Part shown: positions 1 to 41,798 of the stretch, in pieces
Position numbering within the stretch: the first letter of the stretch is position 1
Layout of the letters: every line of letters starts with the position of its first letter
Source of the DNA: a virus
Length of the DNA stretch: 41,798 nt
IMG/VR virus record: IMGVR_UViG_3300034156_000001
Coordinates: 1 to 41,798 of that record
Reading direction: 5' to 3' (one strand)
Translations under genes and position numbers: made by a program
The notes under the pieces: generated by a model
What the model was told of the DNA's origin: nothing
The model's database searches: none
What the model saw: the letters and a program-made list of their open reading frames with translations, nothing else

Positions 1-163
1 CCAGTGCGTCCTGGCGATCATCAGTGTGATAATCGGCGCCCTTCTGGTACACACCACCACGATGAAACCGTACCTTGAACTCTCCCCACTCGGCACCGTA
101 ATGGACCGTAGCGGTCTTGCCGTTCTCAGCGTTGATAAGGTCAGCGAACTTCTTGAAAGCCAT
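1..163 (-). CDS. Hypothetical early protein, 3'-truncated by window edge (copy A)
   Basis: N-terminal 54 codons of the protein encoded in full at 40712-40906. It starts MAFKKFADLINAENG, whereas the other copy has MS at the start. The remaining differences in this stretch are synonymous. The ATG overlaps the TGA of the upstream gene by one base (TGATG), so translational coupling is likely. The end is missing only because the window begins here. Function unknown; no recognised motif. Confidence 0.7.
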   Translation of the reverse strand, partial: MAFKKFADLINAENGKTATVHYGAEWGEFKVRFHRGGVYQKGADYHTDDRQDAL

Positions 164-645
164 CACTCCCGACCCTCAAGCCATGCGTTCAAGTGGCCCA
201 GGACGAAGGCCCGTTGATCCTCAGGGAAGGACCCTGTGGCATCTTCATGCTTGCTCTGTTCCACGGTGTCCGCGAAGTAGACCACAGAGCAAATCTCCTG
301 CCATTCTGGGTCAATCCAGCGCTTCAGGTCGAGCCACTGCATCCGTGCTAACGAGCACTCTTGTTCAAGGGTGAACTCAGCGTCATACAGCAGGTGACCA
401 TAGTCGTGCATCACACGGAACGTCACGTTACCAGACAGGCCGTAGATGGCCGTTTGGGAGAACTCAGAGGACACCCGCAGGAGACCCTGGGCAGCCTCAG
501 CCTTGAGGGCCTTATACGATTTTGGCGCATCATCAGCCACGCCCAGGGCCAGAGGCATTACCGTTTGATACTCGGCAATCTGCCTCTTGTAGGCGTCTAC
601 CAGAGTCGCGGCGATTGCAGCCAGGAGGAATTTAGAACCTTTCAT
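163..645 (-). CDS. Early protein with HDxxH motif, copy A
   Basis: 160 residues from the ATG at 645, which is preceded by AAGGTG; a GTG nine bases upstream is an alternative start. The N-terminus is hydrophobic (FLLAAIAATLV), followed by a soluble body. The motif HDYGH (residues 80-84) with acidic residues at 90, 94 and 96 recalls small phage proteins with an HDxxH putative metal site; no enzymatic role can be proven. It lies directly behind a phage promoter. About 13 residues differ from the copy at 40906-41388, while the HDYGH segment is unchanged. The early position suggests an anti-host role, which is an inference. Confidence 0.7.
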   Translation of the reverse strand: MKGSKFLLAAIAATLVDAYKRQIAEYQTVMPLALGVADDAPKSYKALKAEAAQGLLRVSSEFSQTAIYGLSGNVTFRVMHDYGHLLYDAEFTLEQECSLARMQWLDLKRWIDPEWQEICSVVYFADTVEQSKHEDATGSFPEDQRAFVLGHLNAWLEGRE

Positions 646-657
646 CGTTGTCACCTT

Positions 658-677
658 GCTTATGTGAGGGTATTAAG
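658..677 (-). promoter_or_regulatory. Phage RNA polymerase promoter, divergent (copy A)
   Basis: Minus-strand TTAATACCCTCACATAAG keeps the CCCTCAC core shared by the other phage promoters but departs from AATAACA or AAGAACA after it. It sits just upstream of the 160-residue early gene and is identical in the second copy at 41401-41420. Confidence 0.6.
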
Positions 678-723
678 AGTTGTTCCCAAAGGACACCGTA
701 TGATGGCCTTCAGTGAATCGCTC

Positions 724-885
724 TCAGTAGCCAGCCCAGGCCCGCAGTTCATCGTACTTCGTGAACGGCCACGGATGGACCTTGTTGTTCTCAGTGACCC
801 ACACGGAATACGTGCCATGGTCGTTCTTGTAGTAGGACTTGAACCAGTCGTGCTGCTGTGCCCACTTGACTTCTTGCATGGTCAT
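724..885 (-). CDS. Small conserved early protein, 53 aa (copy A)
   Basis: A 53-residue ORF beginning MTMQEVKWAQQHDWF and ending ELRAWAGY, rich in Trp, Tyr and Lys/Glu. AGGAG lies 8 bases before the ATG. Both differences from the second copy (positions 745 and 823) are synonymous, which is good evidence that this is translated. It is the first gene after the host promoters and boxA leader, the T7 gp0.3 position, but it shows no resemblance to Ocr. Function unknown. Confidence 0.75.
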   Translation of the reverse strand: MTMQEVKWAQQHDWFKSYYKNDHGTYSVWVTENNKVHPWPFTKYDELRAWAGY

Positions 886-1043
886 GCTGTGTATCTCCTA
901 AGTTGTTCCCTTAGCGCCCTTGCTGACCCTACCCGTGGCATCCGTTCAGGTCCTCAAAGTGTGCTAAAGGAAGGCTCAGAGCTTGCCTTCGTAGCGTTAC
1001 CGGAATCTTTCACCTGTTAGGGTGCCTGTCCGGCCATTCCAAG

Positions 1044-1056
1044 TTGTTAAAGAGCG
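1044..1056 (-). promoter_or_regulatory. boxA-like antitermination element
   Basis: Minus-strand CGCTCTTTAACAA matches the bacterial rRNA leader boxA (remembered as TGCTCTTTAACAA), which binds NusB-S10. It lies downstream of both host promoters and upstream of the first early gene, where it would load antitermination factors on host polymerase. Function is inferred from sequence match and position. Confidence 0.6.
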
Positions 1057-1083
1057 GTGTGTTGCGTTGTTACTGTGGTGCCC

Positions 1084-1111
1084 ATCTTACAGCGTTTGAA
1101 GCACTTGTCAA
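1084..1111 (-). promoter_or_regulatory. Host sigma70-type early promoter
   Basis: Minus strand: TTGACA (1111-1106), 16-base spacer, TAAGAT (1089-1084). The -35 is perfect and the -10 good. Together with the promoter at 1241-1268 it corresponds to the T7 A1-A3 early promoter cluster that feeds host polymerase into the early genes. Confidence 0.7.
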
Positions 1112-1240
1112 CCTCTTTGTTTCATCTCTTCGGTTTTCATCACGTTAAGCCCTTTGGCACCCTTGGGATCGCCGGACCGTAACTACTAAGCCTTGGAGCA
1201 TCTTGGCGAGTCACCGTAGTGTTTCGCTTTGATGTGACGG

Positions 1241-1268
1241 ATTCTACAGGGTTCTTTAGGGCTGTCAA
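1241..1268 (-). promoter_or_regulatory. Host sigma70-type early promoter
   Basis: Minus strand: TTGACA (1268-1263), 16-base spacer, TAGAAT (1246-1241). It lies 157 bases upstream of the second early promoter, with the same spacer length. It points into the early gene block. Confidence 0.75.
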
Positions 1269-1304
1269 CACCTTTGTGACCCTAAATCATGATGACCCAC
1301 TGTC

Positions 1305-1328
1305 GCTGTTATTGTGAGGGTTATTACC
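1305..1328 (-). promoter_or_regulatory. Phage promoter at the phiOL position
   Basis: Minus strand AATAACCCTCACAATAACAG, a near-consensus phage promoter. It is upstream of both host promoters and of all early genes, the place of T7 phiOL, which primes the left replication origin. This helps orient the physical genome end. Confidence 0.8.
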
Positions 1329-1418
1329 AACGATAGACAACGACCTGAATAGTGACCGCGTGTGCGCGTATAGAGACCCATAGCCTCTATGATCTCCTTA
1401 GGGTCCCCTTGTGGTCTC

Positions 1419-1468
1419 CCAGGTAACACACCAAGGTCATCACTCCCCAGGTAACACACCAGGGTCAC
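1419..1468. repeat. 22-bp direct repeat pair
   Basis: CCAGGTAACACACCAAGGTC (1419-1438, extending to 1440) recurs at 1447-1468 with one mismatch, at a 28-base period. It lies in the presumed end region and is a candidate packaging or replication signal. Confidence 0.7.
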
Positions 1469-1474
1469 TTAAGG

Positions 1475-1496
1475 AGGGCTTAGAGAGGGCTTAGAG
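1475..1496. repeat. 11-bp tandem repeat
   Basis: AGGGCTTAGAG occurs twice head to tail (1475-1485 and 1486-1496). It is near the direct repeat pair and reminiscent of short tandem repeats next to T7-group genome ends. Confidence 0.7.
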
Positions 1497-1594
1497 AGTA
1501 CTTACAGATTAGGACAGCCATAGAGGTTAACGCAAAGTCTTAGCTTTAAGGCCTCATTAAGTCACCCTAACGCCCACTGTATGAATCCCCAGGG

Positions 1595-1623
1595 TTGACA
1601 GCACACCCTAACGTCATCATAAT
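1595..1623 (+). promoter_or_regulatory. Leftward sigma70-type promoter (T7 A0-like)
   Basis: Plus strand: TTGACA (1595-1600), 17-base spacer, CATAAT (1618-1623). It is the only good host-type promoter seen that reads against the genes. T7 carries a leftward host promoter, A0, near its left end, so an analogous role is possible. No plus-strand gene follows. Confidence 0.45.
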
Positions 1624-1795
1624 GGGCACCAAGAGAGGACATGAGGTGAACCCAATGGGCACCGCCTCTCGGTATTCCTTTAGGATGACTGGATGGGGAC
1701 CGTAGGTGTCCCTGTGGCTCATGAGGGGCCCTACGGGGGTAAAGCCACCTGTGTCCTATGAGAGGTGATGTCAGAGATTTTTATGTCATATTCTT

Positions 1796-1864
1796 AAGGA
1801 CTCTTTAAGGGTGACCTGTAGTCGCTGATGGACCCGTATAGGGCCGTGGTCTTAAAGAGTCCTT
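1796..1864. repeat. 14-bp inverted repeat with 41-base loop
   Basis: AAGGACTCTTTAAG (1796-1809) is the exact reverse complement of CTTAAAGAGTCCTT (1851-1864). There is no U-tract, so it is not a typical terminator. Its position between gp19.5 and the presumed terminal repeat suits a concatemer-processing or packaging signal, which is an inference. Confidence 0.6.
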
Positions 1865-1922
1865 GAGGATATGGCCTAAAGAGGTATGCTGTAAGCAGGT
1901 CGATTTAGGCGCGTATCGTTGT

Positions 1923-2099
1923 TCAGCCGATGCAGCTCAGGTAGGCGCAGGCCACAGTCATGATGCCGTTTGCTATGGCTTCCCCATTGGAGACCCCAAG
2001 TGCAACCAGTACCACTGCAAGGAACCGGTAGGTGGCCTTGTGCTTGGCGAGTGCTACGAGAACCGCTACGGTCGAGGCGAGGCCTTTACGAACGGTCAT
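1923..2099 (-). CDS. 19.5: gp19.5-like small protein
   Basis: 58 residues beginning MTVRKGLASTVAVLVALAK, containing HKATYRFLAVVLVALG and ending AYLSCIG. T7 gp19.5 (49 residues, recalled) shares the RHRVTYRFLVVLCAALG core and the short Cys-containing tail. AAGGAG lies 7 bases before this ATG; an adjacent ATG at 2102 is possible but only 4 bases away. The central hydrophobic stretch could be membrane associated. It is the last gene before the presumed right end, as in T7. The role in T7 is poorly defined. Confidence 0.85.
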   Translation of the reverse strand: MTVRKGLASTVAVLVALAKHKATYRFLAVVLVALGVSNGEAIANGIMTVACAYLSCIG

Positions 2100-2277
2100 C
2101 ATAGATCTCCTTTAAGGGAGGGGTTGCTTATCAGCAATAAACCCCATCAATGCAGTCAACGGTCAGGGTCTGTTACGAGGTCCTCAAGGAGCCAGTAGGG
2201 ACCCATCATCACTGAAGGGATCTTCTAACTCCTGAGAACACGTAACGTCTGTAAAGTAGTATAACCTTACGTCCCCT

Positions 2278-2302
2278 CCCTGTTATTGTGAGGGTTTTTA
2301 AA
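2278..2302 (-). promoter_or_regulatory. Phage promoter at the phiOR position
   Basis: Minus strand TTTAAAAACCCTCACAATAA, then CAGGG; full consensus and of the AAT subclass. It is located between the large terminase and gp19.5, exactly as T7 phiOR. Confidence 0.9.
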
Positions 2303-2329
2303 TCTTCGGCGAACGTGTCGCTAACGTGC

Positions 2330-4120
2330 TCAGTTCAGGTAGTTACCAGACCAGTCACTGTCCTCGTCCTCCCAGCGGGTCGTAACGCCATCAGCGGTGA
2401 TTTCCATCAGTCTGTCGTGGCCCATGAGGTGATCCTCAATGTGCGACTCAAGGAACTCAGCGATCATCTCCTGTTCGCCCAGGTTGGAGTCACGCTCCAT
2501 TGACTCGGTGAAGTAGGCCACACCCATTGCCAAAGCATCAAGTCGGTCATCATGGCCCAGTGAGCCACGTTCCTTGGTGATGCGAGTCAACTGGTGGAAG
2601 CCACTGACCGATACGTCAACGGTGCCGTCCAGGGTCACAGCGGTCCTGTAGTCGTCCTCAATGACAGCCTCATGTACGATCAGGCGGTGCGAGGCCAGCA
2701 CAGGCTCCAGGGTGTCGATGATGCGAGGTTCCTTCTGACCCTTGGACTTGATCTCAGTGATGGTGCAACGGTGCGTGCGGGTCATCACAGGGCTGAATAG
2801 CTTGGTGTACATGCCGTCACCGAAGTTACCTTCAATGATGACCTCGTTCACCTTCCACTTCTTGCCGATCTTCGCCAGGGCTTCGAGAGTCGTATCCTCA
2901 TAGCCACCACGGAAACCGCCCCACTCCATCAGGAAGATGTAGCCGTTCAACTGGTACAGGACAGCATAGCCGGTTTCATCCTTGCCTCGACCACTTGGGT
3001 CAATCGCCAGGATCTTGCCTTCATACTGAGACACTGTGGTCCCGTTGGACTCGTACCGATGGAAGCGGTCACCCTTAAGTCCCACTGACGGAAGCCCCTG
3101 GGCCTCATTACGAGGGTTCGGGAGCCATTGCCATGTGGTAGGTGCTTTGTCCATCTCCAGGGCCGCTACGATCCAATCACGCAGCTTCAGTGGGTACTTC
3201 TCCAAGTCGCTCAGGTTGGGGTTCAACATGAACTGCAAGGCGAAGCCACCTTTGCCGTAGGACAGCTCCCGCTCTCTGAGGTCTTCATCGTCGAACCGGA
3301 TAGGGTCTGTAGGCTTCCAGAAGAGAGTAGGGTCGGCTTCAAGCTCTTCAAGCATGGTTGGGTCGAGTCGTGAACGATCACCCGTTACAGTTCCGTGCTT
3401 GTCCTTCTTGTACGGTTGCCAGTAGGTCTCCAGGTCCTTACGGTCCTTTGGATACCGCGCAGGCCAGATCGTGGTCACATAGCCACGGTCCTCAAGTTCC
3501 CGGTAAAGGGTCATCTCGGTCTGTGGTGTGCCCAGGTAGATGATAGTACCGTCAGGCTTCAGGATCGCATCGAACTCCTTTACGAGTTCCCCAAGGTGAT
3601 CACGGGCGGATTGTGTCCCAGAGTTCCCAGGAACCTCCACGTCATCCGCAATGAGGATGTCGGCACGACTACCAGTCATACCACCGGTTACACCTACAGA
3701 CTTCACAGAGGGGCTGTGGTCAGGCTTCGCAGGACCCACGTCGAAAGACAGACTGGAGTCCCGTTGACCCTTCCTTGGCTTCAGCTCATGGAGGAACGGT
3801 AGGAGGTCGATGATGCGCTTGATGAACACCGAGTTAGCATCCGCTCGGTCCTTGTTAGCTGACACGATCATGATCTTCAGGTCTGGGTTGTTCCACAGCT
3901 TCCACACCACGAAGGCGCAGGTGATGAAGGACTTCCCGATGCCTCGAAAGGCCTGAAGGATGAAGCGTCGTGAATCGCCAGCAGCCAACTTCTTGGACAT
4001 GCTGATTTGTTGCTTCGTTGGAATAGGTAGGCTAAGAGCAGCCCACAGCACGAAGAGGAAGGCCACGAAGGAACCCTTGAGTAAACGGATGTCCTTGCTA
4101 TCGACCTTATCTGGCTTCAC
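2330..4120 (-). CDS. 19: Terminase large subunit (DNA packaging motor)
   Basis: 596 residues (T7 gp19: 586). ATP-driven translocase and nuclease that cuts concatemers and pumps DNA through the portal. The ATPase Walker A is AFRGIGKSF near residue 60 and the Walker [14 protein letters not shown] lies near residue 155. The C-terminal RNase H-like nuclease has [20 protein letters not shown], and downstream GDGM and HDDRLDALA. Resemblance to T7 gp19 is extensive over the whole length. Its ATG overlaps the stop of the i-spanin gene (ATGA). It works with the small terminase at 4557-4811. Confidence 0.97.
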
Positions 4121-4557
4121 TGGGTCACCTCACGCAGGGAGTCCTGCAACGCCTTCACTTGTCGGTCGGCGTCTTGGGTGATTCCGATAAGAGCTTCAGA
4201 AGTCTCTCGGTGTAGTTCGGCTCGACCATCAGCGAGGCCTCGATTGTGTGCTTGGACTTCGGCGACTGTGGCATCTGCGACCCTGACTGACAGCCGTACA
4301 TTAGACTCAGTAAGGCGATTAACAGTGCTTGAGGCAGTGCCCTTAGACCTTTTCTGATCTTCAGCCCAGGCTTTGGCCGTGGCGTCGAGTTTTGCTTGGA
4401 CTTCATCGCGCTCTCCTTGAATTCTGATAACTTCGCTGGACTGTTCCCCAGCACATTTTAACGTAGCGGCAGATGAACCGTGAGAGTTCCCATAAAGGAA
4501 CCCTCCCAGTACCAGTGCGGCCACCATTGCGAGTCTGATCAGCACTGTCTGGAGCAT
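4117..4557 (-). CDS. 18.5: Inner-membrane spanin subunit, Rz-like
   Basis: 146 residues (T7 gp18.5: 143). One N-terminal membrane anchor ([19 protein letters not shown]) is followed by a long charged, coiled-coil-prone periplasmic domain. It joins with the nested outer-membrane lipoprotein to disrupt the outer membrane in the last lysis step. The start codon lies right at the end of the small terminase gene and the end overlaps the large terminase start, so the packaging and lysis cistrons are interlocked. Confidence 0.92.
4155..4406 (-). CDS. 18.7: Outer-membrane spanin lipoprotein, Rz1-like (nested)
   Basis: 83 residues, entirely inside the i-spanin gene in another frame. The ATG at 4406 has AAGGAG 7 bases upstream, which decides the start over longer readings. 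A basic N-terminus leads to the hydrophobic signal [16 protein letters not shown] with a lipobox and lipidated Cys39. The mature part is Pro/Ser-rich, as in Rz1 proteins. The length is about that recalled for T7 gp18.7. It pairs with the i-spanin across the periplasm. Confidence 0.9.
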   Translation of the reverse strand: MKSKQNSTPRPKPGLKIRKGLRALPQALLIALLSLMYGCQSGSQMPQSPKSKHTIEASLMVEPNYTERLLKLLSESPKTPTDK

Positions 4558-4811
4558 TAGTGCGCCACTCCATTCAGGTCTTCCAGCTCCATGTCCCGGA
4601 ACGCATCCAGGGCAGCTTGCAGTTCACCAAGGTCACCCTCTTCGACCATCAGGCTGGACAGCTTGAAGTTGTGTCGGTCGAGGAACTTGGAGACGGCGTT
4701 GTACAACTGTGGGGTCCGGCGTTCATCTTCACGGAGGTCGTTGAGTAGAGCACGAGCCATCTCGGTGTCAATGAGTTCCAGCAGGACCTCAAGGGCGTTA
4801 CGCTTTGCCAT
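4557..4811 (-). CDS. 18: Terminase small subunit
   Basis: 84 residues (T7 gp18: 89). The segment DLREDERRTPQLYNAVSKFL aligns with T7 DLSDDERRSPQLYNAINKLL, followed by DRHNF (T7 DRHKF). Small terminases assemble into a ring, recognise the concatemer and stimulate gp19. The start overlaps the end of the holin gene by 14 bases, and the stop abuts the i-spanin start. Confidence 0.95.
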   Translation of the reverse strand: MAKRNALEVLLELIDTEMARALLNDLREDERRTPQLYNAVSKFLDRHNFKLSSLMVEEGDLGELQAALDAFRDMELEDLNGVAH

Positions 4812-5007
4812 CAGGGGTCTCCTTGTCTTTACGGCGCTCTTCGCGCACAGTCTTCCAGATCACCAAGAACATCTGCACGAGTGTGTAGACGATGGTGACG
4901 ATATAGAATAGCTCGTTCAGGGTCAGTCCCTTCAGCGTGGCTATGGTGTCAGCGCCGATTGCGCCAACGATAGGGATCGCCTTAACGACCCCCTCATTGT
5001 GATCCAT
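4798..5007 (-). CDS. 17.5: Type II holin
   Basis: 69 residues (T7 gp17.5: 67). AIPIVGAIGADTIATLKGL and LNELFYIVTIVYTLVQMFLV parallel T7 AAPIVGTGVADVSARL and LNEWFYVAAIAYTVVQ. One clear transmembrane helix (about residues 33-52) precedes a strongly basic, charged tail. It permeabilises the inner membrane to time lysis and lies directly after the tail fibre gene. Confidence 0.92.
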   Translation of the reverse strand: MDHNEGVVKAIPIVGAIGADTIATLKGLTLNELFYIVTIVYTLVQMFLVIWKTVREERRKDKETPDGKA

Positions 5008-5016
5008 GTGACCTCC

Positions 5017-6741
5017 TTATGCGTCTGAAAGCCCATAGGCCGTTACTCTGACCTGCCAGCTTGTTGGTGTCATAGTTACAGCCACGCCAGTGGACTTGTT
5101 TAGAATTACCACGCCAGTGCCTCCGAAGTAGTAGTCGCAGACATTAGCGCTAACTGGACTGAGCTGACCACCTCGTGCGTTAGTAGCACTTGAGTGGTAG
5201 TTGGTATCAGCCGCGAATAACCTATCTTCTACAGCATAGCCGTACTCTGCCACAACACACCGGTATTCAAGTTGGTAGCCAACTGGAAGCACACCGAGGT
5301 TATGGGTCATTCTGCACTTCCCTGGTGGAGAGCTGCCAGCCGCTGTTAGAGCAACGAATGCACTTGTAGCACCTATCATTACAGCTCGACCACGGGAATA
5401 GATAGCCCCAGTAACGGCGGCAGTACCAGATGCTGTGAGAGTAGCAGCAGCGACTGTACCAGGGACAATGGCGTTACCGTTAGACATGAATGAGAACGAG
5501 GTAGGTGCATCACCAGCAGCACTGTACACGGCCATGTTCAGCGCGCCATTGCCTGGAGCACTAAACAGTGCAGACATCTTGGCATTGGACCGGAAGTGAA
5601 TAATGGAGTTCTCAGCAATAACGCGAAGAGCATTTGTGACCGCATTCACATATCCAGTATTCGCAGTGATGTCAACTGACCCTGTTGTTGCAGCAAGTCC
5701 GAGGTTACCTGAAGTAGAGTAGACACCCATAGACCCTGCACGGGACAGCAGCGAAGAGGTCATAGTGATACCGGCAGCATCCCCAACGACCATTGAGTTT
5801 GCCCGTAAGGTCCACCCAGTGTTCCACGTAATGAGCTTACCGGTAGCGTCAACACTCTGGATCGAACCCATAAAGGCGTTAGCGTTGCCCAGCTTGTCAG
5901 CCTCTGTCTTCGCACGGTTCGCCTCAGTGAGAGCGTTGGAAGCGGAGAGGGCACTTGCTGTTGCACTTGCGGACGACTTCATGGAGTAGTGGAAGCTCGA
6001 ATAGAGACCACTTGCCACGATGGAGTTCTCAGCCTTGTTCGACCAGTCCTTCGACAGATTCTCAGACGCCTTCGAGTTGGTCTCAGACGCCTTCGAGTTG
6101 GTCTCAGACGCCTTCGAGTTGGTCTCGGATGTCTTCGCAGCGTTCTGGCTCGCAAGTGCAGCGTTCTGGCTCGCAAGTGCAGCGGCGGCACGGGATGTTG
6201 ACAGTGAGGCCTGAGCAGTTGAGATGCCAGCCTGAGCCGTGGCTACGTTCGCCTGATTGAGCGCGGAGCCTGCCCATTGCTGGTTTTGGTAGAGAGTCAC
6301 AGCATCACCTGGGTCAACAGCATCTGCGAGGTTAACGATCCGGCGACCCCTGGCATCAAGGTTACCATCATTGTTCACGCCGATAGTGTCGGTGGCAATA
6401 TCCCGGCCTTCCTCTGCGATGTGCAGGGCCTGGACTGTAGCAGTGTTCAGATCAGAAGCCCGAAGGATAGAGCCATCACTGAAGTCAACCAGTCGCTCAG
6501 TTGCAGACGTGACACGCTTTATCTCCAGCAGTGTGTACCCTTGAGCCGGACCCCACGACAGAGTTGTGGTCACGATGGTCCGTTGAGTGAACCGATAGTC
6601 CGTGTTGAGCACCAGCTCCTTACGGTCAGTACCGATCAATGTCAGCACCACGAACTTGCGGGCAAGGTACTCGAATGGGATCTCGAAGTCCTTATTGGAC
6701 CCGTCAAGTGCTACCGTCTTGACTGTTTTTGGTGCAGCCAT
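5017..6741 (-). CDS. 17: Tail fibre protein
   Basis: 574 residues (T7 gp17: 553). The N-terminal 140 or so residues (KTVALDGSNKDFEIPFEYLA, SDLNTATVQALHIAEEGRD) are the conserved tail-attachment domain. The middle is an Ala/Ser/Thr-rich trimeric shaft with heptad-like repeats including three KASETNS units. The C-terminus (LTAAGSSPPGKCRMTHNLG through RVTAYGLSDA) looks unrelated to the T7 tip and should be the receptor-binding part that sets host range. A phage promoter precedes the gene; the holin follows within 10 bases. Confidence 0.93.
   Translation of the reverse strand: MAAPKTVKTVALDGSNKDFEIPFEYLARKFVVLTLIGTDRKELVLNTDYRFTQRTIVTTTLSWGPAQGYTLLEIKRVTSATERLVDFSDGSILRASDLNTATVQALHIAEEGRDIATDTIGVNNDGNLDARGRRIVNLADAVDPGDAVTLYQNQQWAGSALNQANVATAQAGISTAQASLSTSRAAAALASQNAALASQNAAKTSETNSKASETNSKASETNSKASENLSKDWSNKAENSIVASGLYSSFHYSMKSSASATASALSASNALTEANRAKTEADKLGNANAFMGSIQSVDATGKLITWNTGWTLRANSMVVGDAAGITMTSSLLSRAGSMGVYSTSGNLGLAATTGSVDITANTGYVNAVTNALRVIAENSIIHFRSNAKMSALFSAPGNGALNMAVYSAAGDAPTSFSFMSNGNAIVPGTVAAATLTASGTAAVTGAIYSRGRAVMIGATSAFVALTAAGSSPPGKCRMTHNLGVLPVGYQLEYRCVVAEYGYAVEDRLFAADTNYHSSATNARGGQLSPVSANVCDYYFGGTGVVILNKSTGVAVTMTPTSWQVRVTAYGLSDA
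6058..6181. repeat. 21-bp tandem repeats in tail fibre shaft
   Basis: Three consecutive 21-bp units (core GACGCCTTCGAGTTGGTCTC) are followed by two identical 21-bp units at 6140-6160 and 6161-6181. They encode heptads of the fibre shaft, so copy-number change would lengthen or shorten the shaft in register. Confidence 0.85.
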
Positions 6742-6784
6742 AGTGGCCTCCTTAGAAAGTGATGGGTGCCTGATTGTGAGCGCA

Positions 6785-6807
6785 CCCTGTTATTGTGAGG
6801 GCTTTTA
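6785..6807 (-). promoter_or_regulatory. Phage promoter before the tail fibre gene
   Basis: Minus strand TAAAAGCCCTCACAATAACA, with one G replacing A before the CCCTCAC core; AAT subclass. It overlaps the stop of gene 16 and serves genes 17 to 19, like T7 phi17. Confidence 0.85.
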
Positions 6808-9800
6808 CCGTGCCTCGATACCGTTGGACTCCATGATCTTCATGAACAGGTACTGGGTCGCAGGGTCGTTAGGGATCACGCCTCTGAGGCCGTTGTAGAA
6901 GCTGTTCATGTACGCTTGGTCACCACGACGATCATCAGTCTTGGCAGCGCCTACAGCCGAGTGGACAGCTTGACCAGCACTAAGGGCCCATGAGGCCGCT
7001 GGAACTTGGTCAACCACACCGGACAGGAAGTCCTGCACACGGTCATCCTTAGAGGCACCGTACTTGATCGCCCCTTTCTCACGCTGGGACTTAGGCCGTG
7101 GAGTGATCGAGGTGCGGACCATGCGGGCCTGATCGAGACCGAGTGGAGCCATGACCATGTTGGCGAGACCCAAAGGAGCCCCGATGTGGGACCCACGGGA
7201 CAGCGCAGAGTAGGCGAACATGGTTGGGTTGATGGCTTGCTTCAGGTATGCGTCACGGTCCTTCTCTGGCATCCCAAGGGAACGGGTATACGCCAGGGCA
7301 GTGAACATCGCACCAGCCATACCAGTGGAGATGATGGCCTGCATCACGGTGTCAACCGCACGGCCATTCTTCGTGGTGTCGTGGTAGGCACGTACCGCAC
7401 GGGCGTTCATCGAGCGCATGGTGAAGTTCTTGAACTGCATCGCCATCTTGATCCCAGCACCATACGCCTCAGTGTCCTGGGAGGACAGCTTGTGAGGACG
7501 TAGGATGGTCTCGTCAGCGATCTTGTCACCAAGGCGCCAGATGTCCATAGAGCGAGGATCAGACTTGAACAGGTTGGCGTTCACGATCTCAGCCTTTCCG
7601 TTGCGGAGGACTGTGGCCTCACGGACCAGATCCAGCATCCCATCCAGTTGGTCCTGGGTCAGCGACATGGACTTCAGCCGTTCAGCATCAAACAGCTTCT
7701 TGCCCATCTTGGATGGAGCGCCGTGGGCCATATCGACCAGCTCCTTCAGCACACCCTGGCGACCAGCGTCAGCGATGTAGTTCGACGATTCAGTCAGGAA
7801 ACGGGTCAGCGGCCAACGTGCAGCAGCCTCACCAGTTGCCCACTTCAGAGAACCAACAGCCTTAGCCACCGCAGGGCTCGCATCGGCATGGTCACGAAGA
7901 CGCATGATGATGTCTGCACGCTGTGGACGGATCAGGTTGTCCAGCTCACGACCGAACAGAAGCCCGTGCATGTCATTGAGGAACTCTGGAGTCGTCTTCG
8001 AGCCCCGGGTCATCAGGTCCTTGATGAACGGGACGCCCTTCATGAGCATGTGGGTGTGGCCCTTGGTGACCAGTGCGGCAGTCTCAGTGATCCCTTGAAT
8101 GCCCATGTAGGCGTTCTTGGCGAGGAACGACATGTCAGTCAGCGAGCGAGTAATGGTGCCCATAACGCCATCTGGATCACGTCGAGCACGGCCTGTGAGG
8201 ATCTTCACGGCGTCCTGAAGGGCTTTGATCTCCTTCTTGGACTCCTGGCCCACACCCATAGCAACGATGCGGTCCTTGAGGGCCTCAGTGGACTGACCGG
8301 TTGACCCCATGATGGCGATGTCACCGTTCACACGGCGGTCGTACCCTGGAGTGATCGCTGTCAGGTCGAAGCTACGCAGGTCGTTCACGGCAAACTGGTC
8401 ACCATTCCCGATGTCGATCTTCATGTCACTGTCGAAGAGGTGACGGCCTTCGAGGAAGTTGTTGTTCTCAGCACCCACCAGACCGGTTACCTGATCATCC
8501 ACGAGGGACGAACGGTTGAAGTCCTGTGTGTGACTGATCCCGTATGCCTTGTTGCGAGCATACTCTTCGACGGCTTTCTGTACGTCAGCCGGGGTCATCA
8601 CCTTCCCTGGGTTCGCCTCAGCGATCATCTTGTCGATGCGCGCCTTGACGTGGGAGCGGCTTGCATAAGACGCCAGCCAGGACTCAGCGATTGCATCCTG
8701 AAGGGACTCCTTCGAGCCCAGGCGTTGCACCATCAGGTTCTTGGCTGCGTCGTCGTACACGTTTGGAACGTAAGCACCCTCGTGACGGGTAGCACCGAGT
8801 ACCGACTGCGCTCTCCAGTTGCCGAACTGAGCCGGGTTCTGTAGAGCATCCAGCTTACGGGCGTAGTGGGCATCCACAGCATCCATCAGCTTAAGCTCAG
8901 AGCTGGTCAGGTTCTTCTTCAAGGCACCGGTACGATCCTCCAGAGCCTCAGTGACGCGACGGTACGCTGACTCCATGTGGACTTGACGGCCTCCTGGCAT
9001 GTTGGCGTAACGCACATCAGTGATGGCTTCATGCAGGCTCGACACAATGGTGTTGTAGCTCACATGGTCCTGGCCCATCTGACGCTCAACGATGTCAGCA
9101 GCCGTAGCCCCGAACTTACCGTGGGACCCAGACTCCATGCCTGTTGTCGAGCGGAACAGTTGCCCACCGATGCCACGCACCTCAGTGTTCGTACTACGGG
9201 TCAGCGTGTAGCCGATCTCAGTGAAGCCACCCATGGACAGCCCAGGTGCAGCGCGCTCGGCGTTCCCAAAGGCCTCAATGGTCAGAGGGTTCAATGGGTT
9301 GCCAGCGGACAGCACAGAGCCATCATTTAGACGCACAGCGCCCTCTTCGCCAGGAACACGCACGAAGTCAACCCCACCGATGTTCTCGATGGTTTCATGT
9401 GACTGCCAGTGCATACGGGAAGGGTCCTCGAACTGTCCCTGACGTGCGGTCTCACGAGCTTCCAGACGCATAGAGGCAGAGTGGAAGTCGTTCGGCAAGG
9501 CAGACTCACCGTGCATCTCAAGGAACTTGTTGAGGTCACCGTCCCACATATCGAGGCGTGGTTGCTCAGTAGGAACAGCAGCACGTAGACCATGGGTCAG
9601 CGCAGTGAGTCCACCACCGATCAATGCACCACCAACCAGAGCTGTACCGTAGTGGGCTTCGATACCTGTGGTCGCCTCACGGAGACCCTCAGAGCCCATA
9701 GCGGACAGCCCTGAGTAGGCTGCACCTTTGACCACTTTAGAGAACAGAGTGGCCCCAGTGACGCCAGGGAGTGGCATGTAGGTGAACGGATCAGCACCAG

Positions 9801-10806
9801 CACCCACGAACCCACCGACAATCTGTGCGGACACGGACTGACCACGGGACAGGGCCTGATACTTCTGGTTCTCCTGGGCCATCTTGATAGCGTCAGGGAT
9901 ACGGTTCTTGTTGCCACGGGTCTGGTCAAAGATGAAGTTGTAGAACTGAGGCGACACACCAGCATCACGGATCTGGGCAAACTCAGCATCACCCCACGAC
10001 GAAGTGTCAGGGACCTTCAAGTCGGCCATAGGGTCCACCGAAGTTTGCGTGGAGTTCCTCAGGAGCTGACCGATGGTGCTCGTTGCGAGTTCAGATTCGA
10101 TGACCTGACCGGTCCCTTCAAACCATCCCTTAGGTGTGTCCTTAAGGATGAACTCCTTCTCCGCAAAGTTCTGACGCTTGGACGTATCCTCCACGCCAGT
10201 GATGCTCATGTTGCCTGGAGCAGGAGCCACGCCACGCTGTACTGGGAGACTGGTAGCCGTCACGCCTTGCGTGGCCTGATCGAAACTGACGGCTTCAGCC
10301 TTTGGGGAAATACCCGGATTGGTCACTGCATGGGAATCCAAGAAGGCACTAAACGGGCTATCACCCGACACGTCCTTCAGATTCCGCATGTACTTCAGGC
10401 CCTCAGGGGAAACCTTCGAGAGGTCCCCTTGTTCCAGAGCGGCCAGTTGAGGACGGCCAAGACGACCCTCCCCTTGGTTGTACGCCAGGGACGCACGGAG
10501 ATAGTCGCCATTGGAAGAGGTCAACAGGTCCTTCATGTGTCGTGCAGCAGCGTCGATGGACTTAACTGGATCGTTGAAGTCAGCGTCAGTGATCAGACCG
10601 TATGCACGTCCAGTGGCACCAGTCATCTGACCGATACCTCGTGGGCCCGTTGGGGACTTGGCGGCAGGGTTGAAGCGCGACTCCATGAACAGTTGCTTGT
10701 GCAGGAAGTCGTAGCTCACACCGTTGGCCTCAGCAGACCGCTGGATGTCCGCATCATACGGTGAACCAGATGCACGGACTGCTGCGTATTCTTCTTCAAA
10801 GGTCAT
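6805..10806 (-). CDS. 16: Internal virion protein with lytic transglycosylase domain (ejectosome)
   Basis: 1333 residues (T7 gp16: 1318). Residues about 20-130 form a lytic transglycosylase domain: FLHKQLFMESRFNPAAKS carries the catalytic Glu in the ES motif, followed by GPRGIGQM and later SLAYNQGEGR. The rest is a long helical body. It is ejected first from the virion and extends the tail across the cell wall and membrane with gp14 and gp15. It is the largest gene of the window and sits in the order 14-15-16 as in T7. Confidence 0.95.
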   Translation of the reverse strand: MTFEEEYAAVRASGSPYDADIQRSAEANGVSYDFLHKQLFMESRFNPAAKSPTGPRGIGQMTGATGRAYGLITDADFNDPVKSIDAAARHMKDLLTSSNGDYLRASLAYNQGEGRLGRPQLAALEQGDLSKVSPEGLKYMRNLKDVSGDSPFSAFLDSHAVTNPGISPKAEAVSFDQATQGVTATSLPVQRGVAPAPGNMSITGVEDTSKRQNFAEKEFILKDTPKGWFEGTGQVIESELATSTIGQLLRNSTQTSVDPMADLKVPDTSSWGDAEFAQIRDAGVSPQFYNFIFDQTRGNKNRIPDAIKMAQENQKYQALSRGQSVSAQIVGGFVGAGADPFTYMPLPGVTGATLFSKVVKGAAYSGLSAMGSEGLREATTGIEAHYGTALVGGALIGGGLTALTHGLRAAVPTEQPRLDMWDGDLNKFLEMHGESALPNDFHSASMRLEARETARQGQFEDPSRMHWQSHETIENIGGVDFVRVPGEEGAVRLNDGSVLSAGNPLNPLTIEAFGNAERAAPGLSMGGFTEIGYTLTRSTNTEVRGIGGQLFRSTTGMESGSHGKFGATAADIVERQMGQDHVSYNTIVSSLHEAITDVRYANMPGGRQVHMESAYRRVTEALEDRTGALKKNLTSSELKLMDAVDAHYARKLDALQNPAQFGNWRAQSVLGATRHEGAYVPNVYDDAAKNLMVQRLGSKESLQDAIAESWLASYASRSHVKARIDKMIAEANPGKVMTPADVQKAVEEYARNKAYGISHTQDFNRSSLVDDQVTGLVGAENNNFLEGRHLFDSDMKIDIGNGDQFAVNDLRSFDLTAITPGYDRRVNGDIAIMGSTGQSTEALKDRIVAMGVGQESKKEIKALQDAVKILTGRARRDPDGVMGTITRSLTDMSFLAKNAYMGIQGITETAALVTKGHTHMLMKGVPFIKDLMTRGSKTTPEFLNDMHGLLFGRELDNLIRPQRADIIMRLRDHADASPAVAKAVGSLKWATGEAAARWPLTRFLTESSNYIADAGRQGVLKELVDMAHGAPSKMGKKLFDAERLKSMSLTQDQLDGMLDLVREATVLRNGKAEIVNANLFKSDPRSMDIWRLGDKIADETILRPHKLSSQDTEAYGAGIKMAMQFKNFTMRSMNARAVRAYHDTTKNGRAVDTVMQAIISTGMAGAMFTALAYTRSLGMPEKDRDAYLKQAINPTMFAYSALSRGSHIGAPLGLANMVMAPLGLDQARMVRTSITPRPKSQREKGAIKYGASKDDRVQDFLSGVVDQVPAASWALSAGQAVHSAVGAAKTDDRRGDQAYMNSFYNGLRGVIPNDPATQYLFMKIMESNGIEAR

Positions 10807-10815
10807 AAAAATCTC

Positions 10816-13014
10816 CTATCGTTTCTGGGCTGGTCCTCCACGCATGTACTGATCGTAGAGGGCTTGGTTGCGTTGTGTAGACTTGATCTGTTCTTGCTCG
10901 GCCTCGTAAGCAGCCACACGCTTCTTATCGCCAGCCAGGGATTCAAACTGGTCGCGGTTGATAGTCAACTGCTTGCCGGTCATGTTCTGAATGATGATGT
11001 TCCCGTCAGTTGCCCGAACGGTGATGCCAGACATTCCCCATACGGAGTCCTTCTGGAGCGTCTTGATGGCGTCGTCAACGATCACCTTACCGGCCTGCCA
11101 CGAGTCCACGTCATTGACGTTCGTCTGTAGGTCGGTCTTAGAGAGCATCCCGTGAAAGGCCGTACCGCTGAAAGAACCGAGGTCCTCAGTGAACGATACG
11201 GTGGACTTCTGGAGAAAATCAGTGACAGCATGGGATGCCGCCGTAGAGTCGCCAGTGTGGGTAACGTAAGCGTCGAACACAGACCGGCCCATCTTCTCGA
11301 AGGAATCGGGGAGGTACTTAAGGGCATCCTTAGTGGCAGAGTCGTTCTTCACGGCTGTCCACTGTTCCTCACGCATACGCTTCTCTTCCTCAGACTTCGG
11401 CTTGTTGCGCTCGGCGTCGATCATTACCTGAGGCTCGATACCGTTGGACCCCATGAACTTCAGGGTCTCCATCAGTCCAGCGCTCTCAGAGTACAACTGG
11501 GCCAGCAGAGATGGGTTGGCGTTGTAGGCACGTTGCAGTTCGTACAGGCGCTTCAGGTTGTCCGGCTTGCCCTGGATGACAGCGGCTTGCCACTCCTGTG
11601 CAGCATCCTGAGTGAGGGTCTGGAACGCAGCCTGGAAGGGTCCATTCTTCGAGTCCGCCTTGAGATAGGCGAGCTTCTTGGCATCCTTCTGGTCATCTGG
11701 GATGTTCATGGCATCCACTTGAGACAGCTTTGCCGCTGCATACGTGGCAAGGTCAGACTCCTTGTACTCGCCAGTGTTCTCGTCAACAGGCAGACGCTTG
11801 ATGTCCACCGCCACGTTCCCACCGTTCATGCGAGCCTCAAAGGCTTGGTCGATGCCCAACTGACGGTTATCCGCCTGGGTCCGCTTAACGAGGGCCTCCT
11901 GGCCTACAGCAGACTGGCGCTTCAGCGACTCGATAAGGCTCGACTTGGCTGCGATCAACTGCTGGCGCTGTGGTGTCATCTGGTCGCCCGTTTGAACCCA
12001 GTCGTTCTCCTGTTCCAGCTTGTTGAGCAACTGCCACCCAGAGGCCACATCAGTCTGAGCGACCGCATTAGCGATGCCCAGGGTCAGGTTCTCGGACCGT
12101 TTAGCGTTGCGCGTGTACGTCTGGGTGTCCGCCTTGGTCAGAAGGTCCTGATAGACCTCAGGGCCAAGCAGGTTCTCAACGGTCGTAGAGGTGCCCAGCA
12201 CGTTGATCTTCTGGTCCTTCAGGTTGCGCAGCATCACCGCACCACCATCACGGGCCACAGAGTCATTCACGAGCATCGTCAGGGCGTTGACAGCCTCACG
12301 GTCCGATGGAATCTCACCAGAGGTCAGGCCATTGTTGATGTACCCGCTGACCACTGTGGCACCGTCTTTGGACCCAAGGAACTTCGGATCACTCATGAGC
12401 GGCGTCAGATCGTTGCGGGCCTCAATGGACGCTTGGGCCTCAAGGTTCTTCGAGATGACCTGATTCTGCTGGTCGTAGATGGCAGCGTTACGGGACGTGA
12501 TGTCAGTGTCGAAGCCACGCTTGTAGTCGCTGTCCTCTGGATCAATCCCGGCCTGTTCAGCGTAGGACTTGGCACGGTCAGCAAGACGGACCTGACGGTA
12601 CTCGTCCATCTCTTCACGAGACTTGAAGTGGCCCGCCTGGATCTTACCTTGGATCTCCGAGTCCACCTCGTAGGCTGCGTTACGGCCTGTCTTCTGGCGC
12701 AGTGCGGACATCGCATACGGGTCATCCTTGTACAGCAAGGTCCCATTGGTCACAGCTTCACGCCGCTGCTCAGGGGTCATCTTGCGGATGATCTCGTTGG
12801 ACCGCTCTTCAGCACGGGTCTTCATGGACTGATCGTACTGAGTGGCAGCGTTAGCAGCAGAGCCCACAAAGTTCTTCATGGCGTCAGCGAGACCATCATT
12901 ACCCTTCTGGGTCTCAAAGGTCGCACCACGAGCCGTTGCTACCTGTCCTTTCGGCTGGTACTGGGTGCCGAACCCCTTGACCCCATTAAGGGCATTCCCG
13001 ATTGCATCAGCCAT
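10816..13014 (-). CDS. 15: Internal virion protein gp15 (ejectosome)
   Basis: 732 residues (T7 gp15: 747). Predominantly helical and charged, with no enzymatic motif. It starts MADAIGNALNGVKGFGTQYQ. Identified by size and position between gp14 and gp16; T7 gp15 forms part of the internal core and the periplasmic ejection tunnel. It is followed after 9 bases by gene 16. Confidence 0.9.
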   Translation of the reverse strand: MADAIGNALNGVKGFGTQYQPKGQVATARGATFETQKGNDGLADAMKNFVGSAANAATQYDQSMKTRAEERSNEIIRKMTPEQRREAVTNGTLLYKDDPYAMSALRQKTGRNAAYEVDSEIQGKIQAGHFKSREEMDEYRQVRLADRAKSYAEQAGIDPEDSDYKRGFDTDITSRNAAIYDQQNQVISKNLEAQASIEARNDLTPLMSDPKFLGSKDGATVVSGYINNGLTSGEIPSDREAVNALTMLVNDSVARDGGAVMLRNLKDQKINVLGTSTTVENLLGPEVYQDLLTKADTQTYTRNAKRSENLTLGIANAVAQTDVASGWQLLNKLEQENDWVQTGDQMTPQRQQLIAAKSSLIESLKRQSAVGQEALVKRTQADNRQLGIDQAFEARMNGGNVAVDIKRLPVDENTGEYKESDLATYAAAKLSQVDAMNIPDDQKDAKKLAYLKADSKNGPFQAAFQTLTQDAAQEWQAAVIQGKPDNLKRLYELQRAYNANPSLLAQLYSESAGLMETLKFMGSNGIEPQVMIDAERNKPKSEEEKRMREEQWTAVKNDSATKDALKYLPDSFEKMGRSVFDAYVTHTGDSTAASHAVTDFLQKSTVSFTEDLGSFSGTAFHGMLSKTDLQTNVNDVDSWQAGKVIVDDAIKTLQKDSVWGMSGITVRATDGNIIIQNMTGKQLTINRDQFESLAGDKKRVAAYEAEQEQIKSTQRNQALYDQYMRGGPAQKR

Positions 13015-13023
13015 GTGGCCTCC

Positions 13024-13599
13024 TTACTTGGTTGTCTTGGTTGTCTTAGCGCCTGCACCACTCATAGAGCCTCCCAGAGCAGCACCAGCAGATGCACCTT
13101 GCAGCCCACTCGATACCACGTTGAGCGCCTGGGCGACCTTCGAGGTTCGGATAGCAGCCCGTGAGCCACGGTGGATTGCCATGGTGTCGTCATAGCCAGC
13201 GACTTGGTTCTGGAAGATCGTCGCGTAGTCACGGTCGTAGTTGTCAAGGATACTCATTTTCTCCTTTGACGCTTGGTTCTCAACGTCCCGCGTGATGCGG
13301 TCCATGGAGTTGCCAGCCAGACCGGACTCACCGATTGCAGCAGCGACGACCCCACGGTTCTTGAGGGCCGTTACGTTGACTTCAGAGAGCTGTGACTTAG
13401 CCTCGTCACGCTTGTCCTGAATCTCCAGGTTCTGGGTCGCCCGTTCGCGGTACATCTGTGAAGATGCTTCGTTAAGGTTCATGCGTCGAGTGTCTTCCTG
13501 GCGACCCTCAGCCTTGGCTGTGTTCTTTGCCTGCATTGCACCGCCTGCTGCACCAACAGCGGCACCAACAGCCAGCATAATGGAAACTGGTTCACACAT
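13024..13599 (-). CDS. 14: Internal virion protein gp14 (ejectosome, membrane pore)
   Basis: 191 residues (T7 gp14: 196). The N-terminus MCEPVSIMLAVGAAVGAAGG is the hydrophobic start typical of gp14 proteins, followed by an Ala/Gln-rich helical body and a Gly/Ala/Lys C-terminus. T7 gp14 inserts into the outer membrane during DNA ejection. Ordered 13-14-15-16 as in T7. Confidence 0.93.
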   Translation of the reverse strand: MCEPVSIMLAVGAAVGAAGGAMQAKNTAKAEGRQEDTRRMNLNEASSQMYRERATQNLEIQDKRDEAKSQLSEVNVTALKNRGVVAAAIGESGLAGNSMDRITRDVENQASKEKMSILDNYDRDYATIFQNQVAGYDDTMAIHRGSRAAIRTSKVAQALNVVSSGLQGASAGAALGGSMSGAGAKTTKTTK

Positions 13600-13610
13600 G
13601 TGGTGACCTC

Positions 13611-14048
13611 CTATAGCCAGAATTGACGGAATGGAAACCCGGCTGGACTGGTAACGGTGTGGTCAGCGAATCGCGCCCCAAGGTGTTCCAATAGCCGGAT
13701 ATGTTGTTCATTGCCTACCCACACCAGATTGGACATCAGCTCAGGCGCCATACGGGCCCTGCAAGTCTCAAGGTGGTCCTTCAGTAGGTTCAGCATTTGG
13801 AGCCGCTCACGCGCCGTCAGGACATCCACATACTTCGAGGTGACGAACCACAGGCACTCGTTAGAGCCTCCCGTGGCAAGGACTTTACCGTTGTGGATGA
13901 TCGACATCGAGGTCTCATTAAGGGACCCCAGGAGGACCGAAGTTACACGTCTTCCTTCAATCATCTTGTGGAACTCCGCAAGGTCTCCAGTAGCGAGTGT
14001 GCGTGAGATTTCACTGAGCATGTCGAGTTGGGTCTGTACGAGAATCAT
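13611..14048 (-). CDS. 13: gp13-like protein, GNAT-fold relative
   Basis: 145 residues (T7 gp13: 138). ECLWFVTSKYV and LVWVGNEQHIRLLEHLGARF match T7 gp13 QCWFVTSDQV and YVWVGNTSHIRFLKTIGAVF. The overall pattern resembles GNAT acetyltransferases, but activity is unproven. In T7 it is needed for assembly of the internal core. It lies directly after a slightly degenerate phage promoter. Confidence 0.9.
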   Translation of the reverse strand: MILVQTQLDMLSEISRTLATGDLAEFHKMIEGRRVTSVLLGSLNETSMSIIHNGKVLATGGSNECLWFVTSKYVDVLTARERLQMLNLLKDHLETCRARMAPELMSNLVWVGNEQHIRLLEHLGARFADHTVTSPAGFPFRQFWL

Positions 14049-14055
14049 AGGTCCT

Positions 14056-14079
14056 CCTGTTATTGTGAGTGGATTTAGA
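14056..14079 (-). promoter_or_regulatory. Phage promoter before gene 13 (degenerate)
   Basis: Minus strand TAAATCCACTCACAATAACA: the first C of the core is followed by A (CACTCAC instead of CCCTCAC). It overlaps the end of gene 12. Probably weaker than the full consensus; matches T7 phi13 in position. Confidence 0.7.
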
Positions 14080-16459
14080 TGGCCTGGGAACGGCGCACAT
14101 AGTTACCGTCGAAGCCACACCCGATGATGTTCAAAGGTTGCGGATTGGACGACTTAATGGTGACTCTCTGCTTCAAGGCATTGCCAGATACGGAGAACCG
14201 ATACTGACCAGTGCCCAGGCTCAGTTCGCCCAGGACGATCTCACCACCCAGTCGGCCACCAGACATCTCGTACACATACTCCGAAGAGCCGTTGTTCACA
14301 TAGATGTTGAAGGCACCAGAGCGCTCGTAGTTCACCCAGACCTTACGGAGCTGGAGACGGCCAACATCCTCTGTTGCAGTAGAGCCATCGTCTGCCTGCT
14401 TCTTGAGCAGGAACTTCGAGAACTCATAGTCGAACTCATAGGACCGACCGATCACCACTTGCTCACCACGGCGATCACCTACCAGCTTCAGCCGAGGGTC
14501 AGCACCCCAGCCACCAGAAGGAGCCTTATGGAGAACAGCGGAGCCATTACCGTCAACCATCCAGAACTCCGTAGTGGAATCAGGGAGTCCGCCATAAATG
14601 TCAGCCACGGCGAAGTAGGAGGTGTTGGCGTCAGCGTCATACTGGGTGATCTGGCGTAGCACCTTGCCGTCGATGTAGGTCCGATAGGGCTCAACAGGAA
14701 GGTCAACGGTGTACTGAGTGAACTCAATGCGCTCCATCAGAATCCCCTCGTCTCGCTCGATCAGCATGTACATGTAGGACCCGATAGCCGAAGCGGCCAG
14801 GACGTTCGCATTGTTGCCGAACTCCCAGTGACTCCACGACTGCTGTGCGATCTGTTCGTCGATGTAGAGGAACTTGTAAATGTAGGTTCGGGTAGGCTCA
14901 CCGTCAGACAGAACCGATACGAAGTTCTCAGTACCGGAACCGTGGATCGAGTGGACCTTGTTCGCCACGTAGCTCGGAACGTGGGACGAGATGTCCTCAG
15001 CGCTCTTCACGTTGCTCACATCCTGCACCGCATAGTATCTCTTGATCGACGTGAAGGATGCACGGGGAGCACTGAAGTAGACCCCACGGCCAATCCCAAA
15101 GGGACGAGCTGTGTCCTGTACGTCGAACTCAGTGGTCAACGAAAGCTCCGCAGACTTGGACGTGAAGATCCCCGAAGAGGTCAACACGAACTGGGCCTGA
15201 TCACTCCACAGCAAGAGCTGTTCGGAGAACGGTACGGCGTACTTCAGGATTGAGATGCGGCTGTGAGATACCGCCAAGTCAATCGGGTCATCGTCAGACA
15301 GTGAAGAGACGCTGGCCGGGAACAGTTGGAAGTACTTGGCTGTCCGGCTCATGATCACGTTCTCACCAGCAAGGAAACCCAAACGGTTCCTGAAGAAGAA
15401 CACATCGTTGATCGTGTTATCCACGAGGGATGGCATAGGGTTGGTTTCATCGTCACCAGCCTTACGGCCTCCCCATGTCAGCACTTGCCAGTCGAACTGA
15501 CCGTCCGCTGCACGAACCAAGGCACGAGGCATGGTGGCAGCATTGAGCCCGTCGATGATCCCAGGCTTGACCGTCTCCTTCCATACGCCGCCTTTCTGGT
15601 CCCACATGACCCAGTAGTTATCGCCTGAGCGATTGGTCTCACCAGTGATCTCGATCAGGTAGCCATCAGGGGCACTATTAGGGAGCTTGGCGATTGTCTG
15701 GACGGACCAGATGCACGAGGAAGCCAACTGGCCTGCATAGCCATCCTGGGTCGTAACGGTCACGAAGTTGGTGGCCTTTGTCAGCAGGACGTAGGATGGG
15801 CCAGCAGTTGCCGTGACCCCGTGTGTAGCTGTTCCCGCATTGATAGCTGTGGTCAGCTTGGTAGCAATGGCCTGGGCGTCGAGCTGTGCAGGCATAGGCT
15901 TGATCTCAGCCTCAGTACCAACACCACTTGGAAGAGCCACGGAGCCAATTGCCACGCCCTCCACGTTGACTGTAATGGTACGACCGTACTGCCCGCCACG
16001 GATACCCACGAGGGCCCGGTTGTTCAGGTTGTAGCCTGGGTGCGTGATCGTCGAGTTGATGTCAACGACCTTCTCACGGTTCACCACGAAGGTGTAGTCG
16101 GCCACTGTCAGGAGACGGATCGACTCACGAGGCTTCAGCGTGTTGGCATAGTTGTCGTAGCCCCGGACGGTGTACTGGTTCCCAGCGAGGTCATAGATGA
16201 ACAGGCCAGTCCCAGTGAACACCATGTAGTACTGTTCACGAGCATCACGATTCACGAGGTGGACCAGAGGTGCCGGACCGAACCCACCACGGCCAATAAG
16301 GCGCTTGAGGAACACGGTAGGTGGACGCTTCTGGAGACCTTGGGACTCGGATGACCAGCCATTGATTTGTCGCTCACCCTGGTTTGGAAACCGAAGGATG
16401 TCGGGTTGCTGGCTAATGCCACCCTTGAGATTCTTGATAGGTTGCGAAACGAGTCCCAT
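14075..16459 (-). CDS. 12: Tail tubular protein B (tail nozzle)
   Basis: 794 residues (T7 gp12: 794). It opens MGLVSQPIKNLKGGISQQPD, then LRFPNQGERQINGWSSESQG, the conserved nozzle start that anchors the protein under gp11. The length equals the T7 protein. Six copies build the distal tail tube on which the fibres dock. It follows gene 11 by 9 bases. Confidence 0.96.
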   Translation of the reverse strand: MGLVSQPIKNLKGGISQQPDILRFPNQGERQINGWSSESQGLQKRPPTVFLKRLIGRGGFGPAPLVHLVNRDAREQYYMVFTGTGLFIYDLAGNQYTVRGYDNYANTLKPRESIRLLTVADYTFVVNREKVVDINSTITHPGYNLNNRALVGIRGGQYGRTITVNVEGVAIGSVALPSGVGTEAEIKPMPAQLDAQAIATKLTTAINAGTATHGVTATAGPSYVLLTKATNFVTVTTQDGYAGQLASSCIWSVQTIAKLPNSAPDGYLIEITGETNRSGDNYWVMWDQKGGVWKETVKPGIIDGLNAATMPRALVRAADGQFDWQVLTWGGRKAGDDETNPMPSLVDNTINDVFFFRNRLGFLAGENVIMSRTAKYFQLFPASVSSLSDDDPIDLAVSHSRISILKYAVPFSEQLLLWSDQAQFVLTSSGIFTSKSAELSLTTEFDVQDTARPFGIGRGVYFSAPRASFTSIKRYYAVQDVSNVKSAEDISSHVPSYVANKVHSIHGSGTENFVSVLSDGEPTRTYIYKFLYIDEQIAQQSWSHWEFGNNANVLAASAIGSYMYMLIERDEGILMERIEFTQYTVDLPVEPYRTYIDGKVLRQITQYDADANTSYFAVADIYGGLPDSTTEFWMVDGNGSAVLHKAPSGGWGADPRLKLVGDRRGEQVVIGRSYEFDYEFSKFLLKKQADDGSTATEDVGRLQLRKVWVNYERSGAFNIYVNNGSSEYVYEMSGGRLGGEIVLGELSLGTGQYRFSVSGNALKQRVTIKSSNPQPLNIIGCGFDGNYVRRSQAI

Positions 16460-16468
16460 AGGTTCTCC

Positions 16469-17056
16469 TTATCGGGTCAGTGTGCTCACGTAGGCATCGC
16501 CATCGAGCATGTTATAGGCGCCGAAGTCCATCTCGTATTCCATGCAGGCACGATAGAACTCAGCTTCTTGTTCAGCCAAGTGGCCTTCTACTTCACCAGC
16601 CCCGAAGAAGAAGATGTTGAATCGACGGGATGCCTTAACGACGATCAGGGCACGGAAGCACTCTGGCATCTCGTTGTAGTCCTTGAGTCGAATCAGATCG
16701 ACCGTAATTGGACCATCGAAGACATCGGTGCGGTTCGTCTTGTCGTACACGAAGTCCCCACGGCGAACGTAAGGGGTCTGCCCACCGGCTGTGGTCAAGC
16801 GCAGATAGTCGGACATGTAGTTGATCTGACCACTGAAGGCATCCGGTAGAAGCTCTTCGTTCTCCGAGATGTTGTAGGTCCAGCCACGGGATTGGATCTC
16901 CCGGTTGACGTTGTTGAGGATGCGTCGAGCGTTCGCTACGTCCGCATTCATGTCCCCCTCAAGGGAGTTCACAGGGGATTCCCCGATAGCGGCCAGCATG
17001 TCATTCACAGCGGCCAGCTCTTCAGGTGACTCCAAGGTTGCTTCAAACGAGCGCAT
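16469..17056 (-). CDS. 11: Tail tubular protein A (adaptor/gatekeeper)
   Basis: 195 residues (T7 gp11: 196). [20 protein letters not shown] and [18 protein letters not shown] are hallmarks of the gp11 family. It forms the dodecameric adaptor between portal and nozzle. First gene after the Tphi-like terminator, so it is expressed by readthrough. Confidence 0.96.
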
Positions 17057-17076
17057 AGGCCCTCCTTAGAAAGTCG

Positions 17077-17116
17077 AAAAAAACCCCTCAAGCCCCGTAA
17101 TGGGACCCAAGGGGTT
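17077..17116 (-). terminator. Tphi-like terminator after the capsid gene
   Basis: Minus-strand RNA begins AACCCCUUGGGUCCC and ends CGGGGCUUGAGGGGUUUUUU. It is strikingly like T7 Tphi (AACCCCTTGGGG...CTTGAGGGGTTTTTT, recalled) in sequence, stem and position between 10B and gene 11. It should reduce transcription into the tail genes relative to capsid. Confidence 0.93.
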
Positions 17117-17119
17117 AGG

Positions 17120-17386
17120 TTACGCCGTCACAGTCAGGTTGCAGACATCCGTGAAGGAGCCGTCAACCGTGGTAACCGTAATGGTGCAGGTGCCAGCAGC
17201 AACAGGTGTCACTACGCCGGAAGCGCTCACAGTCGCAATGAGAGGATTGCTGGTTGCCCAGGTCACCGACTTATTCGTCGCGGAGGTGGGAGCAACAGTC
17301 GCCACCAAGTTACGGGTCGCACCCATAGCCACCGAAGAAGTCTTCGGAGCCACAGACACGCCCGTCACTGGGACGATGCTCAAGCC
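17120..17386 (-). CDS. 10B: Frameshift extension of minor capsid protein 10B, Big_2 Ig-like domain
   Basis: An ORF in the -1 frame that overlaps the end of 10A and adds about 88 residues. VTGVSVAPKTSSVAMGATRN, then TNKSVTWATSNPLIATVSAS and TCTITVTTVDGS, is a textbook bacterial Ig-like group 2 fold. Without a shift only a TTG start lacking a ribosome site exists. Slippage at ACA AAG G, re-reading AAA, would give about 428 residues. It ends just before Tphi, as T7 10B does. In virions such domains decorate the capsid surface and may bind carbohydrate. Confidence 0.8.
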   Translation of the reverse strand, partial: GLSIVPVTGVSVAPKTSSVAMGATRNLVATVAPTSATNKSVTWATSNPLIATVSASGVVTPVAAGTCTITVTTVDGSFTDVCNLTVTA

Positions 17387-18405
17387 TTTGTGAACACCAG
17401 TGCGCCAGCAGCTTCTGGACGCAGACCGCCGTGACCCATGGCGTATTTGCCGATGATCTGGTCACCTTGGTAGTTTGCACGACGAGCACGTTCCAAAGCC
17501 ATGTCTTTCAGCTTCACGGTGCCCACAGCCGAACGGTGGTTGAACAGGCCGATCAGGTTGTCCACGGCAACACGAACGTCACCAGCCGATACGGCAGGGA
17601 ATGCGTGCTTACGGTTCACACCGGCCAGGGTATCACCAGAACCACCAACGGTCAGGTGTGGTACTTCGATGATGGTGAAGCCCATCACGTTGCGGATGTT
17701 GCCGGTTTCAGGCTCGATCAGTGCAGCGTAGTTAGCAGCGTTAGGCATCAAAGCAGCCAGGATGGCCGAGTAGTCTTCTGGGCTGGTGTAGAAGAAGCGG
17801 TCAGCAGCAGGGACGTAGTTCTTGGTCAGCTTGGCACGGGCCAGGGTCAGACCTTTCAGGATCGCTTTACCACGAGCTTCAGGGTCAACCAGATCAGCAG
17901 CCAGACCGATGTTCAGGACCGATGCAGCGCCCAGACCAGCGATGTTCTCGTCGGATGCAGCAGGCAGGTTGCACAGCTTCGCCATCTCGGCCAGTACAGC
18001 ACCGTCAGCGGAGATAGCCAGGGCTTCACCCAACTGGGCCGAGTATTCGCTCGACACGTCATAGTGGTTCATGGCGTCTTCGATGTCGAAGATCATTACG
18101 GCAGCAACGAGCAGACCGTCGATGGTGATGACCTTCTCGGTGGACTTGATGTCACCTTGCTTGTCGTCGATGTCTTCGCCTGGAGCCAGATAGAAGCCAG
18201 CGGTACGGCCCATTACTGGGAACTGAGCGGACTTACCGGACTGGATGGTGCGGACCATGTGTTTGTCCATGGTGACGGCACGGCGCTTGAACGCGGTCAG
18301 AACTTCACCGCCGAAGACTTTCAGGAACAGGGCCAGTTTATCCGAAGCCGATTGACCTTTACCTTGGTTGGCGCCTTGTTGAGTACCGTTCGCAATTGTA
18401 GCCAT
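17380..18405 (-). CDS. 10A: Major capsid protein 10A
   Basis: 341 residues (T7 10A: 345), HK97 fold. It contains SDKLALFLKVFGGEVLTAFK, HMVRTIQSGKSAQFPV, TEKVITIDGLL and NHYDVSSEYSAQLGE near the start, and MGHGGLRPEAAGALVF at the C-terminus, all shared with T7. AAGGAG precedes the ATG. A minor longer product through -1 frameshift is likely (see the overlapping entry). The promoter at 18464-18488 lies upstream of gene 9's stop; it is the strongest-looking late promoter. Confidence 0.98.
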   Translation of the reverse strand: MATIANGTQQGANQGKGQSASDKLALFLKVFGGEVLTAFKRRAVTMDKHMVRTIQSGKSAQFPVMGRTAGFYLAPGEDIDDKQGDIKSTEKVITIDGLLVAAVMIFDIEDAMNHYDVSSEYSAQLGEALAISADGAVLAEMAKLCNLPAASDENIAGLGAASVLNIGLAADLVDPEARGKAILKGLTLARAKLTKNYVPAADRFFYTSPEDYSAILAALMPNAANYAALIEPETGNIRNVMGFTIIEVPHLTVGGSGDTLAGVNRKHAFPAVSAGDVRVAVDNLIGLFNHRSAVGTVKLKDMALERARRANYQGDQIIGKYAMGHGGLRPEAAGALVFTKA

Positions 18406-18463
18406 GTGGTGGATCTCCTTATGTCAATCAGAAAGGGTTCAAGAAGAGAACCAAATGGTCTCT

Positions 18464-18488
18464 CCCTGTTATTGTGAGGGTTTTTAAA
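18464..18488 (-). promoter_or_regulatory. Phage promoter before the capsid gene (phi10)
   Basis: Minus strand TTTAAAAACCCTCACAATAA, then CAGGGA. Same full consensus as the phiOR copy and AAT subclass. Located between scaffold and capsid genes, as T7 phi10. Confidence 0.92.
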
Positions 18489-19451
18489 TCACATCGCGTG
18501 AACTTTGGCCTGCACTTGAGCACGATAGGCCGGGTCGGTTGCATAGCGGCGATCAGACATTGCCTTGACCATCTCAGCGCTCGACTTGAAGGCTTCGACT
18601 TGAGGTGCAGCTTCAGCTCGTGCAGCAATTGCCGGTGCCGAACGGGAGACATTACGGGCCGGAGGGGCACCGAACTTTGCCTTGTGGCTGGACTTGGCGA
18701 GGTTGATCGTGGCCTTGATGGCCTTCAGGTCCTGGCGCTGGATGGCGTCTTCGAGAACCTCAACGGTTTCCGGGGAGTTGGTCTGAAGGTGGCCGATCAG
18801 TTTGTCGAAGGTAGCCTTGCCACCTGCATACTCGATCACCGAGTTGACGTAAGCGGTCGCAATGGACTCTTGACCCTGCAAGAACGACTTAACGAACGCA
18901 GGCTTAAAGCCAGCCGCTTCGAGGGCCTTCAGGGATTCGTCAGACAGCTTGGAGTCACGTTCGTACTCAGCTTCCATCTTGGCAGCAGCATCAGCGGACA
19001 GGCCGTTCTCGATAGCCTGGGCCTTCATCGAAGCGAGACCATCGGTGTACTCGGCGATCTGCGAAGAGGCTTGCACCAGTTCGTCAGGAGCTTCGCCCAG
19101 TTGTTCGCCGAAACCTTCTTCACCTTGGTCATCTCCCTGGGTGTCAGCGTCAGCTTCAACCTGTGGCTCAATCTGGTTCGGACCATCGGGAATCTGGATC
19201 TCGATACGGCCCTCAGTGTCCAGATCGTCAGCTACGCGATCAGTTACGACCACGCCACTTTCGTTGGAACGATCCAGGGTGATCGCATCGTCACCATCAC
19301 GGACCGCTACGTCTTGGTCCAGCATGTTCTGACGGTGGTCCTCGATGTTGTCGCTGGTCAGCACGGCGTTATGGACCCCGAAGGCAGCATAAGGGTTTTC
19401 GTTACGGAACACAGCGGCACCGAGGGCAAGCATTGCGAGTTTAGCGAACAT
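18489..19451 (-). CDS. 9: Scaffolding (capsid assembly) protein
   Basis: 320 residues (T7 gp9: 307). Very acidic N-terminal half (EADADTQGDDQGEEGF), helical middle and basic C-terminal end (AQVQAKVHAM), the usual charge layout of T7-group scaffolds. The C-terminus contacts the capsid, and the protein leaves the prohead before packaging. It sits between portal and capsid genes. Confidence 0.93.
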   Translation of the reverse strand: MFAKLAMLALGAAVFRNENPYAAFGVHNAVLTSDNIEDHRQNMLDQDVAVRDGDDAITLDRSNESGVVVTDRVADDLDTEGRIEIQIPDGPNQIEPQVEADADTQGDDQGEEGFGEQLGEAPDELVQASSQIAEYTDGLASMKAQAIENGLSADAAAKMEAEYERDSKLSDESLKALEAAGFKPAFVKSFLQGQESIATAYVNSVIEYAGGKATFDKLIGHLQTNSPETVEVLEDAIQRQDLKAIKATINLAKSSHKAKFGAPPARNVSRSAPAIAARAEAAPQVEAFKSSAEMVKAMSDRRYATDPAYRAQVQAKVHAM

Positions 19452-19491
19452 AAGGGTCTCCTTTAGAGAAAATAAAGTGGACCCGAAGGTC

Positions 19492-19513
19492 CGTGTTCTT
19501 GTGAGGGTTTTTA
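19492..19513 (-). promoter_or_regulatory. Phage promoter before the scaffold gene (phi9)
   Basis: Minus strand TAAAAACCCTCACAAGAACA; AAG subclass. It overlaps the last codons of the portal gene. Confidence 0.88.
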
Positions 19514-21112
19514 CTGGCCCATATCGACGCCAGCAGTATCAGCAGCAGCACCCATCATCTCTGGGCTCGACGTAGCCATTGCACCCATGCCAGCACCGGC
19601 AGTAGCAGCGAGGTTCTCACCACCCACTTGTGCCATTTGCTGCGCTTGACGTTCCGCCTTGTCAGCCTCGGTGAGGATGATGTTGGTGGTATCAATGCCA
19701 ATGGCCTGGGCCAATCGGATCTTGATCGTCTTCACGTTGAGGTCTGCATCCTGTTCAAGCGGTGCAACCAACTGCAAGGCCTGTAGGAACTGGGTCATCT
19801 TGTCGAGGTCCTGACCACGGCCCAGCGCTTCCGAACCGGTGCTAACGGTTGGCTCAACGGCCTCCTTAGGGAGGTCAGGGATTTGCTGTGTGGCTTGGAG
19901 TTGGTTCAGGAGGACCCGAACGATTGGGAGCTGTAGCTCTTGAGCAAGGATCGAGTAGACCCCGCCCAGTGTGTCCTCAAGCTCACGGGCAACGTATCGA
20001 ATCTCTTCGGCAGTCACACGCTCGCCGCCACGTTGCACCGCGCTGTTCAGCATGAAGACGTAAGAGAGGCGAGCCTCAATCTGGTCAGCTACTGCTTTTG
20101 CCACGGTGAAGTCAGCGGTCTTCTCAAGCTGAAGGAAGTGGATGTCGTCTTTCTTGCCTGGAACAAAGTCGCCAGTCTTCGCCTTGGTCAGTCGCCGGAC
20201 CTGGGTCATCCCGTTAGGGTTCACCAAGCCAACCACCTTAGAGGCGATCAGAGAGAACTTCACCATGGCCTCAGAAAGAGACTCAAGGGTGTTCAGGTCG
20301 CCAAGGTATTCCTCGACGTGGCTTCGGCCATAATGCTCACCGTCACGCTTCGTCCAGCGCACTGCGATCCACGGAAGGGTCCCCATAGGGTACGACCCGT
20401 CAGTGCCCTCGATCTCTTCACCATCGACTTCCTGATAGCTCAGGTACTCACCGGTTTCGTCGTCAAGGTATGCGTGGCTGTAGACCTCGATCTCTTCGTC
20501 AGCCTTACGGTCTCCGTCGAGCTTGGACCGCACGTCCTCAGGTAGGGCCGCAAAGGCCACCTTATCGAGCGTGATGACCTGCAAGACAGTACCGAAGGCA
20601 TCTCGTTGGACCACATGGTTGTGCAGCGTGTAGAGCTTCATGGGAGACCCAGCGGTGCCATCAGGTGGCGGCAGGTACAGCAGAGCGGCACCGGCAATTA
20701 CAAGCTGTCTAATCAGCTCATGCAGGGTCGTTCGGTAGCTGTTGGATTCCATGTAGGACATCATCACGCGCTCAACCATGGACAGGCCAGCCTCAATGGC
20801 AGCAAGGTCATCGGGATTGCCGATCAGTTGCTTGGCTTGCCACTCGGAGATGCGCAGCTTCATCCAGGGCTCTAAAGGGAAGAGCGCAAGGTGGACCTTA
20901 GCGGAGAGGTTGTTGACCCCTCGTGCCCCAACGGCCTGATAGGGCGTGTTGTAGCTGGTCGAGCTGTTGTCGGATTCAGCAGGGAACAGGGACCCGATTG
21001 TTACTTTGGCGCAGTTTTGCGCACGGGTCTCATAAGGTGCCCGGTCAGTCTTCAGGCGATCATAAGCAGCCTTTGCACCTTCCTCGGCGAGACCCTTTCG
21101 AGCTTCTGCCAT
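19511..21112 (-). CDS. 8: Portal protein (head-tail connector)
   Basis: 533 residues (T7 gp8: 536). GLAEEGAKAAYDRLKTDRAP, YETRAQNCAKVTIGSLFP, YGRSHVEEYLGDLNTLE and RVTAEEIRYVARELEDTLGG are near identical to T7. A dodecameric portal that nucleates the prohead, binds terminase during packaging and gp11 afterwards. AGGAGG lies just upstream of the ATG, 9 bases after gene 7.3. Confidence 0.98.
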   Translation of the reverse strand: MAEARKGLAEEGAKAAYDRLKTDRAPYETRAQNCAKVTIGSLFPAESDNSSTSYNTPYQAVGARGVNNLSAKVHLALFPLEPWMKLRISEWQAKQLIGNPDDLAAIEAGLSMVERVMMSYMESNSYRTTLHELIRQLVIAGAALLYLPPPDGTAGSPMKLYTLHNHVVQRDAFGTVLQVITLDKVAFAALPEDVRSKLDGDRKADEEIEVYSHAYLDDETGEYLSYQEVDGEEIEGTDGSYPMGTLPWIAVRWTKRDGEHYGRSHVEEYLGDLNTLESLSEAMVKFSLIASKVVGLVNPNGMTQVRRLTKAKTGDFVPGKKDDIHFLQLEKTADFTVAKAVADQIEARLSYVFMLNSAVQRGGERVTAEEIRYVARELEDTLGGVYSILAQELQLPIVRVLLNQLQATQQIPDLPKEAVEPTVSTGSEALGRGQDLDKMTQFLQALQLVAPLEQDADLNVKTIKIRLAQAIGIDTTNIILTEADKAERQAQQMAQVGGENLAATAGAGMGAMATSSPEMMGAAADTAGVDMGQ

Positions 21113-21121
21113 GGGACCTCC

Positions 21122-21394
21122 TTACAAGTTGATGCCAGTGCCCCCGGAACGGGAAACACTCAGACCCTGCTTACCGCCCCGCTTGGCAGCTTTACGAGCC
21201 GCTTCGGTCTCCTTGTCAGTGGTATCGGTAGCGTCCTCCTGCTTGACATCAGCCTGGGCCAGCATCTGCGTAGGTGGAGCTTCCACTGCTGGAGCCTTGG
21301 AGTCGTTGTTGCTACCACCACCGCCTGGGTTACCGGGCAGCTTGCTCGCTACCTTGGTGACAGACTTGACGATTTTCTTGATCTTCTTACCCAT
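21122..21394 (-). CDS. 7.3: gp7.3-like tail assembly protein
   Basis: 90 residues (T7 gp7.3: 99). Lysine-rich start MGKKIKKIVKSVTKVASK, low-complexity Ala/Gly/Pro/Asp middle and conserved end GGKQGLSVSRSGGTGINL (T7 GGKKSLSVARSSGGGINI). T7 gp7.3 is a small virion protein needed for tail function and ejected with DNA. Positioned directly before the portal gene. Confidence 0.93.
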   Translation of the reverse strand: MGKKIKKIVKSVTKVASKLPGNPGGGGSNNDSKAPAVEAPPTQMLAQADVKQEDATDTTDKETEAARKAAKRGGKQGLSVSRSGGTGINL

Positions 21395-21403
21395 GAGGGC
21401 CTC

Positions 21404-21814
21404 CTAAACTTTCACGTAGTTGATTTCATAGCGCCCAGTGTCGAGACGCTTCGTGTAGCCCATGACCTTAAAGCCGTTTCCTACGGCCATCTCACGAGCC
21501 TTCCTGTGCATCATAGCGGTGACCCCGCGATACCCCATAGACCAGAACCACTGTACGCCCATCAAGGGCCCCACATGGCTATCGTCGTCCTCAGTGAGAA
21601 CAGCGAATCCCAGCAGGAAACCCAGTGAGTCCCTTACGGTGATCTCAATCCATTCATCGAGGTTCTCTGTGGCCGCACAGATGCGGGCATGAGCTTCTCG
21701 GTGTGTGGACTGCATGGTCATCTCAGGGAATCGTGCAATGATCTCGTCGAGCTTCTCACGGAATACAGCACGGTCCCCTTTATGGCACAGGTCCACATAG
21801 AGGGTCGGCTTCAT
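21404..21814 (-). CDS. Putative GNAT-like protein at the gene 7 position
   Basis: 136 residues. MKPTLYVDLCHKGDRAVFRE, then GFLLGFAVLTEDDDSHVGPL, FWSMGYRGVTAMMHRKAREM and KVMGYTKRLDTGRYEINYVK fit the strand-helix order of a GNAT-type acyltransferase, though the acetyl-CoA loop is weak. It occupies the T7 gene 7 slot between 6.7 and 7.3. The start overlaps the stop of gene 6.7 (ATGA). A virion or host-range role is possible; a second GNAT-like protein, gp13, is encoded further on. Confidence 0.75.
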   Translation of the reverse strand: MKPTLYVDLCHKGDRAVFREKLDEIIARFPEMTMQSTHREAHARICAATENLDEWIEITVRDSLGFLLGFAVLTEDDDSHVGPLMGVQWFWSMGYRGVTAMMHRKAREMAVGNGFKVMGYTKRLDTGRYEINYVKV

Positions 21815-22077
21815 CGCTTAAGTGCTCGCTTGATAGCGGGAGACTTGGTGGTCGTCTTAGCGACCCCAGTGTCCGTTGCCGTGGCCTTCTGAGACCCATC
21901 GCCAGTTGGCTTGATGGTCAGCGACCCGATGCCTTTAGTTGAGGCCGGAGCATCAGCAGCATCCCCAGGGCCATCACCCACTTCGACCCCTTTAGGAGGC
22001 TCCAGCAGTTGTGGCTCAGGTGCTTTCAATTGCTCAGGCTGTGGCTTGGCGACTTTCATCTTGGAACCAAAGCACAT
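21811..22077 (-). CDS. 6.7: gp6.7-like virion protein
   Basis: 88 residues, the length of T7 gp6.7. Starts MCFGSKMKVAKPQPEQLKAP (T7 MCFSPKIKTPKMDTNQIRAV), then a low-complexity Pro/Gly/Asp/Thr body and the basic end IKRALKR. The ATG overlaps the TAA of gene 6.5 (TAATG). T7 gp6.7 is ejected into the cell with the internal proteins. Confidence 0.9.
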   Translation of the reverse strand: MCFGSKMKVAKPQPEQLKAPEPQLLEPPKGVEVGDGPGDAADAPASTKGIGSLTIKPTGDGSQKATATDTGVAKTTTKSPAIKRALKR

Positions 22078-22325
22078 TAGTCCACCTCCTGTTCGTACTT
22101 GTCTGGGTCCTGCATCAGCTCGACAATCTCGACTACTGCTGCACACCCTTGAAGGAATCCGAGGATCTTCCCTTCAGACCAGCCTGCACGTTGTAGGTCG
22201 TCGAGGACCCCGGTGCGTTCCAGATAGGAAGCATTCAGGCGGACTTTTAGGTAGTCAGCCGAAGCGGTTGGGATGTCAGGTACATCTTCGGGATTGTCAA
22301 TGTAATGTTGAATTTGTTTCAGCAT
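22077..22325 (-). CDS. 6.5: gp6.5-like protein
   Basis: 82 residues from the ATG at 22325, chosen because GGGAG lies 9 bases upstream and the product then matches T7 gp6.5 (84). [20 protein letters not shown] and [17 protein letters not shown] parallel T7 [48 protein letters not shown] is also shared. Function unknown in T7. First gene after a late promoter. Confidence 0.9.
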   Translation of the reverse strand: [82 protein letters not shown]

Positions 22326-22383
22326 AGAATGCACTCCCGTAAAGTGATCTTTAAGGTTTAAGGTTTCAACCCCATAGGGCACT

Positions 22384-22407
22384 CCGTGTTATTGTGAGGG
22401 GTTTTAA
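22384..22407 (-). promoter_or_regulatory. Phage promoter before gene 6.5
   Basis: Minus strand TTAAAACCCCTCACAATAAC; AAT subclass with one extra C before the core. It opens the late region, like T7 phi6.5. Confidence 0.85.
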
Positions 22408-22437
22408 TCCTCAGCACAGAATGCCCTAAAGTGGTGG

Positions 22438-22611
22438 TTACCAGATAGGTCCGGTGTGAGGGCACGGTCGCAGGTTCCTGGTAAGAGCCCGTGAGTAGTA
22501 CCCACCGATGTAGACTTGACTCCAAGTGGCCGACTGTTTGATCACCATGCAGCGGTGCCAGCGCTTACCAATCAAGGCAAACACCGGCGCATACCGCTCG
22601 TAGTGCCTCAC
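22438..22611 (-). CDS. Small hypothetical protein after the exonuclease
   Basis: 57 residues with a GTG start overlapping the exonuclease stop (GTGA). Begins VRHYERYAPVFALIGKRWHR and ends CPHTGPIW; basic and aromatic-rich. No obvious homologue, although T7 carries small gene 6.3 here. No separate ribosome site, so coupled translation is assumed. Moderate confidence that it is expressed. Confidence 0.5.
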   Translation of the reverse strand: MRHYERYAPVFALIGKRWHRCMVIKQSATWSQVYIGGYYSRALTRNLRPCPHTGPIW

Positions 22612-23540
22612 GGTGTCCACAAGATAGGCTTCGCTTCCTCGAAGTTCCAATCAGATGCCCGCAAGATGCGAGCAACACGGGCTTGGACCAACAGGTCCTC
22701 TTCACTCATGCCTTGTGACTCAGCCAGGGAGACCATGCAGTCCCACAAGCGGGTCCCTTCAGGAGCCTCGGTGACTCGCGTCCGGGTCTCAAACTCACCC
22801 TTACGCTTGCCACGAAGAAGCTCGTGCTTGTACTTCTCGTAGAACTTTGGTTCATCGAGCCATGCCATGAGGTCACCCTCAAAGGCCTCTCCCACGCCCG
22901 GTACGCCACCGTAGCCATCAGTCGTGTCACCCATAAGGGTTTGACGCATGTGCCACTTGTCGGCAGCAGCCAGATCGTTACGGACCAGTTGCATGTGGGT
23001 CAGCCAGAAGAAGTCTCCAGGGATCGTATTGAAGTCCTTGTCACAGCTCACGCCGATGACCCGATCACACCCTGCAAGCTCAGGCTTGGTCATCAGGATG
23101 CCGATCACATCGTCACCTTCAACACCGTGCCAGCGGAACGCTTGAGGATGGGCGCAATTAAGGCCAAGACCCTCGAAGTGCTCCATGGTGGACTCGCAGA
23201 ACGCTGGGTAACCAACGGGCTTGCGCTTGGCTACACGGTTGCCCTTGTAGGTGTCCAAGATGTCCAACCGGAAGTTGTCCTTGCCAGAGATGATGCACAG
23301 GTCCACGAACTCGTAGGAGCCCTCCTTGCGGAGCTTCGGGTACTTCGCTTCGAGTTGCTTGGCGAGTTCCTTCTTGATCCCCTTGATGGTCCCGTACATG
23401 ATCGAACGGGCCTGCTTGTGGTCACACTCCAGGGTCCATACGTCCTCGCCCCAGTCCATCTCTGTCTCCGATGCAGACATCGCACTGAAGATGAAATAGT
23501 CCATATCGAGGGCCAGACCGATTCGTAAAGGCTGACTCAT
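22608..23540 (-). CDS. 6: 5'-3' exonuclease (FEN-like)
   Basis: 310 residues (T7 gp6: 300). Metal-binding signatures of the FEN family: LALDMDYFIFSA near the N-terminus, HGVEGDDVIGIL, VSCDKDFNTIPGDF and the helix-hairpin-helix-like GDTTDGYGGVPGVGEA. It degrades host DNA, removes RNA primers and supports recombination between concatemers. Its ATG overlaps the upstream stop (ATGA) within a 22-base repeat also found one gene upstream. Confidence 0.96.
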   Translation of the reverse strand: MSQPLRIGLALDMDYFIFSAMSASETEMDWGEDVWTLECDHKQARSIMYGTIKGIKKELAKQLEAKYPKLRKEGSYEFVDLCIISGKDNFRLDILDTYKGNRVAKRKPVGYPAFCESTMEHFEGLGLNCAHPQAFRWHGVEGDDVIGILMTKPELAGCDRVIGVSCDKDFNTIPGDFFWLTHMQLVRNDLAAADKWHMRQTLMGDTTDGYGGVPGVGEAFEGDLMAWLDEPKFYEKYKHELLRGKRKGEFETRTRVTEAPEGTRLWDCMVSLAESQGMSEEDLLVQARVARILRASDWNFEEAKPILWTP

Positions 23541-23707
23541 TCCTGCACCTCCTTGAGTTTGGCCGCAATGTCACCCTTGAGGATGCACGCGGTGCAGATG
23601 TTGTGTTGGTTACAAGAACACGGGAGGGCCTCAATGGCGTCCAGAAGGATGCTCCAGCGCTTGGCCCAGGCGTTACTCGTGGATGGACTCATTCCTGCAC
23701 CTCCTTG
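23534..23707. repeat. 22-bp direct repeat around two gene junctions
   Basis: The stretch starting GACTCATTCCTGCACCTCCT occurs at 23534-23555 and 23686-23707, 152 bases apart. On the coding strand each copy contains AAGGAGG, GTGCAGGAATGA and the next start. Both upstream proteins therefore end KEVQE and the next begin MS. The unit between them is exactly one gene, as expected if a gene was gained by recombination or duplication at this junction. Confidence 0.9.
23537..23692 (-). CDS. Small Cys-rich protein between gp5.7 and exonuclease
   Basis: 51 residues, MSPSTSNAWAKRWSILLDAI then CSCNQHNICTACILKG and ending KEVQE. The CxC...CxxC layout suggests a zinc site. AAGGAGG precedes the start, and both ends overlap neighbours by ATGA. 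Bounded by the 22-base direct repeat, so it can be seen as an inserted cassette. No T7 counterpart recognised (T7 has gp5.9 here, without this cysteine pattern). Confidence 0.7.
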   Translation of the reverse strand: MSPSTSNAWAKRWSILLDAIEALPCSCNQHNICTACILKGDIAAKLKEVQE

Positions 23708-23811
23708 TCCAGCTTCAGCAGAAGAGCCTCGACCGCGTATTTGGTCAGACCGTTGGAAGTGGAAGCTACGAGGGCACCACGAAGAAACTCATAGGCTTCA
23801 GCCTTGGTCAA
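23689..23811 (-). CDS. Very small protein with TTG start
   Basis: 40 residues, MTKAEAYEFLRGALVASTSN to LLLKLDKEVQE, predicted helical. The TTG overlaps the gp5.7 stop (TTGA), with GGGGGT just upstream. The reading is continuous and ends inside the ribosome site repeat of the next gene, so coupling in a chain 5.5-5.7-this-next-6 is likely. Function unknown; it occupies the place of T7 gp5.9. Confidence 0.5.
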   Translation of the reverse strand: MTKAEAYEFLRGALVASTSNGLTKYAVEALLLKLDKEVQE

Positions 23812-24017
23812 AGGGCACCCCCGTATTCGTTGAGGAATTGTTGACCGGCAGTAGTCAGGGACCAATAGCCCATGTTCTTGCCGGAGGTCGAGATGCAGCT
23901 AATGTGCGAACGAGATGAGGCCTCATTGACCAGCCGGATGTGCCTACGCACGTAGTCCGACTGATAACTTTGAGCCTGCTTCTTGATCGCCCAGAGGACG
24001 TTCAGGTATTCGTTCAC
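23808..24017 (-). CDS. 5.7: gp5.7-like host transcription regulator
   Basis: 69 residues, equal to T7 gp5.7. MNEYLNVLWAIKKQAQSYQS, YVRRHIRLVNEASSRSHISC and TSGKNMGYW align with T7 MSDYLKVLQAIKSCPKTFQS, YVRNNASLVAEAASRGHISC and TSGRNGGAW. In T7 this winged-helix-like protein inhibits RpoS-containing host polymerase and helps lift host shut-down. The start overlaps the gp5.5 stop (ATGA). Confidence 0.93.
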   Translation of the reverse strand: MNEYLNVLWAIKKQAQSYQSDYVRRHIRLVNEASSRSHISCISTSGKNMGYWSLTTAGQQFLNEYGGAL

Positions 24018-24346
24018 TCGGCAACCACCTTGGGCGCCTTGCCCTTGTAGGTGATGGAGACCTGGGAGCCCTTGGCGCGGAAGTCCTCACCGGAGAAATC
24101 GCTCTTCAGGGTCTCCAGGAAGCCTTCACGGAAGCCAGTGCGCAGCACGATCTCAAGCACTTCCTCGTCGGTCTTGTCGCTGACCATCACGAGGTGCATC
24201 GCTTTCTCCTGACCCTTCAGTCGCTCCAGTTTCTCAGGAGTGATCGCACGGGCTTCCACACGTTCCTTCGTGAGTTGCTCAACGATCTTGGTGGATACGA
24301 TGATGGAAGTGGTCAGGACGATCTTGGTTTTCAGAGTGATAGACAT
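24014..24346 (-). CDS. 5.5: gp5.5-like protein (H-NS antagonist family)
   Basis: 110 residues from the ATG at 24346, with AAGGAG upstream (T7 gp5.5: 99). The best anchor is VLEIVLRTGFREGFLETLKS against T7 MTFVVRTSFREAIKDMHEEY, in the same genomic slot between DNA polymerase and gp5.7. T7 gp5.5 binds H-NS and relieves silencing of phage DNA; in Pseudomonas the target would be an MvaT-type protein, which is inference. Similarity outside the central segment is low. Confidence 0.8.
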   Translation of the reverse strand: MSITLKTKIVLTTSIIVSTKIVEQLTKERVEARAITPEKLERLKGQEKAMHLVMVSDKTDEEVLEIVLRTGFREGFLETLKSDFSGEDFRAKGSQVSITYKGKAPKVVAE

Positions 24347-24362
24347 AAAGGTCTCCTTGTGA

Positions 24363-26492
24363 TTAGTGGCATTCACGCCAAGTCGGACCAGTGTGGCCCT
24401 CGGTATCCAGTTGGCACCGGATGTTGAAACTCTCGCCCACGTTGCGGATAGCCTGTTGGCAGACCTCGTGGACAATGGCAGCGATCTCCGGGTTACGTGC
24501 AGCGATCTGGAGTTCATCGTGTACCCAGGCCATGAAGCAGAAGTCACCAGGGTCACCATTCTCGTCGTACCAGCCGTGCTTCAAACCACGCTCCATTAGG
24601 AGCCTTTCGGTCTCAACCACCCAGGCCTTACAGACAATCGCACCGGCACCCTGCAACAGGAAGTTGAGGGCACTGTGTGGGGAACGCACATGAACCATGC
24701 GACCGTCAAGGCCCTTGATCCACTTACGCTTCCACTTGATGTCGAACTTCTTGGTCACATGGTTCCACTTCTGGACATCGACCAGGGCCGCAGTGAGCGA
24801 CTCAGCGAGGGCAGAGATTACCGGTGTGTTCTCAAGGAAGTCCTTCTTCAAGCGCTTGCCATGCTCGGCACCGCCACCAACGATCTGTCCGATCTTGGCG
24901 TTACCAGCACCGTACAAGAACGCATAGATGAACGTCTTAGCGTTGTCACGCCAGAGGTCATGGATGTGGTTGCCCTTCTCCCGTGGTACGTTCTCAGCGA
25001 TACCAGCGGCTACCGCGTTGGCCCAGTGAACGTCCCCGTTAAGGACCTGATCCACATAGGCACCGTTGTCGAACTTGGCACCGAAGTGACCCAGCATGCG
25101 CAGCTCAAGGCCAGACGCATCTCGGCCAACCTGTACGGCGTCCTGCCAGCCTGGGAGATGGCGAGCGAAGTGGGCACCAAACAAGGCACGACACTCTGGT
25201 CCATACGGAGACTTGCCCGCTGGAACCTGACCCATGTTCGGATGGCTGTGAGTCGCTCGGCCTGTGCCAGCACCGTTCGGGTTGATCGACCCATGGATAA
25301 AGCCAGTCTCTGTCTCGCAATACCGTAGCCATGCCTTGTCACCCTCAGCCAGTTGGCCGATACGTTTCTGGAGCATGAGATACCGCTGCACCAACTTGAT
25401 GGCTTCCATCTTCTTGGGGTCATCTACAGTCACACCCTCCAGGGTCTCGTCATCGACGATAGGAGCGCCTTTAGCGGTGAACTCCGTTGGCACCCAGCCT
25501 GCCTCTTTGAGAACCTTCTGGATGTTGTCACGGGACGTTGGAGAGAACACGATGTGCTCAATCGGTGTGTACATGCAGCCCTTGACGTATGGACCCTTGG
25601 CCTTCGTCTTACCGTCAGCGTTGTAGTCAGCAGAGCCAGCCTTGGCGGTCTTGACCATAGGGTACTTGGAGAGCACCTTGCCGGTCTTTGGATGCACGAA
25701 CGGCTCCTTGCCGCCCTTAGCTTCAAACCACGACCCGAAGGTCTTCACGAGGCTCACAAGGAGGTCACTGCGCTCGGCCATCAGCTCACTGTAGAGTTTC
25801 TCAGCGGACCTCTTGTCGAACGGGAAACCGTTGCGTTCCATCTGGGCCAGCGTCCATGCAGCCTCATGCTCAAGGACGACCGCACGGATACCCTCAGGGT
25901 TCTCCGCGTTGAAGTAGAACGGGTCATTGAGGAACTTGCGCATCAGCTTGACGGTGACACGAACGTCCTGACGGCAGTAGACCATCATGGGCTCGTTGAA
26001 GTTCTCCCACTCCATACCGTCCTTGTACTCGATTCCATCGGCAGTCAACTGCTTCTTGAAGTCGTCCTTGTACTCACCCTTCATCTCACCGAGTCGATAG
26101 CCCCAGGCTTCCAGGGAGTGCGAGCCATACCGTTTGCCAGGGATGATCCCACGGCGCAGCAGTACCGCATCGGTGTCCTTCAGGTTCGCATGGAGCAGTC
26201 GGCTCAGTACCAGGGTGTCGATCACACGCTTCCGTGGGATGTTCAACCGCTTGCCTGTGAGCTTCATCTTCATGATGTTCAAGGCTTCACAGTCGTACTT
26301 GATACCGTTGTGGAACACGATGACGCCATCAGGCTTCGCGGCCTCGGCCTCAAGGGCCTTAATGTACGCCAGCACGTCATCCGGTCGGAAGTCAGTGACC
26401 TCGCCAGTGAACATGTCTTCAATGACCCCACAGTGGAACTTGAGGTCTGGGTGATCTAAGAGACCATTGGCCTCAATGTCTGACGCGATCAT
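24363..26492 (-). CDS. 5: DNA polymerase (family A, 3'-5' exonuclease)
   Basis: 709 residues (T7 gp5: 704). The N-terminal exonuclease has MIASDIEANGLLD (Asp5, Glu7) and FHNGIKYDCEAL. A thioredoxin-binding loop insert lies in the thumb region around KGGKEPFVHPKTGKVLSKYP. Polymerase motif A is GRDASGLELRMLGHF, motif B RDNAKTFIYAFLYGAGNAK and motif C AWVHDELQIA. It replicates phage DNA, probably with host thioredoxin as clamp. Gene 5.5 follows by 16 bases. Confidence 0.98.
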   Translation of the reverse strand: MIASDIEANGLLDHPDLKFHCGVIEDMFTGEVTDFRPDDVLAYIKALEAEAAKPDGVIVFHNGIKYDCEALNIMKMKLTGKRLNIPRKRVIDTLVLSRLLHANLKDTDAVLLRRGIIPGKRYGSHSLEAWGYRLGEMKGEYKDDFKKQLTADGIEYKDGMEWENFNEPMMVYCRQDVRVTVKLMRKFLNDPFYFNAENPEGIRAVVLEHEAAWTLAQMERNGFPFDKRSAEKLYSELMAERSDLLVSLVKTFGSWFEAKGGKEPFVHPKTGKVLSKYPMVKTAKAGSADYNADGKTKAKGPYVKGCMYTPIEHIVFSPTSRDNIQKVLKEAGWVPTEFTAKGAPIVDDETLEGVTVDDPKKMEAIKLVQRYLMLQKRIGQLAEGDKAWLRYCETETGFIHGSINPNGAGTGRATHSHPNMGQVPAGKSPYGPECRALFGAHFARHLPGWQDAVQVGRDASGLELRMLGHFGAKFDNGAYVDQVLNGDVHWANAVAAGIAENVPREKGNHIHDLWRDNAKTFIYAFLYGAGNAKIGQIVGGGAEHGKRLKKDFLENTPVISALAESLTAALVDVQKWNHVTKKFDIKWKRKWIKGLDGRMVHVRSPHSALNFLLQGAGAIVCKAWVVETERLLMERGLKHGWYDENGDPGDFCFMAWVHDELQIAARNPEIAAIVHEVCQQAIRNVGESFNIRCQLDTEGHTGPTWRECH

Positions 26493-26553
26493 AGCGCCTC
26501 CTATGGGGTTGAGTGAATTGATCGAAAGGGACTCCCGAAGGAATCCCCTTGAA

Positions 26554-26742
26554 TCACACCACTACCGTCAGGTCAGCCTTGTGGGTCGCCTTACGGGACA
26601 GCTCAGCAGCTTGCAGACCTTCAGTTGCCGCCTGGATGGCAGCACGGTACGCCAGGACCTTGGCCTTGGCCTTGTCGTTACGGCGAGCTTGAACACGGCC
26701 AGCGAGGGCCAACAGGAATTGCACGAGGTCGAAGTTACGCAT
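26554..26742 (-). CDS. Small basic helical protein between genes 4 and 5
   Basis: 62 residues from the ATG at 26742, with AGGAG 10 bases upstream. MRNFDLVQFLLALAGRVQAR, then an Ala/Lys/Gln-rich helical stretch, resembles T7 gp4.3 (70 residues) in place, composition and helical N-terminal amphipathic region. Sequence identity is too low to be sure of homology. Function unknown. Confidence 0.65.
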   Translation of the reverse strand: MRNFDLVQFLLALAGRVQARRNDKAKAKVLAYRAAIQAATEGLQAAELSRKATHKADLTVVV

Positions 26743-26744
26743 AG

Positions 26745-28469
<1,725 letters not shown>

Positions 28470-29036
28470 TTATAGCAGGGCGTCCGTCAGCTTGACCTCC
28501 TTCGGGCCTTCGCCTTCAGGGTAACGCCACGTTAGATTGAGGAACTTCTCGCGCATCTTGCCGAAGCGTTCCGGTGTGTAGTCCTGGCGTACCGGCTCCA
28601 GTTCGTGCCAGCTCTTTGCTCCCTCAAAGGTCACATAAGCAGTCTCGAAGGTGCGGCCAGTCAGGACGAATTGGTTCAGGTTGAAGTCGAACGCATCGAC
28701 CGCTTCCAGGGCCAGCTCGACATCGTAAAGAACCACGTCGATGTTCCCCACGGCCTTGAAGCCACCGATCAGGCGATCAGACACGGCCTCGGAGTACATG
28801 CGGAAGCCCAGGTGGTCAACACCAAGACGGACCAGCAGTTCACCCAGGATCTTGTGGGCCTCGGCTTGATCCTGATGGACCGAACCAGCAGCGACCACGA
28901 TGTCGATGTCCTTGGGCTGTTCTTGAAAGTACACATCACGGGCAAAGCCGCCAGCGATGACCACGGAATAACCATGGCTGCGCAGATCCTCAACGAGGGC
29001 CAGCGCTGTGTCAACTTGGTCTTTAGTAACAGACAT
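28470..29036 (-). CDS. Nucleotidyltransferase-fold protein (PolyA polymerase/CCA head-like)
   Basis: 188 residues. VVIAGGFARDVYFQEQPKDI followed by DIVV is the GG-x-x-RD...DID signature of the polymerase beta superfamily, which binds two metals and NTP in PolyA polymerase and CCA-adding enzymes. Only the head domain is present, with no recognisable RNA-binding tail, so the substrate is unknown; an RNA, protein or small molecule could be modified. It lies between lysozyme and primase where T7 has a homing endonuclease (3.8). A phage promoter stands 73 bases downstream, in front of gene 3.5. Confidence 0.85.
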   Translation of the reverse strand: MSVTKDQVDTALALVEDLRSHGYSVVIAGGFARDVYFQEQPKDIDIVVAAGSVHQDQAEAHKILGELLVRLGVDHLGFRMYSEAVSDRLIGGFKAVGNIDVVLYDVELALEAVDAFDFNLNQFVLTGRTFETAYVTFEGAKSWHELEPVRQDYTPERFGKMREKFLNLTWRYPEGEGPKEVKLTDALL

Positions 29037-29108
29037 GGAAGTAGTCTCCTTGAAGTTGAGTTGTGAACAGGACTCTGACACGGATCGCAGCCAGTGATAT
29101 TCCGTCAG

Positions 29109-29129
29109 TCCTGTTCTTGTGAGGGTTAT
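29109..29129 (-). promoter_or_regulatory. Phage promoter before the nucleotidyltransferase and gene 4
   Basis: Minus strand CAATAACCCTCACAAGAACA; AAG subclass. It overlaps the end of the lysozyme gene and reads into the nucleotidyltransferase, primase and polymerase genes. Confidence 0.85.
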
Positions 29130-29587
29130 TGATTGACCGCAGCCCACCACGCCTTAGCGTCGAAGCTCGGACATGCCTTGCCAGGGTCCAGATCCCGGTG
29201 ACCACATACAGGAAGATCCTGATAGGCCCCGTCGAAGTCCTTACCGCTGGTCATACGCCACAGCAGGGTGTGCAGAGAGGCCTTCTGAAGGTCCGTGAAG
29301 TTGTCCTCGGGTTTCCCATTGGCGTCAATCCCACCAGCCAGACAGATGCCCAGGGAGTCGTGGTTGCGCCCCTTTACGTGGGACCCTACGACATCATGAG
29401 GGCGACCTTCTTCGATAGTGCCATCACGGCGAATCACGAAGTGGTAACCAATTGCCAGCCAGCCCTGTTGGACGTGCCACATTTGGATCTCTTTGCGACC
29501 AATGTCCATGGTTGGCTTGGTTGCAGCGCAGTGGACCACGATCAGATTGGTCACGAGGCGCTTGTTGAACTTTACAGTCGATGCCAT
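29126..29587 (-). CDS. 3.5: N-acetylmuramoyl-L-alanine amidase (T7 lysozyme)
   Basis: 153 residues (T7: 151). Zinc ligands His19 (IVVHCAATKP), His130 and Cys139, with the catalytic Tyr48 (AIGYHF) and Lys137 (DPGKACPSFD) of T7 lysozyme. It cleaves the amide bond between muramic acid and peptide and, in T7, also inhibits the phage RNA polymerase to switch transcription to late genes. Both roles are plausible here. It follows gene 3 by 10 bases. Confidence 0.97.
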   Translation of the reverse strand: MASTVKFNKRLVTNLIVVHCAATKPTMDIGRKEIQMWHVQQGWLAIGYHFVIRRDGTIEEGRPHDVVGSHVKGRNHDSLGICLAGGIDANGKPEDNFTDLQKASLHTLLWRMTSGKDFDGAYQDLPVCGHRDLDPGKACPSFDAKAWWAAVNQ

Positions 29588-29597
29588 TACGGGCTCC

Positions 29598-30038
29598 TTA
29601 CTTTTCGACGAGGATGCCCTTAGGGATCTCCTTCTTGGGTTCTTTGAGCCAACAGGCCGGGATCAGCTTGTCAGCGTAGATGATGCCATGCTTCTCGCAC
29701 CACATCCCATAAGTCGTCTTGGAGCCAGCATAGAGCTTGCTCTTCGAGGAACTGAATACCAGACGGATGTCCAGATCGGGATACTGGGCGCGGACCAACA
29801 GGTGCTTCTGACGGTCAGCCGTCTCGAAGATCCCCTTGGTTTCCACGATGATCCCGTTCGGTAGGAACAGGTCGGGGTTGTACTTAGCGGTCCTCTCAGG
29901 GACCACGTAAGTCAGATAATGTGTCTCGAAGCCAGGAGTCACACCCAGCTTCTTGCAGTGCGCCACGTTACGTTCCTCAAGGCCCGACCGATAGATACCG
30001 GTGCGGGCATTGCGTGGGCCGGAATAACCGATGCCCAT
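29598..30038 (-). CDS. 3: Endonuclease I (Holliday junction resolvase)
   Basis: 146 residues (T7 gp3: 149). Active-site set Glu21 (RSGLEE), Asp56 (YNPDLFLPNG), Glu66 and Lys68 (VETKG), then DIRLVFSSSKSKLYAGS and CEKHGIIYADKLIPACW as in T7. It resolves branched DNA and breaks host DNA to supply nucleotides. The ATG overlaps the SSB stop (TGATG). Confidence 0.97.
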   Translation of the reverse strand: MGIGYSGPRNARTGIYRSGLEERNVAHCKKLGVTPGFETHYLTYVVPERTAKYNPDLFLPNGIIVETKGIFETADRQKHLLVRAQYPDLDIRLVFSSSKSKLYAGSKTTYGMWCEKHGIIYADKLIPACWLKEPKKEIPKGILVEK

Positions 30039-30739
30039 CAGAAGTCGTCGTCGGATGCAGGACCCTGGTCGTTGTCGTCAGAGTCATCAGCAGCTTCGGC
30101 AGGGGTCTCACGGAAACCCTCTTCGTCGTAGGAGTCATCGACGTAACCGCCGTCAACTTCTTCGCCATCCCAGCCACCTTCGTCACCGCCACCGAACTCG
30201 ACCAGCTTGACCAGCATCACGCCGTCCATCTGGAGCTTGATCGAAGCACCGACCGCAGTGTTCCACTTGTACGGGAACACAGAGAAACGGACCTTCAGCT
30301 CGGAGCCGCCAGAGATGTTCGGCACTACGTCGATCTTCTTGCCACGGGCGTCAGCCACCTTCAGGTTGATCGCACGGTTCTCTTCGGTCTTCTTATCGAC
30401 GTAGGAGGCGTAGCACTTGAACTTGAAGATCACGTTGCCCTGGCCGTCTTCAAACCATGGCATGTCACCTTGGCGTACTGGAATAGGGCGCTTGCCTGGA
30501 GCTACCTTCGGTGGGTTCGCTTCGTTCTCAGCGACCATCTCGGCGTAGGCATCATCGGCAATCTTGGTCAGCTTCTTGATCATCGGTGCCGCTTCTTTCT
30601 TCGGCACGATCAGGTTGACCTTGTGCTCACCGCGTGGTTGCGGGAATTCGTCGTTACCATAATCCGGCTTCTGCAAGGCGGCGTATGGAGCAGCGATGCC
30701 CAGAGGGGAAACCAGCAGTACTTTCTTCTGTGCAGCCAT
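30038..30739 (-). CDS. 2.5: Single-stranded DNA-binding protein
   Basis: 233 residues (T7 gp2.5: 232). OB-fold body with the T7-like start KKVLLVSPLGIAAPYAALQKP and a long acidic C-terminus ending DNDQGPASDDDF. The terminal Phe is the conserved hook for polymerase and primase-helicase. It coats ssDNA and promotes annealing. A phage promoter lies 55 bases upstream. Confidence 0.96.
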   Translation of the reverse strand: MAAQKKVLLVSPLGIAAPYAALQKPDYGNDEFPQPRGEHKVNLIVPKKEAAPMIKKLTKIADDAYAEMVAENEANPPKVAPGKRPIPVRQGDMPWFEDGQGNVIFKFKCYASYVDKKTEENRAINLKVADARGKKIDVVPNISGGSELKVRFSVFPYKWNTAVGASIKLQMDGVMLVKLVEFGGGDEGGWDGEEVDGGYVDDSYDEEGFRETPAEAADDSDDNDQGPASDDDF

Positions 30740-30793
30740 GATAAATCTCCTGTTGTCAAATAAAATCGGTCTTCAGGACGGCCCGAAGGTCAT

Positions 30794-30814
30794 CCTGTTC
30801 TTGTGAGGGTTTTT
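30794..30814 (-). promoter_or_regulatory. Phage promoter before the SSB gene (phi2.5)
   Basis: Minus strand TAAAAACCCTCACAAGAACA; AAG subclass. It overlaps the stop of the preceding gene. Confidence 0.88.
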
Positions 30815-31151
30815 AGTCCCGGTTGATCTGCCTGTCGCGCAGAAGTACTTGGTCATAAAGGATCTTGGCGGGGTTGATGCGGATCGCTTGGCAGACCTTG
30901 AAGACAGCCCACTCGAAGTTCACTTGAAGGAACTCCTTGCGGAACCGTAATGATCCGTGCTTGACATGGCACTTCCCTGGTCGCTTCTCGGCGCACTCAA
31001 GGAGTACACCCTCAACGAGAGCGCGCTGGTGGTCATCGAACGCATGGACCCATACAGCAGCAGCAATGCCAGCCGCCTTGGTCACCGTGAAGTTTTGGAT
31101 ATGAAGGAAGCCATCAGGACGGCTCCGTGTGTTTCCCTGGGCGCGCCTCAT
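30813..31151 (-). CDS. Hypothetical protein upstream of SSB
   Basis: 112 residues from the ATG at 31151, which overlaps the upstream stop (ATGA); an ATG at 31163 would add four residues. Basic; contains DGFLHIQNFTVTKAAGIAAA and ends LYDQVLLRDRQINRD. No recognised family. Co-transcribed with gp2 and the kinase. Lies where T7 has nothing between genes 2 and 2.5. Confidence 0.7.
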   Translation of the reverse strand: MRRAQGNTRSRPDGFLHIQNFTVTKAAGIAAAVWVHAFDDHQRALVEGVLLECAEKRPGKCHVKHGSLRFRKEFLQVNFEWAVFKVCQAIRINPAKILYDQVLLRDRQINRD

Positions 31152-31465
31152 ACAGCCACCCATTCGGTGATCGTCTTGGTGACTTCACGGGATACAGCCT
31201 CGACCTCAGTCATGTCGTCGTAGCAGTAGTACCAGTCGGTATGATACGAGCCAGAGCGGGAGGCACTCACGGAGAAACATCGGCCACTCTCGGTGTGCTT
31301 AATGACCCGCGTGCAGTGCTGGTACTTGTGGTCCTGGGTCCAGTCGTCATCTTCTGCGACCTCCCAGCCATCGAAGTAATCATCAGCCGAGAACACGCTA
31401 CGGCGACCTTTGCTGTCATCGCTGCTGGAGTTGGTCCAGAGTTCTTTCAGTTCACTTGGCGTCAT
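31148..31465 (-). CDS. Hypothetical acidic protein
   Basis: 105 residues, strongly acidic and aromatic (DDYFDGWEVAEDDDW, YHTDWYYCYDDMTEVEA). It overlaps gp2 at its start and the next gene at its end, as in a coupled chain. GGAGGTGA precedes the ATG inside the gp2 gene. The acidic surface could mimic DNA or bind a basic partner, but this is only a thought. No family recognised. Confidence 0.7.
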   Translation of the reverse strand: MTPSELKELWTNSSSDDSKGRRSVFSADDYFDGWEVAEDDDWTQDHKYQHCTRVIKHTESGRCFSVSASRSGSYHTDWYYCYDDMTEVEAVSREVTKTITEWVAV

Positions 31466-31619
31466 GGGTCACCTCCTGGCGCACACGGTCCACATTCTCT
31501 GGGCCATACTCCAGCTCAGCGGCCTCAAGGGCCTCGTCGAGGTTACGGGCCCATACTGGCACCCACTGGCCGTGAACTTCGGCCTTGAACAGTTTCATCT
31601 TTTGCTTCAGCAGATTCAT
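31452..31619 (-). CDS. 2: gp2-like inhibitor of host RNA polymerase
   Basis: 55 residues (T7 gp2: 64). VPVWARNLDEALEAAELEYG, then PENVDRVR, aligns with T7 [20 protein letters not shown] and PAGFEVTRVR. Arg45 and Arg47 match T7 Arg56 and Arg58, which are needed to bind the beta' jaw. It should block sigma70 open-complex formation so that host polymerase does not run into phage polymerase. The ATG overlaps the kinase stop (ATGA). Same place as T7 gene 2, shortly before gene 2.5. Confidence 0.85.
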   Translation of the reverse strand: MNLLKQKMKLFKAEVHGQWVPVWARNLDEALEAAELEYGPENVDRVRQEVTHDAK

Positions 31620-32332
31620 GGCAGCAGCACTCCTTGGGTTTTCAGTTGGGTGATCATCTCGGCAGGGTAGCCCCACTCGTTCAGGACCACGGCGCTCATA
31701 AAGAAGCCGATCAGGTCCAGGTCGGTGACGTGATAGGACGCATCGTCCACGCCAGGGATGAACCACATGCGGTGCAGGCGGACCATATGGACCTTCTCGA
31801 TCTTGGCAGAGCCCGTGGAGTCAGACCACAGGGTCCCAGTCAGTTGACCCAGGCGAACGTATTCGTTGCGCTGGCGCATGTCCGACACAACGATCAGATC
31901 AGCACCACCAAGGGCGTGACCACGGATGGCCTTGATGCCCTCTTCCAGCCACACATCAGGGTTCACCAGATGGTTGCGGCGGTAGTCGGTGCCGTACTGC
32001 TGAAGGTGCCAGCGGGGCGACCGTGGGCGACCCATCCAGTCACCATCACCGTCACGCTCCTTGATGTTCATCAGCCAGGAACGGTAAGGGCCCTCAGGGA
32101 TCTCCTTGATAGCGAGGTCGCCCAGAAGCTGGTCCTTGGTGTCACTGTGGAACCACTGGAGCAGGGTGTCCTTCGGGATCTTCCACGAGGCCAGATCGTC
32201 GGCACACTGTTCCTTAAGGACATCGCCCATAGCCACACGGGACACGCTGTAGCCTTGTGACTGAAGCAGCTCAATTAGTGTGTCCTTACCGGAACGGCCA
32301 CGCACTGAGGTCAAGCAGATAACTTGGGTCAT
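31616..32332 (-). CDS. Deoxynucleoside monophosphate kinase (P-loop)
   Basis: 238 residues. The P-loop is LTSVRGRSGKDTLIELL near residue 10, followed by a lid-like Arg-rich segment (GRPRSPRWHLQQYGTDYRR) and LIVVSDMRQRNEYVRL. This is the pattern of phage dNMP kinases of the T4 gp1 type, which phosphorylate dGMP, dTMP and modified dCMP to feed replication. It holds the slot of T7 gp1.7, a kinase without a classic P-loop, so the same job may be done by an unrelated enzyme. First main gene after the promoter at 32375-32399. Confidence 0.88.
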   Translation of the reverse strand: MTQVICLTSVRGRSGKDTLIELLQSQGYSVSRVAMGDVLKEQCADDLASWKIPKDTLLQWFHSDTKDQLLGDLAIKEIPEGPYRSWLMNIKERDGDGDWMGRPRSPRWHLQQYGTDYRRNHLVNPDVWLEEGIKAIRGHALGGADLIVVSDMRQRNEYVRLGQLTGTLWSDSTGSAKIEKVHMVRLHRMWFIPGVDDASYHVTDLDLIGFFMSAVVLNEWGYPAEMITQLKTQGVLLP

Positions 32333-32374
32333 CGGAAGTAGTCTCCATTTGATGAATGAATCGGCACGGTTAGT

Positions 32375-32399
32375 CCGTGTTCTTGTGAGGGTTTTTAAA
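32375..32399 (-). promoter_or_regulatory. Phage promoter before the dNMP kinase
   Basis: Minus strand TTTAAAAACCCTCACAAGAA, then CACGGA; AAG subclass, full consensus. It overlaps the end of a 26-residue ORF and lies about 100 bases after the TE-like terminator. Confidence 0.9.
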
Positions 32400-32475
32400 T
32401 CCGCTTGATGAACTCAACGGCCAGCAGGGCGCATATAAGGATCACGTAGGCGTCTACAGGATTTAGGGATGTCAT
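32395..32475 (-). CDS. 26-residue membrane-like peptide
   Basis: ATG at 32475 with AAGGAG 8 bases upstream; the product is MTSLNPVDAYVILICALLAV followed by EFIKRI, a single hydrophobic helix with a basic end. It sits between the TE-like terminator and a phage promoter whose sequence includes its stop codon. T7 has similarly tiny genes (1.4, 1.5) in this place. Real expression is unproven. Confidence 0.5.
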   Translation of the reverse strand: MTSLNPVDAYVILICALLAVEFIKRI

Positions 32476-32499
32476 GTCAAGCTCCTTTTAGATGGACGT

Positions 32500-32531
32500 A
32501 AAAAAGCCCCACCGACCGAAGTCAGTGAGGC
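32500..32531 (-). terminator. Early transcription terminator (TE position)
   Basis: Minus-strand RNA GCCUCACUGAC-UUCG-GUCGGUGGGGC followed by UUUUUU: an 11-bp stem with three G-U pairs, a UUCG tetraloop and a U-tract. It lies after ligase and one further gene, the place where T7 TE stops host polymerase. Confidence 0.92.
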
Positions 32532-32539
32532 GATTTGAG

Positions 32540-32983
32540 TTACTTGGTGTAGGTCCCGATGGCCTTGTGTAGGTCATCCAGTTGACCCTGGAGCAGGGTG
32601 ATGTTCTTGCGGTAGGCCTGACGAGCGCCATTGAGTTCCTTGGAGGTGACCTTCAGGTCCTCCACGTCTCGCAGGTTCTGGATCAGCAGGTGGATGGCTG
32701 GGTACTGCTTCGAGGCGTCATTCCGGTATCCGCAACCGAGTTCCCTGTTGGGATCAATACGACCCTGAAGGATGTCCTCAATGAAGCCTTGCAGCTCTTG
32801 CTTGGCGATGGTTCGGCGGTTACGTTCACGACCCTCGTTTTCATCACGAGCTTTCTGGGCCGCTTCCGCTTCTTCAAGGTCCCGAACTCGCTTACGGGCT
32901 GGTCCAGAGGCTCGGTGGGCAACGTAGGCTCCGAGTGCGAAGAGAGTGATGGCAGCGATTGCAAGGAAAGTACCGAACGACAT
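32540..32983 (-). CDS. Membrane-anchored coiled-coil protein
   Basis: 147 residues; the ATG at 32983 has GGAGG 7 bases upstream. N-terminal membrane helix FGTFLAIAAITLFALGAYVA, then a charged Glu/Arg/Ala coiled-coil region (about 28-70) and a second helical part. Last gene before the TE-like terminator. The architecture is that of an i-spanin, but true spanin genes lie in the late region, so another membrane role, such as superinfection control, is possible. Family unknown. Confidence 0.75.
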   Translation of the reverse strand: MSFGTFLAIAAITLFALGAYVAHRASGPARKRVRDLEEAEAAQKARDENEGRERNRRTIAKQELQGFIEDILQGRIDPNRELGCGYRNDASKQYPAIHLLIQNLRDVEDLKVTSKELNGARQAYRKNITLLQGQLDDLHKAIGTYTK

Positions 32984-33102
32984 TTTGTGGCCTCCAATGA
33001 TTGGTTGATTGCAACTTGGTTCTTCAGGTGGCAGTAGAAGCATGGGAGCGCAACTATCTTGCACCCACAGGCCCCACAGCGCATTACGGCTGGAGGGCAC
33101 AT
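32683..33102 (-). CDS. Cys-rich ORF after ligase, overlapping the next gene
   Basis: The ATG at 33102 has AAGGAG 6 bases upstream, just past the ligase stop. The first 35 residues hold MRCGACGCKIVALPCFYCH, a CxxCxC...CxxCH zinc-ribbon-like arrangement. The frame then stays open to 139 residues, but beyond about residue 40 it runs antiphase through the coiled-coil gene and looks like a shadow (Ser/Pro/Arg/Lys-rich). Either a genuine overlapping gene or a mini zinc protein whose end was altered by a frameshift. Confidence 0.4.
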   Translation of the reverse strand: MCPPAVMRCGACGCKIVALPCFYCHLKNQVAINQSLEATKCRSVLSLQSLPSLSSHSEPTLPTEPLDQPVSEFGTLKKRKRPRKLVMKTRVVNVTAEPSPSKSCKASLRTSFRVVLIPTGNSVADTGMTPRSSTQPSTC

Positions 33103-33105
33103 GGC

Positions 33106-34170
33106 CTACTCCTTGATCAGTGGGTCAGTGATCCCACGGAACGAGTCGAAGTTCGGATGACGGTAGGACCCAGAAGGCAGCCGCTCCATGTAGGTGATCT
33201 TCACAGCGTGCCGTTCGTATGGGTTCACAGCGATCTCGATGGTTTCTTCATGGCAAACCACCTCGGACCACTCGGAGATTTCACCGTAGGCCAGTCTGGT
33301 CGCGTCAATGACAGCCTTGGTGAATTCATCCTTCTGGGCCTCGGTGATGCCACCAGCCTCAACCTCGACACCGTGCTCAGTGAGAACCGTGAAGCCGATC
33401 ACCCGGCCTTCGTTGGACAGACCCGGCGTGCCCCACATGAGGCCCGTTACGACACCATCACACTCGTCGTCAGGCTTGACCTTCCACTGTCCGGTACGCT
33501 TACCGCGCTTCCAGTAGCCACAAGGGTCCTTAGCGACACCACCTTCTTTGCCCAGGGCGCGGAACTCTTCGTAGACCTTGAAGAGGTGCTGGATGGAGAA
33601 CACCGGGACCGACTTAACGAGACTCCAACGGATCTCAGGGAAGCGTAACTGCAAGGCCTGTACCTGCACTGCTGCGTGGCCTCGGCGTACCTCTTGAAAT
33701 ACCTCGTACTCATGGCCGGACAGAACAGCGTCCAGTGGGATCAGATCGAAGACGACGATCTCAACCGTGGACATGTCGATTGGAGCCATGCGGCGGAGGT
33801 CACCAGCGATCTCAGCGCACACCTTGCCGTCAATCAGGATCTCAGCCTGCAACAGGAAGCCCCCTTGTTCACGGAACAGGCCAGCGTCGAGGTGTGGGTT
33901 GAAGAACTTGTCCCAGCGTGGGTCGTTGAACAGCTTGTCACCCAGGTCAGCCAGACCATTAAAGGCCTTGCCCTCACGGCTCAAGAAGTCAACCACAGTG
34001 CCACCGCCTGGGCCCGCTTGGTACTCGACGACCATGTTCAACTGGCAACCATCTTCCTTGATGTCCAAGTTCACGTTGCCGATCTGGTCGATGACCTTCT
34101 GTACAGCGGACTCCTTGAAGTCTACCGGGCGATGCGGGTTAGTGTTCAGCGTTACGAGTGATGCGGCCAT
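33106..34170 (-). CDS. 1.3: ATP-dependent DNA ligase
   Basis: 354 residues (T7 gp1.3: 359). The adenylation motif LDIKEDGCQLN supplies the nucleophilic Lys of KxDG. The later nucleotidyltransferase motifs include VAKDPCGYWKRGKRTGQWKV and KPDDECDGVVTGLMWGTPGL, and a C-terminal OB domain ends SYRHPNFDSFRG. It seals nicks at Okazaki junctions. The start is separated by nothing from the preceding gene's stop. Confidence 0.96.
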   Translation of the reverse strand: MAASLVTLNTNPHRPVDFKESAVQKVIDQIGNVNLDIKEDGCQLNMVVEYQAGPGGGTVVDFLSREGKAFNGLADLGDKLFNDPRWDKFFNPHLDAGLFREQGGFLLQAEILIDGKVCAEIAGDLRRMAPIDMSTVEIVVFDLIPLDAVLSGHEYEVFQEVRRGHAAVQVQALQLRFPEIRWSLVKSVPVFSIQHLFKVYEEFRALGKEGGVAKDPCGYWKRGKRTGQWKVKPDDECDGVVTGLMWGTPGLSNEGRVIGFTVLTEHGVEVEAGGITEAQKDEFTKAVIDATRLAYGEISEWSEVVCHEETIEIAVNPYERHAVKITYMERLPSGSYRHPNFDSFRGITDPLIKE

Positions 34171-34437
34171 TTAAATGGTCCCCTTCAGGAATTCGGAAGT
34201 TTGCGTTGCTTGATCCCACGTCATGTAGGCAACCTTGCCATGAGTGCGAGGCGAGCAGTATTCATAGACCGTTGACAGCTCCTTACGAGCGAACATGAGG
34301 AAGTCCTCAGCGCTACGGTGGGTCATGCTGTGAAACGGGATCTTGTCTATCACGATGGTGCTGTGACCTCGCACCCGAAGGATCAGTTCGACCGTCTGGC
34401 GTGCTTGGTCTCTGTGAAGCTCGACAATGAGGCTCAC
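34171..34437 (-). CDS. Hypothetical protein before ligase
   Basis: 88 residues, MSLIVELHRDQARQTVELIL to ATQTSEFLKGTI. The slot equals that of T7 gp1.2 (85 residues, inhibitor of host dGTPase), but no convincing sequence match is seen. The ATG overlaps the previous gene's end (ATGA-type, four bases). Soluble, mixed charge. Confidence 0.7.
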   Translation of the reverse strand: MSLIVELHRDQARQTVELILRVRGHSTIVIDKIPFHSMTHRSAEDFLMFARKELSTVYEYCSPRTHGKVAYMTWDQATQTSEFLKGTI

Positions 34438-34658
34438 AGTTCTTCTCCCAGGTACTTACGGTCAGCACCTACGTTGGTCTTCTCGTGCTCGTAGCGGTAG
34501 GTCTCACGGGGCAGACGCAACGGCTTGTGTTCCTTGCGGCGGCGTTCCTGCATCACATCGAAGTCAGTCTTGCCCTCGAAGGTAGATGGGCCACCACGCA
34601 GCTCAGACAGTCGAGGCTTAGTGGCTTGGATACGGACAGCACGGTTGGAAGTTTGCAT
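34434..34658 (-). CDS. Small basic protein after RNA polymerase
   Basis: 74 residues, very rich in Arg/Lys/Glu (QERRRKEHKPLRLPRETYRY), starting MQTSNRAVRIQATKPRL. AGGAG lies 9 bases before the ATG. It occupies the T7 gp1.1 place (42 residues, also strongly basic), but homology is not clear. Probably binds nucleic acid; inference. Confidence 0.7.
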   Translation of the reverse strand: MQTSNRAVRIQATKPRLSELRGGPSTFEGKTDFDVMQERRRKEHKPLRLPRETYRYEHEKTNVGADRKYLGEEL

Positions 34659-34705
34659 CGGGTAGAACTCCTAAGGGTTTCGTTAAGTCAGGGCCCGATG
34701 GTGGA

Positions 34706-34729
34706 CCCTGTACTTGTGAGGGGATTTAA
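34706..34729 (-). promoter_or_regulatory. Phage promoter after the polymerase gene (phi1.1)
   Basis: Minus strand TTAAATCCCCTCACAAGTAC, then AGGG; AAG subclass with AAGTACA. It overlaps the RNA polymerase stop, like T7 phi1.1. Confidence 0.82.
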
Positions 34730-37386
34730 GCAAAGGCGAATTGAGACTTGAGGATCTCACGGATGTTCAGCGACCCACGCTTTGGCAGCGGAGGCATCTT
34801 TCCCATCTGGGTCTCATGAAGTTGCTCGATGAACTGGTCGCGGAAGTCTGAGAGGACATCGTGGTGCTCGTAGGAGTTCACGAAGGTCTCACGGACAGCC
34901 TTGAAGAGGTTCCCAGCGTGTGCCGGTATGGTCCCGAAGGAGTCATGGATCAGGGCAAAGTAGGTGATCCCGTAGGCATCATGAGCGTGGGTAACCGTCT
35001 TGCGAAGGTGGGACCCGTCCAGGCTATGCACGAAGTTAGGCGAGATGCCCGACTCTTGCTTCCTGGCGTCGATCTTCTTGGGCCCTTTCGTGTCCGTAAT
35101 GATCGTCGTCTGGAGCCTTACGTCGCCCAGGAGGATCAGGTCGATTCGACGTGAGTCCTGTACGCGGTACTCCTGCCACACAGGGAACCCATCAGGTGTG
35201 ACCCAGTAGACCGGCATGGCTGGCTTCAGGATCTCGACCTCAGGGGTCTTCTTGGTCTTCTTGGTCTTGACTTCAGCAGCCAGCAACTTGGCCGACTTCT
35301 GGAGCCACTCCATGGCCTCAACTGCTGCCACCACGGTCTTGCCTACGCTCTCCCAGATCAGTCCGGCCATGTATCGAGCTGCCTGCTGTGCCTGTGGAAA
35401 GTTCAGCGACCCGGAGTCAACTGCTGGCGTGATGATGTCGTCGCGGACCTGATCAGTAAAGCCGAACTCCTTGGACCCGTAGGCCAGGGTCATCACCGAC
35501 CGCTTGGTGACGCTGCGATCAACCCCGTGAGCAAGCCACTGAGCAGCCAAGGTTCGAGTTCCGAGTACTCGCCGCTCCGTGATCTCTCCAGTCTTTTCGT
35601 CAACCCGTGTTTCTGAGGAATCATCTGTGCCGTTAACGATGTGTACTCGAAGCGTATCGTTAACTCCGTCTGACACCAGTCGATAGATGTCTTGAACGCT
35701 GGGAGATGGGAGCAGATTGACCGCTCTTCCGCCAGTCTCGTCTCGAAGCATTGCCGAAAAGTGTTGAATGCCAGAGCAACTTCCATCAAAAGCAATGGGC
35801 AGAGCTGATACGTGGTTCGGACCGTCCTTAACGACTCCAGCCCACTCAAAACAGAAGGCAAGGAAGCAAAAGGGACTATCCATTGACATCCATTCTGTGT
35901 TCTGAAGTGGGTCTCCAGCGCAACGGAGGATGCAGTCTTCATTGTCTCGTACCCATTGTTGGCGTTCATCAAAAGGGACCTTATCGACGCCTGCCGTGTT
36001 CGCACCGTGGATCATTAGCCACTTGATGCCGTCTTCACCTACCGGTTCACCCTTGGAAGCCATCAGGAGACCCTTTGTGAGGTCGTTGCCCTGAGGGCTG
36101 AAGGTGGGCAGTGCGTAGACCCGACCACGCCAGTCGAGGTTATGAGGGAAGTAGATGGCCTCGTAGTCGTTGAACTTACGGGCGATCTCCACGGTTGTTT
36201 CAAGGGTCAATCGTCGTGACACTCGGGCCGCTTCGTTGCGGTAGGTGCCAGCGGCGCCCTTCTTCCAGGCCTTTAGGGCATCTGGATTCGTTTCGATGTC
36301 GTCGGGTTTCGTGGGGAGTTCAAGCTGGTCCGCAAGGGGCCACTTCTTGACCTGTACGTTCTTCCACGTCATCAGCGCTTCAGCCACTTCGAGGACCGGT
36401 GTGTTGATGGCCCACGCTGTGTTCTGTGCGATGTTCACGGCCTTGTAGACCTCGGACATGTCCACGTCACGGTAGCGCTCAAGAGCAGCCTTCGTGTGGG
36501 TCCGAATGAACCGAGTAGGCCGACGACCCTTGCCCCAGTATCCACCACCAACTGGACGGGTCCAGGGACGCGGAGGGACCACCATAGGCTGGTTGTACGT
36601 GTTGATCCCAGCGAGCGAAAAGGCCCGCTTGGACAACTGTTCTACCCACTCAGGGCTCAGTTCGACCATCTGGATGTCGTCGTTCTTGTTGCCAGCGTTG
36701 TGACGCTTGAACTCGACCAAGCCGGTGGACTTCATGAGGACCTCAAGGCACCGGGCCCCGATGTGAAACATGATGTCCGGGTCTTCATTGGTCCAGTCGT
36801 GCCAGCCACCGTTCAACTCACCGGCTTCGAGCATCTTGTCTTCCACAGCAGCCATGAAAGCACGCTTGTAGGTGTGACCGTTGCGCTTGTTCAGTGCCTC
36901 ACGGATGTGGTTCTGGAAGTGCTTGGCTTCCTCGTCACGGATGCGACCGAAGCGCGCTTCCTCTTCGATACGGCGACCAATCGAGGTTGCCATCCGGCTC
37001 AGCTCGTTACGGGAACGACCCAGCTCACCCATTACGGTCTTTACGGTGATCGCTCCGATGCGTTCTGGCGAGACCATGTTGAGGTACTTCAGAGCCACCG
37101 ACTTTCGGCGGACCTTATGGGTCTGGTGTTGGCACCACTCGGCCATCTCAGTGGCAAACCGTGGGACCAGCATTGCGACCAGGGGTTTTGCAACAGAGGT
37201 CTCAGCCCCTTCACCGCGCTTGTGTTGACGCTCAAGGGCCTTGTGGAACTTAGCCTCACCGATGGTGTGCGACTCGTGCTCAAGGGCCAGTTGGGCCGCT
37301 GCAAGCTCTTCACCGTACAGACCTGAGAGGGTCCGAAAGGCCCAGTCAGTTTTCACATCGTCGAAGTTATGCCGCTGAATTTCCAT
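34726..37386 (-). CDS. 1: DNA-dependent RNA polymerase, single subunit
   Basis: 886 residues (T7 gp1: 883). Catalytic Asp534 (AFDGSCSGIQHFSAMLRDE), Lys628 and Tyr636 (KRSVMTLAYGSKEFGF) and Asp815 (ALIHDSFGTIPA); ends with the FAFA foot. The specificity loop is YRVQDSRRIDLILLGDVRLQ: Asp749 stands where T7 has Asn748 and T3 has Asp, in line with the T3-like CCCTCAC promoters. Codons of residues about 466-626 are richer in GAT, GAA, TTT and CAA than the flanks, hinting at a recombined segment. A phage promoter about 100 bases upstream implies self-activation. Confidence 0.98.
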   Translation of the reverse strand: MEIQRHNFDDVKTDWAFRTLSGLYGEELAAAQLALEHESHTIGEAKFHKALERQHKRGEGAETSVAKPLVAMLVPRFATEMAEWCQHQTHKVRRKSVALKYLNMVSPERIGAITVKTVMGELGRSRNELSRMATSIGRRIEEEARFGRIRDEEAKHFQNHIREALNKRNGHTYKRAFMAAVEDKMLEAGELNGGWHDWTNEDPDIMFHIGARCLEVLMKSTGLVEFKRHNAGNKNDDIQMVELSPEWVEQLSKRAFSLAGINTYNQPMVVPPRPWTRPVGGGYWGKGRRPTRFIRTHTKAALERYRDVDMSEVYKAVNIAQNTAWAINTPVLEVAEALMTWKNVQVKKWPLADQLELPTKPDDIETNPDALKAWKKGAAGTYRNEAARVSRRLTLETTVEIARKFNDYEAIYFPHNLDWRGRVYALPTFSPQGNDLTKGLLMASKGEPVGEDGIKWLMIHGANTAGVDKVPFDERQQWVRDNEDCILRCAGDPLQNTEWMSMDSPFCFLAFCFEWAGVVKDGPNHVSALPIAFDGSCSGIQHFSAMLRDETGGRAVNLLPSPSVQDIYRLVSDGVNDTLRVHIVNGTDDSSETRVDEKTGEITERRVLGTRTLAAQWLAHGVDRSVTKRSVMTLAYGSKEFGFTDQVRDDIITPAVDSGSLNFPQAQQAARYMAGLIWESVGKTVVAAVEAMEWLQKSAKLLAAEVKTKKTKKTPEVEILKPAMPVYWVTPDGFPVWQEYRVQDSRRIDLILLGDVRLQTTIITDTKGPKKIDARKQESGISPNFVHSLDGSHLRKTVTHAHDAYGITYFALIHDSFGTIPAHAGNLFKAVRETFVNSYEHHDVLSDFRDQFIEQLHETQMGKMPPLPKRGSLNIREILKSQFAFA

Positions 37387-37403
37387 TACTACCTCGTTTG
37401 CTC

Positions 37404-37475
37404 TTACTTAAAGAGCTTTTACTTAAAGGGAAGAATATAAAGATAAATCTTAGAGTCCCTTAAAGAATCTTTAAG
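37404..37475. repeat. A+T-rich leader with CTTAAAG repeats before RNA polymerase gene
   Basis: TTACTTAAAG occurs at 37404-37413 and 37419-37428, and the palindrome CTTAAAGAATCTTTAAG at 37459-37475. They lie in the untranslated leader of the polymerase mRNA and could form hairpins for RNase III processing or host factor sites. The motif resembles the repeats in the presumed end region. Confidence 0.6.
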
Positions 37476-37483
37476 TAGAAGCT

Positions 37484-37507
37484 CCGTGTTCTTGTGAGGG
37501 TTTTAAA
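37484..37507 (-). promoter_or_regulatory. Phage promoter upstream of the phage RNA polymerase gene
   Basis: Minus strand TTTAAAACCCTCACAAGAAC, then ACGGAG; AAG subclass, one A shorter before the core. It overlaps the stop of the upstream gene and reads into gene 1. T7 has no own-type promoter directly before gene 1. Confidence 0.85.
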
Positions 37508-37512
37508 TTCCC

Positions 37513-37878
37513 TCAGCGTTGCACGGCCTTGATCCTGCCGCGAACGTCCTCCAACTTGTAGACAAACGTCTCGATCTTGCGATCATCCCGCAGGTCGTTA
37601 CTCAGCTTTATGATGCTGGCCGTTGTGTGCCCAACCATGCCCAGGCTGTGGGTCTGGTAGATGTCCTGTTGACGGTCCTTACTATATGACTCCTGGGTGA
37701 TACGCACGGTCGCCATGTCAATCTCAGCGGTCAACTTGTAGACCCAGCGACCACAAGGGCCCCAGCCGGTGTGCCAGTCGAGGACCTTATGGCCCGTAAC
37801 GGAAGCAACATGGCCGCGATCAGGGTCAATCAAGCGGGCATCTACTTCGATTGCGAACTTAATGCTGTGCAGGTTCAT
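37513..37878 (-). CDS. Hypothetical early protein before RNA polymerase
   Basis: 121 residues from the ATG at 37878 (MNLHSIKFAIEVDARLIDPD). An open reading upstream would add 23 unlikely residues in the previous gene. Contains a His/Trp segment DWHTGWGPCGRWVYKL and a charged C-terminus. Four-base spacing to its neighbour indicates an early operon. Family unknown. Confidence 0.72.
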   Translation of the reverse strand: MNLHSIKFAIEVDARLIDPDRGHVASVTGHKVLDWHTGWGPCGRWVYKLTAEIDMATVRITQESYSKDRQQDIYQTHSLGMVGHTTASIIKLSNDLRDDRKIETFVYKLEDVRGRIKAVQR

Positions 37879-37880
37879 CG

Positions 37881-38129
37881 TTAGATGCCTCGGCGGAAAC
37901 AGTTGGTGAAGTCGCCCCGTTCGGTGAAGTGCTGCGCACCCCGCCACCCTGGCAAGTCGAGACGGACCTGAATGGACCGCTGAAGCTCAGTGCGTTGAGC
38001 CCCGTAGCAGGCACCCATTACAGCCGCCTTGCCTTCAGGATGGGCCCGCATGGTCTGCTGAATAGCGAACTGCTTGGCGTCCATGATGGCCCGGTCCGTC
38101 TTGCCTAATTTCCGTTCTGTGCGGTGCAT
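37881..38129 (-). CDS. Hypothetical small basic early protein
   Basis: 82 residues, MHRTERKLGKTDRAIMDAKQ to FTERGDFTNCFRRGI; basic and Gln/Arg-rich. AAGGA lies 9 bases upstream of the ATG. It starts at the stop codon of the oxygenase-like gene. No family recognised. Confidence 0.68.
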   Translation of the reverse strand: MHRTERKLGKTDRAIMDAKQFAIQQTMRAHPEGKAAVMGACYGAQRTELQRSIQVRLDLPGWRGAQHFTERGDFTNCFRRGI

Positions 38130-38944
38130 TATTCTGAATCCTTGGTTTGGTTGTACCAGTGTACCAGCAGATTGCGAGTACCTTCGAGGACCGGGAGACC
38201 CATATGGAGCCTCGACCGGCCATTAAACAGCATTCCCCACCCTGGCGAGAGTTGAGGGACCACAGCGGGCTCCATGAAGGGTCCTTGATAGACCGCCGTG
38301 CCGCCGCCTGCATGACTATTGGACAGGGCCACCACCAGGGTCACCTCACTGTCATCGTCGAGATGCCAGCAGCCGTGAGGCGTGTTGTGAGGCTTGTACC
38401 GTGCCGCCTGGATGCTCATGCAGTCGCCCACTTCGACCCCGTAGAGGACCTGTACGAGCTTTGCCATGTAGGCGGCGTAGAGACCTCTGAGGCACTCATG
38501 CAGCTCATGGTCCTTGTTGACCAGAATCAGCTCAGGTATCTGCGCGGAGAGTGGCTCTTCCTCGTTCACAGCATACTGCAACAGCTCGAAGCTATTGAGC
38601 ATCTGCTGGCAAAACAGAGGGTTGAGGTAGCGCGCCGCATAGACCCCTGGCGCTACCTGCATCACGTTCTCATACAGGAAGTTGCGCCACGCTGGATTCA
38701 TGCGCAAGGCCCGAGGCCCAACCGGCTGGTTGCCTTCATCGGCATAGTCGATCATCTCATTGAGCAGGGCGATACCGTCCCACAGCCCAGGCGCCAGCTT
38801 GTCCCATCGGCACGCCCATCGGCACGCCCATCGGCTTACCACGCCAGCAGCCACCAGATCCACCTGACCTCGGCGCGCTACTCCATTATTCAGGGCCGCG
38901 TCGATGGCATGAACTACGTTCGCTGACAGATGGCTACGATTCAT
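38129..38944 (-). CDS. Probable 2OG-Fe(II) oxygenase (prolyl hydroxylase-like)
   Basis: 271 residues. The C-terminal half carries the iron/2-oxoglutarate facial triad: HLD at 194-196, His247 (GRSRLHMGLPVLEGTR) and the 2OG-binding Arg257. VTLVVALSNSHAGGGTAVYQ supplies the beta-strand and GG turn of the P4H jelly-roll fold. The N-terminal half is helical and unassigned, with an odd RWACRWACRW repeat from a 12-bp DNA repeat. Such enzymes hydroxylate or demethylate protein, nucleic acid or metabolites. Early expression points to modification of a host target. The substrate is unknown. Confidence 0.82.
   Translation of the reverse strand: MNRSHLSANVVHAIDAALNNGVARRGQVDLVAAGVVSRWACRWACRWDKLAPGLWDGIALLNEMIDYADEGNQPVGPRALRMNPAWRNFLYENVMQVAPGVYAARYLNPLFCQQMLNSFELLQYAVNEEEPLSAQIPELILVNKDHELHECLRGLYAAYMAKLVQVLYGVEVGDCMSIQAARYKPHNTPHGCWHLDDDSEVTLVVALSNSHAGGGTAVYQGPFMEPAVVPQLSPGWGMLFNGRSRLHMGLPVLEGTRNLLVHWYNQTKDSE
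38803..38835. repeat. 12-bp tandem repeat in the oxygenase gene
   Basis: CCCATCGGCACG twice, then CCCATCGGC. It encodes RWAC units near residues 38-47. Multiples of 12 keep the frame, so copy number can vary without breaking the gene. Confidence 0.85.
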
Positions 38945-39474
38945 AGTGGCTCCGTCCAGCTAATCATGAGGAACACTTCGCGGCTGACCTTCTTGAAGGA
39001 GCCATCAGGTTGCACAGCATACATCCGCTTGCGACCCAGCCAGTCCCGTTGGAAGCCTACATGGAACCGGTGACCACCATATGTCCGGGCCTCGTGGCTC
39101 ACACCTTGGTCCTTCAGGAGTGCAATGCGCTCGGCCTTCAGGTTCCGCACTTGCTCTTCACGAGCCAAGGTGACCAAAGGGTGCTCAGTCAGGTCATACG
39201 ACTCAGCGTTGAGCGACCAGAAGTGCAGGCTATCAAGGTCCGTCCAGTTCCGCACAGCGGCCTTCAGGATCATGTGACCCACGTCACGGCCATCGGTGTC
39301 GATGAAGCGGAAGCAGTAGCCGAGTGCATCCTTGACCAGGGTCACCAGCAGGAACGGTTGCTTGTTGCGATTGAGCATGCGGACCGACTCCCCAGTCTTC
39401 AGGACGTGCGCCATTGCTTGGCGAATTTCGGAGCCCTTCATGGTGAAGGACGTATAGTTCAGTGAGATAGCCAT
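38941..39474 (-). CDS. Hypothetical early protein
   Basis: 177 residues, MAISLNYTSFTMKGSEIRQA to FLMISWTEPL. Contains LKTGESVRMLNRNKQPFLLV, a likely beta-rich region, and GGHRFHVGFQRDWLGRKRMY. AAGGAG precedes the ATG. It overlaps the oxygenase start (four bases), so the two are likely coupled. Family unknown. Confidence 0.75.
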   Translation of the reverse strand: MAISLNYTSFTMKGSEIRQAMAHVLKTGESVRMLNRNKQPFLLVTLVKDALGYCFRFIDTDGRDVGHMILKAAVRNWTDLDSLHFWSLNAESYDLTEHPLVTLAREEQVRNLKAERIALLKDQGVSHEARTYGGHRFHVGFQRDWLGRKRMYAVQPDGSFKKVSREVFLMISWTEPL

Positions 39475-39551
39475 GAAGGCTCCTTACGTTGGTGTGGTAG
39501 AGATTCCAGCGGTGACCCCTGTGCATCACAAGGGCCACGACTTGACGCTCT

Positions 39552-39827
39552 TTAGAAGCCCTTGAGGGCCGCTTTACGTGGTGGCTCGTAGGTCACCGTG
39601 CTCATGACCCGATAGTCGTAGTCAGGGAAGCGCTTTGCCATCTCCTGCAAATCCACGAGGCAGATGTCCGTCTGGGCCAGCGTGTAGCCTTTGTGGCGCA
39701 GGTTAGAACAGTCCAGCCAGACCCGACCGGCTTCGGCCTGGGTGATAGCGGACGCTTTGCAGTCAGCTCCCCGCAGCTTGCGTTGGATAACCAGTGAGAT
39801 GCCTTCAGACGGATTGAGGATGCTCAC
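39552..39827 (-). CDS. Hypothetical early protein
   Basis: 91 residues, MSILNPSEGISLVIQRKLRG to PPRKAALKGF. Four-base overlap with the preceding gene; GGAGG upstream. Soluble and without known motif. The 78 bases after it hold only the ribosome site of the next gene. Confidence 0.72.
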   Translation of the reverse strand: MSILNPSEGISLVIQRKLRGADCKASAITQAEAGRVWLDCSNLRHKGYTLAQTDICLVDLQEMAKRFPDYDYRVMSTVTYEPPRKAALKGF

Positions 39828-40150
39828 AGGCGACCTCCTTCGTTCACAGTCTGGCTCGAAGTGTCCAAGCCGATGTCGCTATGGATCACGTTGACCACGT
39901 TGACTTGGCAACCGGCCAGGGCCAGGACGAATACGACACACAGGCACACCAGTGCCACGTAACCGAGAGCTTTCAGCATTTTCGACGATCCCTTCTTGTA
40001 GGCCTTATAGGCATTGATACCGCGCTTGATGGACGCATTGTTTGCCACGAACTGGCGAACCATACGACCCTTGTGCATCACGAAGGCACCCTCAAAGGTC
40101 CCCTCAGGCTTCTTGGAGCCAGACCCAGTGTACTTGTTAGGCTTCGGCAT
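39824..40150 (-). CDS. Hypothetical membrane protein or lipoprotein
   Basis: 108 residues. A basic N-terminal region (KPNKYTGSGSKKPEGTFEGA) is followed by one hydrophobic segment ALGYVALVCLCVVFVLALAG with Cys next to it, and a short outer tail. An internal ATG (MLKALGYVAL, codon 58) with AAGGGA upstream would yield a 51-residue product with signal and lipobox LALAGC. Both forms may be made. Overlaps the upstream gene by 14 bases. Confidence 0.7.
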   Translation of the reverse strand: MPKPNKYTGSGSKKPEGTFEGAFVMHKGRMVRQFVANNASIKRGINAYKAYKKGSSKMLKALGYVALVCLCVVFVLALAGCQVNVVNVIHSDIGLDTSSQTVNEGGRL

Positions 40151-40571
40151 GGGTCACCTCCACAGAAGCCGCAGTGTATTCCTCAGGGTACTTGCGTTGC
40201 CGGAAGTCTGTATCTCCAGGCTTCAGCTCGACGGTGGCCGTCTTGAGTTCCTCATGGATGGCCGCTTGGGACAACTCAGCGGCTGCATAGTCCAGCCCAA
40301 CAATCGCCCGGAGTTCTTCAAGGGGCAACTCTTCAGTGGGATTTAGGCCCAGAGCGTCCTGACGAGTGCTGTAGGCCTCCAGGCCAGCCCAGAAGTCACG
40401 GTGCCGCTTCAGGTCACCATTCTCCAGGGTGAACCAATGTTTCTTCCCGGCCCGCTTGATCAACTGAAGAGCCACGTTCTTGTGGTCGATGCGAGCAACC
40501 GAGGTGTGTACCACGATGTACTTGCGACCAGCGATCTTGATGGTCTTAGCGGTGCGTTTAGCTTGGGACAT
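40137..40571 (-). CDS. Hypothetical early protein
   Basis: 144 residues. Basic first half (MSQAKRTAKTIKIAGRKYIV, RAGKKHWFTLENGDLKRHRD) and acidic second half with LPLEELRAIVGLDYAAAELS. AGGAG lies 8 bases before the ATG. No known family. Confidence 0.72.
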   Translation of the reverse strand: MSQAKRTAKTIKIAGRKYIVVHTSVARIDHKNVALQLIKRAGKKHWFTLENGDLKRHRDFWAGLEAYSTRQDALGLNPTEELPLEELRAIVGLDYAAAELSQAAIHEELKTATVELKPGDTDFRQRKYPEEYTAASVEVTHAEA

Positions 40572-40581
40572 GGTGAATCTC

Positions 40582-40701
40582 CTACGATTTAGCGATTGGA
40601 AGAATGATGCAGCGGCAAGCCAGGATGTCTACTATCCAGACCCGTGTGGCCGACTCTTGAGCCAGCCGATTGCAGTTGCGACAGAGCATTAGGACGCCCA
40701 T
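40582..40701 (-). CDS. Small Cys-rich (zinc-ribbon-like) protein
   Basis: 39 residues, MGVLMLCRNCNRLAQESATR then VWIVDILACRCIILPIAKS. CxxC and CxC pairs 21 residues apart could bind zinc. GAGG lies 9 bases upstream of the ATG at 40701; Met5 is an alternative. Ten bases follow the previous stop. Function unknown. Confidence 0.6.
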   Translation of the reverse strand: MGVLMLCRNCNRLAQESATRVWIVDILACRCIILPIAKS

Positions 40702-40711
40702 TAGGTGACCC

Positions 40712-40906
40712 TCAGTCGTTGTTGATGAAGTGTGCAGCGGTGCCCAGTGCGTCCTGGCGATCATCAGTGTGATAATCGGCGCCCTTCTGGTACACACCAC
40801 CACGATGAAACCGTACCTTGAACTCTCCCCACTCGGCACCGTAATGGACCGTAGCGGTCTTGCCGTTCTCGGCGTTGATCAGGTCAGCAAACTTCTTGAA
40901 GGACAT
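40712..40906 (-). CDS. Hypothetical early protein, complete copy
   Basis: 64 residues, MSFKKFADLINAENGKTATV to GTAAHFINND. The ATG overlaps the stop of the 160-residue gene (TGATG). Most of its length is duplicated at window start, where the second residue differs. No family recognised. Confidence 0.75.
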   Translation of the reverse strand: MSFKKFADLINAENGKTATVHYGAEWGEFKVRFHRGGVYQKGADYHTDDRQDALGTAAHFINND

Positions 40907-41388
40907 CAGCCACGACCCTCAAGCCATGCGTTCAAGTGGCCCAGGACGAAGGCCCGTTGATCCTCAGGGAAGGACTCTGTGGCCGCTTCATGCTTGCTTT
41001 GCTCCACTGTGTCCGCGAAGTAGACCACAGAGCAAATCTCACGCCATTCAGGCTCAATCCAGCGCCTCAAGTCGAGCCACTGGGTCCGTGCTAACGAGCA
41101 CTCTTGTTCAAGGGTGAACTCAGCGTCATACAGTAGGTGACCATAATCGTGCATCACACGGAACGTCACGTTACCGGACAGGCCGTAGATGGCCGTATCG
41201 GAGAACTCAGATGACACCCGTAGGAGACCCTGGGCAGCTTCTGCCTTGAGGTCCGTATAGGTGTTTGGTGCATCGAAGGCCACGCCCAGAGCCAGTGGCA
41301 TTACCGTTTGATACTCGGCAATCTGTCTCTTGTAGGCGTCTACCAGAGTCGCGGCGATTGCAGCCAGGAGGAATTTAGAGCCTTTCAT
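40906..41388 (-). CDS. Early protein with HDxxH motif, copy B
   Basis: 160 residues from the ATG at 41388. Relative to copy A it has for example GVAFDAPNTYTDLKAE instead of GVADDAPKSYKALKAE, and the end GRG instead of GRE. The HDYGH motif, the hydrophobic start and the central FRVMHDYGHLLYDAEFTLEQ are unchanged. Forty of the 55 substitutions between copies lie here, some 8% of its bases, so it evolves faster than its neighbours, as anti-host genes often do. Expressed from the adjacent phage promoter and from the host promoters upstream. Confidence 0.72.
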   Translation of the reverse strand: MKGSKFLLAAIAATLVDAYKRQIAEYQTVMPLALGVAFDAPNTYTDLKAEAAQGLLRVSSEFSDTAIYGLSGNVTFRVMHDYGHLLYDAEFTLEQECSLARTQWLDLRRWIEPEWREICSVVYFADTVEQSKHEAATESFPEDQRAFVLGHLNAWLEGRG

Positions 41389-41400
41389 CGTTGTCACCTT

Positions 41401-41420
41401 GCTTATGTGAGGGTATTAAG
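41401..41420 (-). promoter_or_regulatory. Phage promoter, divergent (copy B)
   Basis: Same sequence as 658-677; CCCTCAC core followed by ATAAGC. Confidence 0.6.
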
Positions 41421-41466
41421 AGTTGTTCCCAAAGGGCACCTTATGATGACCTTCAGTGAATCGCTC

Positions 41467-41628
41467 TCAGTAGCCAGCCCAGGCCCGTAGTTCATCGTAC
41501 TTCGTGAACGGCCACGGATGGACCTTGTTGTTCTCAGTGACCCACACGGAATACGTGCCATGGTCATTCTTGTAGTAGGACTTGAACCAGTCGTGCTGCT
41601 GTGCCCACTTGACTTCTTGCATGGTCAT
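41467..41628 (-). CDS. Small conserved early protein, 53 aa (copy B)
   Basis: Protein identical to copy A at 724-885. AGGAG precedes the ATG. It is the first gene of the early operon on this end of the contig; its upstream host promoters are only present in the other copy because the window stops at 41798. Confidence 0.75.
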   Translation of the reverse strand: MTMQEVKWAQQHDWFKSYYKNDHGTYSVWVTENNKVHPWPFTKYDELRAWAGY

Positions 41629-41798
41629 ACTGTGCATCTCCTAAGTTGTTCCCTTAGCGCCATTGCTTACCCTACCCGTGACATCCGTTCAGGTCCTCAA
41701 AGTGTGCTAAAGGAAGGCTCAGAGCTTGCCTTCGTAGCGTTACCGGAATCTTTCACCTGTTAGGGTGCCTGTCCGGCCATTCCAAGTTGTTAAAGAGC

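Follow-up and report, generated by a model that had tools for sequence, protein, structure and literature searches.

A lysyl-hydroxylase-like 2OG-Fe(II) oxygenase encoded upstream of the RNA polymerase gene in a T7-like phage and its Pseudomonas-phage relatives

The 41,798-nucleotide virus record IMGVR_UViG_3300034156_000001, analysed here over its whole length (the window), encodes a 271-residue enzyme that profile searches and a predicted fold place in the lysyl-hydroxylase (PLOD/LH) branch of the 2OG-Fe(II) oxygenases. We propose, with a probability of roughly 0.4, that this hydroxylase is probably made early in infection and most likely modifies a side chain, probably that of lysine, on a Pseudomonas host protein, with a conditional advantage to the phage. 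Homologues of the gene are already public, many of them with a 2OG-oxygenase annotation; what is added here is the lysyl-hydroxylase placement, the distribution over hosts and phage lineages, and the existence of natural catalytic-null copies. No experimental function of the gene was found in the literature searched, although absence there is not proof, and the functions of viral 2OG oxygenases had not been specifically investigated as of 2022 (PMC9602691).

The source DNA comes from a T7-like phage, as it encodes a T7-type RNA polymerase, a DNA ligase and a T7 tail-fibre domain; among public records, Psari100M and Pf17397_F_PD1 are closest to it. A gapless direct repeat of 1055 bp is positioned at the ends of the window (1-1055 and 40744-41798) with 94.8% identity between the copies; since true terminal repeats are expected to be identical, the contig may mix strains. 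The features surrounding the oxygenase gene are listed in Table 1.

Table 1. Positions in the window of the oxygenase gene and of neighbouring features
Feature	Position	Strand	Remarks
2OG-Fe(II) oxygenase gene, lysyl-hydroxylase (PLOD)-like by profile and predicted fold, 271 aa	38129..38944	-	predicted iron ligands H194, D196, H247; predicted 2OG ligands Y183, R257
12-bp tandem repeat, 2.8 perfect copies	38803..38835	-	encodes WACR-WACR-W, oxygenase residues 39-47
Neighbouring gene, phrog_8679, 177 aa	38941..39474	-	stop codon overlaps oxygenase start
Small downstream gene, phrog_7066, 82 aa	37881..38129	-	PHROG match
Downstream gene, phage T3 gene 1.05-like	37513..37947	-	PF25755
Most upstream T7-type promoter-like site, AACCCTCACAAGAACA core	37483..37508	-	separates early block from RNA polymerase gene
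T7-type single-subunit RNA polymerase gene, 886 aa	34726..37386	-	PHROG match

The oxygenase reading frame is a genuine gene that evolves under purifying selection: its ATG overlaps the stop codon of the upstream gene and is preceded by a GGAG motif, and dN/dS values of 0.22/0.99 against Psari100M and 0.38/1.93 against PSA6 were obtained. An antisense frame of 259 codons (38147-38926, plus strand) was considered as a gene and rejected, as most relatives have it broken and high GC3 accounts for its existence; it is probably an artefact of composition. The initial annotation had read the gene as encoding a 2OG-Fe(II) oxygenase-like enzyme and suggested a profile search, and the reading is borne out, well beyond what chance would give, by a match to PHROG_61, '2OG-Fe(II) oxygenase' (E 5.9e-32), together with a confident fold and invariant catalytic residues; Pfam alone gives a weak match to PF03171 (E 0.0095). 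By profile, the window protein is a member of PHROG_61, a broad grouping of oxygenases of tailed phages, cyanophages included, whereas the Pseudomonas subfamily possesses an invariant signature of its own, N-x2-E...IPE and HxDxDS.

The four catalytic residues named at the outset (His194, Asp196, His247 and Arg257) stand exactly at these positions in the 271-residue translation and are invariant in homologue alignments of 12, 32 and 33 sequences. The last of these alignments consists of intact relatives, with a lowest pairwise identity of 28%, and in it Tyr183, the second predicted 2OG-binding residue, is likewise invariant, along with N127, E130, I136, P137, E138, Q179, W193, D198 and S199. 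The expectation of a jelly-roll core holding the four residues together agrees with the AlphaFold2 model (pLDDT 87.5, pTM 0.84; confident over approximately residues 45-265, with a core above 90), which has a double-stranded beta-helix fold and matches many 2OG oxygenases in Foldseek; the placement of the residues was taken from sequence and fold alignments. The iron and 2OG ligands of mimivirus L230 are H825, D827, H877, Y814 and R887 (PMC5802723), and on the phage enzyme they map, one to one, to H194, D196, H247, Y183 and R257. From these sequence and model comparisons, the window enzyme is very probably an active Fe(II)/2OG-dependent hydroxylase.

A prolyl-hydroxylase-type framework, as initially described, proved only loosely right. 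In profile searches against solved structures, the nearest relatives were the lysyl hydroxylases LH3 (E 7.6e-14) and L230 (E 3.8e-8), with prolyl 4-hydroxylase at E 0.28, and a repeat with 32 sequences agreed (prolyl 4-hydroxylase, E 0.14). Similarly, the top 15 Foldseek matches in the PDB were without exception structures of LH3 or L230 (E 7e-12 to 1e-9), followed by the amino-acid halogenases of the BesD/Hal type (BesD, HalB and HalD), PolD, PHD2 and others. The best viral match was a megavirus procollagen-lysine 5-dioxygenase. The human LH3 domain matches PF25238 and PF03171 (OGFOD2-like and 2OG-FeII_Oxy); the window protein hits these two families in the same order, but scores below the Pfam cut-off for each. 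Membership among the prolyl 4-hydroxylases was rejected on these E values and on the rank of PHD2 below the lysyl-hydroxylase structures. The BesD/Hal-type halogenases carry a glycine where the iron-binding aspartate would sit, whereas D196 is invariant in the phage family, and membership among the lysine halogenases was rejected as well.

The C-terminal LH domain of human LH3 (PLOD3), the top profile and fold match, shares with the phage enzyme the HxD...H...R set and the 2OG tyrosine. In contrast to LH3, the phage enzyme stands alone, no glycosyltransferase domain being present on the chain in family members (approximately 230-271 aa), and it has one extra residue after HxD, with the invariant aspartate D198; identity in the fold alignment is about 23%, and collagen is absent in a bacterium. 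The LH domain of L230 (6ax6) is itself a viral 2OG lysyl hydroxylase, but identity to it is 18%, and L873, the leucine of its tail-to-tail dimer, is not kept in the phage family, in which S, T, A, L, Q, H or R occupies the position. In addition, no Gly-X-Y repeat of at least 5 triplets was found on the coding strand of the window. Since the dimer leucine is not conserved and the window phage encodes no such collagen-like repeat, a collagen-like substrate is unlikely and was rejected.

The 12-bp repeat within the gene, noted initially as a possible source of phase-length variation, does exist and is in frame, but the proposed variation found no support. As the length of the repeat unit is divisible by three, copy-number changes would leave the reading frame intact, and phase variation was rejected in view of this and of the poor conservation of the N-terminus. 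The repeat is confined to the window phage, the WACR peptide motif being single-copy in the closest relatives, and it sits at the edge of the low-confidence N-terminal stretch of the model (residues 23-40, pLDDT below 50). The N-terminus of the window enzyme and of its closest relatives is longer and more variable than that of other Pseudomonas-phage homologues.

The coding strand of the window carries ten T7-type promoter-like sites whose core has one mismatch at most, and two weaker ones; eight are exact copies, and none occurs on the other strand or in a reversed control. The most upstream of these sites lies 3' of the oxygenase gene. One more single-mismatch match falls inside the gene without the conserved flanks and was taken as chance. 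All phage promoters found are thus downstream of the gene; by analogy with T7, early expression is likely, and the gene is likely transcribed by the host RNA polymerase. Of the early-operon assignment in the initial annotation, the T7-like phage and the place ahead of all phage promoters stand, and early timing is likely by position. What counts against this timing is that matches to host sigma-70 promoters in the window were not above chance and that, in phi15, a phage promoter is annotated just before the homologue of the gene neighbouring the oxygenase.

Homologues of the oxygenase were detected by tblastn in 195 phage records, 191 of them from Pseudomonas phages (one spelt 'Psuedomonas'); the other four are named for Salmonella, Dickeya, Xanthomonas and Providencia. 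A related RNA polymerase occurs in 1337 records, only 144 of which are from Pseudomonas phages, and the comparison of the two proportions ties the oxygenase family to Pseudomonas, an association for which phage phylogeny partly accounts. The counts agree with the earlier remark that T7 lacks such a gene, which is common, and annotated, in Pseudomonas T7-like phages. A scan with a 12-member oxygenase profile yielded 31 loci in IMG/VR, and profile searches yielded one confirmed bacterial locus among genomes taken one per bacterial species, and three in 300 Pseudomonas genomes. On a Pseudomonas rubra contig (L046, 1094-10427), a phage integrase gene adjoins an early block with a phrog_8679-type neighbour, a T7-type RNA polymerase and a DNA ligase, and this locus is apparently an integrated T7-like prophage, judging from its gene content. 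A gene similar to the upstream neighbour of the oxygenase is present at a further locus (L049) as well.

In Studiervirinae, the oxygenase gene precedes the RNA polymerase gene, and the oxygenases of Pifdecavirus, Ghunavirus, Troedvirus and other Pseudomonas phages are direct homologues, 40-75% identical, in this same position. Further carriers include phi-2 of the Krylovirinae, other Autographiviridae, and phages of 61-63 kb outside the Autographiviridae. The gene is located just before the DNA primase gene in Bf7, Luutsna-1 and Kurepalu-1, and near replication genes in Itty13 and Skulduggery (61-63 kb). In a maximum-likelihood tree, the Studiervirinae copies cluster with two prophage copies, and those of Itty13, Luutsna and phi-2 lie apart. 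S-TIP37, another T7-like phage, also encodes a 2OG oxygenase.

Several relatives have lost the enzyme. ORF8 of phi15 (L047, FR823298; 3472-3888) consists of the first approximately 100 residues of the oxygenase fused to the tail of a downstream gene, and comparison with Stalingrad shows that about 1 kb is missing, with deletion of the catalytic domain. The phTUNSm copy is truncated immediately past the first iron histidine; in PMBT23, only a C-terminal remnant of 54 residues survives. As these three phages lack catalytic residues, the oxygenase is accessory and dispensable in at least some phages. The copies of PSV6 and phiGM22-3 have one apparent frameshift each, for which sequencing error is possible.

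Of 21 Studiervirinae loci from IMG/VR, 19 have a homologue of phrog_8679 upstream of the oxygenase, and the remaining two (L026 and L028) are at contig ends. The window protein of this gene has no Pfam match and, despite a confident model (pLDDT 93), no significant fold match in the PDB. An obligate enzyme-partner pair was rejected, since no neighbour homologue was found outside the Studiervirinae and since phi15, which has lost the enzyme, still has the neighbour.

In the proposed mechanism, H194, D196 and H247 would bind Fe(II), and Y183 and R257 would bind 2OG, so that O2 would be activated at this centre for hydroxylation of a side chain. Peptidyl lysine is the substrate of the nearest relatives, and the target proposed is therefore a lysine of a host protein in Pseudomonas, the modification of which would benefit the phage on certain hosts or in certain conditions, not all. 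A protein side chain is somewhat favoured as the substrate; if it is one, lysine is the more probable residue, by a similarly modest degree of confidence, and a host protein is the target with rather greater confidence. The host target is favoured by the likely early position, the accessory status and the near restriction to Pseudomonas phages. A bolder proposal, which we consider unlikely, is that several unrelated lineages of Pseudomonas phages share a bacterial-virus lysyl hydroxylase, akin to the collagen enzymes of animals, with which a host protein is marked early in infection; such protein hydroxylation for host takeover or counter-defence would be undescribed in the literature searched.

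Among other targets, a phage protein seems improbable, for instance what the overlapping upstream gene encodes or some other virion protein that is made early. The phrog_8679 homologue does lie directly upstream in the Studiervirinae loci reaching that far, its phi15 counterpart is annotated as a virion structural protein, and two early gene products were detected in phi15 particles by mass spectrometry (PMC3079711). However, phi15 has the neighbour without the catalytic domain, phages outside the Studiervirinae carry the enzyme with no neighbour homologue detected beside it, and synteny shared by close relatives is weak functional evidence; the phrog_8679 product as substrate is possible but unsupported. 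DNA and RNA hydroxylases exist among the 2OG oxygenases, and the location near replication genes in the 61-63 kb phages and the Bf7, Luutsna-1 and Kurepalu-1 group would suit an AlkB- or TET/JBP-like action on phage DNA or host RNA, for restriction protection or a tRNA change. The profile and fold matches are nevertheless to lysyl hydroxylases, amino-acid halogenases and prolyl hydroxylases, and neither AlkB nor TET appears among the 50 entries listed. The match to phrog_2297 is limited to the catalytic stretch (181-266), and the name of that family, 'DNA endonuclease', is probably wrong; a nucleic-acid target is the least probable of those weighed here.

As the halogenases of free lysine or ornithine (BesD, HalB and HalD) come next in the structural ranking, a free amino acid is possible as substrate, and a role in 2-oxoglutarate levels has been proposed for cyanophage 2OG oxygenases (PMC9602691). 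Against an enzyme acting on free lysine or another metabolite, or mainly shifting the 2-oxoglutarate level of the cell, the best matches are peptidyl-lysine hydroxylases, and the iron-ligand aspartate is kept, unlike in the halogenases; we give it little weight. Hydroxylation of a Pseudomonas anti-phage defence protein or signal, suppressing defence, is a narrower form of the host-protein reading. It would suit a gene that is likely early, accessory, repeatedly lost and nearly restricted to one host genus, and there is a weak match to the PADLOC '2OG' model (E 1.6e-6), for the generic fold only. But this accessory pattern is compatible with many roles, and neither a defence-linked partner nor a known anti-defence homologue was found; so specific a target is doubtful.

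The 2OG oxygenases are widespread in phages, and the Pseudomonas-phage family is a good test case, with small T7-like phages, culturable hosts, a clear catalytic signature and natural catalytic-null relatives such as phi15, to be compared with Stalingrad. The lysine-hydroxylation hypothesis is open to proteomics.

The comparison also exposed misannotation. Existing labels on the homologues are often '2OG-Fe(II) oxygenase', also hydroxylase, and sometimes 'glycosyltransferase', which is wrong; the last is found on several records, among them L008 (3702-4406), and the bifunctional PLOD enzymes are its probable source. In phi-2 (L057, NC_013638), an intact oxygenase frame at 1953-2654 is unannotated, and two other hypothetical genes are drawn there.
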